DNA of 64,000 nucleotides. It comes from Pseudonocardia sp. HH130629-09 (lineage in GTDB: Bacteria; Actinomycetota; Actinomycetes; Mycobacteriales; Pseudonocardiaceae). Numbering within the stretch: position 1 is the stretch's first letter; each line of letters opens with the position of its first letter. Positions 1 through 64,000 of this stretch are shown piece by piece. The notes beneath the pieces were generated by a model. The model searched no databases. It saw nothing but the letters and a program-made list of their open reading frames with translations, and was not told the origin of the DNA. A program made the translations under genes and the position numbers. The DNA lies in NCBI RefSeq assembly GCF_001294645.1, contig NZ_CP011868.1, forward strand, positions 5,580,001 to 5,644,000. The letters run 5' to 3'.

Positions 1-279
1 TTCGAGTACACGGTGATCGGCGACCCGGTCAACGAGGCGGCGCGGCTCACCGAGCTGGCGAAGTCGGTGCCGGGGCGGGTCGTCGCGGCCGCCCGGGCCG
101 TCGACGTCGCCGGGAGCGAGGCCGCGCGGTGGCGGGCATCGGAGTCGGTGACGCTGCGCGGGCGGGACGAGCCGACCGGGATCTGGGTCCCGGCCGGGCA
201 CGCCGCGGACGGCGCGGACGGCGCGGAAGCCACGGACCCCGCCGACGTCGTCGGATCCGCGGAGAACGGTCGTAGGTGA
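1..279 (+). CDS. Class III adenylate/guanylate cyclase, C-terminal fragment
   Basis: This is the 3' end of a gene whose start lies outside the window; the frame is open from base 1. The first residues read FEYTVIGDPVNEAARLTEL, the conserved end of class III nucleotide cyclase catalytic domains. The Asn and Arg of the VNxAAR stretch are the usual transition-state-stabilising residues, so the visible part of the active site looks intact. The protein would make cAMP or cGMP from the nucleoside triphosphate. After the catalytic domain comes an acidic, Ala/Asp-rich tail of about 40 residues with no recognisable domain. The N-terminal sensory or membrane part, which would decide localisation and input, cannot be seen. 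Confidence 0.8.
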   Translation, partial: FEYTVIGDPVNEAARLTELAKSVPGRVVAAARAVDVAGSEAARWRASESVTLRGRDEPTGIWVPAGHAADGADGAEATDPADVVGSAENGRR

Positions 280-310
280 CGACGGGGGTGTCCTCGGGCA
301 GGATGCGCCC

Positions 311-1927
311 ATGGGCAACGGTGCTACCGAGTTCAGTGAGTTGACCGCGGCGTCGATCCGGCGGGTGCGCCGGCACACGCTCGGGGACCTGCTGCACCGG
401 ACGGCCGTCCGGTACCCGGGCAAGACCGCGGTCGTCGACGGTGAGACCCGCTGGACCTTCGCCGAGTTCGACGCCGCGGTGAACCGCTGCGCCGCCGCAC
501 TGGCCGGTCAGGGCCTGGTCAAGGGCGACCGGCTCGCGCTGCTCTCGCACAACTGCAGCCAGTTCGCGGTGCTCGTCTACGCCACCGCGCGGCTCGGCGT
601 CGTGCTCGTGCCGATCAACTTCATGCTGAACGCCGAGGAGATCGCGTTCATCCTCGACCACTCCGGGGCGAGAGCGTTCGTCGTCGAGGACGCGCTGGCC
701 GTGACCGGGGAGAAGGCGCTCGCGCAGTCCTCGGAGCCGGCGTCGGTCCGGGCCTGGATCGGGCTGTCCGGGCAGGCACCGACCGGGGACTGGGCCGACC
801 TGGACGCCTGGATCGACGGTGACGGCGACCCCGGCGAGCCCGACGTGCACATCGCCGACGACGACCCGCTGCGCCTCATGTACACCTCCGGCACCGAGTC
901 GCGGCCCAAGGGCGTCATGCTGCCCAGCCGATCGCTGATCGCCCAGTACATGTCGTGCGTCGTCGACGGCGGCATGGAGCACGACGACGTCGAGCTGCAC
1001 TCGCTGCCGCTCTACCACTGCGCGCAGCTGGACTGCTTCCTGTCCGTCGACGTCTACCTGGGCGCCACCAGCATCATCCTCCCGGCACCGGACCCGGCCC
1101 GGCTGCTGGAGACGATCGAGCGGGAGAAGGTCACCAAGCTCTTCTGCCCGCCGACGGTCTGGATCTCGCTGCTGCGCCACCCGGACTTCGACACCCGGGA
1201 CCTGTCGAGCCTGCGCAAGGGCTACTACGGTGCCGCGGCGATGCCGGTCGAGGTGCTGCAGGAGCTGTCCCGGCGGCTCCCCGAGGTGCGGCTGTGGAAC
1301 TTCTACGGCCAGACCGAGACCTCCCCGCTGGCCACCCTGCTCGGCCCGGACGAGCAGCTCAGCCACGCCGGGTCGGCCGGGCGGGCGTCGCTGAACGTCG
1401 AGACGCGCGTCGTCGACGACGAGGGCAACGAGGTCGGGCCGGGAGAGGTCGGCGAGATCGTGCACCGCAGCCCGCACGTGACGCTGGGGTACTACGAGAA
1501 CGAGGAGAAGACCGCCGAGGCGTTCGCCGGTGGCTGGTTCCATTCCGGCGACCTGGGCGTGATGACCGCCGACGGGTACCTGTCCGTCGTCGACCGCAAG
1601 AAGGACATGATCAAGACCGGTGGGGAGAACGTCGCCTCCCGCGAGGTGGAGGAGGCGCTCTACCTGCTCGAGGGTGTCGCCGAGGTCGCCGTGTTCGGCG
1701 TCAGCCACCCGCACTGGATCGAGGCCGTCACCGCGGTCGTGGTGCCGAAGCAGGGCGTGACGCTGACCCGCGAGCAGGTCGACGCGCACGCCCGCGAGAA
1801 GCTCGCCGGCTACAAGCGGCCCAAGTACGTGGTGTTCGCCGACGCGCTGCCGAAGAACCCCAGCGGCAAGATCCTCAAGCGGGAGCTGCGCACCGAGCAC
1901 GGCGAGATCGCGGCCCGGGAGGGCTGA
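311..1927 (+). CDS. Fatty-acid/acyl-CoA synthetase (AMP-binding, FadD-like)
   Basis: A 538-residue member of the ANL superfamily that activates a carboxylic acid with ATP to an acyl-adenylate and then an acyl-CoA. The phosphate-binding loop is at residues 191-202 (YTSGTESRPKGV), where the usual TTG is TES, as in many actinobacterial FadD proteins. The hinge region reads GWFHSGDLG, followed by DRKKDMIKTGGENV, and the C-terminal catalytic lysine lies in NPSGKILKRELR. The length is normal for an acyl-CoA synthetase. No membrane segment or signal peptide is visible. The substrate cannot be read from the sequence, and no obvious pathway genes flank it. It ends 7 bp before the convergent SIMPL gene. 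Confidence 0.9.
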   Translation: MGNGATEFSELTAASIRRVRRHTLGDLLHRTAVRYPGKTAVVDGETRWTFAEFDAAVNRCAAALAGQGLVKGDRLALLSHNCSQFAVLVYATARLGVVLVPINFMLNAEEIAFILDHSGARAFVVEDALAVTGEKALAQSSEPASVRAWIGLSGQAPTGDWADLDAWIDGDGDPGEPDVHIADDDPLRLMYTSGTESRPKGVMLPSRSLIAQYMSCVVDGGMEHDDVELHSLPLYHCAQLDCFLSVDVYLGATSIILPAPDPARLLETIEREKVTKLFCPPTVWISLLRHPDFDTRDLSSLRKGYYGAAAMPVEVLQELSRRLPEVRLWNFYGQTETSPLATLLGPDEQLSHAGSAGRASLNVETRVVDDEGNEVGPGEVGEIVHRSPHVTLGYYENEEKTAEAFAGGWFHSGDLGVMTADGYLSVVDRKKDMIKTGGENVASREVEEALYLLEGVAEVAVFGVSHPHWIEAVTAVVVPKQGVTLTREQVDAHAREKLAGYKRPKYVVFADALPKNPSGKILKRELRTEHGEIAAREG

Positions 1928-1933
1928 GCGGGC

Positions 1934-2617
1934 TCAGCCCTCCCGGTGCACGACGAACTCGGCCTCGACCTCGGCCCGGACCGTGATGTCGTCCGGGGCG
2001 AGGAGCGTGCCGAGAGCACCGTCGGCCTCGGCGAACCCGCCCGGTGCGGACATCGCGCGGGCGCTGAAGCTCAGCCCGACCGGCTGGTGCGCGCCGAGCA
2101 TGCCGGTGTCGGCGACCGAGCGTGGCGCGACGGGGCCCAGGTCGAGGGCGTCGGCGTAGTCCTGGGCGCGCTCGACGGCCTGGCGCAGCGCGTCCTGGCG
2201 GGCCGACCGCTCGATCTCGCGGCGGTGCTCCGGAGCAAGGTCCCAGGAGATCCCCTGCACCTGCGCGCCGGCGAACCGGCCCACCCCGGACAGCCAGGCG
2301 CCGAGCCGGGCGACGTCGTCGAACTCCACCGATACCGAGACCGACGCGTGGTGCACCGGCGGTTGCGGCCGGCCCTCGAACGAGGGCTGCTCGACCCAGC
2401 TTCGGGCCTGGTCGACGACGTAGCGCCGGACCGGGCCCGCGCCGGGGTCGTGCAGGGTACGCACGTCGGCGACGAGCGCCGCGGTGCCCCGCTCGACCTC
2501 GGACCGCACCGCCGCGGCCTCGGGCCCCTGCGCCTCCACGACGACCTGCGCGGTACCCCGCTCGGCGGGGACCTGCCGCTCGTGCTCGCCCCGCACCCGG
2601 ATCACGACGTCGCTCAT
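1934..2617 (-). CDS. SIMPL (DUF541) domain protein
   Basis: A 227-residue protein of the SIMPL/DUF541 family. Features typical of the family are the opening VVIRVRGEHERQVPAERGTA, a repeat of alternating beta strands, and the late motif with SARAM followed by a short acidic stretch and DDITVRAEVEAEF. Many family members are exported, but no signal peptide or lipobox is visible here, so I infer a cytoplasmic protein. The biochemical role of the family is poorly defined. The ATG overlaps the stop of the upstream S9 peptidase gene by four bases (ATGA), so the two are probably translationally coupled and cotranscribed. Confidence 0.8.
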   Translation of the reverse strand: MSDVVIRVRGEHERQVPAERGTAQVVVEAQGPEAAAVRSEVERGTAALVADVRTLHDPGAGPVRRYVVDQARSWVEQPSFEGRPQPPVHHASVSVSVEFDDVARLGAWLSGVGRFAGAQVQGISWDLAPEHRREIERSARQDALRQAVERAQDYADALDLGPVAPRSVADTGMLGAHQPVGLSFSARAMSAPGGFAEADGALGTLLAPDDITVRAEVEAEFVVHREG

Positions 2618-4635
2618 GCCAGCTTCTCCCACAGGAATCCGTAGGCCAGTGCGGCCATCCTCGCGGCCTGCGCGTTGTCCGCGGCGCCGCCGTGCCCGCC
2701 CTCGATGTTCTCGTAGTAGGTGACGTCGTGGCCGGCGGCCTCCAGCGCGGCGGTGAACTTGCGGGCGTGGCCGGGGTGCACCCGGTCGTCGCGGGTGGAG
2801 GTCAGCAGGATCGTCGGTGGGTAGTCGGCGTCCGGGTCGATCAGGTGGTACGGCGAGAACGTCCGGATGAACTCCCAGTCGTCGGTGTCCGGATCGCCGT
2901 ACTCGGCCATCCAGGAGGCGCCGGCGAGCAGGTGGCTGTAGCGCTTCATGTCCAGCAGCGGCACCTGGATCACCACCGCACCGAACAGCTCGGGGTAGTG
3001 GACCAGCATGTTCCCCGCCATCAGCCCGCCGTTGCTGCCGCCCTGCACGGCGAGGTGCGCGCGTGAGGTGATGCCGCGGTCGATCAGGTCCCGTGCGACG
3101 GCGGCCATGTCCTCGTAGGCGCGCGGGCGCTTCTCCCGCAGCGCCGCCCGGTGCCAGCGCGGCCCGTACTCGCCGCCGCCGCGCAGGTTCGCGACCGCGT
3201 ACACGCCGCCGCGCTCCAGCCAGGACCGGCCGGTCGCGCCGGAGTAGCCGGGCGTCATCGGGATCTCGAAGCCGCCGTAGCCGTAGAGCAGCGTCGGAGC
3301 GGAGCCGTCGAAGGGCAGGTCCGTGGGCCGGACCAGGAAGTAGGGGACGCGGGTGCCGTCGTCGCTGGTCACGAAGTGCTGCTCGATGACGTGGCGGGAC
3401 GCGTCGAAGAACGCGGGCGCGCTGCGCAGCGGCCGGGGTGCCTCGCCGACCGTGGCGATCGACAGCATCGAGGGGGTCAGGTGGTCGGTCACGATCAGCC
3501 AGACGTCGTCGCTCTCGTCGGCGTCGACCGCGGCGACCGTGACGCTCCCGAACTCCGGTGCCCCGACGAACGGTGACCGCTCCCAGCCCTGCTCGCCGGG
3601 GGTGAGCACGACGAGCCGGTCGACGACGTGTTCCAGCATGTCGAGCACGAGGTGGTGGCGGGTCCAGGTGTACCCGGCCAGCGAGGACGAGCCGGACGGC
3701 TCGAACAGCACCTCCCAGGCCGGGGTGCCGGCCAGGACGTCGTCGAAGCGGGCGGCGAGCAGCGAGCCCGCGGTGAACGACCCCCAGTCCTCGCGCAGCT
3801 CGACGGTGCACCACTCGCGGTGTACGTCGGTCATCGCGGAGTCCGGGACGTCGATCTTGGTGAGGCTCCCGTCCGCGCCGATCAGGTGGAGCTCGTCGGC
3901 GTAGAAGGCCAGGGCCCGGCGCAGGAAGTCCCGCTCGAAGCCCGGGGTGTGGTCGCGGAACGCCGAGATGCTGAGGTCGGTCTCCTCGCCGGCGTAGACC
4001 AGCTCGGCGGACTCCAGTGCCTCGCCGCGGCGCAGCCGGCGCACCGTGCGCGGGTAGCCCGACGTCGTCATGGTGCCCGGACCGAGGTCGGTGGACAGGT
4101 AGACGGTGTCGCGGTCGATCCAGCTCATCCCGCCCTTCGCCTCGGGACGGGAGAACCCGTCCTCGACGAAGGTGCGGGTCGGCAGGTCGAACTCGCGCGT
4201 GACGTCGGCGTCGGCGCCGCCGCGGGACAGGTCGACCAGGGCGCGGTCGAGGTCCGGGCGCAGGAACCGGGCGCCGTGCCAGACCCAGTTCTCGCCCTCG
4301 GCCTCGTTGAGCGCGTCGACGTCGAGCAGCACCTCCCACTCGGTGTCGGCGCTCCGGTAGGACTCCGGTGTGGTGCGCCGCCACAGGCCGCGCGGGTGCT
4401 GCTCGTCGGTCCAGAAGTTGTAGTAGTACCCGCCGCGGGCGGTGACGAACGGGATCCGGTCGCTGGAGTCGAGGACCTCGCGGATCCCCGACTCCAGCTC
4501 GGTGAACAGCGGGGTGCCGGTCAGCCGCGCCTCGGTGCGGGCGTTGCGCCGGGCCACCCACTCCAGGGCCTCGGTGCCGGTGACGTCCTCGAGCCAGGCG
4601 TGCGGGTCGTTCGTCATGGCCCGATCATCGCTCAC
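2614..4635 (-). CDS. S9 family prolyl oligopeptidase-like serine peptidase
   Basis: A 673-residue serine peptidase of the prolyl oligopeptidase family. The N-terminal two thirds should form the beta-propeller and the C-terminal third the alpha/beta hydrolase domain. The triad is visible: Ser534 in GGSNGG, Asp616/617 in STRDDRVHP and His648 in EGGHGG. GRSWLERGGVYAVANLRGGG is the usual sequence just before the nucleophile elbow. No signal peptide is present, so it probably acts on peptides in the cytoplasm. The GTG start at 4635 overlaps the pxpA stop as GTGA; an ATG six codons later (4617) is an alternative. It sits between pxpA and the SIMPL gene in a tightly coupled set. Confidence 0.9.
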   Translation of the reverse strand: MSDDRAMTNDPHAWLEDVTGTEALEWVARRNARTEARLTGTPLFTELESGIREVLDSSDRIPFVTARGGYYYNFWTDEQHPRGLWRRTTPESYRSADTEWEVLLDVDALNEAEGENWVWHGARFLRPDLDRALVDLSRGGADADVTREFDLPTRTFVEDGFSRPEAKGGMSWIDRDTVYLSTDLGPGTMTTSGYPRTVRRLRRGEALESAELVYAGEETDLSISAFRDHTPGFERDFLRRALAFYADELHLIGADGSLTKIDVPDSAMTDVHREWCTVELREDWGSFTAGSLLAARFDDVLAGTPAWEVLFEPSGSSSLAGYTWTRHHLVLDMLEHVVDRLVVLTPGEQGWERSPFVGAPEFGSVTVAAVDADESDDVWLIVTDHLTPSMLSIATVGEAPRPLRSAPAFFDASRHVIEQHFVTSDDGTRVPYFLVRPTDLPFDGSAPTLLYGYGGFEIPMTPGYSGATGRSWLERGGVYAVANLRGGGEYGPRWHRAALREKRPRAYEDMAAVARDLIDRGITSRAHLAVQGGSNGGLMAGNMLVHYPELFGAVVIQVPLLDMKRYSHLLAGASWMAEYGDPDTDDWEFIRTFSPYHLIDPDADYPPTILLTSTRDDRVHPGHARKFTAALEAAGHDVTYYENIEGGHGGAADNAQAARMAALAYGFLWEKLA

Positions 4636-5390
4636 ACGAACGGTGCGACGGCGATCCCGGTCCGGGCGAGCTCGTCACGGACCCGCCGGGCGGTCGCGAC
4701 GGCACCGGGGGAGTCGCCGTGCAGGCAGGCGGACTCGGCGCGGACGGTGACCTCGCTGCCGTCCACCGCGCGCACCGTCCCCGTCCCGACCATGCGGACG
4801 AGTCGTTCGGCCGCCTCCGTGGCGTCGTCGAGCAGTGCGCCCGGCTCGCCACGCGGGACGAGCCCGCCCTCGGGGGTGTAGCCGCGGTCGACGAAGAACT
4901 CGCCCACCGCGCGCAGCCCGGCGCGCTCGGCCTCCGCGAGCAGCGCGGACCCGGGCAGCCCGAGCACCGGCAGCGACGGGTCGTACGCCAGCACCGCCCG
5001 GACGACCGCGCGAGCCTGTGCGGTGTGCGTCCGCGTGGCGTTGTAGAGCGCGCCGTGCGGCTTGACGTAGCGGACCCGGGTGCCCGCGGCCCGGCAGAGC
5101 GCCTCGAGCCCGCCGATCTGGTAGAGCACGTCGTCGGTCAGCGCGTCGGGCTCGACGTCGAGGAACCGGCGCCCGAACCCGCGCAGGTCCGGATAGGACA
5201 CCTGCGCCCCGACGACGACCCCCGCCCCGGCGGCCCCCGCGGTCGTGCCCCGCAGCGTCGAGGGATCCCCGGCGTGGAATCCGCACGCGACGTTCGCCGA
5301 GGTGACGAGCCCGAGCATCGCCTCGTCGTCGCCGAGGGTCCACCGGCCCCAGGACTCGCCGAGGTCGGCGTTCAGGTCGATCGTGCTCAC
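4632..5390 (-). CDS. pxpA: 5-oxoprolinase subunit A (LamB/YcsF family)
   Basis: A 252-residue LamB/YcsF protein, the normal family length. It begins STIDLNADLGESWGRW, the family's hallmark, followed by SANVACGFHAGDP and later VKPHGALYN and EFFVDRGYTPEGGLVPR. With PxpB and PxpC it hydrolyses 5-oxoproline to glutamate using ATP. I chose the GTG at 5390 because AGGA lies about 8 bases upstream and the motif starts at once; a longer frame to 5492 adds only low-complexity sequence. No pxpB or pxpC is adjacent. The next gene is a coupled oligopeptidase, which could release N-terminal pyroglutamate; that link is inference. Confidence 0.88.
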   Translation of the reverse strand: MSTIDLNADLGESWGRWTLGDDEAMLGLVTSANVACGFHAGDPSTLRGTTAGAAGAGVVVGAQVSYPDLRGFGRRFLDVEPDALTDDVLYQIGGLEALCRAAGTRVRYVKPHGALYNATRTHTAQARAVVRAVLAYDPSLPVLGLPGSALLAEAERAGLRAVGEFFVDRGYTPEGGLVPRGEPGALLDDATEAAERLVRMVGTGTVRAVDGSEVTVRAESACLHGDSPGAVATARRVRDELARTGIAVAPFV

Positions 5391-5556
5391 GGGCGTGTCC
5401 TCGGTGTCGGTGTCGGGTCGGGGTCCAGTGTGACCGGGATCGGGTCGCCACGCCCGGACCGCCGCCGTCCGGGGCGCGCCCCGGACGGGCACGCGCCGGC
5501 GGCCTCCGAGCCTGCGGGGCGGTGGCCCCGCTCGGCGCCGCGCGGGGTCCTGGTTA

Positions 5557-5589
5557 TCCGAACTCGCCTACCCGGTAAGCGAGTTCGGA
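5557..5589. repeat. Perfect 11-bp inverted repeat upstream of pxpA
   Basis: TCCGAACTCGC and GCGAGTTCGGA are perfect inverted copies separated by 11 bases. The repeat lies in the 264-bp spacer between the 3' end of the AviRa-like gene and the pxpA start, about 170 bp upstream of pxpA. No T-run follows in either direction. It could be an operator for the pxpA set or a weak transcription terminator for the methyltransferase gene. I see no gene in the rest of this spacer. Confidence 0.5.
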
Positions 5590-5654
5590 AGGAGGGTGCC
5601 GGCGGACCGGTTCGCGCCGTCGTGGCGGCGCGTCGTCCCGCCGGCACACCCCGT

Positions 5655-6455
5655 TCAGCCCTCCCGCAGCGCGCCCGCCCGCACCAGGACGGCGGCCCGG
5701 TGCCCCACACGGACCCGTTCGAGGGGGCGGACCCCCGGCGGCAACGCCACCGTCCGTCCACGTCCGACGGCCACCACCACGGCGTCCGGGCGGAGCACGG
5801 TCGCGACCGCGCGCAGGAACTCGCCCCCGGGGTCCTGGTCCTGGTCGGCGGCGGCGCGGGCGGGCCCGGCGTCGGGGGTCGGGGTGTCGGCCGCGCCAGG
5901 CCGGGTGGGGGAGGCGGCCCAGGTCGTCCGGATCCCGTGCGGCAGGTCGGCCAGGACGAGGTCCGGGCCGGTGTCGTCCGGGGACGCCACGGCGAGGACA
6001 CCGCGGACGGCAGCGGTGTCCCGGGCGTCGGCGACGGCGACCGACCAGGCCGGGGTGCTCGCCGGGACCAGGGTCCGGGCGGCGGTCGCGGCATCGGCGT
6101 AGGACGGCTTGTCGTGCCGGGCGGCGAGGGCGTCGAGGTCCGCGGCGCGGGCGGTGAGACCGCCGGGGTCGAGCAGGGCGAGGTTGCGTCGGGCCAGGTC
6201 GAGCGGCTCGGGGTCGGCGTCGGTGCCCACCAGACGCGTGATGCCGACCTCGAGCAGGCCCAGCACGGTGAGGGTCACCCCGGCGCCGCAGCACGGGTCC
6301 CACACGGTGAGCGGGGCGTCGGCGGACAGATGGGCGCGGGCGCGACCGGCGAGCTCGACCGTCAGGCGGACCGGGAGGGTCGGGCGGCCCGGTGCCGACG
6401 CCAGCACCGCGTCGAGCGCCGCATGGTTCGCGGCCGGGGCGTGGCGGTACTGCAC
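5655..6455 (-). CDS. AviRa-like 23S rRNA (guanine) methyltransferase
   Basis: A 266-residue class I SAM-dependent methyltransferase. From memory of the family, it resembles AviRa, the avilamycin-resistance 23S rRNA guanine methyltransferase of Streptomyces viridochromogenes, along its length. Shared features include the YRH start, ASAPGRPTLPVRL, WDPCCGAG (SAM site) followed by LTVLGLLE, LARRNLALLDPGGLTAR, KPSYADAATAARTL, the catalytic-loop-like VLADLPHG, and the end GHRAAVLVRA. The GTG at 6455 starts at this homology; the longer frame to 6572 would run into the neighbouring small gene. A Pro/Ala/Asp-rich insertion of about 25 residues sits after the ADLPHG motif. No avilamycin-type biosynthetic genes are nearby, so it may be a stand-alone resistance or housekeeping modification enzyme. 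Confidence 0.78.
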   Translation of the reverse strand: MQYRHAPAANHAALDAVLASAPGRPTLPVRLTVELAGRARAHLSADAPLTVWDPCCGAGVTLTVLGLLEVGITRLVGTDADPEPLDLARRNLALLDPGGLTARAADLDALAARHDKPSYADAATAARTLVPASTPAWSVAVADARDTAAVRGVLAVASPDDTGPDLVLADLPHGIRTTWAASPTRPGAADTPTPDAGPARAAADQDQDPGGEFLRAVATVLRPDAVVVAVGRGRTVALPPGVRPLERVRVGHRAAVLVRAGALREG

Positions 6456-6504
6456 CCGGGCAGTCCAGCAGCCCGCGGCCGCACCGGTTCCGGCGGGTGG
6501 CCGG

Positions 6505-6705
6505 TCAGCGGGTACGGCGGTGCAGCCAGAACGCCACGCCGCCGACCAGCAGCGCGACGACCACCAGCGCAACGACGACCTGCGGTCCGGCGGTCCCGGC
6601 CAGGTAGCTGAGCGGGAGCCCGGCCAGCGCGATGATCAGCACCCAGGCGACCACCCGGCGGGTCGCGGGGCCCTCGGGGCCGGGTGTGTTCCGATCGTGC
6701 TCCAT
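6505..6705 (-). CDS. Small two-helix membrane protein
   Basis: A 66-residue protein I do not recognise. After a polar, charged N-terminus (about 20 residues) come two hydrophobic stretches, roughly residues 19-35 and 41-60, ending in the basic tail HRRTR. This suggests a two-helix integral membrane protein with a cytoplasmic C-terminus. It lies 49 bp upstream of the AviRa-like gene on the same strand and 81 bp downstream of ppc, so it may belong to either transcript. Composition and codon use match its neighbours. Confidence 0.6.
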   Translation of the reverse strand: MEHDRNTPGPEGPATRRVVAWVLIIALAGLPLSYLAGTAGPQVVVALVVVALLVGGVAFWLHRRTR

Positions 6706-6786
6706 GTCCGGAACGTACCGGTCGGGTGCCGTGGCGGTGCCGCCCCGGGTCCGGTCCGACGTCCGGCCCGGCCCGGGTGTCGGGGC

Positions 6787-9555
6787 TCAGCCGGTGTTCT
6801 TCATCCCGGCCGCGATCCCGTTGATGGTCAGGAGCAGGGCGCGCTCCAGGTCGGGGTCCGGGTCGTTCCCCGCGGCCCGGCGCTGGGCGAGCAGCTCGAC
6901 CTGCAGGTGGTGCAGCGGCTCCAGGTAGGCGTCGCGCACGGACAGCGTGCCGCGCAGCACCGGGTGCCGGGCGAGCAGCTGGTCCTCGCCGGTCACCGCG
7001 AGCAGCTCGCGGCGGGTCAGCTCGTGCTCGGCGCGGATCTGCGCGAACAGTCCCTGCTGCTCCGGGTCGACCAGCGTCGCGACGTAGTTCGACGCGATCC
7101 GCAGGTCGGTCTTGGCCAGCGTCATCTCCACGTTGCCGATCAGGTTCCGGAAGAACGCCCACTCCCGCATCTCGGCCAGTTCCTCGGCGTAGCCCGCCTC
7201 GCGGGCGGCCCGCAGGCCCGAGCCCAGGCCGTACCAGCCGGGCACCACCATCCGGGTCTGCGTCCAGCCGAACACCCACGGGATCGCGCGCAGGTCGTCG
7301 AGCGTCGGCTCGCCCTGCCCCGGCCGCTTCGACGGCCGCGACCCGACGTTGAGCCGCCCCAGCTCCTCCACCGGCGTCGCCGCGGTGAAGAACAGCGGCA
7401 GGGCCGGGTCGTCGACGAGGGTCCGGTAGGTGGCGGTGGCGGCCTCCGACACGCAGTCCATGACCTCGTCCCACCGCTTCAGGGTCTCGGCGGGCCAGCG
7501 GGATGCCTGGTGCAGCAGCGACGCGTCCAGCATCGACGCCAGCAGGATCTCCAGGTTGTCGTGCGCCAGGCTGGGCAGCGAGTACTTGTCGGAGATGACC
7601 TCGCCCTGCTCGGTGAGCTTCATCGTGGCGTCGACCGACCCGAACGGCGCCGACGCGATCGCCTCGCCGGCCGGACCGCCACCGCGTCCGACCGACCCGC
7701 CGCGGCCGTGGAACAGCCGCAGCCGCACCCCGTGCTCGGCGGCCACGTCACGCAGCTGGCGCTGGGCCCGGTGAATCTGCCACTGCGACGCGGTGATCCC
7801 CGCGCCCTTGTTGGAGTCGGAGTACCCCAGCATGATCTCCTGCAGGTCACCGCGGTTGCGGACCTGCTGCCGGTACCCCGGGTCCGACAGCAGCCCCTCC
7901 AACAGCTCCCCGGCCCGGGACAGCTCCTCGACCGTCTCGAACAGCGGCACGAGGTCGATCGAGGAGCGCGGGTCGTCGCCGATCTCGACCATGTACGCCT
8001 CGCGTGCCAGCACGGCGACGGCGAGCAGGTCGTCGACGTCGCGGGCCATCGAGACGATGTAGGTCCGCACGACCTCCTCGCCGAACTCGTGCTGCAGCGC
8101 GTGCACCGTGTCGAACAGGTCCAGCACCGGTGCGGCGGCCTCGGGCACGCCGTAGTGGCGACGGAACAGCGGCCGCTTGTTCCGCAGCTCGGCCGACAGG
8201 AGCTCCCGACGCTCGTCGCGGGTCAGCTCGGAGTAGGGCCGGTCCAGCTCGCCGAGTCCGTCGAACACCGCCCCGAGCGCGTCGTGGTGCTTCTGCGAGT
8301 GCTCGCGCACGTCCAGCTCGACCAGGTGCAGGCCCAGCGCGCGGGCCGAGCGGATCGCCCTGGCCAGGGTGCCGCCGGCGATCCGGGCGCCGTGGTGGCC
8401 GCGCAGCGACCGGTCCACGACCAGCAGGTCCTCCAGATAGCCGGCCGACCCCAGGTAGTCGACGCCCGCCTCGTGCGCGGCGCCGGTCGCGATCCGCCGG
8501 CGGGTGTTCTCCAGCCGGGCCGCGACGTAGGACAGCTTGAGCCGGTACGGCTCGTGCGCGTTGAGCCGGATGAAGCGGTCGTGCACCGCGGGCAGCGCGC
8601 GCCGGTCCCGGGCCAGCGAGCCGCGCAGCTCCTCCGACACGCCCATCACCCGCGTCGACACCGACAGCTCGAAGACCAGCTTCTCCACCAGCGCGGTGTG
8701 GATCCGGATCGCCCGGTCGGCGTTGAGCTCCAGGACCTCGCGGGTCACCGCCGGGGTGACGTTGGGGTTGCCGTCGCGGTCGCCGCCGACCCACGACCCC
8801 AGCACGAGCGGACGGGCGTCGGCGGGGATCTCCAGCCCGGCGTCGGCGGCCTCCCTGGCGAACTCGCCCAGCAGGTCCGGGACGGTCCGCTCGCCGAGCC
8901 GGGCCGCGAACCAGGCGACGTTGCGTGCCTCGTCGATCACCATCGGCTTGCCGGGGCGGATGTCGTCGGTCTGCCACAGCAGGTCGACCAGGGCGGCGAG
9001 CTCCTCGTCGGGCGCCTGGGCGTCGAGCGCGTCCACGACCCGGCGCAGGATGCCCAGCACCGACTGCCGGGTCGACTCGGTCGGGTGCGCGGTGAACACC
9101 GGGCGCAGCTCGGCCCTGGCCAGCACGTCGGCGACCTCGTCCGGGTCGGCCTCGGTCGCCAGGCGGCGCAGCACCGCCCGCAGCGGTCGCGCGTCGGCCG
9201 GTCGCAGCTCCCGCAGCTCCCGTGACCGGTGCAGCTGCTCGGCGACGTTGGCCAGCTGGAAGTACTGGGAGAACGCCCGCGCCAGCAGCACCGCGGTACC
9301 GGTGTCGATCCCGTCGAGCAGGGCCGCGACGACGTCCGGCCCCGCCTCGCCGCGTGCGGAGTCCCGGGCCGCCCGTCGCACCTTCTCGACCAGCTCCAGG
9401 ACCTCGGGACCGGCCTCGTCGGACAGCGTCCGCCCGAGCATCGTGGACAACCGCCGGATGTCGGCGCGCAGCGCCTTCTGCTCACTCTCGCTGACGACGC
9501 CCGAGTGCGCGGCCAGCGAGTCGGGGGCGAGTGCGGTGGTCTCCGAGGGGCTCAC
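6787..9555 (-). CDS. ppc: Phosphoenolpyruvate carboxylase
   Basis: A 922-residue PEP carboxylase, which adds bicarbonate to PEP to give oxaloacetate and so refills the TCA cycle. Signature segments are present in order: VFTAHPTEST (catalytic His), VGGDRDGNPNVTP, LGYSDSNKGAG, LRLFHGRGGSVGRGGGP, AIPWVFGWTQTR, and the C-terminal NGIAAGMKNTG. Length is typical for actinobacteria. The GTG at 9555 is chosen because GGAG lies 9-12 bases upstream and the residues before it in the longer frame (to 9768) are unrelated and cross the inverted-repeat element. It is divergent from the GH42 gene. Confidence 0.95.
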   Translation of the reverse strand: MSPSETTALAPDSLAAHSGVVSESEQKALRADIRRLSTMLGRTLSDEAGPEVLELVEKVRRAARDSARGEAGPDVVAALLDGIDTGTAVLLARAFSQYFQLANVAEQLHRSRELRELRPADARPLRAVLRRLATEADPDEVADVLARAELRPVFTAHPTESTRQSVLGILRRVVDALDAQAPDEELAALVDLLWQTDDIRPGKPMVIDEARNVAWFAARLGERTVPDLLGEFAREAADAGLEIPADARPLVLGSWVGGDRDGNPNVTPAVTREVLELNADRAIRIHTALVEKLVFELSVSTRVMGVSEELRGSLARDRRALPAVHDRFIRLNAHEPYRLKLSYVAARLENTRRRIATGAAHEAGVDYLGSAGYLEDLLVVDRSLRGHHGARIAGGTLARAIRSARALGLHLVELDVREHSQKHHDALGAVFDGLGELDRPYSELTRDERRELLSAELRNKRPLFRRHYGVPEAAAPVLDLFDTVHALQHEFGEEVVRTYIVSMARDVDDLLAVAVLAREAYMVEIGDDPRSSIDLVPLFETVEELSRAGELLEGLLSDPGYRQQVRNRGDLQEIMLGYSDSNKGAGITASQWQIHRAQRQLRDVAAEHGVRLRLFHGRGGSVGRGGGPAGEAIASAPFGSVDATMKLTEQGEVISDKYSLPSLAHDNLEILLASMLDASLLHQASRWPAETLKRWDEVMDCVSEAATATYRTLVDDPALPLFFTAATPVEELGRLNVGSRPSKRPGQGEPTLDDLRAIPWVFGWTQTRMVVPGWYGLGSGLRAAREAGYAEELAEMREWAFFRNLIGNVEMTLAKTDLRIASNYVATLVDPEQQGLFAQIRAEHELTRRELLAVTGEDQLLARHPVLRGTLSVRDAYLEPLHHLQVELLAQRRAAGNDPDPDLERALLLTINGIAAGMKNTG

Positions 9556-9754
9556 TCGGGCTCTCCGGTTCTCCGCGCGGTGACGCGGTTCGGGACGGGC
9601 CGCTCGCGTCGTCGGGAACGGGGGTCGGGCCCCGGCATCGTCCCTCGCCGTCGTGGGGCGGGGCCATCTCTGGCGCCGCCCGTAACCGCGGGGAAACCTG
9701 ATCTGCACGAAGTCGGACGCATCCGCACGACATCGCACATCGCCACGGACACAC

Positions 9755-9921
9755 TGAGCCTTTTTCAACCTGACCAGCGAGCTCCTGCGTCAGGAGATCG
9801 CGAAGGTTGCAGCGCAACTGCTCTGACCACAGCTGCACAGGTCACCGGCTCGCTAGCTCGGCGTCTGCACCCACACAACCAGGCCCCTGAGCTGCCGGAA
9901 CGGCAGGTTGAAAAAGGCTCA
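9755..9921. repeat. Short element bounded by 18-bp perfect inverted repeats
   Basis: TGAGCCTTTTTCAACCTG at 9755-9772 is repeated as its exact reverse complement at 9904-9921. The 167-bp segment lies in the spacer between the divergent ppc and GH42 genes, and its right end is eight bases before the GH42 ATG. The T5 and A5 tracts stand out in this GC-rich context. I see no open reading frame of its own and no clear target-site duplication. It could be a small non-autonomous mobile element or paired regulator binding sites. Confidence 0.6.
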
Positions 9922-9929
9922 CTGGGTGC

Positions 9930-11946
9930 ATGACCGGCTGGCTGCGTCGCACCCCCGGTGCCTCCCGTCCTCGCATCGAGTTCGGGGCCGACTACAACCC
10001 CGAGCAGTGGCCGCGCGGTGTGGGAGTCCGACGTCGCGCTCATGCGCGAGGCCGGGGTGACGATCGTGACCGTCGGCGTCTTCTCCTGGGCGCTGCTGCA
10101 GCCCGTACCGGACCGCTGGGACCTCGGTTGGCTCGACGACGTGCTGGGCCTGCTGCACGCGGGCGGGATCGCCGTCGACCTCGCGACCGCGACGGCCTCA
10201 CCCCCGCCGTGGCTGCACCACCGGCACCCGGAGATCCTCGCCGTCGCCGCCGACGGCCGGATCCTCGCCCCGGGCGGGCGCCAGCACCACCGCCCGACCT
10301 CCCTGGTGTTCCGCCGCCACGCACTCGCCCTGGTCGAGCGCCTCGCCCGCCGCTACGGCGACCATCCCGCGCTCGCCGCCTGGCACGTGTCCAACGAGCT
10401 GGGCTGCCACGACGTCCACGACCACTCCGAGGACGCGCAGCGCGCGTTCCGGGCCTGGCTGCAGCGCCGCTACGGCGACCTCGACCGGCTCAACCAGGCC
10501 TGGGGCACCGCGTTCTGGTCCCAGCACTACGGCGAGTGGGACGAGATCGGCACCCCGCGCCGCACCGGCCCGGGCACCCACCCGAACCCGACCCAGCAGC
10601 TCGACTTCGCCCGCTTCTCCTCCGACGCCCTGCTCGACCACCTGCGCGCCGAGCGGGACCTGCTGCGCGAGCTCACCCCGGACGTGCCCGTGACGACCAA
10701 CTTCATGGTGATGGGCGAGACGAGCGGCATGGACTACGCGACGTGGGCGCCGCACGTCGACATCGTCGCCAACGACCACTACGTGTTCCCCGGCCCGGAG
10801 GCCCGCGACGAGCTCTCTTTCTCGGCCAACCTCACCGGCAACCTCGCCGGCGGACACCCGTGGTGGCTGATGGAGCACTCGACGTCGGCGGTGAACTGGC
10901 AGCCGGTCAACCGCGCGAAGCGCCCCTGGGAGCTCGCCCGCGACGCGCTGACCCACCTCGCGCACGGCGCCGACGCGCTCTGCTTCTTCCAGTGGCGCCA
11001 GTCCGCGGCGGGCGCCGAGAAGTTCCACTCCGCGATGGTGCCGCACGCCGGGCCGGATTCGGCGCTGTTCCGCGACGTGACCGCGCTGGGGGCGACACTG
11101 CGTGAGCTGGCCCCGGTCGCCGGGGCGCGGCGGGTCCCCGCGCCGGCCGCGGTGCTGTGGGACTGGCCGTCGTGGTGGGCCGCAGAGCAGCCGTTCACCC
11201 CGACCGCCGAGCTGCGCTACAAGGCCGAGGCGCTCGGCTGGTACCGGGCGTTCCTCGACGCCGGGGTGCGGGCCGACGTCGTGCCGGCCGACGCCGACCT
11301 GTCCGGCTACGGGCTGGTCGTCGCCCCGGTGCTGCACGTGGTCGGCCCGGACCGCGCGGCCGCGCTGACCGCCTACGTCGAGGCCGGCGGGCACCTGGTC
11401 GCCACCTACTTCTCGGGCACCGTCGACGACGACGCGCACGCCGTCCTCGGCGGCTACCCGGGCGCGCTGCGCGATCTGCTGGGCATCCGGGTCGAGGAGT
11501 TCGCCCCGCTCGACCCGGACGCTGTCGTGGAGCTCGACGACGGCTCCACCAGTGACCTGTGGAGCGAGGCCGTGCAGGTGGTGGACCCGGCCGTCGAGGT
11601 GCTCGCCCGCTGGACCGGCGGTGGCACCGACCCGGCCGCGGGTGACCCGGCCGGGCTGCCCGCGGTGACCCGTCGTCCGGTCGGGGACGGGTCGGCGACC
11701 TACGTCCCGACCCGGCTCGCCGACCGTGCCCCGCTGCTGCGACGCTTGCTGTCCGCCGCCGGGATCGGGTCCGAGCTGCCCGGCGAGCTGGTGGGACGGG
11801 TGGAGCTGGTCCGCCGCGAGGGGTTCCGGTTCGTCGTCAACCGGACCGACGCCCCCGTCGACCTGGGGCCGCTCGGCGCGGCGGAGGTGCTCGCCGGCCC
11901 GGCCGGAACCCTGGCTCCGCGCGGGGTGACCGTTCTCCGGGACTGA
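9930..11946 (+). pseudogene. GH42 beta-galactosidase, frameshifted near the N-terminus
   Basis: The ATG at 9930 opens a frame reading IEFGADYNPEQWPRG, the GH42 N-terminal motif, but at about 10014-10018 the conserved continuation VWESDVALMREAGVTIVTV moves to another frame, which then stays open to 11946. Loss of one CG pair in the GCGCGG tract would explain this. The rest looks intact: the acid/base Glu in WHVSNELG (codon 10396-10398), the nucleophile Glu in WWLMEHSTS (codon 10873-10875), then the trimerisation and C-terminal domains, about 670 residues in total. Intact, it would hydrolyse beta-galactosides in the cytoplasm. Whether this is a real mutation or a sequencing error in a GC run cannot be decided here. 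Confidence 0.8.
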
Positions 11947-12024
11947 ACCGCACATTCCTGCCCCTGGGAGGGCGGAAACGTGCCTCTCGGCGGCAGCGTC
12001 AGCGGCAGAGCGGGCCGCGGACGA

Positions 12025-12065
12025 CCGGACGCCCCGCCGCGCGGGAGGCGTGGCGGGGCGTCCGG
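12025..12065. terminator. Bidirectional hairpin terminator between GH42 gene and ptsH
   Basis: A 14-bp perfect stem (CCGGACGCCCCGCC at 12025-12038, its complement at 12052-12065) with a 13-base loop, extendable by ACGAC/GTCGT after a one-base bulge. It lies between the convergent GH42 and ptsH genes, where a bidirectional terminator is expected. There is no U-run, as is common in high-GC actinobacteria. Confidence 0.65.
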
Positions 12066-12086
12066 GTCGTACGGGGTGACGCGGGG

Positions 12087-12365
12087 TCAGCTCGCGTCGA
12101 GGTCCTGCTCCAGCAGCTCGGCCAGGGCGGCGACGGCGGCCTCGCCCTGCTCGTCGTCGGAGGAGGTCAGCACGACCTCCTCGCCGGACTGCACGCCCAG
12201 GCCCATCACGGACAGGATGGAGGCAGCGTCGACCGGTCCACGCTCACCGTCGGCGGTCCCGATCTGCACCGTCACCCCCTGCTCCTTGGCGGCGGTGACG
12301 AACAGGTTGGCGGGGCGGGCGTGCAGCCCGACGGACGATCCCACCTTCACGCGGCGCTCGGCCAT
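12087..12365 (-). CDS. ptsH: Phosphocarrier protein HPr
   Basis: A 92-residue HPr that carries phosphate from enzyme I to EIIA. The phosphorylated His15 lies in GLHARPA, and the serine of VDAASIL (Ser49) corresponds to the regulatory serine region of other HPr proteins. The length is typical. It is the last gene of the minus-strand fructose set, 32 bp after the EIIBC gene, and meets the GH42 gene tail to tail. Placing HPr inside the fructose locus together with a divergent ptsI makes this a complete PTS in one place. Confidence 0.95.
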   Translation of the reverse strand: MAERRVKVGSSVGLHARPANLFVTAAKEQGVTVQIGTADGERGPVDAASILSVMGLGVQSGEEVVLTSSDDEQGEAAVAALAELLEQDLDAS

Positions 12366-12397
12366 GTCGGTGTTCCTCTCGATGTGGGTGGTGGGTG

Positions 12398-13912
12398 TCA
12401 GCCGGCGACCGGCGCGGCGGCCGGGGCGGCGGCGGGCTGCTCGACGGCGGCCGGGGCCGGGGTGCGGCGGGCCGACTTCAGGCCGACGACCAGGGCGGCG
12501 GAGACCAGGGTGCCCGCGACGATCGCCAGCAGGTAGGCGAACGGGTTGCCGATCAGCGGGACCACGAAGATGCCGCCGTGCGGGGCGCGCAGCGTCGCGC
12601 CGAAGGCCATCGACAGCGAACCGGCGACCGCGGACCCGGCCATCAGCGACGGGATGACCCGCAGCGGGTCGCCCGCGGCGAACGGGATCGCGCCCTCGGT
12701 GATGAACGAGGCGCCCAGCAGCCAGGCGGCGCGGCCGTTCTCCTGCTCGACCTTCGTGAACAGGTTCTTGCGGACGGTCGTGGCCAGGGCCAGCGCCAGC
12801 GGCGGGGTCATGCCGGCCGCCATCACCGCGGCCATGATCATCAGCGCGGTCTCCGACCCGGTGGACAGCCCGGCGACGGCGAAGGCGTAGGCGGCCTTGT
12901 TGACCGGACCACCCATGTCGAAGGCCATCATCAGGCCGAGCAGGGCGCCGAGCAGGATCGCGTTGGTGCCCGACAGGCCGTTGAGCCAGTTGGTCAGGCC
13001 GGTCGTGGCGGCCGCGAGCGGCGTGCCGACGACCAGGAACATGATCGCGCCGACGACGGCGGTGCCGATCAGCGGCAGCACCAGCACCGGCATGATCCCG
13101 GCCAGGGCGCGCGGCGGCTGCCACAGCTTGAGGCCGTAGACGACCGCGCCGGCGAGCAGGCCGGCGACCAGGCCGCCGAGGAACCCGGCATGGGTCTGGA
13201 CGGCGATCATGCCGCCGACGAAGCCGGGCACCAGTGCCGGGCGGTCTGCGATGGCGTAGGCGATGAAGCCGGCCAGGACCGGGACGAGGAAGCCGAACGC
13301 CAGGCCGCCGACCTGGAAGAACAGCGCGGCCCAGGACTGCACCGCACCCGCGTCGAACACGACCGAGGCGACGCCGTTGTCGTCGAAGGAGACGACGTCG
13401 GGGGCCTCGTTGATCTGGTATCCGCCGAGCGCGAAGCCCAGCGCGATCAGCAGACCGCCGGCCGCGACGAACGGGATGACGTAGGAGACACCGGTCATCA
13501 GCCAGCCGCGGAGCTTGGAACCGAAGCCCGAGCCGAAGTTCTTGGTGTCCAGGTCGGACCCGTCGCGCTGGGCCGGGACGGCGGCCGCGGCCGAGCCCTT
13601 CGGCTGCGCGGTGGCCTTCGCGACGGCCTGCTCGATCAGGCCCGGCGCGCCGCCGATGGCCTTCTTGACAGGGGAGGTGACGGTCGGCAGGTGCGCGAAG
13701 CGCTCCTTGTCCCGCACCTCGACGTCGGCGGCGAGGATGATCGCCTCGGCCTCGTCGAGCTGGGCCTGGGTGAAGGGTGTCGAGCCCGCCGAACCCTGAG
13801 TCTCGACGACGATCTCGTGCCCCGCCTCCTCGGCGGCGACCTCGAGGGCTTCGGCGGCCATGTAGGTGTGGGCGATGCCCGTCGGGCATGCGGTGACGGC
13901 GAGGAGCTTCAT
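12398..13912 (-). CDS. fruA: PTS fructose transporter EIIBC
   Basis: A 504-residue membrane permease that imports fructose and phosphorylates it to fructose 1-phosphate. The N-terminal EIIB domain (about residues 1-100) begins MKLLAVTACPTGIAHTYMAA with phospho-Cys9. A Gln/Ala-rich linker leads to the EIIC domain (about 140-480), which has some nine hydrophobic segments and the conserved FDMGGPVNKAAY and ITEGAIPFA motifs. A short Ala/Pro-rich tail ends the protein. Its start overlaps the EIIA stop by four bases (ATGA), indicating tight coupling with EIIA and fruK. Confidence 0.93.
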   Translation of the reverse strand: MKLLAVTACPTGIAHTYMAAEALEVAAEEAGHEIVVETQGSAGSTPFTQAQLDEAEAIILAADVEVRDKERFAHLPTVTSPVKKAIGGAPGLIEQAVAKATAQPKGSAAAAVPAQRDGSDLDTKNFGSGFGSKLRGWLMTGVSYVIPFVAAGGLLIALGFALGGYQINEAPDVVSFDDNGVASVVFDAGAVQSWAALFFQVGGLAFGFLVPVLAGFIAYAIADRPALVPGFVGGMIAVQTHAGFLGGLVAGLLAGAVVYGLKLWQPPRALAGIMPVLVLPLIGTAVVGAIMFLVVGTPLAAATTGLTNWLNGLSGTNAILLGALLGLMMAFDMGGPVNKAAYAFAVAGLSTGSETALMIMAAVMAAGMTPPLALALATTVRKNLFTKVEQENGRAAWLLGASFITEGAIPFAAGDPLRVIPSLMAGSAVAGSLSMAFGATLRAPHGGIFVVPLIGNPFAYLLAIVAGTLVSAALVVGLKSARRTPAPAAVEQPAAAPAAAPVAG

Positions 13913-14358
13913 GCTCCCACCTCCTGCTGGATGAAGGTCGCGACGGCGGCCGGGTCGGTGGCGTTGCGGAGCTCGTTCTTGAACGAGGCACGGACCAGGC
14001 GACGGGCCAGCGCGGCGAGCACCGTCATGTGGTCGGTGTTCCCGCCCTCCGGGGCGGCGATCATGAAGATGAGGTCGGCGGGGCCGTCCTCGGCGCCGAA
14101 GTCGACACCCGACGGAGCCCGGCCGAAGGCCAGGGTCGGCTCGGTGACGGCCGCGGAGCGGCAGTGCGGGATGCCGATGCCGCCCTCCAGGCCGGTCGGC
14201 ATCTGGGCCTCGCGGGCCTCGATGTCGGCGAGGAAGGTGTCCAGGTCGGTGACCCGGCCCGCCCGCACGAGGCGCTCGGCGAGAGCGGTGACGGCGGTCT
14301 TCCTGTCGGCCGACGGCACGTCGAGGTCGACCAGATCAGCGGTGATCAGTGCGGTCAT
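13909..14358 (-). CDS. PTS fructose EIIA subunit
   Basis: A 149-residue EIIA of the fructose/mannitol class. The phosphorylated His65 is in GGIGIPHCRS, and the later stretch DLIFMIAAPEGGNTDHMTVLA is typical of the family. It takes phosphate from HPr and passes it to Cys9 of the EIIB domain encoded next. It is encoded separately rather than fused to HPr as in the enterobacterial FruB. It overlaps fruK upstream and the EIIBC gene downstream by four bases each. Confidence 0.92.
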   Translation of the reverse strand: MTALITADLVDLDVPSADRKTAVTALAERLVRAGRVTDLDTFLADIEAREAQMPTGLEGGIGIPHCRSAAVTEPTLAFGRAPSGVDFGAEDGPADLIFMIAAPEGGNTDHMTVLAALARRLVRASFKNELRNATDPAAVATFIQQEVGA

Positions 14359-15332
14359 GCGGCATCTCCGGTGAGAGCGAGGGTGACGTCCGGCGTGGGT
14401 GCCAGTTCGACGTCGTCGATTCGGATGTCGGCCGGTCCCGGCGTGGCGGAGCCGGGCAGTCGGCAGGCGGCGGCGCCGTAGGCCACGGCGTGGCGCAGGG
14501 CGTCGGGTCCCTCCCCGCCCGCGGCCAGGAACCCGGCCAGGGTGGAGTCACCGGCGCCCACCGTGCTGAGCACGGTGATCGGAGGGGTCCGGGCGTGGTA
14601 CTCGCCGGACCGGTCGACCAGCAGGGCGCCACCGGCGCCCAGGCTGACCAGGACGGCGCCGATCCCGCGGGCCCGCAGCTCACGGGCGGCCAGCAGCACG
14701 TCGCCGAGGCTGCCCAGGGGGCGCCCGACGAGCTCGGCCAGCTCGGCGTGGTTGGGCTTCACGAGGTCGGGGGCCGCCGTGACGGCGTGCTGCAGCGGCG
14801 CGTCCGAGGTGTCGACGGCGATCCGCAGGCCGGGCCGGCGGCAGCGCCGGACCAGCTCGGCGTAGAAGTCGTCGCGCACACCCGAGGGCAGCGAGCCGCA
14901 GCCCACCAGCCAGGTCGCGCCCGCGCCGAGCGCGCAGGCCCGGTCCATCAGGGCCTCGACCTCGTCGGCGGACAGGTGCGGACCCCGCTCGTTGATCTTC
15001 GTGGTGACGCCGTCCGGCTCGACCAGGGTGATGTTCACCCGGGTGGCCTCGGTGATCGGCACCGCGACGGTCGTGACGTCGGTCGGCTCCAGCAGCGCGG
15101 CCAGCCGCTCGCCGGGCGTGGCACCCGACGGCATCAGGGCCACCGTGCGGTGCCCGGCCGAGGCCAGGGCGCGGGCGACGTTGACGCCCTTGCCACCGGG
15201 GTCGATCCGGACCGACCCGGCCCGGTGGACCTCGCCGCGCACCAGGTGCGGCAGCGCGATGGTCCGGTCCAGGCTCGGGTTCGGGGTGACCGTCACGAAC
15301 ATCCGCGGAGCGGGGACGGAACGGGGTGTCAT
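14355..15332 (-). CDS. fruK: 1-phosphofructokinase
   Basis: A 325-residue PfkB-family kinase that converts fructose 1-phosphate to fructose 1,6-bisphosphate. The N-terminal VTVTPNPSLDRTI, the sugar-binding GGKGVNVARAL and the C-terminal anion-hole motif STVGAGDSTLAGFLA (catalytic Asp) are present. The ATG at 15332 overlaps the stop of the DeoR gene (ATGA); a second in-frame ATG at 15302 begins nearer the conserved part. It takes the product of the EIIBC permease encoded in the same transcript. Confidence 0.93.
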   Translation of the reverse strand: MTPRSVPAPRMFVTVTPNPSLDRTIALPHLVRGEVHRAGSVRIDPGGKGVNVARALASAGHRTVALMPSGATPGERLAALLEPTDVTTVAVPITEATRVNITLVEPDGVTTKINERGPHLSADEVEALMDRACALGAGATWLVGCGSLPSGVRDDFYAELVRRCRRPGLRIAVDTSDAPLQHAVTAAPDLVKPNHAELAELVGRPLGSLGDVLLAARELRARGIGAVLVSLGAGGALLVDRSGEYHARTPPITVLSTVGAGDSTLAGFLAAGGEGPDALRHAVAYGAAACRLPGSATPGPADIRIDDVELAPTPDVTLALTGDAA

Positions 15333-16090
15333 GCGCGTACCACCTTGGGGCCGGCGGCCTCGAGCACGGCGGCGTCCGCCGCGGCGAGGCCGGTGTCGGT
15401 GATCAGCGTGTCGACCTCGGCCAGCGTGCCGAAGCGGACGAACTGGTCGGAGCCGAACTTGCTGGCGTCGGCGAGGACGACGGTGCGGCGCGCGGCGCGC
15501 AGCATCGCTCGCTTGGTCGCGCCCTCGCCCGTGTCGGGTGTGGTAAGGCCGCGGGCCACGGAGAAGCCGTTGGTCCCGAGGAAGGCGACGTCGATCGTCA
15601 GGCCGGCCAGCACCTCGGTGCCCCAGTCGTCGACGGTGGCCAGCGTCGTCCCGCGGACCCGGCCGCCGAGCAGCCGCAGGTCCACGTTCGGACGTCCGGC
15701 CAGCGAGGAGGCGATCGGCAGCGAGTTGGTGACGACGGTGACGTCGCGTTCGCGGGGCAGCGTGCTCGCGAGCCGGGAGGTCGTGGTCCCGGCGTCGAGC
15801 AGGACGGTCGCGGCGGTGCCCAGCTCGGCGAGTGCGGCCTTGACGATCCGCTCCTTCTCCGCGCCGAACTGGCTGTCGCGCTGGCCGACCCCGGGCTCGA
15901 AGTTCAGCAGGTCCGACGGGATCGCCCCGCCGTGCACCCGGCGGACGAGCCCCTGGCGCTCCAGGGCCCCGAGGTCCCGGCGGATCGTCTCGGGGGTGAC
16001 ATCGAGCTCCTCGGCGACGGCGGCCACGTCGACCCGGCCCCGGTCCCGGGTCCGGTCGAGCAGCCACTGCTGACGCTCCGCTGCGTACAT
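15329..16090 (-). CDS. fruR: DeoR-family regulator of the fructose PTS
   Basis: A 253-residue DeoR-type repressor. The N-terminal helix-turn-helix reads VDVAAVAEELDVTPETIRRDL, followed by the family hallmark RRVHGGAI; the C-terminal sensor domain has LLDAGTTTSRLA and a closing DTLITDTGLAAADAAVLEAAG. Such proteins bind phosphorylated sugars. As first gene of the fruR-fruK-EIIA-EIIBC-ptsH set and divergent from ptsI across a 99-bp spacer, it most likely represses both directions, with fructose 1-phosphate as the likely inducer (inference). Confidence 0.9.
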   Translation of the reverse strand: MYAAERQQWLLDRTRDRGRVDVAAVAEELDVTPETIRRDLGALERQGLVRRVHGGAIPSDLLNFEPGVGQRDSQFGAEKERIVKAALAELGTAATVLLDAGTTTSRLASTLPRERDVTVVTNSLPIASSLAGRPNVDLRLLGGRVRGTTLATVDDWGTEVLAGLTIDVAFLGTNGFSVARGLTTPDTGEGATKRAMLRAARRTVVLADASKFGSDQFVRFGTLAEVDTLITDTGLAAADAAVLEAAGPKVVRA

Positions 16091-16189
16091 CTTTGTTCGC
16101 TCCCGCTTCGATGCTTGCTTGTGTCTGAGTATGTGGGTTCTACTGTGTTTGTCAACGGGTCACGCCGACGTAACCCCGGGAGCCACTCC
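16091..16189. promoter_or_regulatory. Divergent fruR/ptsI promoter region with TGTGTYTG repeats
   Basis: This 99-bp spacer separates the divergent fruR and ptsI genes. TGTGTCTG (16120-16127) and TGTGTTTG (16144-16151) are direct repeats 24 bp apart, with a related ATGTGGGTT between them; the T/G-rich stretch differs from the surrounding DNA. Direct repeats are common among DeoR-family operators, so these are candidate FruR sites. GGGAG at 16178-16182 is the ptsI ribosome binding site. Exact promoter hexamers are not clear. Confidence 0.4.
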
Positions 16190-17842
16190 ATGCCGAGCAC
16201 GACCGCCCTCACCGGAATCCCTGCCAGCCCCGGCCGCGCCGGCGGCCGCGTCGCCGAGCCGCCGGGCGAGCCGGCCGCCGGTCCCGCCCCGGCCGACGCC
16301 GCCGCCGAGGCCGCGCGGATCGCACCGGCCGTCGAGCTGGTCTCGCAGCGCCTGACCGCACGCGCCGCGACCGTCACCGGCGACGCGAAGGATGTGCTCG
16401 AGGCGACCGTGTCGATGGTCGGGGACCCCACGCTGCTGGAGAACGCGGAGAATCTGGTGACCGGGCAGGGCCGGCCCGCCGCGCGTGCGGTGTGGGAGGC
16501 GGCGAACGCCTTCGCCGAGATGCTGTCGTCGATGGGCGGCTACATGGCCGAGCGCGCCCGCGACATCCACGACGTGCGGGACCGCATCGTCGCCGAGCTG
16601 CTGGGGCTGCCCGCACCGGGCGTGGCCGACCTGGACGCGCCCGCCGTGCTCGTCGCGACCGACCTGGCCCCGGCCGACACCGCCGGGCTGAAGCCGGGAG
16701 TCGCGCTCGCCCTGGTCACCGAGCAGGGCGGCCCGACCAGCCACACCGCGATCCTCGCGCGCTCGCTGGGGATCCCCGCGGTCGTCGGCTGCGCGGGCGC
16801 GGCCGGGATCGCCGAGGGCGCCGCACTGACCGTCGACGGCGGGACCGGTGAGGTCGTCGAGGTCGCCACCCTGGACGAGGCGACCGCGTTCGCCGCCGCC
16901 GCCTCGGTCACCGCCGAGTGGGACGGCGTCGGCCGCACCGCCGACGGCCTGGTCGTGCCGGTCCTGGCCAACGTCGGCGACGGCCCCGGTGCGGTGAAGG
17001 CCGCGGACGCGCGGGCCGAGGGCGTCGGTCTGTTCCGCACCGAGCTCGCGTTCCTCTCCGCGGCCGACGAGCCGACCGAGGCCGCCCAGCGCGAGGTCTA
17101 CACCGCGGTGCTGTCCGCGTTCGCCGGCAGGCCGGTCACCGCCCGCACCCTCGACGCCGGCGCGGACAAGCCGCTGCCGTTCCTGTCGCTCGACGGCGAG
17201 CCCAACCCCGCCCTCGGCGTGCGTGGTCTCCGGATCGCCCGCGTCCCCGGCAACGGCGACGGCGTGCTGGATCGCCAGCTCGCCGCGCTCGCCGCCGCGG
17301 CGAAGGAGACCGACGTCGAGCTCAAGGTGATGGCACCGATGGTCGCCACCGCCGAGGAGGCGCGCTGGTTCGTGCAGCGCTGCCGGGCGCACGGGATCAC
17401 CCAGGCCGGCGTGATGATCGAGATCCCGGCCGCGGTGCTCACCGCCGACGAGATCATGGCCGAGGTCGACTTCGTCTCGGTCGGCACCAACGACCTGGCT
17501 CAGTACCTGTTCGCCGCGGACCGCCAGTCCGGTCCGGTGGCCGCGCTCAACGACCCGTGGCAGCCGGCGCTGCTGCGGCTGATCGGGCTGCTCGGCGAGG
17601 CCTCGGCGCGCACCGGCACCCCGGTCGGGGTGTGCGGCGAGGCCGCGGCCGACCCGGGACTCGCCGCGGTGCTGGTGGGGCTCGGCGTCGCGAGCCTGTC
17701 GATGGGCTCGGGGGCGCTCGCCGCGGTCGGGGCGACCCTGGCCGGGCTGACGGTGGAGCAGTGCCGGGAGCGGGCCAGGGCGGCCTGCGCCGCGGCCGAC
17801 CCGATCGCGGCCCGCCGGGCCGTCGCCGCCCTCGACGGCTGA
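16190..17842 (+). CDS. ptsI: PTS enzyme I (PEP-protein phosphotransferase)
   Basis: A 550-residue enzyme I that takes phosphate from PEP and passes it to HPr. The phospho-His185 is in QGGPTSHTAILARSLG; the PEP-binding C-terminal half has GVGLFRTEL, the DAGADKPLPFL stretch, MIEIPAA, SVGTNDLAQY and the active-site Cys in GVCGEAAADP. The start at 16190 is set by GGGAG seven bases upstream; the longer frame to 15326 runs through fruR and is not coding. It is slightly shorter at the N-terminus than the E. coli protein. It is divergent from fruR. Confidence 0.95.
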   Translation: MPSTTALTGIPASPGRAGGRVAEPPGEPAAGPAPADAAAEAARIAPAVELVSQRLTARAATVTGDAKDVLEATVSMVGDPTLLENAENLVTGQGRPAARAVWEAANAFAEMLSSMGGYMAERARDIHDVRDRIVAELLGLPAPGVADLDAPAVLVATDLAPADTAGLKPGVALALVTEQGGPTSHTAILARSLGIPAVVGCAGAAGIAEGAALTVDGGTGEVVEVATLDEATAFAAAASVTAEWDGVGRTADGLVVPVLANVGDGPGAVKAADARAEGVGLFRTELAFLSAADEPTEAAQREVYTAVLSAFAGRPVTARTLDAGADKPLPFLSLDGEPNPALGVRGLRIARVPGNGDGVLDRQLAALAAAAKETDVELKVMAPMVATAEEARWFVQRCRAHGITQAGVMIEIPAAVLTADEIMAEVDFVSVGTNDLAQYLFAADRQSGPVAALNDPWQPALLRLIGLLGEASARTGTPVGVCGEAAADPGLAAVLVGLGVASLSMGSGALAAVGATLAGLTVEQCRERARAACAAADPIAARRAVAALDG

Positions 17843-17849
17843 GGCCTCC

Positions 17850-17881
17850 GTTCGCCCTGGGCGGAGCTGCCCAGGGCAGAA
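17850..17881. promoter_or_regulatory. Tandem PopR-type operators upstream of the clpP pair
   Basis: Two adjacent palindromes share a GCC-N3-GGC core: 17850-17865 (GTTCGCCCTGGGCGGA) and 17865-17881 (AGCTGCCCAGGGCAGAA). The second matches the PopR box I recall from Streptomyces lividans, TTCTGCC-N3-GGCAGAA, at 12 of 14 defined positions. They end 40 bp before the first clpP start. GCCCTGGGC/GCCCAGGGC can also pair as one 9-bp hairpin, so a role as ptsI terminator is possible too. A related palindrome precedes the XRE gene at 19482-19498. Confidence 0.6.
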
Positions 17882-17921
17882 CCGGGCGCGGACCGGGCCG
17901 TCCCCGGGCCACGGTGGGGTC

Positions 17922-18539
17922 ATGAGCGACTCACCACGCAGTCCCCGCTTCGACGACCGGGCCCGCCGCGACCTCTACGACCAGCGGGTCGTCGTGCTCG
18001 ACGGCCCCCTCGACGACGACAACGGCACCCTGCTCGCCACCCAGGTCGTGGCACTGGCCGCCCGCGACCCGGATGCCGACATCGCCTTCTGGATCCACTC
18101 GCCCGGCGGGTCGGTGCCGGCGATGCTGGCGCTGCGGGACCTGTTCCGGCTGGTGCCCTGCGACGTGTCGACGCTCGTGCTCGGCATCGCCTACAGCGCC
18201 GGGCAGTTCCTGCTCTCGGCGGGCACGCCGGGCAAGCGGCGCGCGCTGCCGCACTCGCGGGTGCTGATGCACCAGGGCTCGTCGGGGATCGGCGGGACCG
18301 CCGTCGACATCGAGCTGCAGGCCGACGACCTGCGCCACACCCGGGACACGGTGCTCGGCCTGATCGCCCAGGACACCGGGCAGCCGGTCGACCGGATCTT
18401 CACCGACTCGCTGCACGACCGCTGGTACTCGGCGACCGAGGCACTCGACTACGGCTTCGTCGACGCCGTCGTGGACTCCTTCGACCAGGTGGTGCCGCGC
18501 CGCGGTGCGGTCCCGACCGGCTTCGGCGTGGGGCGGTGA
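17922..18539 (+). CDS. clpP: ATP-dependent Clp protease proteolytic subunit (ClpP3-like)
   Basis: A 205-residue ClpP-family serine peptidase. Triad by position: Ser92 in GIAYSAGQFL, His117 in RVLMHQGS and Asp166 in LHDRWYS; the oxyanion loop HSPGGSV is standard. The nucleophile context (AYSA) differs from the usual AASM. No clpX or trigger-factor gene is adjacent, which separates this pair from the housekeeping clpP1P2-clpX locus. With the next gene it should form a mixed heptamer-on-heptamer barrel needing a ClpX or ClpC partner. It is coupled to the second clpP by a GTGA overlap. Confidence 0.9.
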   Translation: MSDSPRSPRFDDRARRDLYDQRVVVLDGPLDDDNGTLLATQVVALAARDPDADIAFWIHSPGGSVPAMLALRDLFRLVPCDVSTLVLGIAYSAGQFLLSAGTPGKRRALPHSRVLMHQGSSGIGGTAVDIELQADDLRHTRDTVLGLIAQDTGQPVDRIFTDSLHDRWYSATEALDYGFVDAVVDSFDQVVPRRGAVPTGFGVGR

Positions 18540-19156
18540 CGGCGATGAGCACCTACACGATCCCGAACGTCATCGCCCGCACCCCGAGCGGCGAGCGGGT
18601 CCTCGACGTCTATTCCCACCTGCTCACCGAGCGTGTCGTCTACCTGGGCACCGAGATCGAGGCGGGCGTCGCGAACGCGCTGATCGCCCAGCTGCTGTTC
18701 CTCGAGGCCGACGACCCCGACCGCGAGGTGCAGCTCTACGTCAACTGCGGGGGCGGGGACCCCAGCGCGATGCTCGGCATCTACGACACGCTGCGCCACG
18801 TCCGCTGCCCGGTCGCGACGACGTGCGTCGGCCAGGCCGTGTCGGTGGGTGCGGTGCTGCTCGCCGCCGGGACCGAGGGCCGCCGGGGCGCGTTGCCGCA
18901 CGCCCGGGTCGTGCTGCACCAGCCCGCGGCGCAGGGCCGCGGGTCCATCCCGGACCTCATCCTGCAGGCCGACGAGCTGGTCCGGATCCGCGCCGACATC
19001 GAGGAGATCCTGGCCCGCCACACCGGGCAGACCGTGGAACGGCTGCGTGCCGACACCGACCACGACCGGGTGTTCACCGCGGCCGCGGCGCGCGACTACG
19101 GCCTGCTCGACACGGTGCTCGAGCCGCAGCCGCCACGGACCCGGGAACGCCGGTGA
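18536..19156 (+). CDS. clpP: ATP-dependent Clp protease proteolytic subunit (ClpP4-like)
   Basis: A 206-residue ClpP paralogue. The triad is Ser103 in GQAVSVGAVLLAAG, His128 in RVVLHQPA and Asp177 in DHDRVFTA. The loop that is usually N-S-P-G-G-S reads N-C-G-G-G-D here, so the glycines are kept but Ser, Pro and Ser are replaced. The N-terminus STYTIPNVIARTPSGER resembles Streptomyces ClpP4 as I recall it. The GTG at 18536 overlaps the first clpP stop; the ATG at 18545 is an alternative start. The XRE regulator ends four bases after it on the opposite strand. Confidence 0.88.
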   Translation: MTAMSTYTIPNVIARTPSGERVLDVYSHLLTERVVYLGTEIEAGVANALIAQLLFLEADDPDREVQLYVNCGGGDPSAMLGIYDTLRHVRCPVATTCVGQAVSVGAVLLAAGTEGRRGALPHARVVLHQPAAQGRGSIPDLILQADELVRIRADIEEILARHTGQTVERLRADTDHDRVFTAAAARDYGLLDTVLEPQPPRTRERR

Positions 19157-19159
19157 GGG

Positions 19160-19441
19160 TCAGGCGGCGAGGGCGTAGGCGCGCTGCGGGCCGCGGGGTC
19201 GCGGCGCGGCCGCCAGACCGTCGGCGACGCCGCGGGTCAGCCCGGCCAGGTCGGTCCCGAGCGCCCCGGCGACCGCGGCGATCATCTCGCTGGAGGGCTC
19301 CTTGCGGCCCCGCTCCACCTCCGAGAGGTACTGCGGTGACACCCCGGCGCGCCCGGCCGTCGCGTGCAGGGTCTCGCCGCGGACGTGCCGGCGTCGTCGC
19401 AGCTCGCGGCCGAGTGCGTGCCGCCAGAGGGGTTCGCTCAT
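19160..19441 (-). CDS. popR: XRE-family regulator with ssrA-like C-terminus (PopR/ClgR type)
   Basis: A 93-residue helix-turn-helix protein. The HTH_3 domain covers about residues 12-67 with SPQYLSEVERGRKEPSSEMI, the sequence style of ClgR and PopR, activators of clp genes in actinobacteria. The last five residues are YALAA, the same as the end of the bacterial ssrA tag, and should make the protein a Clp substrate. In S. lividans, PopR activates clpP3P4 and is destroyed by Clp through its terminal alanines. Here the gene is convergent with the clpP pair, four bases from it. The palindrome at 19482-19498, 41 bp upstream of the start, suggests autoregulation. Confidence 0.8.
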   Translation of the reverse strand: MSEPLWRHALGRELRRRRHVRGETLHATAGRAGVSPQYLSEVERGRKEPSSEMIAAVAGALGTDLAGLTRGVADGLAAAPRPRGPQRAYALAA

Positions 19442-19481
19442 GGGGGCACGGTAGGACCGGACGGTCCCCGTCGTCCCCGGT

Positions 19482-19498
19482 TTCCGCCCACAGCGGAA
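19482..19498. promoter_or_regulatory. PopR/ClgR-type operator upstream of the XRE gene
   Basis: TTCCGC and GCGGAA are perfect inverted repeats with a 5-base spacer, 41 bp upstream of the XRE start codon. The layout TTCYGC-N5-GCRGAA is that of the PopR box and resembles the tandem sites at 17850-17881 before the clpP pair. It lies in the 72-bp spacer before the 3' end of the hydrolase gene and most likely controls the regulator's own promoter. Confidence 0.5.
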
Positions 19499-19513
19499 CC
19501 CGGGGACGGGCGG

Positions 19514-20359
19514 TCAGGCCTTCAGGAAGTCGAGCAGGGCGGCGTTGAACTCCTCGGGGTGGGTGGCGTTGAGGCCGTGCGGGCCACCCTCGATCAGCAC
19601 GAGCTGCGCGCCCTTGATCGACTCGTGGGAGCGCTTGCCGGACACCTCGAACGGGACGATCGCGTCGGCGTCGCCGTGGATGACCAGGGTCGGGATGCCG
19701 GCGTCGGAGACCTTCTGCACGTCGCCGCGGAAGTCGGTACGCCCGAACGCGGCGATGCAGTCCAGGGTGCCCTTCGGCGACGCGAACTCGGCGATCGTGC
19801 GGTGGTAGACCCGGCTCGGCTCGCTGATCAGGTCGGTGCGGTCACCCGCGGCGAAGAAGTTCGTGGTGAACCCGTCCAGGAAGGCGATCCGGTCGCCGGT
19901 CACACCGCCCTGGAACTGCTCGATGGTGGCGTCGTCGAGGCCGCCGTCGGGGTTGTCGTCGGACTTGTACAGGTACGGCGGGACGGCCGCGGCCAGCACG
20001 GCGCGGGCGACCCGGTCGGTGCCGTGCTTCGCGATGTAGCGGACGACCTCGCCGCCGCCCATCGAGAACCCGACGAGGGTGGCCTCGCGCAGGTCGAGGT
20101 GCACGAGCAGGGCGTGCAGGTCGTCGGCGAAGGTGTCGTAGTCGTAGCCGTCCCAGGGTTGCGAGGACTGCCCGAAGCCGCGACGGTCGTAGGTGACGAC
20201 CCGATGGCCGGCCTCGACCAGTGCCGGGACCTGCTTCTCCCAGGAGCGGCCGGAGAGCGGCCAGCCGTGGATCAGCACGACGGGCGCACCGGACCCCTGG
20301 TCGGTGTAGTGCAGCTCGAGCGGGCTGCCACTCTCGGTGCCGATGCTGAGCTGGGGCAT
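19514..20359 (-). CDS. Alpha/beta hydrolase (non-heme chloroperoxidase/arylesterase type)
   Basis: A 281-residue alpha/beta hydrolase. Triad: Ser99 in GFSMGGG, Asp232 in HGDADAIVP and His261 in GGPHGLN. The oxyanion-hole region is LIHGWPLSGRSWEKQ, with YDRRGFGQSSQPWDGYDYDTFADDL cut by the usual family spacing; these features place it among cofactor-free haloperoxidase/arylesterase proteins. It probably cleaves small esters; the substrate is unknown. No signal peptide is present. It is a single gene between the XRE regulator and the ArsR gene on the same strand. Confidence 0.88.
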   Translation of the reverse strand: MPQLSIGTESGSPLELHYTDQGSGAPVVLIHGWPLSGRSWEKQVPALVEAGHRVVTYDRRGFGQSSQPWDGYDYDTFADDLHALLVHLDLREATLVGFSMGGGEVVRYIAKHGTDRVARAVLAAAVPPYLYKSDDNPDGGLDDATIEQFQGGVTGDRIAFLDGFTTNFFAAGDRTDLISEPSRVYHRTIAEFASPKGTLDCIAAFGRTDFRGDVQKVSDAGIPTLVIHGDADAIVPFEVSGKRSHESIKGAQLVLIEGGPHGLNATHPEEFNAALLDFLKA

Positions 20360-20423
20360 GAGGCCCTCCCTGGGAGATCGGTTGTGCGCAACCGAAAGCG
20401 TACGCCTCCCCGGCGAGGAGTCA

Positions 20424-20741
20424 TCACTCGACGGTGTCGACCTGCCCGAGCACGCGCTCCAGCACGGCGCGGACCGTCGCGTCCTCCACCGTGTAGTAGA
20501 CGTAGGTCCCCTCGCGCCGGTTCTCCACCAGGCCCGAGAGTCGCAGCTTCGACAGGTGCTGGCTCACCGCGGTGGGGGCGGCGCCGACGAGGTCGGCCAG
20601 GCAGGCCACCGAGGACTCGCCCTGCATCAGCGCCCAGAGGATCTTGACCCGGGTCGGGTCGGAAAGCATGCGCATCGCGTCCGCCACCCGGCGGACCTCG
20701 TCCTCGGGCGGCATCGCGAAGCCGGGAATGGACTCGTGCAC
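20424..20741 (-). CDS. ArsR/SmtB-family metal-responsive repressor
   Basis: A 105-residue winged-helix repressor. DAMRMLSDPTRVKILWAL, the recognition helix region AAPTAVSQHLSKLRLSGLV and the wing RREGTYVYYTVED are typical. Candidate metal ligands include Cys in SSVACLADLVG, His in the N-terminal VHES segment and the acidic C-terminus; the exact site cannot be settled by eye. I chose the GTG at 20741 because the ORF extension to 20843 runs across the shared promoter. It is divergent from a metal-exporting P-type ATPase and should repress it until the metal binds. It is similar in type to the mycobacterial Ni/Co regulators KmtR and NmtR. Confidence 0.85.
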   Translation of the reverse strand: MHESIPGFAMPPEDEVRRVADAMRMLSDPTRVKILWALMQGESSVACLADLVGAAPTAVSQHLSKLRLSGLVENRREGTYVYYTVEDATVRAVLERVLGQVDTVE

Positions 20742-20808
20742 GCCGCCGAGAATACCTGCGTGACTGCGCGGATGGCCCACCGTCTCAGCATCTGGATGGC
20801 TGACTGCA

Positions 20809-20830
20809 TATCTTCGTGCATGCGCAGATA
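20809..20830. promoter_or_regulatory. Candidate ArsR operator in the divergent promoter
   Basis: TATCT (20809-20813) and AGATA (20826-20830) flank a GCATGC-containing core, giving a 22-bp imperfect inverted repeat. ArsR-family operators are typically A/T-edged palindromes of this size. It ends 11 bases before the ATPase ATG, so bound repressor would block transcription directly. No ribosome binding site fits in the remaining space, so the ATPase mRNA may be leaderless or start within the repeat. Confidence 0.45.
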
Positions 20831-20841
20831 CGGTTCCACGC

Positions 20842-22770
20842 ATGCGATCCGCTCTCCCCCTCCCCGAGGTCCGCTGGGCCGGGGCCGCCCTGCTGGCCTT
20901 CCTGGCCGCGCTCGGGGCCGACCTGCTCGGCGCGCCGTCCGCGGTGGTCGTCGGCCTCTATCTGGCCTGCTACGTCCTCGGCGGCTGGGAGCCCGCGCTC
21001 GAGGGCCTGCGTGCGCTCGGGGAGAAGCGGCTCGACGTCGACCTGCTGATGATCGTCGCCGCGGTCGCGGCGGCGGCGATCGGACAGTGGTTCGACGGCG
21101 GCCTGCTCATCGTCATCTTCGCGACGTCCGGGGCGCTGGAGTCGGTCATGACCGCCCGTACCCGGGCCAGCATCGACGCGCTGCTCGACCTCGCCCCGGA
21201 GACGGCCGTCGTCGTCGACGACGACGGTGCCGAGCGCACCGTCCCGGCGGCCGGGCTCGTCGCGGGACAAGTCGTCGTCGTCCGTCCCGGGGAGCGGATC
21301 CCCGGCGACGGCACCGTGCTCGACGGGGTGTCGGAGGTCGACACCTCCGCACTGACCGGGGAGCCGGTCCCGGCCCGCACCGGCCCCGGCGACACGGTGC
21401 TCGCGGGCACCGTGAACGGCACCGGCGTGCTGCGGGTCCGGGTCTCGCGGGACGCGGCGGACACCGTCGTCGCGGGGGTCGCGGCGCAGGTCGAGCGGGC
21501 CGCGGAGACCAAGGCGGGCCGCCAGCTGTTCATCGAGCGCGTCGAGCAGCGCTACTCGGTGCTGGTCGTCGTGGGGACGGTCCTGCTGCTCACCGTGCCG
21601 CTGCTGCTCGGTGCCCCGTTCACCGAGACACTGCTCCGCGCGATCGTCTTCATGATCGTGGCCTCGCCGTGCGCGATCGTGCTCGCGACGATGCCGCCGC
21701 TGCTCGCCGCGGTCGCGGTGTCCGGCCGGCGCGGAACGCTGGTCAAGGACGTCACCGTGCTGGAGGCGCTCGCCGAGGTCGACACCGTGGTGCTGGACAA
21801 GACCGGCACGCTGACCTCCGGCCGCCCGCAGGTGGTGTCGGTGACCCCGCTTGGGTCCCGGCCCGCCGACGAGCTGCTCGCCCTGGCCGGGGCCGCCGAG
21901 GCCGGCAGCGAGCACGTGCTGGGCCGGGCGGTCCGCGCGCACGCCCTGGAGCGCGGTCTGCGGCTGCCACGGGCCGAGGGGTTCACCGCGGTCCCGGGCG
22001 AGGGGGTGCGGGCCGTCGTCGACGGGCGGAGCGTCGCCGTCGGGCGCCCGGAGCTCGCCGGCGACGTCGAGGTCCCCGGGGTCGCGGCGCTGCAGGAGGC
22101 GGGGCGGACCGCCGTCGTGGTGCTGGTGGCCGGCGAGCCCGCCGGGGTGCTCGGGCTGTCCGACGAGCCGCGCCCGGGTGCCGCGGACGCGCTGGCCGCG
22201 CTGCGCCGTGAGGTCGGCGGCGAGCCGCAGGTCCTCACCGGCGACGCCGAGCGCCCGGCCCGGGTGCTCGCCGGCCGGCTCGGCCTGACCCGGGTCCGGG
22301 CGGGGCTGCTGCCCGACGGGAAGGTCGAGGTCGTCCGCGCCGAGCAGGCCAGGGGGCGCCGGGTGCTCGCCGCGGGTGACGGCATCAACGACGCGCCGCT
22401 GCTCGCCTCGGCCGACGTCGGGCTCGTCGTCTCCGAGGGGGCGGGGGCGCTGTCCCTGGAGGCCGCCGACGGCGTGCTCACCCGGGACCCGCTCGGCTCG
22501 CTCGCGCCGCTGGTGGTGCTGGCCCGGCGGGCACGGCGGATCGCGCGGGCGAACCTGGCCTTCGCCGCCACGGTGATCGTCGTCCTGGCCGGGTGGGACC
22601 TGGTCGGGACGTTGCCCCTGGTCGTCGGCGTCGCCGGGCACGAGCTGTCCACGGTGCTGGTGTGCCTGAACGGGCTGCGGCTGCTCGTCGTCGCGCGCCG
22701 GGAGGACCGGCGGGCCCGGTCCGCCGTCGCGCCGGCCGTGCCGGTCGAGCGGGAGCGCGTCGGCGTCTGA
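20842..22770 (+). CDS. P1B-4-type heavy-metal-exporting ATPase
   Basis: A 642-residue heavy-metal P-type ATPase with no N-terminal metal-binding domain. It has two early hydrophobic hairpins (about residues 10-75 and 65-100), the actuator motif TGEPVP, the membrane motif SPC in MIVASPCAIVLATMPPLLAA, the phosphorylated Asp in DKTGTLT and GDGINDAPLL. SPC instead of CPC, and six predicted helices, mark subgroup P1B-4, which exports Co, Fe or Ni. The final helix reads VAGHELSTVLVCLNG, where I expect HEGST or HEGGT. The enzyme sits in the cytoplasmic membrane and is controlled by the divergent ArsR gene. Confidence 0.9.
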   Translation: MRSALPLPEVRWAGAALLAFLAALGADLLGAPSAVVVGLYLACYVLGGWEPALEGLRALGEKRLDVDLLMIVAAVAAAAIGQWFDGGLLIVIFATSGALESVMTARTRASIDALLDLAPETAVVVDDDGAERTVPAAGLVAGQVVVVRPGERIPGDGTVLDGVSEVDTSALTGEPVPARTGPGDTVLAGTVNGTGVLRVRVSRDAADTVVAGVAAQVERAAETKAGRQLFIERVEQRYSVLVVVGTVLLLTVPLLLGAPFTETLLRAIVFMIVASPCAIVLATMPPLLAAVAVSGRRGTLVKDVTVLEALAEVDTVVLDKTGTLTSGRPQVVSVTPLGSRPADELLALAGAAEAGSEHVLGRAVRAHALERGLRLPRAEGFTAVPGEGVRAVVDGRSVAVGRPELAGDVEVPGVAALQEAGRTAVVVLVAGEPAGVLGLSDEPRPGAADALAALRREVGGEPQVLTGDAERPARVLAGRLGLTRVRAGLLPDGKVEVVRAEQARGRRVLAAGDGINDAPLLASADVGLVVSEGAGALSLEAADGVLTRDPLGSLAPLVVLARRARRIARANLAFAATVIVVLAGWDLVGTLPLVVGVAGHELSTVLVCLNGLRLLVVARREDRRARSAVAPAVPVERERVGV

Positions 22771-22780
22771 GGCCCGCCCC

Positions 22781-23404
22781 TCACTCGGGGGCGGCGTCCA
22801 GCGCGGCCAGCGCCATCCGGCGCAGCACCGCGGCCCGGGCGTCCGCCCCGCGCGCGGACGGCTGCTCGGCCCGCGGTGCGTACGGCGTGGAGTTGAGCAG
22901 GCCGAACACCCCGTGTGCGACGGTGCGGGCCTCGGCCGGGGCGACGTCGGGGTGCACCCGGCGCAGGGTGTCCACCCACAGCTCGACGTAGGTGCGCTGC
23001 AGCCGTCGCACGGTGCGGCGCGGCTCCTCGGGCAGGTTCGCGAGGTCCCGGTCCTGCACGACGATCAGCTCCGGCTCGCGGGTCGCGAACGCGACGTGGA
23101 AGTCGACGAGGTCGGCCAGCGCGGCCCGCGGGTCGTCGTGGTGCACGCGGGCCCGTCCGCCGTCGAGCAACCGCTCGGAGATGTCGATGAGCAGCTCCGC
23201 GAGCAGCGCCTCCTTGCCGGGGAAGTGCCGGTAGAGCGCGGGGCCGCTGACGCCGACCGCGGCGCCCAGGTCGGCGATGCTCACCCCGTGGAAGCCGTGC
23301 CGGGCGAACAGTCGGGCCGCCTCGGTGAGGATCTGCTCGCGCCGTGACGGGGCCTCCGTGCGCGTGCCCGCGCCGTCCCGGGGAGAGGCGCCTGCTGCGG
23401 CCAT
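22781..23404 (-). CDS. TetR-family regulator (candidate repressor of the carboxylase operon)
   Basis: A 207-residue TetR protein. The DNA-binding domain is at residues 21-67, with the HTH in VSIADLGAAVGVSGPALYRHF; the C-terminal ligand domain ends with a MALAALDAA helix. Its promoter holds GTTAACGGATGTTAAC (23426-23441), and two copies of the same type lie before the acyl-CoA carboxylase operon (26423-26456), so I infer that it controls that operon and itself. In mycobacteria the TetR repressor BkaR governs the comparable accD1-accA1-fadE19 region. It is convergent with the metal ATPase and divergent from the sensor kinase. Confidence 0.85.
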   Translation of the reverse strand: MAAAGASPRDGAGTRTEAPSRREQILTEAARLFARHGFHGVSIADLGAAVGVSGPALYRHFPGKEALLAELLIDISERLLDGGRARVHHDDPRAALADLVDFHVAFATREPELIVVQDRDLANLPEEPRRTVRRLQRTYVELWVDTLRRVHPDVAPAEARTVAHGVFGLLNSTPYAPRAEQPSARGADARAAVLRRMALAALDAAPE

Positions 23405-23425
23405 CGGGTGATCGTAGCGTCGTCG

Positions 23426-23441
23426 GTTAACGGATGTTAAC
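23426..23441. promoter_or_regulatory. TetR-type operator GTTAAC-N4-GTTAAC
   Basis: A perfect 16-bp palindrome, GTTAACGGATGTTAAC if the central four bases are ignored, placed 21 bp upstream of the TetR start and 59 bp upstream of the chosen kinase start. It matches the two sites at 26423-26438 and 26441-26456. Its place suggests autoregulation of the TetR gene and possible co-control of the kinase gene. Confidence 0.65.
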
Positions 23442-23500
23442 GCCTGGTGCGGTCCGTCTCAGGTCGCGCACAGGTCGGCGACGATACCCTCGTGGGCGTG

Positions 23501-25672
23501 ATGAGGACCCTGCGCCGGATGCGTGAGCGTCTCGGCGTGCGCGCGGCGTCCGCCCTGGCGGCGGCCGCGGCGGTCGCGATGGTGCTCGTCGTCGCCGGTG
23601 TGTCGCTGGTGCTGATCCTGGAGGGCCAGCTCAAGCGCAACACCGAGGAGGCGCTGCTGGCGAACGCCCAGCAGGTCGCCGAGCGGATCCAGGCGAACTT
23701 CGCCGACTACCGCCCCGGTGACCCGGCCAAGGAGAACGCGGTGGTCACCACCGCCCGCCGGACCGACTTCGTGCAGGTCGTGACCGCCTGGAGCGACCGG
23801 ACCGGTGCCCCGGACGACCGCGTCGGGTCGAACGGCCAGGGGCGCAACATCGAGGTGTTCGCCGCCTCCGAGCCGCTGGACGACCGGCCGCAGCTGGTGG
23901 ACTGGGTCCTCGCCCCGCACGAGACGCGGTCCCAGATGGACGTGCCGGTCACCTACCACGACGCCGGGGGCCCGGGGCTCGACCCTCGGTCCGGCCCGCT
24001 GGAGGCCGAGGACATGATGGTCGTCGGGCTCGGTGTGCGGGCCTTCGACCGGCCGATCACGATCTACTCCGCCCAGCCGACCGACCAGATGCACCGGGCC
24101 GTCGACCTGGTCACCTGGCTCGTCGCGGGCGGTGTGCCGCTGCTGGTGCTGGTCGCCGGCGGCTTCACCTACCTGTTCGCCGGTCGCGCGCTGCGCCCGG
24201 TGGAGGACATGCGCGCCCGGGTCGCGGGCATGGGGGACAAGGATCTGTCCCAGCGTGTCGACGAACCCGTCGCGCGCGACGAGGTCGGCCGCCTCGCCCG
24301 CACCATGAACCAGATGCTCGGGCGGCTCGAGTCCTCCCAGGCCACCCAGCGCCGCTTCGTCGCCGACGCCAGCCACGAGCTGCGCAGTCCGCTCGCGACC
24401 GTGTCGACCGGGCTGGAGCTGCTCGGCTCCGGGATGCCGGAGTCCTCCGCGGACCGGGCCACCGTCGACGTGCTGCGCGGGGAGGCCTCCCGGCTGACCG
24501 GCCTGGTCGAGAACCTGCTGTTCCTCGCCCGCGCCGACGAGCGCGGCATCGCGCCGCGCCGCGAGGAGGTCGACCTCGACGAGATCGCCGACGCCGAGCG
24601 GGAGCGTCCGTCGGCCGAGACCGCCGTCGCGGTCCGGGTGACCAGCGAGCCCGTCCGGGTGGTCGGTGACCGCGGGCAGCTGGTCCGGGTGCTGCGCAAC
24701 CTGGTCGACAACGCCAAGCGGCACGCGTCGTCGACGGTCGCGGTGTCGGTCCGTGCCGAGGACGGCGTCGCCGTGATCGAGGTCGACGACGACGGCAACG
24801 GCGTCCCCGAGGCCGACCGCGCCCGGGTCTTCGAGCGCTTCGTCCGGCTCGACGAAGCCCGCGCGCGCGGCGACGGCGGCTCCGGGCTCGGCCTCGCGAT
24901 CGTCGCCGAGCTGGTCGCGGCGCACGGCGGGACGGTGGAGGCGACCTCGTCGCCGGAGCTGGGCGGGGCCCGGTTCCGGGTCACCGTGCCCGCCGCGCCG
25001 GCGCCGCTGCCCGAGGAGGAGACCCCCGAGCCGGTCGGTGCCGAGCAGACCGGCGCCGACGCCGGGCCGTCCGCGGAGCTGTGCGACGACCGGCCCTCCG
25101 GTCCGATCCCGCGGGTGACCACCAGGTCCCGGTGTGCGCGGGAGGAGGAGCCCGCCGACTTCGGCCCGGACGCCTGGGTGGGGCACGGCGGGCAGGACGA
25201 TGCCGACCGCGGGGCGGCCGAGCACGTCGCGGTGCGGGCCGGGGCGGTGCAGGGCGCGTCGCCACGCGGGACCCCCGGTCCGGATGGCATGATGCGCACG
25301 CCCGGTGACCCGGCCGTCACCCACGGCTCGGGCACGGACGGCCGGCCCTCGGACAGCGCTCCGGGGACGGCCCCGCCCGACCCGGAGGACGACGTGTCCG
25401 CACCGCCCGCCCACAGTCGTCTCGACCCGCCGACAGGCCCGCTGCCGATCCGGCCGAACACCGTCGGCAGCCCGTTCGACGAGAACGCCACCCGGCCGTT
25501 GCCGGTCGTCACGCCGCGGGAGCAGCGGGGCCGCGCCGGCACCGCCGTCGCCGGTCGGGAGACGACCCGCGAGGCACGTGACACCCGGGACGCCGGGCGC
25601 CAGCCCGCGCTGGCCGGGCGCGAGCCGGTCGTCACGCCGTCGCCGCGGCGGCCGTCCGACCGTCGTCGCTGA
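23501..25672 (+). CDS. Sensor histidine kinase with long disordered C-terminal tail
   Basis: A 723-residue membrane histidine kinase. From the ATG at 23501: a first membrane helix at about residues 16-40, an extracytoplasmic domain to about 200, a second helix at about 203-227, HAMP, HisKA with phospho-His292 in DASHELRSPLATVS, and HATPase with NLVDNAKRHA, DDDGNGVP and GDGGSGLGLAI. Residues from about 500 to the end are Pro/Gly/acid-rich with no domain, an unusually long tail. The GTG at 23447 is possible but lies within six bases of the TetR operator. The partner regulator gene is on the opposite strand, 15 bp downstream. Confidence 0.88.
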   Translation: MRTLRRMRERLGVRAASALAAAAAVAMVLVVAGVSLVLILEGQLKRNTEEALLANAQQVAERIQANFADYRPGDPAKENAVVTTARRTDFVQVVTAWSDRTGAPDDRVGSNGQGRNIEVFAASEPLDDRPQLVDWVLAPHETRSQMDVPVTYHDAGGPGLDPRSGPLEAEDMMVVGLGVRAFDRPITIYSAQPTDQMHRAVDLVTWLVAGGVPLLVLVAGGFTYLFAGRALRPVEDMRARVAGMGDKDLSQRVDEPVARDEVGRLARTMNQMLGRLESSQATQRRFVADASHELRSPLATVSTGLELLGSGMPESSADRATVDVLRGEASRLTGLVENLLFLARADERGIAPRREEVDLDEIADAERERPSAETAVAVRVTSEPVRVVGDRGQLVRVLRNLVDNAKRHASSTVAVSVRAEDGVAVIEVDDDGNGVPEADRARVFERFVRLDEARARGDGGSGLGLAIVAELVAAHGGTVEATSSPELGGARFRVTVPAAPAPLPEEETPEPVGAEQTGADAGPSAELCDDRPSGPIPRVTTRSRCAREEEPADFGPDAWVGHGGQDDADRGAAEHVAVRAGAVQGASPRGTPGPDGMMRTPGDPAVTHGSGTDGRPSDSAPGTAPPDPEDDVSAPPAHSRLDPPTGPLPIRPNTVGSPFDENATRPLPVVTPREQRGRAGTAVAGRETTREARDTRDAGRQPALAGREPVVTPSPRRPSDRRR

Positions 25673-25687
25673 GCGGGGCCCCGCAGG

Positions 25688-26377
25688 TCAGCGGGGCGGC
25701 GCGGGCGCGGGCTCGGACATCCGGTAGCCGACGCCGCGCAGCGTCTCGATGCTGTGCGTCCCGAACGGTGCGTCGATCTTGCGGCGCAGGTAGCCGACGT
25801 AGACCTCGACGACGTTGACCTCGCCGTCGTAGTGGGCGTCCCAGACCGAGCGCAGGATGTCGGTCTTGGTCACGACCTGTCCGGTGTTCTGCATCAGGTG
25901 CTCGAGCACGCCGAACTCGCGCGGGGTCAGCGGGATCTCGGTCTCGCCGCGGTGGACCCGGTGGGTCCCCGGGTCCAGCGTGAGGTCCCCGACCCGCAGG
26001 ACGGTCGGTGCGGCCTCCCCGGCCCGGCGCAGCAGCGCGCGCAGCCGGGCCTGCAGCACGACGAACGAGAACGGCTTGGTCAGGTAGTCGTCCGCGCCGA
26101 GGTCGAAGGCGTCGGCCTCGTCGTACTCGCCGTCCTTGGCGGTCAGCATGAGCACCGGCGTCCACACGCCCCGGTCGCGCAGGTGCTGCAGGATCCGGTA
26201 GCCCGACAGGCCCGGCAGCATGATGTCGAGGATGACCACGTCGTGCCGGCCGGTCAGCGCGAGCTGCAGGCCGGTGGGGCCGTCGTGTGCGACCTCCACC
26301 TCGTGCCCCTCCCCGGTCAGGCCCCGGCGGACCAGTTCGGCGAGCGGCTTCTCGTCCTCGACCAGCAGCAGGCGCAC
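25688..26377 (-). CDS. OmpR-family response regulator
   Basis: A 229-residue response regulator. The receiver domain has the acidic pair in LLLVEDEKP, phospho-Asp51 in [10 protein letters not shown] and Lys in [10 protein letters not shown]. The C-terminal winged helix has [22 protein letters not shown] cut here by the usual OmpR pattern, then [13 protein letters not shown] and [13 protein letters not shown] at 26377 is the first plausible start; GGGAG lies only two bases before it. The gene is convergent with the histidine kinase rather than in one operon with it, and divergent from the carboxylase operon across 103 bp holding the two TetR-type sites. Confidence 0.9.
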
Positions 26378-26422
26378 GTCTCCCAGAGTAGAGGTCGCCG
26401 CCGCCCGCTCTGGACGACGCGT

Positions 26423-26456
26423 GTTAACAACCGCTAACCTGTTAACAGTCATTAAC
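26423..26456. promoter_or_regulatory. Tandem TetR-type operators before the carboxylase operon
   Basis: Two 16-bp sites, 26423-26438 (GTTAACAACCGCTAAC) and 26441-26456 (GTTAACAGTCATTAAC), lie 18 bp centre to centre. Each fits GTTAAC-N4-RYTAAC, like the perfect copy before the TetR gene at 23426. They end 24 bp upstream of the carboxylase beta-subunit ATG, the place expected for a repressor site over the promoter. GGGAGG at 26471-26476 is the ribosome binding site. Confidence 0.65.
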
Positions 26457-26480
26457 AGACAGCGTTCACCGGGAGGTCCG

Positions 26481-28079
26481 ATGACGGCACCGCAGGCCCC
26501 ACCCGCGCCGGCCCCGGAGGCCCCGCGGCTCGGCACGGCGGTGGACCCGGCCGACCCGCGCGCGGTGGAGAACGACGCCGCGCACCGCGCCCTGGTCGCC
26601 GACCTGCGCGCCCGGCTGGAGCGGACCCGGCTCGGCGGGCCGGAGCGCTCGCGGGCCCGGCACGTCGAACGCGGGAAGCTGCTGCCGCGCGACCGGGTGG
26701 ACGCGCTGGTCGACCCGTCGTCGCCGTTCCTGGAGCTGTCCCCGCTGGCCGCCCACGGCATGTACGACGACCAGGCCCCCGGCGCCGGGATGATCACCGG
26801 GGTCGGGCGGGTCGCCGGCCGGGAGGTCGTGGTCGTCGCCAACGACGCGACCGTCAAGGGCGGCACCTACTACCCGATGACGGTCAAGAAGCACCTGCGC
26901 GCGCAGGAGGTGGCGCTGCACAACCGGCTCCCGTGTGTGTACCTGGTCGACTCCGGGGGCGCGTACCTGCCCGAACAGGACGAGGTGTTCCCCGACCGCG
27001 AGCACTTCGGCCGCATCTTCTACAACCAGGCGCAGATGTCGGGCCGGGGCATCCCGCAGATCGCGGCCGTCCTCGGGTCCTGCACCGCGGGTGGCGCCTA
27101 CGTCCCCGCGATGAGCGACGAGGCCGTGATCGTCCGCAACCAGGGCACGATCTTCCTGGGCGGTCCGCCTCTGGTGAAGGCCGCGACCGGTGAGGTCGTC
27201 ACCGCCGAGGAGCTGGGCGGTGGGGACCTGCACGCGAAGGTCTCCGGCGTCACCGACCACCTCGCCGTCGACGACGCGGACGCGCTCGCCAGGGTCCGCG
27301 CGATCGTCGCGACGCTCGGCCCGCGCGCCCCGCGGCCGTGGGAGGTGCGCCTCACCGAGGAGCCCGCCGTCGACCCCGCCGGGCTCTACGCCGCGGTGCC
27401 CACCGACACCCGCACCCCCTACGACGTGCGCGAGGTGATCGCCCGCGTCGTCGACGGCTCCCGGTTCGCGGAGTTCAAGTCCGAGTACGGCACCACCCTG
27501 GTGACCGGGTTCGCCCGGATCCACGGCCACCCGGTCGGGATCGTCGCCAACAACGGGATCCTGTTCTCCGAGTCCGCGCTCAAGGGCGCCCACTTCGTCG
27601 AGCTGTGCGACCAGCGCGGCATCCCGCTGGTGTTCCTGCAGAACATCTCCGGGTTCATGGTCGGCCGCGAGTACGAGGCGGGCGGCATCGCCCGCAACGG
27701 CGCGAAGATGGTCACCGCCGTCGCCTCCACCCGGGTACCGAGGCTGACCGTCGTCATCGGCGGTTCCTTCGGCGCCGGCAACTACGCCATGTGCGGGCGG
27801 GCGTACTCGCCCCGGTTCCTGTTCATGTGGCCCAATGCCCGCATCTCGGTCATGGGCGGCGAGCAGGCGGCCACCGTGCTCGGCACCGTCGGCAACGCCG
27901 ACCCGGACGCGATCCGCGCCCAGTACGAGGAGCAGGGACACCCCTACTACTCCACCGCCCGGCTGTGGGACGACGGCGTCATCGACCCCGCCGACACCCG
28001 CACCGTCCTCGGGCTGTCCCTGTCCGTCGCCGCCAACGCGCCCCTGGCCGACCCGGCCTTCGGCGTCTTCCGGATGTGA
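26481..28079 (+). CDS. Acyl-CoA carboxylase beta subunit (carboxyltransferase)
   Basis: A 532-residue biotin-dependent carboxyltransferase. It has the N-terminal CoA-binding half with [21 protein letters not shown] shortened here, [41 protein letters not shown], and the C-terminal half with [24 protein letters not shown] read in two parts and [14 protein letters not shown]. These features match AccD1/methylcrotonoyl-CoA carboxylase beta subunits more than propionyl-CoA carboxylase. The likely reaction is carboxylation of 3-methylcrotonyl-CoA in leucine breakdown (inference). It is first in an operon with the alpha subunit (8 bp gap) and an acyl-CoA dehydrogenase. Confidence 0.9.
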
Positions 28080-28087
28080 GGCCCCCC

Positions 28088-30171
<2,084 letters not shown>

Positions 30172-30175
<4 letters not shown>

Positions 30176-31335
30176 CCGTCGCCCAGGACACCACCACCAC
30201 CGCCGAGGAGTACGAGGCGCTGCGCGCCGCGGTCGAGGAGTTCGCGCGCACCGAGGTTGCCCCGGTCATCGGGGACCTCTACATCCGCGAGGAGTTCCCC
30301 TACGCGATCACCGCGAAGATGGGCGAGATGGGCCTGTTCGGCCTGCCCGTCCCGGAGGAGTACGGCGGGCAGGGCGGTGACTACCACGCCCTCTGCCTGG
30401 CCCTGGAGGAGCTGGCGCGGGTCGACTCCTCGGTCGCGATCACCGTCGAGGCCGGCGTCGGGCTCGGTGCCATGCCGATCCTGCGGTTCGGCACCGACGA
30501 GCAGAAGTCGCGCTGGCTGCCCGACCTCGCCGCGGGCCGCGCGCTGGGCGCCTTCGGGCTCACCGAACCCGGTGGCGGCTCCGACGCCGGCGCCACCCGC
30601 ACCACCGCCCGGCTCGACGGCGGCGAATGGGTGATCAACGGGTCGAAGTGCTTCATCACCAACTCCGGCACCGACATCACCTCGGTGGTCACCGTCACCG
30701 CCGTCACCGGTGAGAAGGCCGACGGCCGCAAGGAGATCTCGGCGATCCTCGTCCCGGCCGGCACCACCGGGTTCACGGTGAGCGAGAAGTACTCCAAGGT
30801 CGGCTGGAACTGCTCCGACACCCGCGAGCTCTTCTTCGACGACGTCCGCGTCCCCGAGGCGAACCTGCTCGGCGAACGCGGTCGCGGCTACGCCCAGTTC
30901 CTGTCCATCCTCGACGAGGGCCGGGTCGCGATCGCGGCGCTGGCGACCGGGCTGGCCCAGGGCTGCGTCGACGAGTCCGTGCGCTACGCCGGTGAGCGCG
31001 AGGCGTTCGGGAACACCATCGGCTCCTACCAGGCGATCCAGTTCAAGATCGCCGAGATGGAGGCCCGCGCGCACACCGCCCGGTTGGCCTGGCAGCACGC
31101 CGCGCGGCTGCTCGTCGCGGGCGCGACCTTCAAGAAGGAGGCGGCGATCGCCAAGCTCGTGTCGTCGAACGCGGCGATGGACAACGCGCGCGACGCCACC
31201 CAGATCTTCGGCGGCTACGGCTTCATGAACGAGTACCCGGTCGGGCGGTTCTACCGCGACGCGAAGATCCTCGAGGTCGGCGAGGGCACCTCCGAGGTGC
31301 AGAAGATGCTGATCGCGCGCCACCTGGGCCTGTGA
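30172..31335 (+). CDS. Acyl-CoA dehydrogenase
   Basis: A 387-residue flavin-dependent acyl-CoA dehydrogenase. It has the FAD-binding [19 protein letters not shown] and [13 protein letters not shown] stretches, [34 protein letters not shown] and the C-terminal [20 protein letters not shown]. The Glu in GEGTSE occupies the usual catalytic-base position; isovaleryl-CoA dehydrogenase proper has its base elsewhere, so an isovaleryl substrate is not certain. Electrons go to ETF. It is the third gene of the carboxylase operon, as in the accD1-accA1-fadE19 arrangement of mycobacteria, and is coupled to the alpha subunit by ATGA. Confidence 0.92.
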
Positions 31336-31343
31336 CGACGATC

Positions 31344-31382
31344 CGTTCGGTCACCGAACGACATTCCCGTCACGCGCGTGAC
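31344..31382. promoter_or_regulatory. Two palindromes upstream of the MDR oxidoreductase
   Basis: CGTTCGGT-C-ACCGAACG (31344-31360) and the perfect 14-bp palindrome GTCACGCGCGTGAC (31369-31382) lie in the 93-bp gap between the acyl-CoA dehydrogenase and the oxidoreductase, ending 46 bp before the latter. The first resembles a dimeric repressor operator. Either could also help end the carboxylase transcript, though no T-run follows. Confidence 0.4.
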
Positions 31383-31428
31383 GACCGTGATGCGGTGCCG
31401 CGCCCCGTGTCCGGGGTAGACCGGTGTC

Positions 31429-32448
31429 ATGAGCAACGAGGTCAACCACCAGGTACGGCTCGCCGCGCGCCCGCAGGGCACCCCCGGCCCGGAGGTGTGG
31501 GAGCACACCACCGAGCCGGTGCCCGAGCCCGGCGAGGGGCGCATCGTCGTCCGGGTCAGCCACATCTCGCTGGACCCGGCGATGCGCGGCTGGATGAACG
31601 AGGGCCGCTCGTACGCGCCCCCGGTCGGGATCGGCGAGGTGATGCGCGCGCTCGGCCTCGGTGAGGTCGTCGCCTCGAAGAACCCGGACTTCGCCGTCGG
31701 CGACACCGTCACCGGCGTGCTCGGCGTCCAGGAGTACACCGAGAGCGACGGCCGCGGCCTGCAGAAGGTCTCCCCGACCGCGGACGTGCCGCAGGAGCGC
31801 TACCTCGCGCTGCTCGGCATGACCGGCATGACCGCCTACTTCGGGCTGTTCGACGTCGGTGCCCTCAAGGAAGGGGAGACAGTCGTCGTCTCCGGTGCGG
31901 CCGGTGCCGTCGGGTCGGTGGTCGGGCAGCTCGCGAAGGTCAAGGGTGCCCGGGTCATCGGCATCGCGGGCGGTCCGGAGAAGTGCGCGTGGATCACCGA
32001 CGAGCTCGGGTTCGACGCCGCGATCGACTACCGCTCGGAGAACGTGTCGCAGCGGCTGAAGGAGCTCGCCCCCGACGGCGTGGACGTCTACTTCGACAAC
32101 GTTGGCGGGGAGATCCTCGACGCCGTGCTCGGCAGGCTCGCGATGCACGCCCGCGTCGTCCTCTGCGGCGCGATCAGCCAGTACAACGCCGAGGGCGGCA
32201 TGACCGGCCCGAAGAACTACATGAACCTGCTGGTCAACCGGGCCCGGATGGAGGGCTTCCTGGTCGGGGACTACGTCCCCCGCTGGCGGGAGGCCGGCAA
32301 GGAGCTCGCCGGCTGGCTCGCCGAGGGTCGCCTGCACAGCCGCGAGGACGTCGTCGACGGCACCGTCGACGACTTCCCGGAGGTGTTCCTCAAGCTGTTC
32401 CGCGGCGAGAACACGGGCAAGCTCGTGCTCCGGCTGAAGCAGGGCTGA
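31429..32448 (+). CDS. NADP-dependent MDR oxidoreductase (CurA/leukotriene B4 dehydrogenase type)
   Basis: A 339-residue zinc-independent medium-chain dehydrogenase/reductase. The N-terminal half has SLDPAMRGWMNE, typical of the CurA/PTGR group; the Rossmann half has GMTGMTAYFGL, VVSGAAGAVGSVVGQLAK, GIAGGPEKC and VDVYFDNVGGEILD, and the end carries FRGENTGKLVLRL. No zinc ligands are seen. It should reduce the double bond of alpha,beta-unsaturated carbonyl compounds with NADPH. It stands alone, possibly under control of the palindromes just upstream. Confidence 0.9.
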   Translation: MSNEVNHQVRLAARPQGTPGPEVWEHTTEPVPEPGEGRIVVRVSHISLDPAMRGWMNEGRSYAPPVGIGEVMRALGLGEVVASKNPDFAVGDTVTGVLGVQEYTESDGRGLQKVSPTADVPQERYLALLGMTGMTAYFGLFDVGALKEGETVVVSGAAGAVGSVVGQLAKVKGARVIGIAGGPEKCAWITDELGFDAAIDYRSENVSQRLKELAPDGVDVYFDNVGGEILDAVLGRLAMHARVVLCGAISQYNAEGGMTGPKNYMNLLVNRARMEGFLVGDYVPRWREAGKELAGWLAEGRLHSREDVVDGTVDDFPEVFLKLFRGENTGKLVLRLKQG

Positions 32449-32470
32449 CCCCGACCGGCACCATGGCGGG

Positions 32471-33934
32471 GTGCGCCTCGCCATGGCCCGGACCGCCGTC
32501 GTCGTCTCGGGGGCGGCGATCCTCGTCGTCGAGACTCTCGCGACCCGGCTCGTCGCGCCCTACGTCGGACTGACCCTCGAGTCGACCACCGCGGTGATCG
32601 GGGTGGCCCTCGCCGGTATCGCGGCGGGGGCCTCGCTCGGCGGGCGGTGGGCCGACGAGCGCGACCCGGTCGCCGTCGCCGCGCTGATGCTGGTCGTCGG
32701 CGGGCTGGGCACCCTGGCCGTGCGGCCGGTGGTCCGGCTGCTGGGGCCGCTGCTTGGCGCCGGGCCGTACGCCGCCGTCGTGCTCGTCGCCGCGTCCACC
32801 CTGGTCTCGGTGACGGCGCTGGCCGCGGTCACCCCGGCCGTCACCAAGGCCCGGCTGACCGGGCTGGAGCGCTCCGGCGAGGTCGTCGGCGGGCTGTCCG
32901 CCGCGGGCACCCTCGGGTCGCTCGCCGGCACCTTCCTCACCGGGTTCGTGCTGGTCGCGCTGTTGCCGGTGAGCGCGATCCTGCTGGTCACCGCCGCTGC
33001 CTGCCTCGCACTCGGGCTCGTCCTCGCGCCCCGCCGGCGGCGCTCGGACATCGCGAAGGGCGGCGCCGCGGCGCTCCTGCTGGCCGTCGCGCTCGTCGCG
33101 CTCCCGGGGCGCTGCGACGCCGACACCACCTACTACTGCGCCGCCGTCCGGGCCGACCCCGCGGACCCGGCCGGTCGCTACCTGGTGCTCGACGACCTGC
33201 GTCACTCCTACGTGCGCCTCGGCGACCCCGCGCACCTGGAGTTCGCCTACACGAAGCGGTTTGCCGCCGCGATCGACACCGCGTTCCCGCAGCCGCGCCC
33301 GGTCGACGCGGTGCACGTCGGCGGGGGCGCGCTGACCATGCCGCGCTGGCTCGCCGCGACCCGCCCCGGCAGCACCTCGACCGTGCTGGAGCTGGACCCC
33401 GGCGTGATCGACCTCGGGGTCCGGTCGCTCGACGCGGGCACGATCCCCGGCACGACCGTCCGGACCGGCGACGCCCGGGTGAACCTCGCCGCGCTGCCCG
33501 ACGACTCCGCCGACCTCGTCGTGGGCGACGCCTTCGGTGCCCGCTCGGTGCCCTGGCACCTGTCCACCACCGAGTTCCTCGACGAGGTGGCACGGGTGCT
33601 GCGCCCGGGCGGGGTCTACGTGCTCAACGTGATCGATCGGTACCCGCTCGACCTGGTCCGGGCCGCCACCGCGACCGTCGAGTCCCGGTTCGCGACGACG
33701 ATGCTCCTCGCCCGCCCCGACGAGTTCGCCCCCGGCGGGGGCGGGAACGTCGTGGTCGTCGCCTCGGACCGGCCGCTCGACCCGGCCGCGCTCGACGCCG
33801 CCGTCGCCCGCGCCGGTGAAGCGGGCGCGGTCCTCGACCCGGCCCGCACCGCCGCGTTCACCGCGGGGACGCCGGTCCTGACCGACGACCGCGCCCCGGT
33901 GGACCAGCTGATCACCACGGGGCTGGTGGGGTAG
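32471..33934 (+). CDS. Membrane-anchored spermidine-synthase-like protein
   Basis: A 487-residue fusion. The N-terminal ~190 residues form about six hydrophobic helices with short loops (starting AVVVSGAAILVVETLATRL and GIAAGASLGGRWAD), as in transporter-like spermidine synthase fusions. The C-terminal ~280 residues are a spermidine-synthase/SAM-methyltransferase fold: YLVLDDLRHSYV, HVGGGALTMPRWLA, VLELDPGVIDLG and DDSADLVVGDAF. The polyamine-binding residues cannot be confirmed, and many members of this family have no proven aminopropyl transferase activity. The GTG at 32471 is followed by an ATG at 32483 in frame. Confidence 0.82.
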   Translation: MRLAMARTAVVVSGAAILVVETLATRLVAPYVGLTLESTTAVIGVALAGIAAGASLGGRWADERDPVAVAALMLVVGGLGTLAVRPVVRLLGPLLGAGPYAAVVLVAASTLVSVTALAAVTPAVTKARLTGLERSGEVVGGLSAAGTLGSLAGTFLTGFVLVALLPVSAILLVTAAACLALGLVLAPRRRRSDIAKGGAAALLLAVALVALPGRCDADTTYYCAAVRADPADPAGRYLVLDDLRHSYVRLGDPAHLEFAYTKRFAAAIDTAFPQPRPVDAVHVGGGALTMPRWLAATRPGSTSTVLELDPGVIDLGVRSLDAGTIPGTTVRTGDARVNLAALPDDSADLVVGDAFGARSVPWHLSTTEFLDEVARVLRPGGVYVLNVIDRYPLDLVRAATATVESRFATTMLLARPDEFAPGGGGNVVVVASDRPLDPAALDAAVARAGEAGAVLDPARTAAFTAGTPVLTDDRAPVDQLITTGLVG

Positions 33935-33964
33935 GGCGCCGACCCTTCCCCACCCCGTCCCGCC

Positions 33965-34028
33965 GCGCCGAGATGCAGCTCAGCGGGAATTGTGGATCTC
34001 CATCTCCCGGTCAGCTGCATCTCGGCGC
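33965..34028. repeat. Long near-perfect hairpin (16-bp stem with inner extension)
   Basis: GCGCCGAGATGCAGCT (33965-33980) is exactly complementary to 34013-34028. Inside it, after two mismatches, CGGGA pairs with TCCCG (33984-33988 and 34005-34009), leaving a 16-base loop. The structure lies 31 bp after the spermidine-synthase-like gene and about 190 bp before the next gene on the same strand. It may be a transcription terminator or a dispersed palindromic repeat. The rest of the 33935-34220 spacer holds nothing else I can support. Confidence 0.6.
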
Positions 34029-34220
34029 CAGTGGTCCGAGCACGGACGATTCGGGACGGTCGGCGGGCAGCCCGGGTGAGGCGGACCCATCGAGGGACGA
34101 GGCCCATCGGGAGGCGGGGCCCACCGGGGAGGCTCGACCCGGCCGTGCGGGGGCCGGATCACGCTAGGGTCGGCGACGGGGTCCGGTGGGCCCCGTCGGA
34201 CGATCGAGGGGGAGACGGGC

Positions 34221-34661
34221 GTGGCGACCTGGGAGGACCTGAAGGCCTACGTCGTGGTCCGGTACGAGATCGTGCGCCAGGGCGCGGACGAGCTGCGCTT
34301 CCGGCTGCCGACGACCGAGGACCGGGACCAGCTCGTCGTCGTGAAGCGGGTGCGGGAGGGCGCGGGCCGGCCCGGCGTCGAGGTCACCGACGCGGCGGCC
34401 GCCGTCGCCGACCCGGACCAGGAGTGGGTGCAGATCGAGTCCCCGGTCGCCCGGCTCGGCGAGGTCGACCTCGGCCGTGCCCTGGAGCTGGCCGGGCCGT
34501 CGGTGGTCGGCGGGCTGGCCGCGGAGGAGGGGGTCGTGGTGTTCCGGCACTCCATCCCACTCGGACCGGCCGCGCTCGACGGGTTCGAGTTCCCGTTCCG
34601 CCAGGTCGTCCACCTCGCCGACGAGCTGGAGCACGCGCTCACCGGGCGCGACGAGAACTGA
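34221..34661 (+). CDS. Hypothetical actinobacterial protein
   Basis: A 146-residue soluble protein that I do not recognise with confidence. It starts MATWEDLKAYVVVRYEIV and alternates predicted strands and helices, with a closing helix VVHLADELEHAL. The pattern is reminiscent of the YbjN/type III chaperone-like fold seen in small actinobacterial proteins, but that is only an impression. The GTG start at 34221 is preceded by GGGGGAGA at good spacing, so expression is likely. It is followed after 62 bp by the amino acid ABC operon. Confidence 0.7.
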   Translation: MATWEDLKAYVVVRYEIVRQGADELRFRLPTTEDRDQLVVVKRVREGAGRPGVEVTDAAAAVADPDQEWVQIESPVARLGEVDLGRALELAGPSVVGGLAAEEGVVVFRHSIPLGPAALDGFEFPFRQVVHLADELEHALTGRDEN

Positions 34662-34723
34662 CGACACCGTGTCGTGACCCGGTTCACGAAGACCGGGGCC
34701 GCCACCCTGTGAAGGATGTGGGG

Positions 34724-35584
34724 ATGACGCGCGCCCGGACGACGACGATCCTGCTCGCAGCACTGCTCGCGGCCACGATCGCCGGGTGTGCGCCGCAGCC
34801 CGACCCCGCCGCGACCGGTGCTGGCGCCGCGGCGGACTGCGCGCCCGGTGCCCTGCCGACGCTGGCGCAGGGCACCCTGACGATCGGCACCGACCAGCCG
34901 GTCTACCCACCGTGGTACCTCGACGACGACCCGACGTCCGGCCGCGGTTTCGAGTCCGCCGTGGCCTACGCCGTCGCCGACGATCTCGGGTACCCGCGCG
35001 ACCGGGTCACCTGGGTGCGCGTCCCGTTCAACGCCGCCATCCAGCCGGGCCCCAAGACCTACGACCTGAACCTCACCGAGTTCTCCATCACCGAGGAGCG
35101 CAGGCGGGCGGTCGACTTCTCCAGCCCGTACTACGACGTGCGGCAGGCCGTCGTCGCACTGAAGACCTCGCCGCTGGCCCGATCCACGACCGTCGCCCAG
35201 CTGAAGGGCGCCCGGCTCGGCGCCCAGATCGGTACGACGAGCCTGGAGCAGCTGAACGCCTCCGTCGCCCCGACCACCCCGGCCGCGGTCTACAACACCA
35301 ACGACGACGGCAAGCTCGCGCTGTCCAACGGCCAGACCGACGGGCTCGTCGTCGACCTGCCCACCGCGTTCCAGATCGTCGGCAGTGACCTGCCCGAGGC
35401 GACGATCGTCGGGCAGCTCCCCGCCGGGGGGACCCTCGAGCAGTTCGGTGCGGTGCTGGACAAGGACAGCCCGCTGACCGGGTGCGTCTCCGCCGCCGTC
35501 GACCGGCTCCGCGAGCGGGGCACCCTCGCGGCGCTGGAGCAGCAGTGGATCCAGGCCGACGGGGCGGCTCCCGAGCTGCGATGA
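34724..35584 (+). CDS. ABC transporter substrate-binding lipoprotein (polar amino acid type)
   Basis: A 286-residue extracytoplasmic solute-binding protein of family 3. The signal peptide ends in a lipobox, ATIAGC, so the mature protein should be a lipid-anchored cell-surface protein starting at Cys21. Then come TLTIGTDQPVYPPWYLDD, FNAAIQPGPKTYDLNLTEFSIT cut by family pattern, RRAVDFSSPYYD and LKGARLGAQIGTTS. It captures a polar amino acid or similar small solute for the permease and ATPase encoded next; the ligand is unknown. It overlaps the permease gene by ATGA. Confidence 0.9.
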   Translation: MTRARTTTILLAALLAATIAGCAPQPDPAATGAGAAADCAPGALPTLAQGTLTIGTDQPVYPPWYLDDDPTSGRGFESAVAYAVADDLGYPRDRVTWVRVPFNAAIQPGPKTYDLNLTEFSITEERRRAVDFSSPYYDVRQAVVALKTSPLARSTTVAQLKGARLGAQIGTTSLEQLNASVAPTTPAAVYNTNDDGKLALSNGQTDGLVVDLPTAFQIVGSDLPEATIVGQLPAGGTLEQFGAVLDKDSPLTGCVSAAVDRLRERGTLAALEQQWIQADGAAPELR

Positions 35585-36444
35585 GCGCATCCGCCGCGGC
35601 CGCCGGGCCGCCGCCCCCGAGCCCGCTGGCCCGGGAACGCGCCGCGTACCGCCGTTCCCGGTCCCGCCGGTCCACGCTGATCGCGCTGGCGTCGACTCTG
35701 GTCTTCGCGGGACTGCTCGTCGCCGCGGTGGCCGGATCGCCCGGCTGGCCACGGGTCCGGGAGACCTTCCTGGACCCGCAGATCGCCTGGGAGTCGCTGC
35801 CCGCCGTGCTGTCCGGTCTGTGGCTGAACCTGCGGGTCCTGGTCGTCGCCGAGATCGGGGTGCTCGTCCTCGGCCTGCTGATCGCGGTGCTGCGGACCCT
35901 GCGCGGTCCGGTCTTCCTCCCGGTGCGGCTGCTCGCGACCGGCTGCGTCGACCTGTTCCGCGGTGTCCCGCTGCTCGTGGCCCTCTACCTCATCGGGTTC
36001 GGGCTCCCGGCCCTGCGTCTGCAGGGGGTCCCCACCGAGGCCGCCGTGCTCGGCACCCTCACGCTCGTGCTGGTCTACTCCGCCTACGTGGCGGAGGTGT
36101 TCCGCGCCGGCATCGAGTCGGTGCACCCCTCCCAGCGTGCCGCCGCCCGCTCGCTCGGGCTGACCCACCGGCAGTCGCTGCGTCTGGTGGTGCTCCCGCA
36201 GGCGGTGCGCAACGTGCTGCCGCCGCTGCTCAACGACTTCGTCGCGCTGCAGAAGGACGTGGGTCTGATCTCCGTGCTCGGTGCGGTGGACGCGATCCGG
36301 GCCGCCCAGATCGAGTCCGCCCGCACGTTCAACTTCACCCCCTACGTGGTCGCCGCGCTGCTGTTCGTGGCCCTCGCCGCCCCGACCGGGCGGATCGCCG
36401 ACGCGTTCGCCCGCCGCGCCACCCGCGCCCGGAGCGGCTCGTGA
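35581..36444 (+). CDS. Amino acid ABC transporter permease
   Basis: A 287-residue membrane permease of the HisM/GlnP type. After a polar N-terminus of about 30 residues there are five or so hydrophobic helices. The ATPase-contact EAA loop is clear: YVAEVFRAGIESVHPSQRAAARSLG, which is longer than quoted motifs in most families but typical for polar amino acid importers. One gene only, so a homodimer is expected. It is coupled by four-base overlaps to the lipoprotein gene upstream and the ATPase gene downstream. Confidence 0.9.
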   Translation: MSASAAAAGPPPPSPLARERAAYRRSRSRRSTLIALASTLVFAGLLVAAVAGSPGWPRVRETFLDPQIAWESLPAVLSGLWLNLRVLVVAEIGVLVLGLLIAVLRTLRGPVFLPVRLLATGCVDLFRGVPLLVALYLIGFGLPALRLQGVPTEAAVLGTLTLVLVYSAYVAEVFRAGIESVHPSQRAAARSLGLTHRQSLRLVVLPQAVRNVLPPLLNDFVALQKDVGLISVLGAVDAIRAAQIESARTFNFTPYVVAALLFVALAAPTGRIADAFARRATRARSGS

Positions 36445-37190
36445 CCCCGGTGCTCGAGGTGTCCGGTCTGGTGAAGACCTACGGCGACCGCGTCGTGCTC
36501 CGCGGCATCGACCTGACCGTCGCCGAACACGAGGTCGTCACGCTGATCGGGGCCTCCGGCTCGGGCAAGTCCACCCTGCTGCGCTGCGTCGACCTGCTGG
36601 AGGACATCGACGACGGCCGCATCCTGCTCGACGGCACCGACGTGTCCGACCCCCGCGCCGACGACGCCGCGGCCCGCAGGCGGATGGGGGTGGTCTTCCA
36701 GTCCTACAACCTGTTCCCGCACATGACGGCGCTGCAGAACGTCGCGCTGGCCCCGCACGTCGTGCACGGCGTCGGGTCGGACGAGGCCGACGGGCGTGCC
36801 CGGGAGCTCCTGCAGCGGGTCGGGCTCGGCGCCTTCGCGGACGCGTACCCGGACCGTCTCTCCGGCGGTCAGCAGCAGCGGGTCGCGATCGCGCGGGCGC
36901 TGGCCGTGCAGCCGCGGCTGCTGCTGCTCGACGAGATCACCTCCGCGCTCGACCCGGAGCTGGTCGGTGAGGTCCTGGAGATCGTGCGCGAGCTCGCCCG
37001 GGACGGGGTGACGATCCTGATGGCCACCCACGAGATGGGGTTCGCCCGTCAGGTCGCCGACCGGGTCTGCTTCCTCGACGAGGGCGTCGTCCTGGAGTCG
37101 GGCCCGCCGGAGCAGGTGCTCGGGGAACCGGTCGAGGAGCGCACCCGCCGGTTCCTCGCCCGCATCATCGCCGCGGGGCGGCTCGGCTGA
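36441..37190 (+). CDS. Amino acid ABC transporter ATP-binding protein
   Basis: A 249-residue ABC ATPase of the GlnQ/HisP type. Walker A GASGSGKST, Q-loop VVFQSYNLFPHM, signature LSGGQQQR, Walker B LLLLDEITSALDPE (Ile where Pro is usual after the catalytic Glu), and switch His in MATHEMGF. It drives import through the permease encoded just upstream. The GTG start overlaps the permease stop (GTGA). This closes a three-gene importer operon, 58 bp before the superoxide dismutase gene. Confidence 0.93.
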   Translation: MTPVLEVSGLVKTYGDRVVLRGIDLTVAEHEVVTLIGASGSGKSTLLRCVDLLEDIDDGRILLDGTDVSDPRADDAAARRRMGVVFQSYNLFPHMTALQNVALAPHVVHGVGSDEADGRARELLQRVGLGAFADAYPDRLSGGQQQRVAIARALAVQPRLLLLDEITSALDPELVGEVLEIVRELARDGVTILMATHEMGFARQVADRVCFLDEGVVLESGPPEQVLGEPVEERTRRFLARIIAAGRLG

Positions 37191-37211
37191 CGGTTGCGGC
37201 CGTCGTCACAC

Positions 37212-37240
37212 TTGACCTGAAGTGGGGTTCAGCTACCACT
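37212..37240 (+). promoter_or_regulatory. Candidate promoter of the superoxide dismutase gene
   Basis: TTGACC (37212-37217) and TACCAC (37234-37239) are 16 bases apart, close to the actinobacterial vegetative -35 and -10 elements. The spacer carries CTGAA-GTGGGG-TTCAG, a 5-bp inverted repeat that a regulator could use. The ATG follows nine bases after the -10, so the transcript would have a very short or no leader. Confidence 0.4.
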
Positions 37241-37248
37241 CTCCTGGC

Positions 37249-37848
37249 ATGGCCGACTACACGCTTCCGGACCTGCCCTACGACTACTCCGCGCTCGCCC
37301 CGCACATCGCGCCCGAGATCATGGAGCTGCACCACTCCAAGCACCACAACACCTACGTCCAGGGCCTCAACACCACCCTCGACAAGCTCGCCGAGGCCCG
37401 GGACCGCGACGACTTCGGCGCCATCGTCGGACTCGAGAAGACCCTCGCGTTCAACCTCGGCGGCCACGTCAACCACTCCGCCTTCTGGAACAACCTCTCC
37501 CCCGACGGCGGCGACAAGCCCACCGGCGACCTCGCCGCCGCCATCGACGAGGACTTCGGCTCCTTCGACGGATTCCAGGCCCACTTCACCGCCGCCGCCA
37601 CCACCATCCAGGGCTCCGGCTGGGCCATCCTCGGCTACGACCAGCTCGGCGGCCGCCTGCTGATCCACCAGCTCTACGACCAGCAGTCCCAGCTCCCCGC
37701 CGGACAGACCCCGATCGTCCTGCTCGACATGTGGGAGCACGCCTTCTACCTGCAGTACAAGAACGTGAAGCCCGACTACGTCACGGCCTGGTGGAACGTC
37801 GTGAACTGGGCCGACGCCGCCCAGCGCTTCGCCCTGGCGCGGGCGTGA
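37249..37848 (+). CDS. sodA: Superoxide dismutase (Fe/Mn family)
   Basis: A 199-residue Fe/Mn superoxide dismutase that converts superoxide to peroxide and oxygen. It starts [19 protein letters not shown]; metal ligands are His in MELHHSKHH, His in [10 protein letters not shown], and Asp and His in [15 protein letters not shown]. The metal (Fe or Mn) cannot be decided by eye. The ATG at 37249 matches family starts; a longer frame to 37222 would cross the promoter elements. It is coupled to the flavin reductase gene by a GTGA overlap. Confidence 0.95.
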
Positions 37849-38387
37849 CCGTCGCGGATCCGGCGGGGGGCCTGCGGACGGCGTTCCGCGGGCACCCCGC
37901 CGGGGTCGCGGTGCTCACCGCGACCGGGCTCGACGGGCCGGTCGGGATGACGGCGTCGTCGGTCGCCTCGGTCGGTGTGGACCCGCCGGCGCTGTCGTTC
38001 TCGACCGCCCGCGACTCACGGTTGGCCCGTGCGCTCGCCGGGGGCGGGACGGTCGTCGTGCACCTGCTCGACGACGCCGACACCGGGCTCGCCGCGGCGT
38101 TCGCCGTCCCGGGCGCGCAGCGGTTCGGCTCCGGTGTCCGGTGGGTGACCCTGCCGACAGGGGAGCCGTGGCTGGTCGAGGTGGGCACCGCACTGCGCTG
38201 CCGGGTCCTGTCGGTCACCGAGGTCGGCGCGTCCTTGCTGGTCGCGGCCGAGGTCGTCGAGCTGCTCGGGCTGCGCCGCCGCGGCCGTCCGCTGGTGTGG
38301 GTCGGACGGGCCTACCGCGCCGTCCCCGTCGGGGACACCGACGCCGTCACAGCGGCTGCGGATGCACGTCCAGCGCCTGGTCGATGA
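37845..38387 (+). CDS. Flavin reductase-like (HpaC/DIM6-NTAB family) protein
   Basis: A 180-residue FMN-binding split-barrel protein. The conserved order is [37 protein letters not shown], a VVHLL strand with downstream Phe-rich turn, and [20 protein letters not shown]. It should reduce flavin with NAD(P)H for a partner monooxygenase or in stress metabolism; no monooxygenase gene is adjacent. The GTG start overlaps the sodA stop, suggesting cotranscription with superoxide dismutase. Its last 41 bases overlap a small convergent ORF. Confidence 0.85.
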
Positions 38388-38523
38388 CCGTGCGCAGGCG
38401 GTTGAGCAGCTCGTCGGCCTCGCTCCAGGTGACCGCGCCGGTCGCGACGCCGTGACGCAGCTCCTCGGCGATGGTGCGGGCGAATCCGGTGGACCAGGTG
38501 TGACGGGGGTCGTTGCTCCGCAT
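38347..38523 (-). CDS. Small hypothetical protein
   Basis: A 58-residue hydrophilic protein (from the ATG at 38523) that I do not recognise. The central part, IAEELRHGVATGAVTWSEADELLNRL shortened, looks like two amphipathic helices. A GTG at 38559 would add 12 residues. The 3' end overlaps the flavin reductase gene on the other strand by 41 bp. Composition is compatible with coding, but without homologues it remains tentative. The following stretch 38560-38824 holds no gene I can support. Confidence 0.4.
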   Translation of the reverse strand: MRSNDPRHTWSTGFARTIAEELRHGVATGAVTWSEADELLNRLRTVIDQALDVHPQPL

Positions 38524-38824
38524 GGACGAATTTTGCCCTATGCGACCTGCGGTGTTCACCCCGGGTGCTCGAACCGTTCACAGCGCGTGTGCGATCGGGT
38601 GGGCGAAACCGGTGACCTCTGACGATTCTCGACGCAACGATGTGGGCGGTCCGCGCACCGGCCGATGACCCAGCGGCGACGACGGTGATCCGATCGGTCG
38701 GATCCGGCGCACCCGCGGGTGGTCCCGCCGCGTCGTCCCCGGAGGGTCGGATCGACGAGCGGCCCGGTGTGCGTCACGATGATCGCCCGGCCCCCGGGCG
38801 AATCGATCCAGACGGAGCGTGCGC

Positions 38825-40201
38825 GTGACCACCTCGGAGTACAGCAGCATCACCCCCGGGGACCTGGCCATCGACACGCTCGGTCCGGCCCGCATCACCT
38901 CACCGCTGGCACCACTGCTCGACGCTCGCCGCACCACCGAGCACTACGTCGACGCCGGTGACCGGGTCCTGCTCGACGACACCGCCGCCGGGATCCGCGC
39001 CCGGGGCGTCGAACCGGAGGAGCTGCCGGGGCTGGAGCCGTGCGGGCCCCGCCGGCAGATCTACTTCGACCCGTCGAAGACCCGGGCCGGGATCGTCACC
39101 TGCGGTGGCCTGTGCCCGGGCCTGAACGACGTCATCTCCGGCCTGGTCCGCACCCTGACCTACCACTACGGCGTGCGCCGGGTGGTCGGGTTCCGCAACG
39201 GCTACCGCGGCTTCGTCTCCTCCTACGGCCACGACGTCGTCGAGCTCTCCCCGGAGTCGGTGCGCGACATCCCGGTCGACGGCGGCACCTTCCTCGGCAC
39301 CTCGCGCGGTCCGCAGGACCCCGAGGAGATCGTCGACTGCCTCGAGCAGATGCACCTGAACGTGCTGTTCGTGATCGGCGGTGACGGCACCATGCGCGGT
39401 GCGATGGAGATCGCGCGCGTGGTGGGGGAGCGGGGGTTGCGGATCGCCGTCGTCGGGATCCCGAAGACGATCGACAACGACATCCCGTTCATCGACCAGT
39501 CCTTCGGCTTCCAGACGGCGTTCTCCCAGGCCAGCGAGGCCATCCGGTCGGTCACCGTGGAGGCCAAGTCCACCCCCGGCGGGGTCGGGCTGGTCAAGCT
39601 CATGGGCCGCCACTCCGGCTTCATCGCCTGCTACGCATCGCTCGTGCGCTCCGACGCCGACGCCGTCCTGATCCCCGAGGTGCCCTTCGAGCTCGACGGC
39701 GAGACCGGCCTGCTCCACCACCTGCGACGACGGGTGTCCCAGCGCGGGCACGCGGTCGTCGTCGTCGCGGAGGGGGCGGGGCAGGAGATGCTGCCGCCGG
39801 TGGGGCGCACCGACGCCTCCGGCAACGCCAAGCTCTCCGACGTCGGCCCATGGCTCAAGGAGCGCATCGCCGACTCCTTCGCCGAGGCCGGGATGGAGAC
39901 CACCGTCCGCTACGTCGACCCCAGCTACATCATCCGCAGCGTCCCCGCGAACCCCTACGACAGCGTCTACACCGTCCGGCTGTCCCAGGCCGCGGTACAC
40001 GCCGCCATGTCCGGGCGCACCGCGATGGTCGTCGGACGGGTGCGACGCCGGTTCGTGCACATCCCCATGAGCCTGGCCGTCAGCCGTCGCAACCAGGTCG
40101 ACCCGCACGGCGACCTGTGGATGGCCGTGCTGGAGTCGACCGGGCAGCCGTGGCGCTTCGGCGAGGACTCCGGCGCACCGACCCGGGCCCCGCACACCTG
40201 A
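38825..40201 (+). CDS. pfkA: 6-phosphofructokinase (long group, ATP-type)
   Basis: A 458-residue phosphofructokinase of the long type also found in plants and spirochaetes. Conserved parts are GIVTCGGLCPGLNDVI, GFRNGYRGF, the phosphate-binding FVIGGDGTMRGA, the catalytic GIPKTIDNDI, VEAKSTPGGVGLVKLMGRHSGFIA split by family pattern, and NPYDSVYTVRL. GGDGT rather than GGDDT suggests ATP instead of pyrophosphate as phosphate donor. It makes fructose 1,6-bisphosphate. GTG at 38825 is chosen because GGAG (38814-38817) is seven bases upstream; the GTG at 38819 is too close to it. Confidence 0.9.
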   Translation: MTTSEYSSITPGDLAIDTLGPARITSPLAPLLDARRTTEHYVDAGDRVLLDDTAAGIRARGVEPEELPGLEPCGPRRQIYFDPSKTRAGIVTCGGLCPGLNDVISGLVRTLTYHYGVRRVVGFRNGYRGFVSSYGHDVVELSPESVRDIPVDGGTFLGTSRGPQDPEEIVDCLEQMHLNVLFVIGGDGTMRGAMEIARVVGERGLRIAVVGIPKTIDNDIPFIDQSFGFQTAFSQASEAIRSVTVEAKSTPGGVGLVKLMGRHSGFIACYASLVRSDADAVLIPEVPFELDGETGLLHHLRRRVSQRGHAVVVVAEGAGQEMLPPVGRTDASGNAKLSDVGPWLKERIADSFAEAGMETTVRYVDPSYIIRSVPANPYDSVYTVRLSQAAVHAAMSGRTAMVVGRVRRRFVHIPMSLAVSRRNQVDPHGDLWMAVLESTGQPWRFGEDSGAPTRAPHT

Positions 40202-40213
40202 TCAGTTCAGGTG
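40195..40213. terminator. Hairpin spanning both stop codons of convergent genes
   Basis: CACCTGA (40195-40201) and TCAGGTG (40207-40213) form a 7-bp stem with a 5-base loop. The left arm contains the TGA of the phosphofructokinase gene and the loop start contains the stop of the convergent SirB1-like gene, which begins at the very next base. It may help end transcription in both directions where there is no spacer. Confidence 0.4.
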
Positions 40214-41029
40214 GGCCCGGTGCCGCATCGCCTCGGTGCGCACCTCGTCCAGCACCTCGGCGCCCGAGCGCGACCCGCGCCCCGGACCGTCCACCCAGGA
40301 CTCCATCAGCCGGGCCGCCTCGTCCCACCTGGCCTGCGCGGCGAGCACCTCGCCGAGCTCGCGGATGAGCTCCGGGCCCTGGTGCCGCAGGCCCAGCCGC
40401 ATCCGGAGCACCCACTCCAGACCGTCGTGGTCACGGGCGCGGCCGTAGGTCGCCCGCAGGTTCTCCAGCATCCGGGCGAGGATCTGGCGGGTCGAGCTGC
40501 GCGGCAGCATGCCGGCGTCGAAGGGCACCTCCGGGCCGGCGCCCGTCGTCGCGCGGAAGAGCTCCTCGCAGCCCGCCGGATCGAGGCGCCTACCGCCGTC
40601 GAAGGCGTCGACGAGGCGCTGGGTGCCGGGGACCCGCACGAGGAAGTGCCCGGGCATGCCGACACCCTCCAGCGGCACCCCGGCCCGGCGGCCGACCTCG
40701 ATCGCGACGACCGACAGCGTGATCGGGATGCCGGTGCGGCGTTCGAGGACGTCGGGTAGGAAGGAGTTGCGCGGGTCGGCGTAGTCGGTGGAGTTGCCGC
40801 GGAACCCGGCCTCGGTGAACAGCCGGTGCAGCAGCGACTCGAACCCGGTCACGCCGTCGGCGAGCTCGTCGAGCGTCGCGCGGGCCCGCGCGGTGGACAG
40901 CGCCGCGACCTCCGGGTCCGGGGCGCCCCCGGCGGCGATCGCCAGCGCGGCCTCGTCGAGCGGCGGTTCCGGCCCGGTCACCATCCGCAGGAAGCGGGTC
41001 ACCGGGTCGGCGCGGTCGTGCCGGGTCAC
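40202..41029 (-). CDS. SirB1/transglutaminase-like protein with TPR tail
   Basis: A 275-residue protein of the SirB1 N-terminal (transglutaminase-like) family. Key features are NSFLPDVLERRTGIPITLSVVAIEVGRRAGVPLEG in shortened form, GMPGHFLVR, and VDAFDGGRRLDP; the C-terminal ~70 residues look like one or two TPR-type helices (LRMRLGLRHQGPELIRELGE). The Cys of true transglutaminases is not evident at the usual place, where ITLS is found, so catalytic activity is doubtful. The function in actinobacteria is unknown. It is convergent with pfkA. Confidence 0.78.
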   Translation of the reverse strand: MTRHDRADPVTRFLRMVTGPEPPLDEAALAIAAGGAPDPEVAALSTARARATLDELADGVTGFESLLHRLFTEAGFRGNSTDYADPRNSFLPDVLERRTGIPITLSVVAIEVGRRAGVPLEGVGMPGHFLVRVPGTQRLVDAFDGGRRLDPAGCEELFRATTGAGPEVPFDAGMLPRSSTRQILARMLENLRATYGRARDHDGLEWVLRMRLGLRHQGPELIRELGEVLAAQARWDEAARLMESWVDGPGRGSRSGAEVLDEVRTEAMRHRAHLN

Positions 41030-41048
41030 CCCGGGACCGTACCGGGAT

Positions 41049-42011
41049 TCACGGGGGCGACATCGTGACGCGCACGACCGTGCCCGTCACCTGACCGGGA
41101 TCGTCCTCCGCGGTCCACACCTGCAGCACGTCCGACAGCTCCGAGGCCAGCCACATCCCGCGGCCACGCTCCCCGGAGACCGGCGGCGCGGCCAGCCCGG
41201 GGAACGCGAGCCGACACGTCGCGGCGTCGCTCATCTCCGAGACCAGCCCCGCCTCGGTGCGCCACATCCGCAGGACCGGGTGGCCCGACCCGTGCTCGAC
41301 GCCGTTGCTGATCAGCTCGTTGACCGCCAGCACGAGGTCGGAGACCCGGGTGGGCCCCAGCCCCGACAGCTCGGCCTGCCGCTCGACGATGCGCCGCATC
41401 GACCCGAGGTCGTCCAGGGTCACCGGGAGCGTCATGATCGGCGGCCCCAGCTCGTCCGGCGGGCGCTGCGGGTTCTCCGCCAGCAGCTCGTGGTCGTCGC
41501 GCCGGCAGTCGCTCGGGACCGGGACGCCGTCGACGAGGAACTCGTCGTGCAGGGCCCCGGCGCGCGCCCGGTCGGCCTCGGCGTCGGGGAAGCAGCACAG
41601 CAGCTCGACGGGCAGCGCGCGCAGGGCGTGGGAGAGGGCGAGATCGAGGCGGGTCCAGTAGGCGGGGTCCGCATGGGGCAGCTCGACCGGCTGGCCGACC
41701 GTGCAGACCCCGGACGCGCCGTCGGCCAGTGCCTCGCGCACCGCGCGGCTCCAGCGCCCCGCGACCGTGAACGGCGGGGCCGAGTGCATCCGGTCCGGCG
41801 ACCGGAACTCCACCCCGGCGTCGTGACCGAGGGAGCGGCGCAGCACCGCCGCGCACCGCGGGTCGACGATCACCAGCGCCCGGCGCCCGATCTCCAGCGC
41901 CTCGGCCACCGGCCCGGCGATCGCGACGGCCTGGTGCTCGGGGTCCCGGTAGGGCACGGCCCGATGGACGAGACCGTCCGGGCCGGGAGGCGGGGCGGTG
42001 GTGCTGGTCAT
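41049..42011 (-). CDS. MEDS-domain sensor fused to anti-sigma-type ATPase
   Basis: A 320-residue two-domain regulator. The N-terminal ~170 residues match the MEDS (DcmR-type sensory) pattern: HRAVPYRDPEHQAVAIAGPV, ALVIVDPRC and PVELLCCFPDAEAD. The C-terminal ~130 residues are an HATPase of the RsbW/SpoIIAB kind, with VLAVNELISNGVEHG (N box) and GERGRGMWLASELSD (G box). Such proteins bind or phosphorylate sigma factors or their antagonists in stress signalling; no sigma factor is adjacent. The ATG at 42011 is chosen; longer frames to 42779 lack coding character. Confidence 0.82.
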   Translation of the reverse strand: MTSTTAPPPGPDGLVHRAVPYRDPEHQAVAIAGPVAEALEIGRRALVIVDPRCAAVLRRSLGHDAGVEFRSPDRMHSAPPFTVAGRWSRAVREALADGASGVCTVGQPVELPHADPAYWTRLDLALSHALRALPVELLCCFPDAEADRARAGALHDEFLVDGVPVPSDCRRDDHELLAENPQRPPDELGPPIMTLPVTLDDLGSMRRIVERQAELSGLGPTRVSDLVLAVNELISNGVEHGSGHPVLRMWRTEAGLVSEMSDAATCRLAFPGLAAPPVSGERGRGMWLASELSDVLQVWTAEDDPGQVTGTVVRVTMSPP

Positions 42012-42230
42012 CGGCGGCGGGCGGTCGGGGTCATGGGGGTCGGCCTTCCACGTCGAAGCGGTGCCCGTCTGCTCCAGGCGGCTCCTGACGAGGTGACCAT
42101 AACCAAGCTGCACCGGTCGTGTGGTGCGGGGCATGTGTGTTCGACGACGTGGCGCACCCCGGACGGCCCCCGGTGCGGTAGGGAGAGCGGAAGACAGATC
42201 ACCGACCACGCACCACGAACGGAGTGACAG

Positions 42231-42683
42231 ATGCGCGTCTTCGACGGAGTGGACGAGCTGCGGGCGGCCAAGGGGACCGAGATCGGGACCTCGCCCTGGC
42301 TGACCGTCACGCAGGAGCGGATCGACGGCTTCGCCGACGCCACGGACGACCACCAGTGGATCCACGTCGACGCCGAGCGGGCCGCGTCCGGCCCCTTCGG
42401 GACCACGATCGCCCACGGCTTCCTGTCCCTGTCGCTGCTGCCCAAGCTGGTCCAGTCCGTCTACAAGGTGGACGGGGTCAAGATGGGCGTGAACTACGGC
42501 CTGAACAAGGTCCGGTTCACCAGCCCGCTGCCGGTGGGCAGCCGGATCCGCGCCAGGGTCGAGCTGACCGACGTCAGCGACGTCCCCGGCGGTGTCCAGC
42601 TCACCATCGGCGTGATCGTCGAGGTCGAGGGATCCGAGAAGCCCGCCCTGGTCGCCGAGTGGCTGACCCGGCAGTTCGTCTAG
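42231..42683 (+). CDS. MaoC-family hot-dog dehydratase
   Basis: A 150-residue single hot-dog domain protein. RIDGFADATDDHQWIHVD carries the Asp and His of the hydratase motif; GPFGTTIAHGFLSLSLLPKL and FTSPLPVGSRIRARVEL complete the fold. It should hydrate trans-2-enoyl-CoA to 3-hydroxyacyl-CoA. GGAG lies eight bases before the ATG. It is 13 bp upstream of a thiolase gene, so the pair likely acts in a beta-oxidation or related short acyl pathway. Confidence 0.88.
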   Translation: MRVFDGVDELRAAKGTEIGTSPWLTVTQERIDGFADATDDHQWIHVDAERAASGPFGTTIAHGFLSLSLLPKLVQSVYKVDGVKMGVNYGLNKVRFTSPLPVGSRIRARVELTDVSDVPGGVQLTIGVIVEVEGSEKPALVAEWLTRQFV

Positions 42684-42696
42684 GAGGAGAGACCCC

Positions 42697-43905
42697 ATGC
42701 GTGATGCGGTGATCTGTGAGCCGCTGCGGACCCCGGTCGGCGGGTTCGGGGGGTCGCTGCGCGACGTCCCGGCGCACACCCTGGCCGCGACGGTGATCCG
42801 CGCGGTGATGGACCGGACCGGGCTGGACCCCGATGTGGTCGAGGACGTCGTGCTGGGCCACTGCTACCCGACGATGGATGCCCCGGCGATCGGCCGGGTC
42901 GCCGCGCTCGACGCGGGCCTGCCGGTGACCGCGGGCGGCATCCAGATCGACCGTCGCTGCGGCTCGGGGCTGCAGGCGGTGCTCTACGCGGCCGCCCAGG
43001 TGCGGACCGGCGCGGCGGAGGTCGTGCTGGCCGGCGGTGCCGAGTCGATGTCGGGCGCGTCGTTCTACTCCACCGGGATGCGGTGGGGGGTCAAGGGCGG
43101 CGGGGTCATGCTGAACGACTCGCTGGCCCGCGGCCGCGTCACCGCGGGCGGGAAGAACTTCCCGGTGCCGGGCGGGATGCTGGAGACCGCGGAGAACCTG
43201 CGCCGTGAGTACGAGATCCCGCGCGTCGAGCAGGACGAGTACGCCGTCCGCTCGCACCGGCGGGCTGCCGCGGCCCAGGAGTCCGGGGTGTTCGGCGAGG
43301 AGATCGTCCCGGTGACCGTGCCGGGCCGCAAGGGCGACACCGTCGTCGAGCGTGACGAGCACGTCCGCCCCGACTCGACGGTCGCGAAGCTGGCGACGCT
43401 GCGCCCGATCCTGGGCAAGGACGATCCGGACGCCACGGTGACCGCGGGCAACGCCTCGGGTCAGAACGACGGCGCCGCGATCTGCGTGGTGACCAGCCCG
43501 GAGAAGGCGGCCGAGCTGGGGCTGCGCCCGCTGGCCAGGGTCGTGTCCTGGGGCCTGGGCGGGGTCCCGCCCAAGACGATGGGCATCGGCCCGGTCCCGG
43601 CGACGGCCAAGGCCCTGGACGCGGCCGGGCTGTCCCTGGCCGACATCGACCTGATCGAGCTGAACGAGGCGTTCGCGGCGCAGGTGCTGGCCTGCACGCG
43701 GGAGTGGAAGTTCACCGACGCCGACTTCGAGCGCACCAACGTGCACGGTTCGGGGATCTCGATGGGCCACCCGGTGGGCGCGACCGGCGGCCGCATCCTG
43801 GCGACCCTCATCCGCGAGATGCAGCGCCGCGACGCCCGCTACGGGCTGGAGACGATGTGCATCGGCGGTGGCCAGGGCCTCGCCGCGGTGTTCGAGAAGG
43901 TGTGA
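42697..43905 (+). CDS. Thiolase (acetyl-CoA C-acyltransferase)
   Basis: A 402-residue thiolase. The acyl-accepting Cys88 is in DRRCGSGLQAVLYAA; later come IELNEAFAAQVLA, the His of GISMGHPVGATGGR and the second Cys of CIGGGQGLAAVF. It cleaves 3-ketoacyl-CoA with CoA or runs in reverse. AGGAGAG ends five bases before the ATG. It is cotranscribed with the MaoC hydratase and meets ppa tail to tail across a strong hairpin. Confidence 0.93.
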   Translation: MRDAVICEPLRTPVGGFGGSLRDVPAHTLAATVIRAVMDRTGLDPDVVEDVVLGHCYPTMDAPAIGRVAALDAGLPVTAGGIQIDRRCGSGLQAVLYAAAQVRTGAAEVVLAGGAESMSGASFYSTGMRWGVKGGGVMLNDSLARGRVTAGGKNFPVPGGMLETAENLRREYEIPRVEQDEYAVRSHRRAAAAQESGVFGEEIVPVTVPGRKGDTVVERDEHVRPDSTVAKLATLRPILGKDDPDATVTAGNASGQNDGAAICVVTSPEKAAELGLRPLARVVSWGLGGVPPKTMGIGPVPATAKALDAAGLSLADIDLIELNEAFAAQVLACTREWKFTDADFERTNVHGSGISMGHPVGATGGRILATLIREMQRRDARYGLETMCIGGGQGLAAVFEKV

Positions 43906-43913
43906 CCCGGTGT

Positions 43914-43941
43914 CCGGGGCGGCCGGTGACGGCCGCCCCGG
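43914..43941. terminator. Bidirectional terminator between thiolase and ppa
   Basis: CCGGGGCGGCCG (43914-43925) pairs perfectly with CGGCCGCCCCGG (43930-43941) around the GNRA tetraloop GTGA. The 12-bp all-GC stem fills the 43-bp gap between the convergent thiolase and pyrophosphatase genes. No U-run follows, as is usual for actinobacterial terminators. Confidence 0.7.
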
Positions 43942-43948
43942 CGACCGA

Positions 43949-44437
43949 TCAGTGCCCGGCGCTCTTCGCGCGCTCGTAGGACGCCTTGATCTCGCGCTCG
44001 GCGTCGGCCCGGCCGACCCAGGACGCGCCCTCGACGCTCTTGCCCGGCTCCAGGGTCTTGTAGATCTCGAAGAAGTGCTGGATCTCCGCCCGGTCGAACT
44101 CTGCCAGGTGGTGGATGTCGCGCAGGTGCTCCTGGCGGGGGTCGTCCGAGGGGACGCAGAGGACCTTGTCGTCGCCGCCCTTCTCGTCCTTCATCCGGAA
44201 CATGCCGATCGCGCGGGAGCGGATGACGCACCCCGGGAAGGTCGGCTCCTGGACCAGGACCAGGGCGTCCAGCGGATCCCCGTCCTCGCCCAGGGTGTCG
44301 TCGATGAACCCGTAGTCGGCGGGGTACTGGGTGGCGGTGAACAGGGTGCGGTCGAGCCGGATGCGTCCGGTCTCGTGATCGACCTCGTACTTGTTCCGGC
44401 CGCCCTTGGGGATTTCGATGGTGACGTCGAAGTCCAC
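43949..44437 (-). CDS. ppa: Inorganic pyrophosphatase
   Basis: A 162-residue family I soluble pyrophosphatase, the usual bacterial length. Active-site features are [33 protein letters not shown] in two parts (metal-binding Asp cluster) and [13 protein letters not shown]. It hydrolyses pyrophosphate and so drives biosynthesis. The GTG at 44437 is set by AAGGAG nine bases upstream and by the family N-terminus [11 protein letters not shown]; a longer frame to 44566 is not conserved. It is divergent from dacB. Confidence 0.95.
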
Positions 44438-44663
44438 GGTTCGTTGCTCCTTGAAGAGGGTCAGCGGTCTTGTGTCACGGCTCCACCGGATCCGGGGCGG
44501 GGCCGCTGGCCCGCCCGCTCCGGCGATGTCGGTGCTGCCCCCTAGTGTGAGGGACCGGGTGGGCACGGGTGCACGCCGGTGAGGGCGGAGCGGGCCGATG
44601 TGGCCCGCGTCGCACCCCCGTGCGGGCAGGTCGGCCGCCGGACGAGCAGGTACAGGAGGGTCC

Positions 44664-46073
44664 GTGGGACGCAGGCATCGCCGGCCGGAGCGCAGCTACC
44701 GGCGGTTCGCCGTGGTCGCCGTCGCGGTGATGGCACTGGCCTCGCTGTTCGGTGCCGTCGCACTCGCGGGGCCGGACGCCCGCAGCTCGTTCGGGCTCGG
44801 CACCACCGCGGCCCAGTACCCGCCGGTCCCGATGCCCGCCCTGCGCCCGCTCACGCCGACGGCGCCGGTGCCGAGCGCCGCCGGGATCACCCAGGCCCTG
44901 TCCTCCCAGCTCGACGCGCCCGAGCTCGGCGAGGTCACCGGGGTCGTCATGGACTCCGCGGCCCCGCGCGGGGTGAAGCCGATCTGGGAGCGCGACGGCA
45001 ACCGCGGGATGGTCCCCGGCTCGACGACGAAGCTGCTCACCGCCGCGGCCGCGCTGCTGTCGCTGAACCCGACCGACCGGCTCGCGACCCGGGTCGTGCC
45101 CGGCCCGACCCCGGACTCGGTGGTCCTCGTCGGGTCCGGCGACCCGTCGCTGACCGCGCTGCCCGACGGCCAGGACGGGCTCTACCCCGAGCCCGCACGG
45201 ATCGCCGACCTCGCCGAGCAGGTGAAGAAGGCCGTCGGCCGGCCGATCACCACGGTCTACACCGACGCGAGCCTCTGGAAGGGCCCGGCCGAGTCCCCGG
45301 GCTGGGGGCCCACCGACGTCGCGGACGGCTACGTCCCCCCGATGTCGGCGCTGATGCTCGACGGCGGCCGCACCGACCCGCTGCAGCAGGACGGCCCGCG
45401 CAGCACCGACCCCGCCGCGGCCGCCGGGAGGGCGCTGGCCCGCGCGCTCGGCGCCTCCGACGTCCGCGAGGGCGTCGCCGCGGCGAACGCGCCGGTGCTC
45501 GGCGGTGTGTCCTCCCCGCCGGTCGCGAGCCTCATCGAGTACATGCTCACCGCCTCGGACAACGTCACCGCCGAGGCGATGGCCCGCCAGGTCGCGGTGT
45601 CGAAGGACGCCGAGGCGTCCTTCGACGGCGCCTCGAAGGCCGTCACCGAGGCCCTGGTCCAGGCCGGCTACGACGTGTCCGGGCTCCGGATCGCCGACGG
45701 CAGCGGCCTGTCCCGGGACAACCTGATCCCGGCCCGGCTGCTCGGCGCGGTGCTGGCCTCGGCCGCGGCGCAGTCCGACAGCCCCACCGACGTGCAGTTC
45801 CTGCGCCCGATCCTCACCGGGCTCCCGGTCGCCGGTGGTGGCGGCACGCTCGCCGACCGGTTCGGCGACCCGCGGTCGGTCGCCGGGCGCGGCGTCGTGC
45901 GCGCGAAGACCGGCACGCTGTCCGGCGCCTCCAGCCTCGCCGGGGTCGTCACCGACGTCGACGGCAGGCTGCTGGTGTTCGCGCTGCTGTCCAACGGCAC
46001 CTCGCCGGCCGACGCCCGGCCCGCGCTGGACCGCATCGCGGCGACGCTGTCGCGCTGCGGCTGCCGGGGCTGA
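44664..46073 (+). CDS. dacB: D-alanyl-D-alanine carboxypeptidase/endopeptidase (PBP4 family)
   Basis: A 469-residue penicillin-binding protein 4-type peptidase acting on peptidoglycan outside the membrane. A basic N-terminus and hydrophobic helix ([20 protein letters not shown]) form a signal peptide or anchor. Catalytic motifs are SxxK in [11 protein letters not shown], SxN in [12 protein letters not shown] and KTG in [15 protein letters not shown]. The GTG at 44664 follows AGGAGGG closely; an ATG at 44598 would add 22 residues and also has GGAG upstream. The zincin gene follows after 41 bp, an arrangement typical of actinobacteria. Confidence 0.9.
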
Positions 46074-46114
46074 CCCGGTCTCGCGCACCCGTCGTCGAGG
46101 GTAGCGTGGGCCGC

Positions 46115-47197
46115 ATGGAGACCGACACGACCGGCCCGGTCACCGGCCGCAGCCCCGCCCGTCCCGGCGCCGGGCTGCCGGTGAACTGGTCCCTGGCCGC
46201 GTCGACGGCGGCCTCGCTGATGCCCGCCGGGCCCCGCACCACCCCCGCGGTGGCGGGTGCGCTGGTGGAGCGCCTGCGCGCCGACTCCGCGCGCGCCGAG
46301 GGGCACGTCCGCGAGGTCACCGGCCTCGGGGCGGACCTGCCGCTGCTGCCCGCCGACGTGCTGGACCGGCCCGCCTGGGCGCGTGCCGCCGTCGGGGGGA
46401 TGGAGGCGCTGACCTCCGGCGCCCGGCTGCCCGACTCACCGTGGCCGCTGCGCACGGTCACCGCCGCCGGCTCCGGGGTCCAGCTCGGCGCGCTGCTCGC
46501 CTACATGGGCGCCCGCGTGCTCGGCCAGTACGACCCGTTCGGCGGGCCCGGCAGGGCGGGCCGGCTCGTCGTCGTCGCCCCGAACGTCTACGCCGCCTCC
46601 CGATCGCTCGACGTCGACGGCGACCAGTTCGGCCTCTGGGTCTGCCTGCACGAGGCCACCCACCGGCTCCAGTTCACCGCGGTGCCCTGGCTGCGCGACC
46701 ACTTCGCCGGGCTGGTCACCGAGCTGCTGTCGCTGCAGGAGCCCGACACCGCGCGGCTCGCCCGGCTGCCCGACGCGATCCGCGCGCTGCGCGGCGAGGA
46801 CGGCCGCAAGGCCGACGTGCTCGCCCTGGTCGAGCTGCTGCAGGGCCCCGAGCAGCGGGCCGTGCTCGACCGCCTGCTGGCCCTGTCGACGCTGCTGGAG
46901 GGTCACGCGGACCACGTCATGGACGCCGTCGGGCCGGACGTGGTCCCCGACGTCGCGCTCATCCGGCGCCGGTTCACCGAGCGCCGCCGCGGCGGCGGCC
47001 TGATCGACCGGATCCTGCGCGCACTGCTCGGGGTCGAGGCGAAGATGCGCCAGTACGCCGTCGGCGCCGCGTTCTGCCGGGCCGTCGAGCGCGAGGCCGG
47101 GATGGCCGGGATCAACCGGGCCTGGGAGTCGCCGGAGACGCTGCCGACCCGCGCCGAGCTGGACGACCCGCCCGCGTGGCTGCAACGCGTCGCCTGA
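46115..47197 (+). CDS. Zinc-dependent metalloprotease-like protein (zincin_2 family)
   Basis: A 360-residue protein of the actinobacterial family once labelled as F420-biosynthesis-associated. It has the zincin motif HEATH within WVCLHEATHRLQF and a further EGHADHVMD stretch that could give the third metal ligand. The N-terminal part reads VNWSLAASTAASLMPAGP, a family feature. The function is unknown and no F420 genes are nearby. It lies between dacB and tilS, a common actinobacterial order, and its 3' end probably overlaps the tilS start. Confidence 0.82.
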   Translation: METDTTGPVTGRSPARPGAGLPVNWSLAASTAASLMPAGPRTTPAVAGALVERLRADSARAEGHVREVTGLGADLPLLPADVLDRPAWARAAVGGMEALTSGARLPDSPWPLRTVTAAGSGVQLGALLAYMGARVLGQYDPFGGPGRAGRLVVVAPNVYAASRSLDVDGDQFGLWVCLHEATHRLQFTAVPWLRDHFAGLVTELLSLQEPDTARLARLPDAIRALRGEDGRKADVLALVELLQGPEQRAVLDRLLALSTLLEGHADHVMDAVGPDVVPDVALIRRRFTERRRGGGLIDRILRALLGVEAKMRQYAVGAAFCRAVEREAGMAGINRAWESPETLPTRAELDDPPAWLQRVA

Positions 47198-48306
47198 CGG
47201 ATCATGAGTCCGCCGCGGCGGCCCGGGTCCGGCGGGCGGTGCGGGCGGCACTGACCCGGCTGCCCGCCGCCGCGGCCGCCGCCCCGCCGCTGGTCGGCTG
47301 CTCCGGCGGCGCCGACTCCACCGCGTTGCTGCTCGCGGTCCGGGAGGTCGTCGCGGAGCCGGTGCACGCCGTCGTCGTCGACCACGGGCTGCAGGACGGG
47401 TCCGCCGGGCGGTCGGCCGCGCTCGCCGCGTGGCTGCGCGGGCTCGGCGTGACGGCGTCGGTTTGCCCGGTCGTCGTCGGTGACGAGGGCGGCCCCGAGG
47501 GCGCGGCCCGGACGGCCCGGTACGCGGCGCTGCGGGTGGCACGGCCGGCGCCGTCGTCCCCGGTGCTGCTCGGGCACACCCTCGACGACCAGGCCGAGAC
47601 CGTGCTGCTGGGCCTCGGCCGGGGCTCCGGTGCCCGGTCGCTGTCCGGGATGCGCGAGTGGTCCGAGCCGTGGCTGCGCCCGCTGCTCGGGGTGCGCCGG
47701 GCCGACACGGTCGCGGCCTGCGCGGCCGCGGGCGTCGAGGTGTGGGCCGACCCGCACAACGCCGACCCCCGCTTCGCCCGCTCCCGGCTGCGGCACGAGG
47801 TGCTGCCGCTGCTGGAGGACGTGCTGGGCGGCGGGGTCGCGGCCGCGCTGGCGCGCACCGCGGACCAGCTCCACGACGACGACGCCGCCCTCTCCGCCGC
47901 CGCTGCCCGGTTGCTGTCCGCGGCCCGCGTGGCCACGGACGGTGAGCGGGCCGCGCGGGCGGGGGAGCCGGGGCCGGGTGATTCCGGTGACAACGGCCCA
48001 CCGCCGGGTGCCGCCGTGACGGAGCCGGCCGGGCCAGGGGCGGGGGCCGGTGAGGTCGTCGGCACCCCGCTCGACGCCGGGGTCCTGGCCGGTGCCGAGC
48101 CCGCCGTACGACGCCGGGTCCTGCGGGAATGGCTCGCCGGAGCGGGCGCGCGGGCACTCACCGACGCGCAGCTGCGGGCCGCCGACGACCTCGTCGGGGC
48201 CTGGCGCGGACAGGGCGGACCGGCGCTGGGCGGCGGCTTGGTGCTGACCCGCGCCCGTGGCAGGCTCGTGCTGCGCCGCCACAGTCGGCCGCGTGACCGG
48301 GCGTGA
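47176..48306 (+). CDS. tilS: tRNA(Ile)-lysidine synthase
   Basis: A PP-loop ATPase that changes C34 of the CAU-anticodon tRNA(Ile) to lysidine. The loop is [13 protein letters not shown]; other features are [33 protein letters not shown] and [15 protein letters not shown]. About 45 Gly/Pro/Ala-rich residues are inserted in the C-terminal half (near 47940-48060). The start is uncertain: the frame has no ATG. GTG at 47176 keeps the usual N-terminal helix and overlaps the zincin gene by 22 bp; GTG at 47239 is the alternative. hpt follows, as in most bacteria. Confidence 0.85.
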
Positions 48307-48364
48307 CCGTGGACCCGGTGGAGGCGTCGACCGGACCGGCACACGGTCCGTGCGAGGGGGTCGG

Positions 48365-48925
48365 GTGTACGACGGGGACATCTCCTCGGTGCTGGTCACC
48401 GAGGAGCAGGTGCGCGAGAAGACCGCGGAGCTGGCGCAGCAGATCGCCGGTGACTACGCCGACCTCGTGCGTGACGGCCGCGAGTCCGACCTCGTGCTGA
48501 TCGGCGTCCTCAAGGGCGCGGTCATGTTCATGACCGACTTCGCCCGCGCGCTGCCCATCCCGGCCCAGCTGGAGTTCATGGCGGTCAGCTCCTACGGCTC
48601 GTCGACGTCGTCGTCGGGCGTCGTGCGGATCCTCAAGGACCTCGACCGCGACATCGCCGGGCGGCACGTGCTGATCGTCGAGGACATCATCGACTCGGGG
48701 CTGACCCTGAACTGGCTGCTGGGCAACCTGCAGACCCGCTCGCCCGCGTCGCTGGAGGTCGTGACGCTGCTGCGCAAGCCGGACGCGGTGAAGGTCGACG
48801 TCCCGGTCCGCTATGTCGGCTTCGACATCCCGAACGAGTTCGTCGTCGGCTACGGCCTCGACTACGCCGAGCGCTACCGCGACCTGCCCTACATCGGCAC
48901 GCTCGACCCGTCGGTCTACGCCTGA
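48365..48925 (+). CDS. hpt: Hypoxanthine-guanine phosphoribosyltransferase
   Basis: A 186-residue purine salvage enzyme that joins hypoxanthine or guanine to PRPP. The start [14 protein letters not shown] matches mycobacterial Hpt, [17 protein letters not shown] follows, the PRPP loop is [14 protein letters not shown], and the end reads [18 protein letters not shown]. The GTG at 48365 lies five bases after AGGGG; upstream GTG codons would add non-conserved residues. The tilS-hpt-ftsH order is conserved, but here a protease gene is inserted on the other strand before ftsH. Confidence 0.93.
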
Positions 48926-48932
48926 GGGCGGC

Positions 48933-49943
48933 TCAGCCGAGCCCGGGCCCGGCGGGGGTGGCCAGCGCCCGCGGGTCCACCCCGGGCGGGGCGGCGGTGA
49001 ACGCGTGCCCGCCGGCGAGCGCGAGGCCGGCCGGGCCGTCGGTGCGGGCGGCGTAGTCCAGTGCCTTCGCCAGGTCGGTGTACTCGATGCTGGGCAGGTC
49101 GTCGGTGGTGGTGAGGCTGGACAGCACGCCGATCGCGCGGCCCTGCGCGTCGAGCAGCGGGCTGCCCGACTCCCCGGCCACACCGTCCTGCACGGCGAAG
49201 ATCGCGTGCCCCCAGCCGCCGCCGACCTCGGCGGCGGCTGCACCGGCGCGCACCCCGACCGTGCGGACGCCGTCGGCGTCGGGCGGGTTGGTGAGGCCGA
49301 AGACCGGGGTTCCGGCGGGCAGCGGCTCGGTGCGGACCGCGCCGGGGCCGCCGAAGAACGGCACCGCGGCACCCACCGAGGGGCCGGCGCCCGCGGGCAG
49401 CTCGACGAGCGCGAGGTCGTTGTAGGCGCAGACGTCGGGGTTGCGCTCCCCCCGGGCCTGCATGGTGTTCCACGAGCTCCAGGCCAGCGTCCCGGTGACG
49501 GTCCCGCCGCGGCCGTGCACCAGCACCGGAGTGCCCAGCGGCACCGCGTCGGAGGTGCAGCCGTCGGTCTCGGTCTCGTCGCCGGTGCCGCCGCAGTGCG
49601 CGGCCTGGCCGAGGAAGGTGCGCTCGCCCGCGGTGAACACGAACCCGGCGGTGCACAGGCCCGCGCCGGTGGTCTCGGTGACGGTGCCCGGCCCGATCGA
49701 CCCCGGCCCCGCGACGACGGCCGGGCGCGACGCGAGCGGGCCGGCGTCGGCCCGGGCGGTGGTCGCCGGCAGCGCGGTGACCACCGCCGGCGCCGGTGCG
49801 GCGGCCGCGGGCGGCGTGGTCACGGGCACGGCGACGGCCGCCCCGGCCGGCGCGGTGAAGACCGCCAGTGCCGCCGCGGCGGCGAGTCCGGTGGCGAGCA
49901 GCGACACCGTCCGCCGAGGTCCGGCCACCGTGTCGAGCGCCAT
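48933..49943 (-). CDS. Secreted trypsin-like (S1) serine protease
   Basis: A 336-residue exported protease. The signal peptide (TVSLLATGLAAAAALAVF, then an APAGA cleavage region) is followed by a Pro/Ala-rich propeptide-like segment. Triad: His in GQAAHCGG, Asp in YNDLALVEL and Ser in AGESGSPLLD; paired Cys residues are present around the His loop. GGAGG eight bases before the ATG at 49943 fixes the start. It lies between hpt and ftsH on the opposite strand, interrupting a usually tight housekeeping order, so it may be a lineage-specific insertion. Confidence 0.87.
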   Translation of the reverse strand: MALDTVAGPRRTVSLLATGLAAAAALAVFTAPAGAAVAVPVTTPPAAAAPAPAVVTALPATTARADAGPLASRPAVVAGPGSIGPGTVTETTGAGLCTAGFVFTAGERTFLGQAAHCGGTGDETETDGCTSDAVPLGTPVLVHGRGGTVTGTLAWSSWNTMQARGERNPDVCAYNDLALVELPAGAGPSVGAAVPFFGGPGAVRTEPLPAGTPVFGLTNPPDADGVRTVGVRAGAAAAEVGGGWGHAIFAVQDGVAGESGSPLLDAQGRAIGVLSSLTTTDDLPSIEYTDLAKALDYAARTDGPAGLALAGGHAFTAAPPGVDPRALATPAGPGLG

Positions 49944-50187
49944 CCGATCGTCCCTCCCGGCCCGCAGATCGTCGCCGCTGGTCCGGACGGAGCAGGGCGC
50001 CGCTGCCCTCCGCCGCCGTCCGGGTACCGAGCGTGCTGCACAGTTGTCCCACACGACGGTGCCGACGTGTGCGTCGGGACACCCCTGTGGGGGAACCGGG
50101 CAGCTCGCCGGTTCGTTCACCGGACGTCCGCCCGCACACCGGGCGGTCCGGCCAGGTCCGTCCGGAGCACTCCACCCACCGTGGGGC

Positions 50188-50193
50188 TATCCT
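50188..50193 (+). promoter_or_regulatory. Candidate -10 element upstream of ftsH
   Basis: TATCCT at 50188-50193 fits an actinobacterial -10 hexamer, about 95 bp upstream of the ftsH ATG. The matching -35 (around 50165-50170, GAGCAC) is weak. The rest of the 345-bp divergent spacer 49944-50288 between the protease gene and ftsH shows nothing else I can name. Confidence 0.3.
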
Positions 50194-50288
50194 GACGGGT
50201 CAGGGCCCTCCGGCGGGGCGGTACACCGTCCGCCGCCGCTGCCGAGAACCACTCCCGGGAAGGTGAAGGCCACCCAGGCCGACGTTGC

Positions 50289-52778
50289 ATGGACCGCAAG
50301 CGCCTGCTCCGCAACCCGCTGATCTGGATCCTCGTCGCGCTCCTGATCTATCTCGGGTTCAGCCAGCTGTTCGACGACACCCGTGGATACGCCGAGGTCA
50401 CGACGTCGGTCGCGCTCTCCCAGGTGCAGTCGGACAATGTCAAGGACGCCCTCGTCGAGGACCGTGAGCAACAGCTCCGCCTCACGCTGGACCGCCCGAT
50501 CGAGGTCAACGGCAACGAGACCACCCAGATCCTCACCCAGTACCCGGCGCAGATCTCCGGCCAGATCTTCGACCAGATCCGCCAGGTCCCGGGGATCGCC
50601 GAGTACGACACCGTCGTGCGCCAGGACTCCTTCCTGTCCACGCTGCTGATCACGATGATCCCGCTGGCGCTGGTGCTGATCCTGCTGTTCTGGTTCCTGA
50701 ACAACGCCCAGGGCGGCGGGAACCGGGTCATGAGCTTCGGCAAGTCCAAGGCCAAGCAGCTGAACAAGGACATGCCGAAGAACACGTTCGCGGACGTGGC
50801 GGGCGCCGACGAGGCGGTCGAGGAGCTCTACGAGATCAAGGACTTCCTGCAGAACCCGGGGCGCTACCAGGCCCTGGGCGCGAAGATCCCCAAGGGCGTC
50901 CTGCTCTACGGCCCGCCCGGCACCGGCAAGACGCTGCTGGCCCGTGCGGTCGCCGGCGAGGCGGGCGTGCCGTTCTACACGATCTCGGGGTCCGACTTCG
51001 TCGAGATGTTCGTCGGTGTCGGTGCCTCCCGTGTGCGTGACCTGTTCGAGCAGGCCAAGCAGAACGCGCCCTGCATCATCTTCGTCGACGAGATCGACGC
51101 GGTCGGCCGCCAGCGCGGCGCCGGCCTCGGCGGCGGTCACGACGAGCGCGAGCAGACCCTGAACCAGCTGCTCGTCGAGATGGACGGCTTCGACGCCCGC
51201 GGCGGGATCATCCTGATCGCCGCGACGAACCGGCCCGACATCCTGGACCCGGCGCTGCTGCGTCCCGGCCGGTTCGACCGGCAGATCCCGGTCGGCGCCC
51301 CCGACCTGGCCGGCCGTCGCGCGATCCTGGCCGTGCACTCCAAGGGCAAGCCCTTCGCCGACGACGTCGACCTCGAGTCGTTGGCCAAGCGCACCGTGGG
51401 CATGTCCGGCGCCGACCTGGCCAACGTGATCAACGAGGCCGCGCTGCTGACCGCCCGCGAGCACGGGACGCTGATCAACGGCGCCGCGCTGGAGGAGTCG
51501 GTCGACCGGGTCGTCGGCGGCCCCCGGCGCAAGTCGAAGATCGTCTCCGAGCGCGAGAAGAAGATCACCGCCTACCACGAGGGTGGGCACGCGCTGGCCG
51601 CGTGGGCGATGCCGGACCTGGAGCCGGTCTACAAGCTCACGATCCTGCCGCGCGGTCGCACCGGTGGGCACGCGCTCGTCGTCCCCGAGGACGACAAGGG
51701 CCTCATGACCCGCGCCGAGATGATCGCGCGGCTGGTGTTCGCGATGGGCGGTCGCTCGGCCGAGGAGCTCGTCTTCCACGAGCCCACGACCGGTGCGTCC
51801 TCCGACATCGACCAGGCCACCAAGATCGCCCGCGCAATGGTGACCGAGTACGGCATGAGCGCCAAGCTCGGCGCCGTCCGCTACGGCCGGGAGCAGGGCG
51901 ACCCGTTCCTCGGCCGCTCGATGGGCAACCAGGCCGACTACTCGCTCGAGGTCGCCCACGAGATCGACGAGGAGGTGCGCAAGCTCATCGAGGCCGCGCA
52001 CACCGAGGCGTGGGAGATCCTCAACACCTACCGCGACGTGCTCGACGACCTGGTGCTGGAGCTCCTGGACAAGGAGACCCTGAACCGCAAGGACCTCGAG
52101 CGGATCTTCGGGTCGGTGGAGAAGCGGCCGCGGATCACCGCGTTCGACGACTTCGGCGTGCGCACGCCGTCGGAGAAGCCACCGATCAAGACCCGGCGCG
52201 AGCTGGCGTACGAGCGCGGCGAGGTGCTGCCTCCCGAGGAGGAGGAGCGCACCCCGGCCGAGGTCGGCTCGGGCTCCGCGAACGGCTACGGCGACGCACC
52301 CGGCACCCCCGGCGCCTCCCCGTTCCCGGCAGGCGGCCCGGTCGTGAGCCGCCCGGACGCCCCGAACGACGGCGGGTACGGCTCCGGCAACGGTGCCGGC
52401 AACGGGAACGGCAACGGGAACGGCAACGGCTACGGCGCGCCCGGCAACGGGCACGGTGCCCCGGCACACGGCTACGGCCGGGCCGGCTCCTACGGCGGCC
52501 CGGGGCAGCCCCCGCCGCCCGCCGTCGCCCCGAACTACGGTGCCCCGCCGGACTGGCGGCCCGCGACGACCCCGCAGGGGCAGAGCTGGCCGCCGCCGAA
52601 CTGGGCGCAGCCGCCGCAGCAGGGCGGCCCGTGGTCCGGGTCCGGACCGGGCACCGGTGGTAACGGCAGTGGCAGCAGCAGTGGCAACGGTGCGCACGGC
52701 AACGGCGCGCCGGGTGGTGCGGACGACTCCGGCGCCGGCGAGCAGCGGCGCGGACACGACCCGGAGGCAGGACACTGA
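50289..52778 (+). CDS. ftsH: ATP-dependent zinc metalloprotease FtsH
   Basis: An 829-residue membrane AAA protease that degrades misfolded and regulatory membrane proteins. It has two membrane helices (about residues 9-24 and 115-137) around a short outer domain, Walker A GPPGTGKT (208-215), Walker [13 protein letters not shown], the second region of homology around [16 protein letters not shown], and the zinc site HEGGH starting at His430. The last ~190 residues are a Gly/Asn/Pro-rich tail with NGNGNG repeats, longer than in most FtsH proteins. It starts the folate operon; folE follows almost at once. Confidence 0.96.
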
Positions 52779-52810
52779 GCACGTCGACGACGGACGGACG
52801 CCTCGGTCCG

Positions 52811-53425
52811 GTGGAGTCCGCCGCGGTGGCGGCCGGGGTGACCCAGGCCGTGCCCGGCGGGATCGACCTGGACCGTGCGGAGCGCGCCGTCCGCGAGCTG
52901 CTGATCGCGGTCGGGGAGGACCCGGACCGCGAGGGCCTCAAGGAGACCCCGGCCCGGGTCGCGCGCGCCTACGGCGAGATCTTCGCCGGGCTGTTCGTCG
53001 ACCCGGACTCGGTGCTGGAGAAGACGTTCGACGAGGGCCACGGCGAGCTCGTGCTGGTCAAGGACATCCCGATGTTCTCCACCTGCGAGCACCACCTGGT
53101 GCCCTTCCACGGGGTGGCCCACGTCGGCTACATCCCGGCCGTCGACGGGCAGGTCACCGGCCTGTCCAAGCTGGCCCGGGTGGTCGACCTGTACGCCAAG
53201 CGCCCACAGGTTCAGGAGCGGCTGACCGCGCAGATCGCCGACGCGCTGGTGCGCAAGCTGAACCCGCGCGCGGTGATCGTCGTGCTGGAGGCCGAGCACC
53301 TGTGCATGGCCATGCGCGGCATCCGCAAGCCGGGATCGCGCACCACCACCTCGGCGGTGCGCGGGCTGTTCAAGAGCTCGGCGTCATCCCGCGCGGAGGC
53401 GTTGTCGCTGATCAGGGGGCGCTGA
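52811..53425 (+). CDS. folE: GTP cyclohydrolase I
   Basis: A 204-residue enzyme that converts GTP to 7,8-dihydroneopterin triphosphate, the first folate step. Zinc ligands are in [11 protein letters not shown] (Cys, His) and HLCMAMRG (Cys); [20 protein letters not shown] and [20 protein letters not shown] are family blocks. The GTG at 52811 is the first standard start codon. However, GGAGG at 52763-52767 sits seven bases before an in-frame CTG at 52775 that overlaps the ftsH stop, so a CTG start adding 12 residues is possible. folP follows directly. Confidence 0.93.
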
Positions 53426-53426
53426 C

Positions 53427-54305
53427 GTGGTCGCCCCCGGCGGGGCGCTGCCCGAGCTCAGCCGCTGCGCGGTCTTGGGGATCCTGAACGTCACCCCGGA
53501 CTCGTTCTCCGACGGCGGCCGCTACGTCGACCGGTCGCACGCCGTCGCGCACGGCGTCGCGATGCGCGACGCCGGCGCCGACCTCGTCGACGTCGGCGGG
53601 GAGTCGACCCGGCCCGGCGCGCAGCGGATCGACGCGGAGACCGAGCGGGAGCGCGTGCTGCCGGTGGTGCGCGAGCTCGTCGCCGCGGGCGTGCGGGTCA
53701 GCGTCGACACGACCCGGTCCGAGGTCGCCCTGGCCTGCGTCGACGCCGGTGCGGCGATGGTCAACGACGTCTCCGGCGGCCTCGCCGACCCGCGGATGGC
53801 CGCGGTCGTCGCCGAGTCCCGGACGCCCTGGGTGATCATGCACTGGCGCGGGCACAGCGCCGGGATGGCGCAGCTCGCGGGCTACGAGGACGTGATCGGC
53901 GAGGTCCGGTCCGAGCTCGTCGCCCGGGTCGACCACGCCGTGATGGCCGGGGTCGACCCCGGCCGGATCGTGCTCGACCCCGGCCTCGGGTTCGCCAAGA
54001 ACGCCTCGCACAACTGGGCGCTGCTGCGGCGGCTGGACGTGTTCGTCGACCTGGGCTTCCCGGTGCTGGTCGGGGCCTCGCGCAAGCGGTTCCTCGGCGA
54101 GCTGCTGGCCTCGGCCGACGACGACCCGCGCACGCCGGCGGGTCGCGACATCGCGACCGCCGCGATCAGCGCGCTCGCGGCGAACGCGGGCGCCTGGGGC
54201 GTACGGGTGCACGACGTCGAGTCCACGATGGACGCCATCGCGGTCGCGGCCGCCTGCCGGCTCGGCGCCTCGCGCGCCCGCTCCCCGCGGGAGACCGGGC
54301 GGTGA
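53427..54305 (+). CDS. folP: Dihydropteroate synthase
   Basis: A 292-residue TIM-barrel enzyme that joins p-aminobenzoate to dihydropterin pyrophosphate; it is the sulfonamide target. The two signatures are [14 protein letters not shown] and [37 protein letters not shown] and [10 protein letters not shown] are also present. The GTG start is one base after the folE stop and AGGGGG is seven bases upstream. It overlaps folB by GTGA. Confidence 0.95.
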
Positions 54306-54667
54306 GCGACCGGATCGAGCTGCGGGGGCTGCGGGTCCGCGGCCACCACGGCGTGTTCGACCACGAGCGCCGCGACGGCCAGGAGTTCGTCGTCGACCTG
54401 GTGGTGCACGCCGACCTCGCGCCCGCCGCCGCCTCGGACGACCTGGCCGACACGCTGCACTACGGCGAGCTCGCCGAGCTGGCCGCGGGCATCGTCGGCG
54501 GCCCGGCCCGCGACCTGATCGAGGCCGTCGCCGGGGAGATCGCGCAGGCCGTGCTGGACTTCGACGCCCGGATCGCCGCCGTCGAGGTGACGCTGCACAA
54601 GCCGTCTGCGCCGATCCCGCTGACCTTCGACGACGTCGCGGTGGTCCTGACCCGGAGCCGGGCGTGA
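54302..54667 (+). CDS. folB: Dihydroneopterin aldolase
   Basis: A 121-residue aldolase that cleaves dihydroneopterin to 6-hydroxymethyl-dihydropterin and glycolaldehyde. Typical features are [18 protein letters not shown], the substrate-binding [25 protein letters not shown] and [13 protein letters not shown] with the catalytic Lys. Overlaps of four bases join it to folP upstream and folK downstream. Confidence 0.94.
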
Positions 54668-55179
54668 CCCGCGCGGTCCTGTCCCTCGGCTCCAACCTGG
54701 GTGACCGGGCCGCGCACCTGCGCACGGTCGTCGCGGACCTGGGGTCGGCCGTCGTGGCGGTGTCGCCGGTGTTCGAGACGGCGCCCTGGGGCGTGACCGA
54801 CCAACCGGACTTCCTCAACGCGGTGCTCGTCGCGGACGACCCGGCACTTGACGCCCGGGGCTGGCTGCGCCGCGGGCAGGCACTCGAGGACGCCTCGGGC
54901 CGGGTCCGCGAGCAGCGGTGGGGGCCGCGCACCCTCGACGTCGACATCGTGCAGGTGACCGACGACGGCGCCCCGGTGACCTCGGACGACCCGGAGCTGC
55001 TCCTGCCGCACCCCGGCACCCCCGACCGGGCCACCGTGCTGCTGCCGTGGCTGCTCGCCGAGCCCGGCGCCGTCCTGCACGGGCACGGCCCGGTCACCGA
55101 CCTGCTGGACCGGCTCGGCCCGGACGGCTGCGCGGGCGTGCACCGCCGCGACGACGTCGTGCTGCGGGACCCGGCATGA
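54664..55179 (+). CDS. folK: 2-amino-4-hydroxy-6-hydroxymethyldihydropteridine pyrophosphokinase
   Basis: A 171-residue kinase that transfers pyrophosphate from ATP to 6-hydroxymethyl-dihydropterin, supplying FolP. It starts [17 protein letters not shown] and has [35 protein letters not shown] (Mg-binding Asp pair) and [16 protein letters not shown]. The GTG start overlaps the folB stop, and the DUF3180 gene overlaps its own stop by ATGA. Confidence 0.94.
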
Positions 55180-55712
55180 CCGCGCCCGGACCGGGCGGTC
55201 GGCGTCCCGGACGCGGCCCGGACGACGACCCGCGCCCCACCGTGCGCCCGACCCGGGTCCGCGACGTCGCCGCCATTGCGGTGGTCGCGGCCCTGCTCGG
55301 CAACATTCTCGTCCAGCTGACCTACGGGATGCTGCCGACGTTGCCGGTCGCCGCGGCGGTCGTCGTCGCGGTGCTCGCCGCCGCCGAGGCCGCGGGCGGG
55401 GTCGTGCTGCGGCGCCGGATCGACCGCCGGAACGGGGCCGCGCCGGTGCCGCCGCTCGTCGCGGCCCGGGCGGTGCTGCTCGCGAAGGCCTCCGCGGTCG
55501 GGGGCGCGGTCGTCGCCGGGTTGTGGGTGGGCGTGCTGATGCACACGCTGCCGCGGGCGGCGGTCGTGGTGGCCGCGTTCCGGGACAGCGTCGTCGCCGG
55601 GGTCGGCGTGGTCAGCGCGCTGCTGCTGGTCGGCGCCGCGTTCTGGCTGGAGTACTGCTGCCGTTCCCCCGACGACCCGGACGACACCGACGGTGGGATC
55701 CGTGCCGGCTGA
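55176..55712 (+). CDS. DUF3180 membrane protein
   Basis: A 178-residue integral membrane protein of the DUF3180 family, found after folK in many actinobacteria. A Pro/Arg/Asp-rich N-terminus of about 30 residues is followed by four hydrophobic helices and a short acidic tail (SPDDPDDTDGG). The function is unknown; its constant place in the folate operon suggests cotranscription rather than a proven folate role. A GC hairpin follows at 55720-55738. Confidence 0.85.
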   Translation: MTAPGPGGRRPGRGPDDDPRPTVRPTRVRDVAAIAVVAALLGNILVQLTYGMLPTLPVAAAVVVAVLAAAEAAGGVVLRRRIDRRNGAAPVPPLVAARAVLLAKASAVGGAVVAGLWVGVLMHTLPRAAVVVAAFRDSVVAGVGVVSALLLVGAAFWLEYCCRSPDDPDDTDGGIRAG

Positions 55713-55719
55713 GGCGCGT

Positions 55720-55738
55720 CCCCCCGCGCAGCGGGGGG
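55720..55738 (+). terminator. GC hairpin after the folate operon
   Basis: CCCCCCGC (55720-55727) pairs with GCGGGGGG (55731-55738) around a GCA loop, followed by CGGTTCTC. It lies 7 bp after the DUF3180 stop and 22 bp before prsW, a likely terminator of the ftsH-folate transcript. Confidence 0.6.
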
Positions 55739-55760
55739 CGGTTCTCTACGCTGGAGGGTC

Positions 55761-57647
55761 ATGACGTCCCCGACGCTCGGCCGCCCGTACGCTCCGGTGC
55801 CGGCGCCGTCGGCCAAGCGACGGGGCGTGCTGCTGCCGGTCGTGGGCCTGGTGGTGCTGGCCCTGCTCGCGGTGATCACGCTCGGGGTGCTGCAACGCGC
55901 GATCGGGACGCCGGGAGTGGTCGTCGGGACCCTGGCCGCGCTGCTGCCGGTCGTGCCGGTGGTGGCGGCGTTCCTCTGGGTGGACCGCTGGGAGCCCGAG
56001 CCGCCGCGGATGCTGATGGGGGCGTTCCTCTGGGGCGCCGGGTTCGCCGCACTGGTCGCCCTGCTGATCAACACCAGCGCCTCGGCGGTGCTCGACGCGG
56101 CCGCCGGGCGCGGCGCGGGTGACCTGTTCGGCCCGGTCGTGGTCGCCCCGGTCGTCGAGGAGTTCACCAAGGGGCTGTTCCTGATCGGGCTGCTGCTGTT
56201 CCGGCGCCGTGAGTTCGACGGGATCGTCGACGGCGTCGTCTACGCCGGGATCGTCGCCGCCGGGTTCGCGTTCAGCGAGAACATCCTCTACCTGGGCCGC
56301 GCGGTGTCCGAGCCGGAGTCGGCCGGGGTCCTCGCGACGCTGTTCGTCCGCGGCGTCGCCTCGCCGTTCGCGCACCCGCTGTTCACCTGCATGATCGGCA
56401 TCGCTGCCGGGATCGCGGCGGCCAGCCGCAGCATCGGGGTCCGGGTGCTGGCGATGATCGCCGGCTACGTCGCCGCGGTGGTGCTGCACGCGCTCTGGAA
56501 CGGCGCGTCGGTGCTGGCCGCGACGCCCGGCGGCTTCTACCAGATCTACCTGTTCGTGATGGTCCCGATCTTCGTCGGGCTGATCCTGCTCGTGGTGTTC
56601 GCCCGTCGCCGCGAGGCGCGGATCGTCGCTGCCCAGCTGCCCGGGTTCGCCGCCGCGGGGTGGATCGCGCCCAGCGAGGTGCCCCTGCTGGCCCGGCTGT
56701 CCCGGCGGAGGGGCTGGCGCACGCTGGTGCGGCGCCGCTCCGGCCCGGCCGCGGCGAAGGCCGTCGCCGACTACCAGTCCGCGGTCACCGAGCTGGCGTT
56801 CATGCGGAACCGGATCGCACGCGGCGCGGTGCGGGAGAGCGCCCACGCCCTGCACGACGAGAAGCTGGCCGCGCTGTTGCGGGCCCGCGCCGTCGCCGTC
56901 GGGGTGCCGGAGGCGCTGGTCGCGGCCTGGGCCCGGCAGCGTCCGTCGGACTGGGAGCCGCCGCCCCCGGCGGCGCCGGACGGCAGCTTCTCGGGCCAGT
57001 TCCGCATCCCGACCTTCCCCGACGGCGGCGGCTCGGCCGCCGCCGGCCCGCCCGTACCGCCGCTCCCGCCCGGCCCCGTCACGCTGGCGGCCGCCGCGCC
57101 GTGGGGACGGCCCGACGAGCTGCGCCCGCCCCGGTGGGCGGAGGCCCGGCGGAGCACCACCCCGCCGGCGCCGGATACCCGGCCCGCCGGTGGCCCGGGG
57201 GCTCCCGGCCGCGCACAGGACCCGACCGCGCGCCCCGGCCTCGGCAGCGGCACCGGCTCCCGGACCCCCGGCTCCCCGGGTGCTCGGCCCGCACAGTCCG
57301 GCTCCCCGGCCCCGGCTTCCCCGGCGTCGGGCTCCCGAGGGCTCGGCTCAGGGGGACCCGGTTCGGGAGGATCCGGTTCCACCACGGCCCGCTCCGCCGG
57401 GCACGACGGCGCTGCCCGTGGGTTCCGCTCCGGCACGTCCGGGCCTCCTGTCCCCGGTCCGGGGCCAGGTAGCGGGCCGGGTCCGGCGAGCCCCGGTCCG
57501 GGCCCGGGGGAGGACGTCACCCGGCCCGTCGGCCGCCCCGAGCCCCCGGCCACCGAGCACCGGGGCCGTCACCACGACGACCCGTCCGACCCCGGCCCGA
57601 CCCGCCCGATGCGCCGCCCGGACGACGAGCCGGACCGCCCCCGCTGA
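55761..57647 (+). CDS. PrsW-family intramembrane protease-like protein with disordered tail
   Basis: A 628-residue protein. Residues about 20-290 hold seven to nine membrane helices with the PrsW motifs: VEEFTKGLFL (Glu pair), GFAFSENILYL, ASPFAHPLFTCMIGIA and VVLHALWNG with conserved His. PrsW cleaves anti-sigma factors in Bacillus; the substrate here is unknown. After a helical region (about 290-400) the last ~220 residues are Pro/Gly/Ser/Arg-rich and presumably disordered and cytoplasmic. No anti-sigma gene is adjacent. Confidence 0.85.
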   Translation: MTSPTLGRPYAPVPAPSAKRRGVLLPVVGLVVLALLAVITLGVLQRAIGTPGVVVGTLAALLPVVPVVAAFLWVDRWEPEPPRMLMGAFLWGAGFAALVALLINTSASAVLDAAAGRGAGDLFGPVVVAPVVEEFTKGLFLIGLLLFRRREFDGIVDGVVYAGIVAAGFAFSENILYLGRAVSEPESAGVLATLFVRGVASPFAHPLFTCMIGIAAGIAAASRSIGVRVLAMIAGYVAAVVLHALWNGASVLAATPGGFYQIYLFVMVPIFVGLILLVVFARRREARIVAAQLPGFAAAGWIAPSEVPLLARLSRRRGWRTLVRRRSGPAAAKAVADYQSAVTELAFMRNRIARGAVRESAHALHDEKLAALLRARAVAVGVPEALVAAWARQRPSDWEPPPPAAPDGSFSGQFRIPTFPDGGGSAAAGPPVPPLPPGPVTLAAAAPWGRPDELRPPRWAEARRSTTPPAPDTRPAGGPGAPGRAQDPTARPGLGSGTGSRTPGSPGARPAQSGSPAPASPASGSRGLGSGGPGSGGSGSTTARSAGHDGAARGFRSGTSGPPVPGPGPGSGPGPASPGPGPGEDVTRPVGRPEPPATEHRGRHHDDPSDPGPTRPMRRPDDEPDRPR

Positions 57648-57890
57648 CCGGCCGTCGGTGACCGCCACCCGGCGATCACCGGTCGTGGAGCCCTGCGTCC
57701 GCCTCGCGAACGCTCCGCTCCACAACTGTCGATCACGGGCGGGGCCGGGGTGAGGCCGGTCTCAGGAGCGCGCCCCGGACCCGGGGCCCGTCTATCCTCG
57801 CGTCCGGCGCGCGGCCACCGGAGGTCGCGCCGACCGCGGATTGCCCGACCGGTACCCCACCAGGACCGGAACGGGAGGAAACGGATTCTC

Positions 57891-58817
57891 GTGATGGACT
57901 CTGCGATCGATGGCGGTCGCCCCGCGCGGCTCGCGGTCGGGGTGGTCTCGGCCGGTCGGGTCGGTGCGGTGCTCGGTGCGGCGCTCGCCCGCGCGGGCCA
58001 CGTCGTCGTCGCGGCCTCGGGGGTCTCCCAGGCCTCGGTGCGCCGGGCGGAGACCCTGCTCCCCGATGTCCCCCTGCTCCCGCCCGACGAGGTCTGCTCC
58101 CGTGCCGACCTGGTGCTGCTCGCCGTCCCCGACGACGTCCTGCCCGGCCTGGTCCGCGGCCTCGCCGCTGCCGGCTGCTTCCGCCCGGGCCAGATCGCCG
58201 TCCACACGGCGGGGTCGCGCGGCGTAGCGGTGCTGGACCCGGCGACGGAGCAGGGCGTACTGCCGCTGGCGCTGCACCCGGCGATGACCGTGACCGGCCG
58301 CCCCGAGGACGTCGAACGGCTCGCCGCCTGCTGCATCGGCGTCACCGCACCCGGAGACCCGGAGCACGGCGACCCGCGCGACGCCGCCGGCTGGAGCGTC
58401 GCCGAGGCGCTCGTGCTGGAGATGTCGGCCGAGCCCGTCCGCATCCCGGAGGCGATGCGTCCGCTGTACCACGCCGCACTCGCGCACGGCGCCAACCACC
58501 TGACCACACTGGTCGGGGACTGCGTGCAGCTGCTGGAGACCGCGGGCATCGCGCCCGCGGAGCGTCTGGTCGCGCCGCTGCTGTCGGCCGCGCTGGACAA
58601 CGCGCTGCGCCACGGCGACCGCGCACTGACCGGACCGGTCGCCCGCGGCGACGCCGGCACCGTCCGGACCCATCTGGCCCGCATCGGCGACGCCGACCCC
58701 GACCTGGCCGCCGTCTACCGCGCGCTGGCCGGGCGGACCGCCCACCGCGCCGCCGCCGCCGGGCTCCTCGGCCCCGACGGCGTCCGCGACATCGAGACCG
58801 TACTGGAGGAGAAGTGA
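57891..58817 (+). CDS. Rossmann-like DUF2520 protein
   Basis: A protein of about 308 residues with an N-terminal NAD(P)-binding fold ([21 protein letters not shown]) and a C-terminal helical DUF2520 domain ([21 protein letters not shown]). It resembles ketopantoate reductase and pyrroline-5-carboxylate reductase in layout. Its steady place before panC in actinobacteria suggests a role in pantothenate supply, but that is unproven. GGGAGG lies 12 bases before the GTG at 57891; the ATG at 57894 is equally possible. It overlaps panC by GTGA. The spacer 57648-57890 shows only a possible -10, TATCCT, near 57791. Confidence 0.85.
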
Positions 58818-59701
58818 GCACCCCCGGCTCCACCCGGAACGGGTACGGCACCGGCCGGCTGACCGTGCACAGCGACCCGGCGAAGCTCGCCGCGGTCACC
58901 CGTGCGCTGCGCGGCGCCGGCCGCAAGGTCGTCCTCGTCCCCACCATGGGCGCGCTGCACGAGGGCCACCGCGAGCTGATCCGGCACGCGAAGCGGATCC
59001 CCGGCGCCGTCGTCCCGGTCGTGTCGATCTTCGTGAACCCGCTGCAGTTCGGTGCGGACGAGGACCTCGACCGCTACCCGCGCCCGATCGAGGCCGACCT
59101 CGACGCCTGCCGCGACGAGGGCGTCGAGCTGGTGTTCACCCCGCAGGTCGAGCACATGTACCCGCCGGGCTCGCGGACCCGGGTCACCGCAGGACCGCTC
59201 GGCGACGAGCTGGAGGGCGCCTCCCGCACGGGCCACTTCGACGGCGTCCTCACCGTCGTGTCGAAGCTGTTCCACATCGTCGGCCCGGACGTCGCGCTGT
59301 TCGGCGAGAAGGACTACCAGCAGCTCACGCTGATCCGGCGGATGGTGCGCGACCTGGACTTCCCGACCCGGGTCGTCGGCGTCCCGACCGTCCGTGAGGA
59401 CGACGGACTGGCCCTGTCCTCGCGCAACGTCTACCTCGACCCCGGTCAGCGCCGCGCCGCCGCCGTGCTGTCGCGCGCGCTGGCCGCCGGTGCGGCGGTG
59501 TCGGTCCGCGGGCACGACGCGGTGCTGGAGGCCGCCCGCGCCGAGCTGACGACCGAGCCGGAGGTCGACGTCGACTACCTGGAGCTGCGCGACGCCGACC
59601 TCGGCCCCGCCCCCGCTCCGGGCGGCGGGGACGGCCGCCTGCTCGTCGCCGCCCGGGTCGGCACCACCCGGCTCATCGACAACGCCCCCATCGCGTTCTG
59701 A
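58814..59701 (+). CDS. panC: Pantothenate synthetase
   Basis: A 295-residue enzyme that joins pantoate and beta-alanine with ATP. Family blocks: [18 protein letters not shown] (HIGH-like motif), [39 protein letters not shown] in pieces, [16 protein letters not shown] and [11 protein letters not shown]. It overlaps the DUF2520 gene and is 22 bp from panD, which makes its beta-alanine substrate. Confidence 0.95.
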
Positions 59702-59723
59702 CCGCCTCCCGAGGAGGACCGCC

Positions 59724-60134
59724 GTGAACCGCACGATGATGAAGTCCAAGATCCACCGCGCCACCGTGACGCAGGCCGACCTGCACTACGTCGGCTCGGT
59801 CACCGTCGACGCCGACCTGATGGCGGCCGCCGACCTCCTCGAGGGCGAGCAGGTCAGCATCGTCGACATCACCAACGGCGCCCGCCTGGAGACCTACGTG
59901 ATCACCGGTGAGCCCGGCTCCGGTGTGATCGGCATCAACGGTGCCGCCGCGCACCTGGTGCACCCCGGTGACCTGGTCATCCTGATCTCCTACGGCTCCT
60001 ACGACGAGGCCGAGCTGCGCGACTACAGCCCGCGCGTCGTCTTCGTCGACGCCGACAACCGGATCGCGGACCTGGGCGCCGACCCGGGGCACGCCCCGGC
60101 GGGCTCGGGTCTGCTGACCAGCGCGGCCCGGTAG
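59724..60134 (+). CDS. panD: Aspartate 1-decarboxylase
   Basis: A 136-residue pyruvoyl-dependent enzyme that makes beta-alanine from aspartate. Self-cleavage occurs at Gly-Ser in [25 protein letters not shown] precedes it, and [16 protein letters not shown] and [19 protein letters not shown] follow. The GTG start at 59724 has GAGGAGG upstream; two ATG codons five and six positions later are possible alternatives. It lies between panC and coaX. Confidence 0.95.
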
Positions 60135-60144
60135 GGACGACGCG

Positions 60145-60948
60145 GTGCTGCTCTGCATCGACGTCGGGAACACCCACGTCTCGCTGGGGCTCTACCCCGA
60201 CACCGGGACCGATGCGGAAGGGCTCGACCCGGTGCCGGAGCGGCGCTGGCGGCTGCGCACCGACACCTCCGCCACCGCCGACGAGCTGGACCTCACCGTC
60301 TCCGGGATGATCGGCGCGCGCTTCCCCGAGGTCACCGCGGTCGCCGCGCTGTCCACGGTGCCCGGGCCGTCGCGGGAGCTGCGCACCCTGCTCGCGCGCT
60401 GGTCGGACCGGATGCGGACGCTCGTCGTCGGGCCGGGGGTGCGGACCGGCGTGCCGCTGCTGGTGGACCACCCGCGCGAGGTGGGCGCGGACCGGGTGGT
60501 GAACTCGCTCGCCGCGCACCACCTGTTCGGCACCACCTGCATCTGCGTCGACCTCGGGACCTGCACGAACATCGACGTGGTCACCGCGAAGGGCGAGTTC
60601 CTCGGCGGCGCGCTGGCCCCGGGCGTCGACATCGCGATGCAGGCGCTGGCCGAGCGGGCGTCGTCGCTGCGGCCGGTGGACCTGGTCGAGCCGCGCTCGG
60701 TGATCGGCCGCACGACGGTCGAGGCGGTCCAGGCCGGGGTGCTCTACGGGGCGGCGGGACAGGTCGACGGGCTGGTCCGCCGGATCCTGGCCGAGCTGGG
60801 GCCGGACGCGCTACCGGTCAGCGTGATCGTCACCGGCGGGCTAGCGGAACTCGTCCACGGGCGCGCCGACACCGTCACCCACCATGTCCCGGACCTGACC
60901 CTGCACGGGCTGCGGCTGACCCACCTGCGTCACCACCGGGCCCGCTGA
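60145..60948 (+). CDS. coaX: Type III pantothenate kinase
   Basis: A 267-residue type III pantothenate kinase, the first step from pantothenate to CoA. The ASKHA-fold phosphate motif LLCIDVGNTHVSLGLY, the substrate stretch DHPREVGADRVVN, the catalytic DLGTCTNIDVV and FLGGALAPGVDIAMQAL are clear. It is coded 10 bp after panD, so the Asp-to-CoA entry steps panD, panC and coaX form one transcript. It is convergent with the methyltransferase gene. Confidence 0.94.
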   Translation: MLLCIDVGNTHVSLGLYPDTGTDAEGLDPVPERRWRLRTDTSATADELDLTVSGMIGARFPEVTAVAALSTVPGPSRELRTLLARWSDRMRTLVVGPGVRTGVPLLVDHPREVGADRVVNSLAAHHLFGTTCICVDLGTCTNIDVVTAKGEFLGGALAPGVDIAMQALAERASSLRPVDLVEPRSVIGRTTVEAVQAGVLYGAAGQVDGLVRRILAELGPDALPVSVIVTGGLAELVHGRADTVTHHVPDLTLHGLRLTHLRHHRAR

Positions 60949-60965
60949 CGGGCTGCCGACGAGGC

Positions 60966-61727
60966 TCAGGCGCGCCGGGCCCGCCAGACGATGGTGCGCA
61001 TCGGCATCGTGAACCGGCCGTCGGCGTCGGCGACCCGCTCGCGCAGGAAGCCGCGCACGGCGGCGAACACCGAGTCGCGCTCGTCGGGGGTGCTCAGGAG
61101 TGCCCAGGAGCGGGTGGCGATGTCGGCGACGTGCTCCTCGACGCCGGTCGCCCGCGGCCAGGTGACCTGCTCCTGGTGGGCGTCGGTGAACCAGGGCTCG
61201 CCGGGCATCCGGGGCGGGGTGCCGCCCCCGGCCGCGTTCCCGGGGACCCGCCGTCCACGCTCACCCATCTCACCCAGCTCGCGGACCCAGCCGACGTCGG
61301 GGTCGCCGCTGTTCCACAGCCCGGCCAGCACCCCGCCGGGGCGCAGCACCCTGGCGATCTCCGGTACGGCCCGGTCCAGGTCGAACCAGTGCAGGGCCTG
61401 CCCGACCACCACGGCGTCGACGTCGCCGTCGGGCAGCGGGATCGTCTCCGCGGACCCGGCCCTGGCGTCGGCGCCGGAGGTGCGCGCCCGCAGCACCGCG
61501 AGCATCTCCGGGTCCGGTTCCACCGCCACGACGTCGAGCCCGCGCGCCACCAGCGACCGGGTCGGCTTGCCGGTCCCCGCGCCCAGGTCGAGGACCCGCA
61601 CCCGCCCCGGGCCGGTCCCGGCCAGCGCCAGGTCGACGCCCGCGTCGGGGTAGGAGGGCCGGTGGTCGTCGTAGGCAGGGGCGACGGCGCCGAACGTGCG
61701 GCCGTGGTCCACCTCGTCGTCGGGCAC
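60966..61727 (-). CDS. Class I SAM-dependent methyltransferase
   Basis: A 253-residue Rossmann methyltransferase of the ubiE/UPF0355-like kind. FGAVAPAYDDHRPSYP at the N-terminus, the SAM motif VLDLGAGTGKPTRSL, VVAVEPDPEMLAVL, GQALHWFDLDRAVPEIARVL and LRPGGVLAGLWN are all present. The substrate is unknown. It is a single gene, convergent with coaX and divergent from lysS. Confidence 0.85.
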   Translation of the reverse strand: MPDDEVDHGRTFGAVAPAYDDHRPSYPDAGVDLALAGTGPGRVRVLDLGAGTGKPTRSLVARGLDVVAVEPDPEMLAVLRARTSGADARAGSAETIPLPDGDVDAVVVGQALHWFDLDRAVPEIARVLRPGGVLAGLWNSGDPDVGWVRELGEMGERGRRVPGNAAGGGTPPRMPGEPWFTDAHQEQVTWPRATGVEEHVADIATRSWALLSTPDERDSVFAAVRGFLRERVADADGRFTMPMRTIVWRARRA

Positions 61728-61849
61728 CGTCCCACGGTAGGCCGGTGATCGGCCGCCGCGCGAGGTCCCGACGCCCGCCGCGTGCGCCGGTCGCCGGTCA
61801 GGGGGGTGACGACGGGCGCTCCCGGGTACCGCCGATAGCCTGACCTGCC

Positions 61850-63364
61850 GTGAACACTCCCGGCACCCCGACCGACCCGGCGACCGAGGCCGACCTCCCC
61901 GAGCAGATGCGGGTGCGCCGGGCCAAGCGCGCGGAGCTGATCGCCGCGGGCACCGACCCGTACCCCGTCGAGGTCCCCCGCACGCACTCGCTGCGCCAGG
62001 TCCGCGAGGCCCACCCGGACCTGCCCGCGGACACCGCGACGGGCGAGACCGTGGCCGTCGCCGGCCGGGTGATCTTCGTGCGGAACACCGGCAAGCTCTG
62101 CTTCGCGACGCTGCGCGAGGGCGACGGCACCGAGCTGCAGGCCATGCTGTCGCTCGACCGGGTCGGCGCCGACGCGCTGGCCGGCTGGAAGGCCGTCGTG
62201 GACATGGGTGACTTCGTCGCGGTGCGCGGCGAGGTCATCACCTCGCGGCGGGGCGAGCTCTCGGTGATGGTCGACGAGTGGTCGGTCGCCGCGAAGTCGG
62301 TCCGGCCGCTGCCGACCGCGCACAAGGAGCTCTCCGAGGAGAACCGGGTCCGGCAGCGCTACGTCGACCTCATCCTGCGTCCGCAGGCCCGCGAGACCGT
62401 GCGCGCGCGGTCCACCGTGCTGCGGACCGTCCGCGAGTCGCTCACCGGCCGCGACTTCATCGAGGTCGAGACGCCGATGCTGCAGAACCTGCACGGCGGC
62501 GCCACCGCGCGCCCGTTCGTCACGCACGCCAACGCACTCGACTCCGATCTGTATCTGCGGATCGCCCCGGAGCTGTTCCTGAAGCGTTGCGTGGTCGGCG
62601 GTATCGAGCGCGTCTTCGAGCTGAACCGGGTGTTCCGGAACGAGGGCATCGACTCCACGCATTCCCCGGAGTTCGCGATGCTGGAGGCCTACCAGGCCTA
62701 CGCGACCTACGACGACATGGCGGTCCTGACCCGTGAGCTGATCCAGGCCTCGGCACGGGCGCTGTTCGGCTCCACCACGGTGCGCCACCACGACGGCACG
62801 GAGCACGATCTCGGTGGCGAGTGGCGTTCGGTGACCATCTACGGATCGGTGTCCGAGGCCGTCGGCCAGGATGTGACGCCGGACACCGAACTGACTGAAC
62901 TGCAACGGATCGCGGACGAGCACGACGTCGACATCACCGATTATCCGACGGCCGCCCAGATCGTGCTCGAGTTGTTCGAGAAGCTGGTCGAGCACACCCT
63001 GCTCGAGCCGACCTTCGTGCGGGACTTCCCGGTCGAGGTGCGGCCGCTGACCCGTGCGCACCGCGACGACCCCCGGCTGTCGGAGTCCTGGGACCTCATC
63101 GTCTTCGGGGTCGAGCTCGCCACGGCCTACTCCGAGCTGGTGGACCCCGTCGAGCAGCGGGAACGCCTGTACGCCCAGTCGCTCAAGGCCGCGGCGGGCG
63201 ACCCGGAGGCCATGCAGCTCGACGAGGACTTCCTGCGTGCCATGGAGTACGGCATGCCGCCCACCGGCGGCATGGGAATGGGTATCGACCGTCTGCTGAT
63301 GACGCTGACCGGCCTCGGAATCCGCGAGACGATCCTGTTCCCGCTGGTCCGCGGGGAGTCCTGA
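61850..63364 (+). CDS. lysS: Lysyl-tRNA synthetase (class II)
   Basis: A 504-residue class II enzyme that charges tRNA(Lys). The N-terminal anticodon-binding OB fold has [21 protein letters not shown] in parts; class II motif 2 is [19 protein letters not shown], and motif 3 is [16 protein letters not shown]. The length is standard for LysS, without the membrane domain of mycobacterial LysX. GTG at 61850 lies just downstream of a possible -10 (TAGCCT near 61836), so the mRNA may be nearly leaderless. A strong terminator follows. Confidence 0.95.
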
Positions 63365-63386
63365 ACCGGTTCCGAACGCACATCCG

Positions 63387-63429
63387 ACGACGTCCCCGGC
63401 CGCGAACGGCGACCGGGGACGTCGTGTTT
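63387..63429 (+). terminator. Intrinsic terminator after lysS
   Basis: ACGACGTCCCCGG (63387-63399) pairs perfectly with CCGGGGACGTCGT (63413-63425) around a 13-base loop, followed by GTTTG. It lies 23 bp after the lysS stop and is the clearest intrinsic terminator in the window. Confidence 0.8.
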
Positions 63430-63640
63430 GTCGGACCCGTACGAGTGGTGTGGGGCTCGTTTCACCGCATTCTCCCGACCCGGGTCGACGCCACGATCAT
63501 TTCTCGGATACTCTCTGATTCGAGTCGGAACCGGTACCCGGTGGTGTCGTATTGCGTCCTGCTATTGCGTCGCGCAGTCGCCGATGTCGGCCCCGGTCCC
63601 TCATCATGAACGTGTTCGGCCATTCAAGGAGGCTGCGGAG
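63430..63640 (+). promoter_or_regulatory. lsr2 upstream region with direct repeat
   Basis: The 211 bp between the lysS terminator and lsr2 are more A/T-rich than the rest of the window. TATTGCGTC occurs twice, at 63551-63559 and 63564-63572, 13 bp apart. AAGGAGG at 63626-63632 is a strong ribosome binding site eight bases before the lsr2 ATG. Lsr2 prefers A/T-rich DNA, so binding to its own promoter is plausible. I do not see a convincing gene here. Confidence 0.4.
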
Positions 63641-63988
63641 ATGGCGCAGATCAAGGAAGTCCGGCTCGTCGACGATCTGACCGGTGACGCGGCGGACGAG
63701 ACGATCGAGTTCGGTATCGACGGGCGCAACTACGAGATCGACCTGTCGGACGGGAACGCGAAGAAGCTGCGCGACGTGCTCGCCGACTACGTCGCCGCGG
63801 CCCGCCGGGCCGGGGGTGCGACCCGGCGTCGCGGCAGCGGCTCGGCGAGCACGGCGGCCCGCCGTCCGTCGGTCGACCGCGAGCAGAACCAGGCGATCCG
63901 CGAGTGGGCCCGCAACCGCGGGATGAAGGTCTCCGACCGCGGCCGTATCCCGGCCGAGGTCCTCGAGGCCTACCACCAGGAGAACTAA
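63641..63988 (+). CDS. lsr2: Lsr2 nucleoid-associated protein
   Basis: A 115-residue H-NS-like xenogeneic silencer of actinobacteria. The N-terminal dimerisation domain has [21 protein letters not shown] split by family pattern and [17 protein letters not shown]; a basic linker (TRRRGSG, ARRPS) leads to the DNA-binding domain with [19 protein letters not shown], where RGR inserts in the minor groove of A/T-rich DNA. The order lysS-lsr2 is shared with mycobacteria, where clpC follows; the window ends 12 bp after the stop. Confidence 0.95.
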
Positions 63989-64000
63989 GGTCTACCTCAC

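Follow-up and report, generated by a model that had tools for sequence, protein, structure and literature searches.

The closest known relatives of the locus analysed here are PopR with clpP3 clpP4 and ClgR with clpP1P2. According to excerpts from two studies, PopR of Streptomyces is degraded by ClpP1P2 with ClpX, in vitro by ClpXP1P2, and mutants without clpP1P2 express ClpP3P4, termed non-isofunctional, since PopR there escapes degradation; the same excerpts describe ADEP-resistant S. lividans mutants that survive through loss of clpP1 and expression of ClpP3P4 (PMC9765437, PMC12607617). As given in extracts of a review, the S. lividans PopR operator reads TCTGCC-3N-GGCGAATCTGCC-3N-GGCAGA, the ClgR box is GTTCGC-5N-GCG, and terminal AA or VA residues act as degrons in the PopR/ClgR regulator family (PMC9775585). 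ClgR, which accompanies clpP1P2 in Streptomyces and mycobacteria, has an HTH and a box related to those of the regulator analysed here, and a C-terminal degron.

Within the window, by which we mean the whole stretch of 64,000 nucleotides of Pseudonocardia sp. HH130629-09 DNA that was analysed, lies a gene set that is, as judged from its sequence, of this known kind, although its clade is not that of the Streptomyces type. A clpP3-type gene (17922-18539, plus strand; PF00574 CLP_protease, E 4.1e-50) and a clpP4-type gene (18545-19156, plus strand; E 3.1e-61) are met tail to tail by a gene on the minus strand (19160-19441; HTH_31, E 1.7e-12) for a PopR-type XRE regulator of 93 residues with the end QRAYALAA. 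Both subunits score above the PF00574 cut-off and carry the Ser, His and Asp catalytic motifs, read by eye against ClpP1 of the same genome, and the pair thus has the marks of ClpP peptidases. The set is flanked on one side by a gene for a PTS enzyme I-type protein, a call that rests at 337 bits slightly below the model cut-off of 342, and on the other by an alpha/beta hydrolase gene that is oriented like the regulator gene and runs toward the box upstream of it; among the neighbour genes checked, clpX is absent from both flanks. A clpP pair without clpX, facing a convergent 93-residue XRE regulator, is present just as the original prediction described it. The genome holds five CLP_protease matches, including another adjacent pair at C1:3782380-3783605 that could fill the ClpP1P2 role here.

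Which of the two known regulators is the nearer one? The window regulator reaches 60.3 bits with the curated ClgR model NF041677, 110 bits short of its cut-off of 170, and when 16 ClgR and 20 PopR-type regulators are placed in one tree (91 columns), one branch (100/99) splits the two sets and leaves the window on the PopR side; model score and tree side together rule out that the regulator is ClgR itself. The question, which had been put forward as a check, is thus answered in favour of PopR: on these data the regulator is grouped with those that belong to clpP3P4 loci and is set off from ClgR. Compared by sequence with solved structures, however, it has its two top matches in ClgR (3f51 and 5woq). 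The same genome also has a ClgR at C1:3818761 with the end VASAA, a label taken from its position in the regulator tree and its match strength. A second and longer branch (100/100) separates the window's clade, hereafter type 2, from the Streptomyces-like PopRs, type 1, which are placed between type 2 and ClgR. Because the tree has no outgroup and a strong branch cuts off the window's clade, a single clade of all PopR types does not follow, and because the branch between the two PopR types is long, every transfer from Streptomyces is uncertain.

The proteases give a similar picture of a deep second clade, the window ClpP3 being 46-55% identical to its counterparts in type-1 loci. In a ClpP tree of 21 rows, which holds the two window proteins and 19 of 30 loci since only plus-strand matches entered and 11 loci as well as the genome's own L001 and L002 were dropped, the window ClpP3 joins the Streptomyces-like ClpP3 (SH-aLRT 97, flagged as a long branch) and the window ClpP4 joins the Streptomyces-like ClpP4 (93, not starred). 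One genome, G330 (L331, L338, L344, L354), has three clpP pairs, the third at C210:51464-52623; one of them is of the window type and two group with ClpP1 and ClpP2.

Upstream of clpP3, the tandem palindromes GTTCGCCCTGGGCGGAGCTGCCCAGGGCAGAAC (17850-17882) had been proposed as binding sites of the regulator. They are present, with the correction that the first is imperfect: the distal one (17850-17866, plus strand) is GTTCGC-N5-GCGGAG, its left half being GTTCGC and its right half GCGGAG, and the proximal one (17865-17881, plus strand) is AGCTGC-N5-GCAGAA. Taken with the operator as excerpted from the review, the two have the layout, the 15-bp register and the spacing of the S. lividans PopR operator, from which they differ by 4 mismatches; as far as the published extracts go, the window and S. 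lividans loci are also alike in convergence, in the terminal AA and in standing on the PopR side of the split from ClgR. The sites differ in their placement: in the window the proximal one starts 57 nt and the distal one 72 nt before the clpP3 ATG, compared with 123-208 nt to the aligned clpP3 start in the listed loci of the Streptomyces-like family f20. In its left half the distal palindrome is identical to the published ClgR half-site. A ClgR-type half occurs in this first site in both window-genus loci counted and in some other loci of the window's family, f1, and on the opposite side of the site in 11 of 19 type-1 loci; cross-control of the operator by ClgR is conceivable from these motifs.

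A third palindrome, the 17-bp box TTCCGCCCACAGCGGAA (TTCCGC-N5-GCGGAA; 19482-19498, minus strand), starts 57 nt before the regulator ATG. It had been reported as a palindrome before the regulator start, and it is indeed perfect, closer to consensus than either clpP site, and extended into a longer stem (19472-19508), an inverted repeat with 16-nt arms that are 94% complementary. Taken by itself the window gives no evident excess of such boxes (3 matches at up to 2 mismatches, 1.45 expected), and the weight of the argument rests on related loci. The comparison covers 180 loci, namely the window, 79 loci from the best 80 of 557 that were confirmed in a capped scan (L126, the same record as L229, was excluded as a duplicate) and 100 chosen from the best matches, so that the set leans to closer relatives. 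Some loci come from the same genome (L103 and L255, and L128 and L262, are identical rows), which leaves 178 distinct regulators, and two loci with doubtful regulator calls, L184 and L123, were retained in the counts.

Upstream sequence was sufficient in 177 distinct loci, among them the window, and the 200 bp ahead of each regulator were searched for the best match to TTCYGC-N5-GCRGAA. This match has no mismatch in 85 loci, one in 37 and two in 29, compared with 0, 0 and 6 in dinucleotide shuffles and 3, 2 and 9 in stretches taken at random from these loci. Thus, 122/177 loci have a box with no more than one mismatch, against 0/177 shuffled and 5/177 random stretches; at up to 3 mismatches over the whole 200 bp, 47/177 shuffles also reach a match. 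The original prediction was to fall if neither tail nor boxes were conserved among close relatives; conservation was found, although the exact YALAA end recurs in only 30 of the 180 loci.

The two promoters of the cassette appear to be built alike. In the window, a -10-like hexamer lies 6 nt ahead of each ATG and exactly 45 nt past the start of the box, CACGGT (17910-17915, plus strand) before clpP3 and TACCGT (19448-19453, minus strand) before the regulator, a position that suggests leaderless mRNAs; a scan of 17800-19600 for sigma-70-like sites returned none. Box and hexamer were also counted across type-2 loci, in position windows fixed after the box positions were known and without shuffles for those windows: the regulator promoter has a box (up to 2 mismatches, 40-75 nt before the start codon) in 133/158 loci, the window among them, followed in 124 of the 133 by a hexamer [TC]A...T at 44-46 nt from the box start, while 25/158 have no match by the same rule; the clpP promoter has a box (up to 3 mismatches, -62 to -45) in 150/157, with the hexamer at 44-46 nt in 122 of the 150 against a background of 1.2% per position in clpP upstream regions. 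By this motif evidence, both type-2 promoters are of one geometry: the box comes first, a -10-like hexamer follows at 44-46 nt as counted from where the box starts, and the ATG comes last. Type-1 loci differ: their aligned regulator box is degenerate (such as TTCCACCGAGGGCGCAA), 14 of 21 pass a 3-mismatch rule, and the distance from box to hexamer is 49-50 nt in 11 of these 14 and 44-46 nt in none, compared with the perfect box and 45 nt of the window.

Could these palindromes simply be the terminators of the upstream genes, the hydrolase and the PTS enzyme I-type gene, instead of operators? Both regions fold well (-35.3 and -32.2 kcal/mol, z -3.4), the hydrolase gene runs toward the box, sharing its direction with the regulator, 11 of the 133 loci have a longer stem around the box (8%, compared with 1.1% of random positions), and in one locus, L238, a T-run follows the stem. 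However, the standard rule finds no terminator-like site in 17800-19600, where no T-run accompanies the stem, the longer stem is missing in 122/133 loci and a run of four T in 132/133, and in most loci the position of the box is tied to the ATG and to the hexamer, all of which makes it extremely improbable that the palindromes are terminators and not operators. Given the excess of stems over random positions, the box may in some loci serve as a terminator as well as an operator, and the hairpin at the window box could end the hydrolase gene.

With the palindromes read as operators, their geometry also bears on what the regulator would do there. Autorepression is frequent among XRE regulators, and the box at 19482, being the nearest to consensus, could fill first; the regulator might then activate the clpP genes as proposed and yet repress its own gene, which would make the loop a homeostatic one. 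Against this speaks that in type-2 loci the box stands 44-46 nt from the hexamer at both promoters, that is, upstream of the -35 region and not over the -10 or the start, and we hold autorepression to be unlikely. Because the type-2 regulator promoter shares the geometry of the clpP promoter, whose Streptomyces counterpart is activated by PopR, activation is predicted at both; we infer from these motifs that the regulator activates clpP3P4 and that its own control is a positive autoregulation. The parts of the literature that were searched, with the 2000 and 2002 PopR papers and the 2004 ClgR paper outside their scope, contain no statement on PopR autoregulation, which may be in print.

Convergence and the box before the regulator had both been taken as additions to the Streptomyces scheme, a view that did not survive the comparison. 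The clpP pair and the regulator converge in 176 of the 180 loci, which marks convergence as the ordinary arrangement, and in 14 of the 16 loci of family f20, termed Streptomyces-like on operator grounds as the published PopR operator is exact in five of them, all five convergent. In the remaining four of the 180 (L172, L173, L229 and L256) the ClpP pair was not found, L229 lying at a contig end. The regulator box is likewise shared, in its degenerate form by most of the aligned f20 loci and in the form counted above by most type-2 loci.

How would the regulator be removed? The codons for its last six residues, AYALAA (19163-19180, minus strand), form a probable Clp degron, and the tmRNA tag of the same genome, ADNSRTAQSAYALAA, ends in AYALAA as the regulator does; the noted identity with the end of the ssrA tag therefore extends to the genome's own tag. 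Across the 180 loci the regulator ends in AA in 171, in LAA in 119, in ALAA in 76 and in YALAA in 30, and LMAA is the commonest end in the other loci of family f1 (42/66). The tail is not a general copy of the host tag: by reading, at least five final residues match in only 5 of 30 genomes, four of the window's genus (G000, G139, G527 and G499) and one other (G305), and the close match between tail and host tag is local. A terminal-alanine degron is plausible for this regulator from its end. At G167:C80:86-1109 (L229, L307), the tmRNA gene is only a few hundred bases away from a PopR-type regulator, which is located at the end of its contig.

The original prediction had joined tail and operators into a self-contained circuit: the regulator would switch on a ClpP pair by which it is itself degraded, so that a negative loop is closed. 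This differs from the published circuit as far as the excerpts describe it, since there ClpP1P2 destroys PopR and clpP3P4 is a backup that is made when ClpP1P2 is missing. Although the terminal AA or VA degrons excerpted for the regulator family and the adjacency of pair and regulator would suit a self-contained loop, the removal of Streptomyces PopR by ClpP1P2, the appearance of ClpP3P4 in clpP1P2 deletion mutants and the non-isofunctional character of ClpP3P4, all from the same partial sources, argue against it, as does the other clpP pair of this genome, and we rate it as very unlikely.

We consider it probable that the locus is instead a backup-protease switch of the PopR/ClpP3P4 type with a self-activating regulator. 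In such a switch, housekeeping ClpP1P2 with its ATPase would normally remove the regulator through its AYALAA end and thereby keep the pair silent. Were ClpP1P2 to fail or to become saturated, the regulator would accumulate, bind upstream of the -35 region at both promoters and activate clpP3P4 together with its own gene. The spare ClpP3P4 peptidase would be served by Clp ATPases encoded elsewhere, and the positive loop would stop once ClpP1P2 recovers.

In its full form TTCYGCY-N3-RGCRGAA the candidate operator has a single mismatch-free match in the whole 6.3 Mb genome, at this locus, which speaks against a chance palindrome, and the suggested genome-wide scan for TTCYGC-N5-GCRGAA brought up 3 places compared with 2 for a reversed control, a ratio that shows no regulon-wide enrichment. 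A regulon beyond this locus was also rejected when one mismatch was allowed (24 places, 21 in the reversed control), and 17 of the 24 places are the same 17 bases, lying in L362 within a transposase-like ORF. At G000:C1:1381089-1383099 (L361-L363), 276-residue transposase-like ORFs (by eye, L362) stand head to tail about 997 bp apart, and the 17 bases associated with them recur at 17 places over both contigs.

In the window's genus, 5 of 62 genomes have a PopR-type regulator, 56 match at ClgR strength only and one has no match. In a combined ClpP3 and ClpP4 tree of 91 of the 177 usable loci, limited to three per genus beside the five of the window's genus and the window itself, four of the genus's five loci, that of the window being one of the four, form a set (94, not starred) to which Streptosporangiaceae, a Cellulosimicrobium and another family also belong, and the remaining locus lies inside the main clade of the window's family; the family's other rows do not form one clade, five rows from two genera standing apart. 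A constraint that joined the five rows of the genus to the main rows of the family was rejected (p-AU 0.0013) in a test that used a quick tree and a constrained group named after inspection of the tree. The cassette of the window's genus was probably not inherited with the main copies of the family, as far as these trees can tell. Homologous DNA begins at 17849 in the comparison with G527 and at 17854 in that with G499, in both cases beside the first palindrome; it stops at 19436, at the regulator start, for G499 and continues downstream to 23299 for G527. Such edges would fit a cassette that has been retained or transferred as a whole. Plasmid records matching the regulator are 2 among 72,556: one of Embleya sp. 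NBC_00888, over regulator residues 3-76 (76%), and one of Prescottella equi (NZ_CP121764.1, 297324-297449), over residues 29-70 (76%).

What would such a switch mean for its hosts? A speculative extension, which we regard as possible but doubtful, is that the cassette is a widespread positive-feedback latch triggered by Clp load. If this were true, not just the loss of ClpP1P2 but also a surge of Clp substrates, ssrA-tagged ones or others, would spare the regulator, which in this genus bears the ssrA end of its host. The spared regulator would turn on both its own gene and a second peptidase core from two promoters of like geometry, and through its copied tag it would directly report on trans-translation and on Clp capacity. 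PopR/ClpP3P4 has been described from Streptomyces, and related cassettes with a conserved regulator box are now found in several other families, Microbacteriaceae, Nocardiaceae, Thermomonosporaceae, Streptosporangiaceae and Glycomycetaceae among them. The question is whether the backup protease is a graded response or a self-locking switch.
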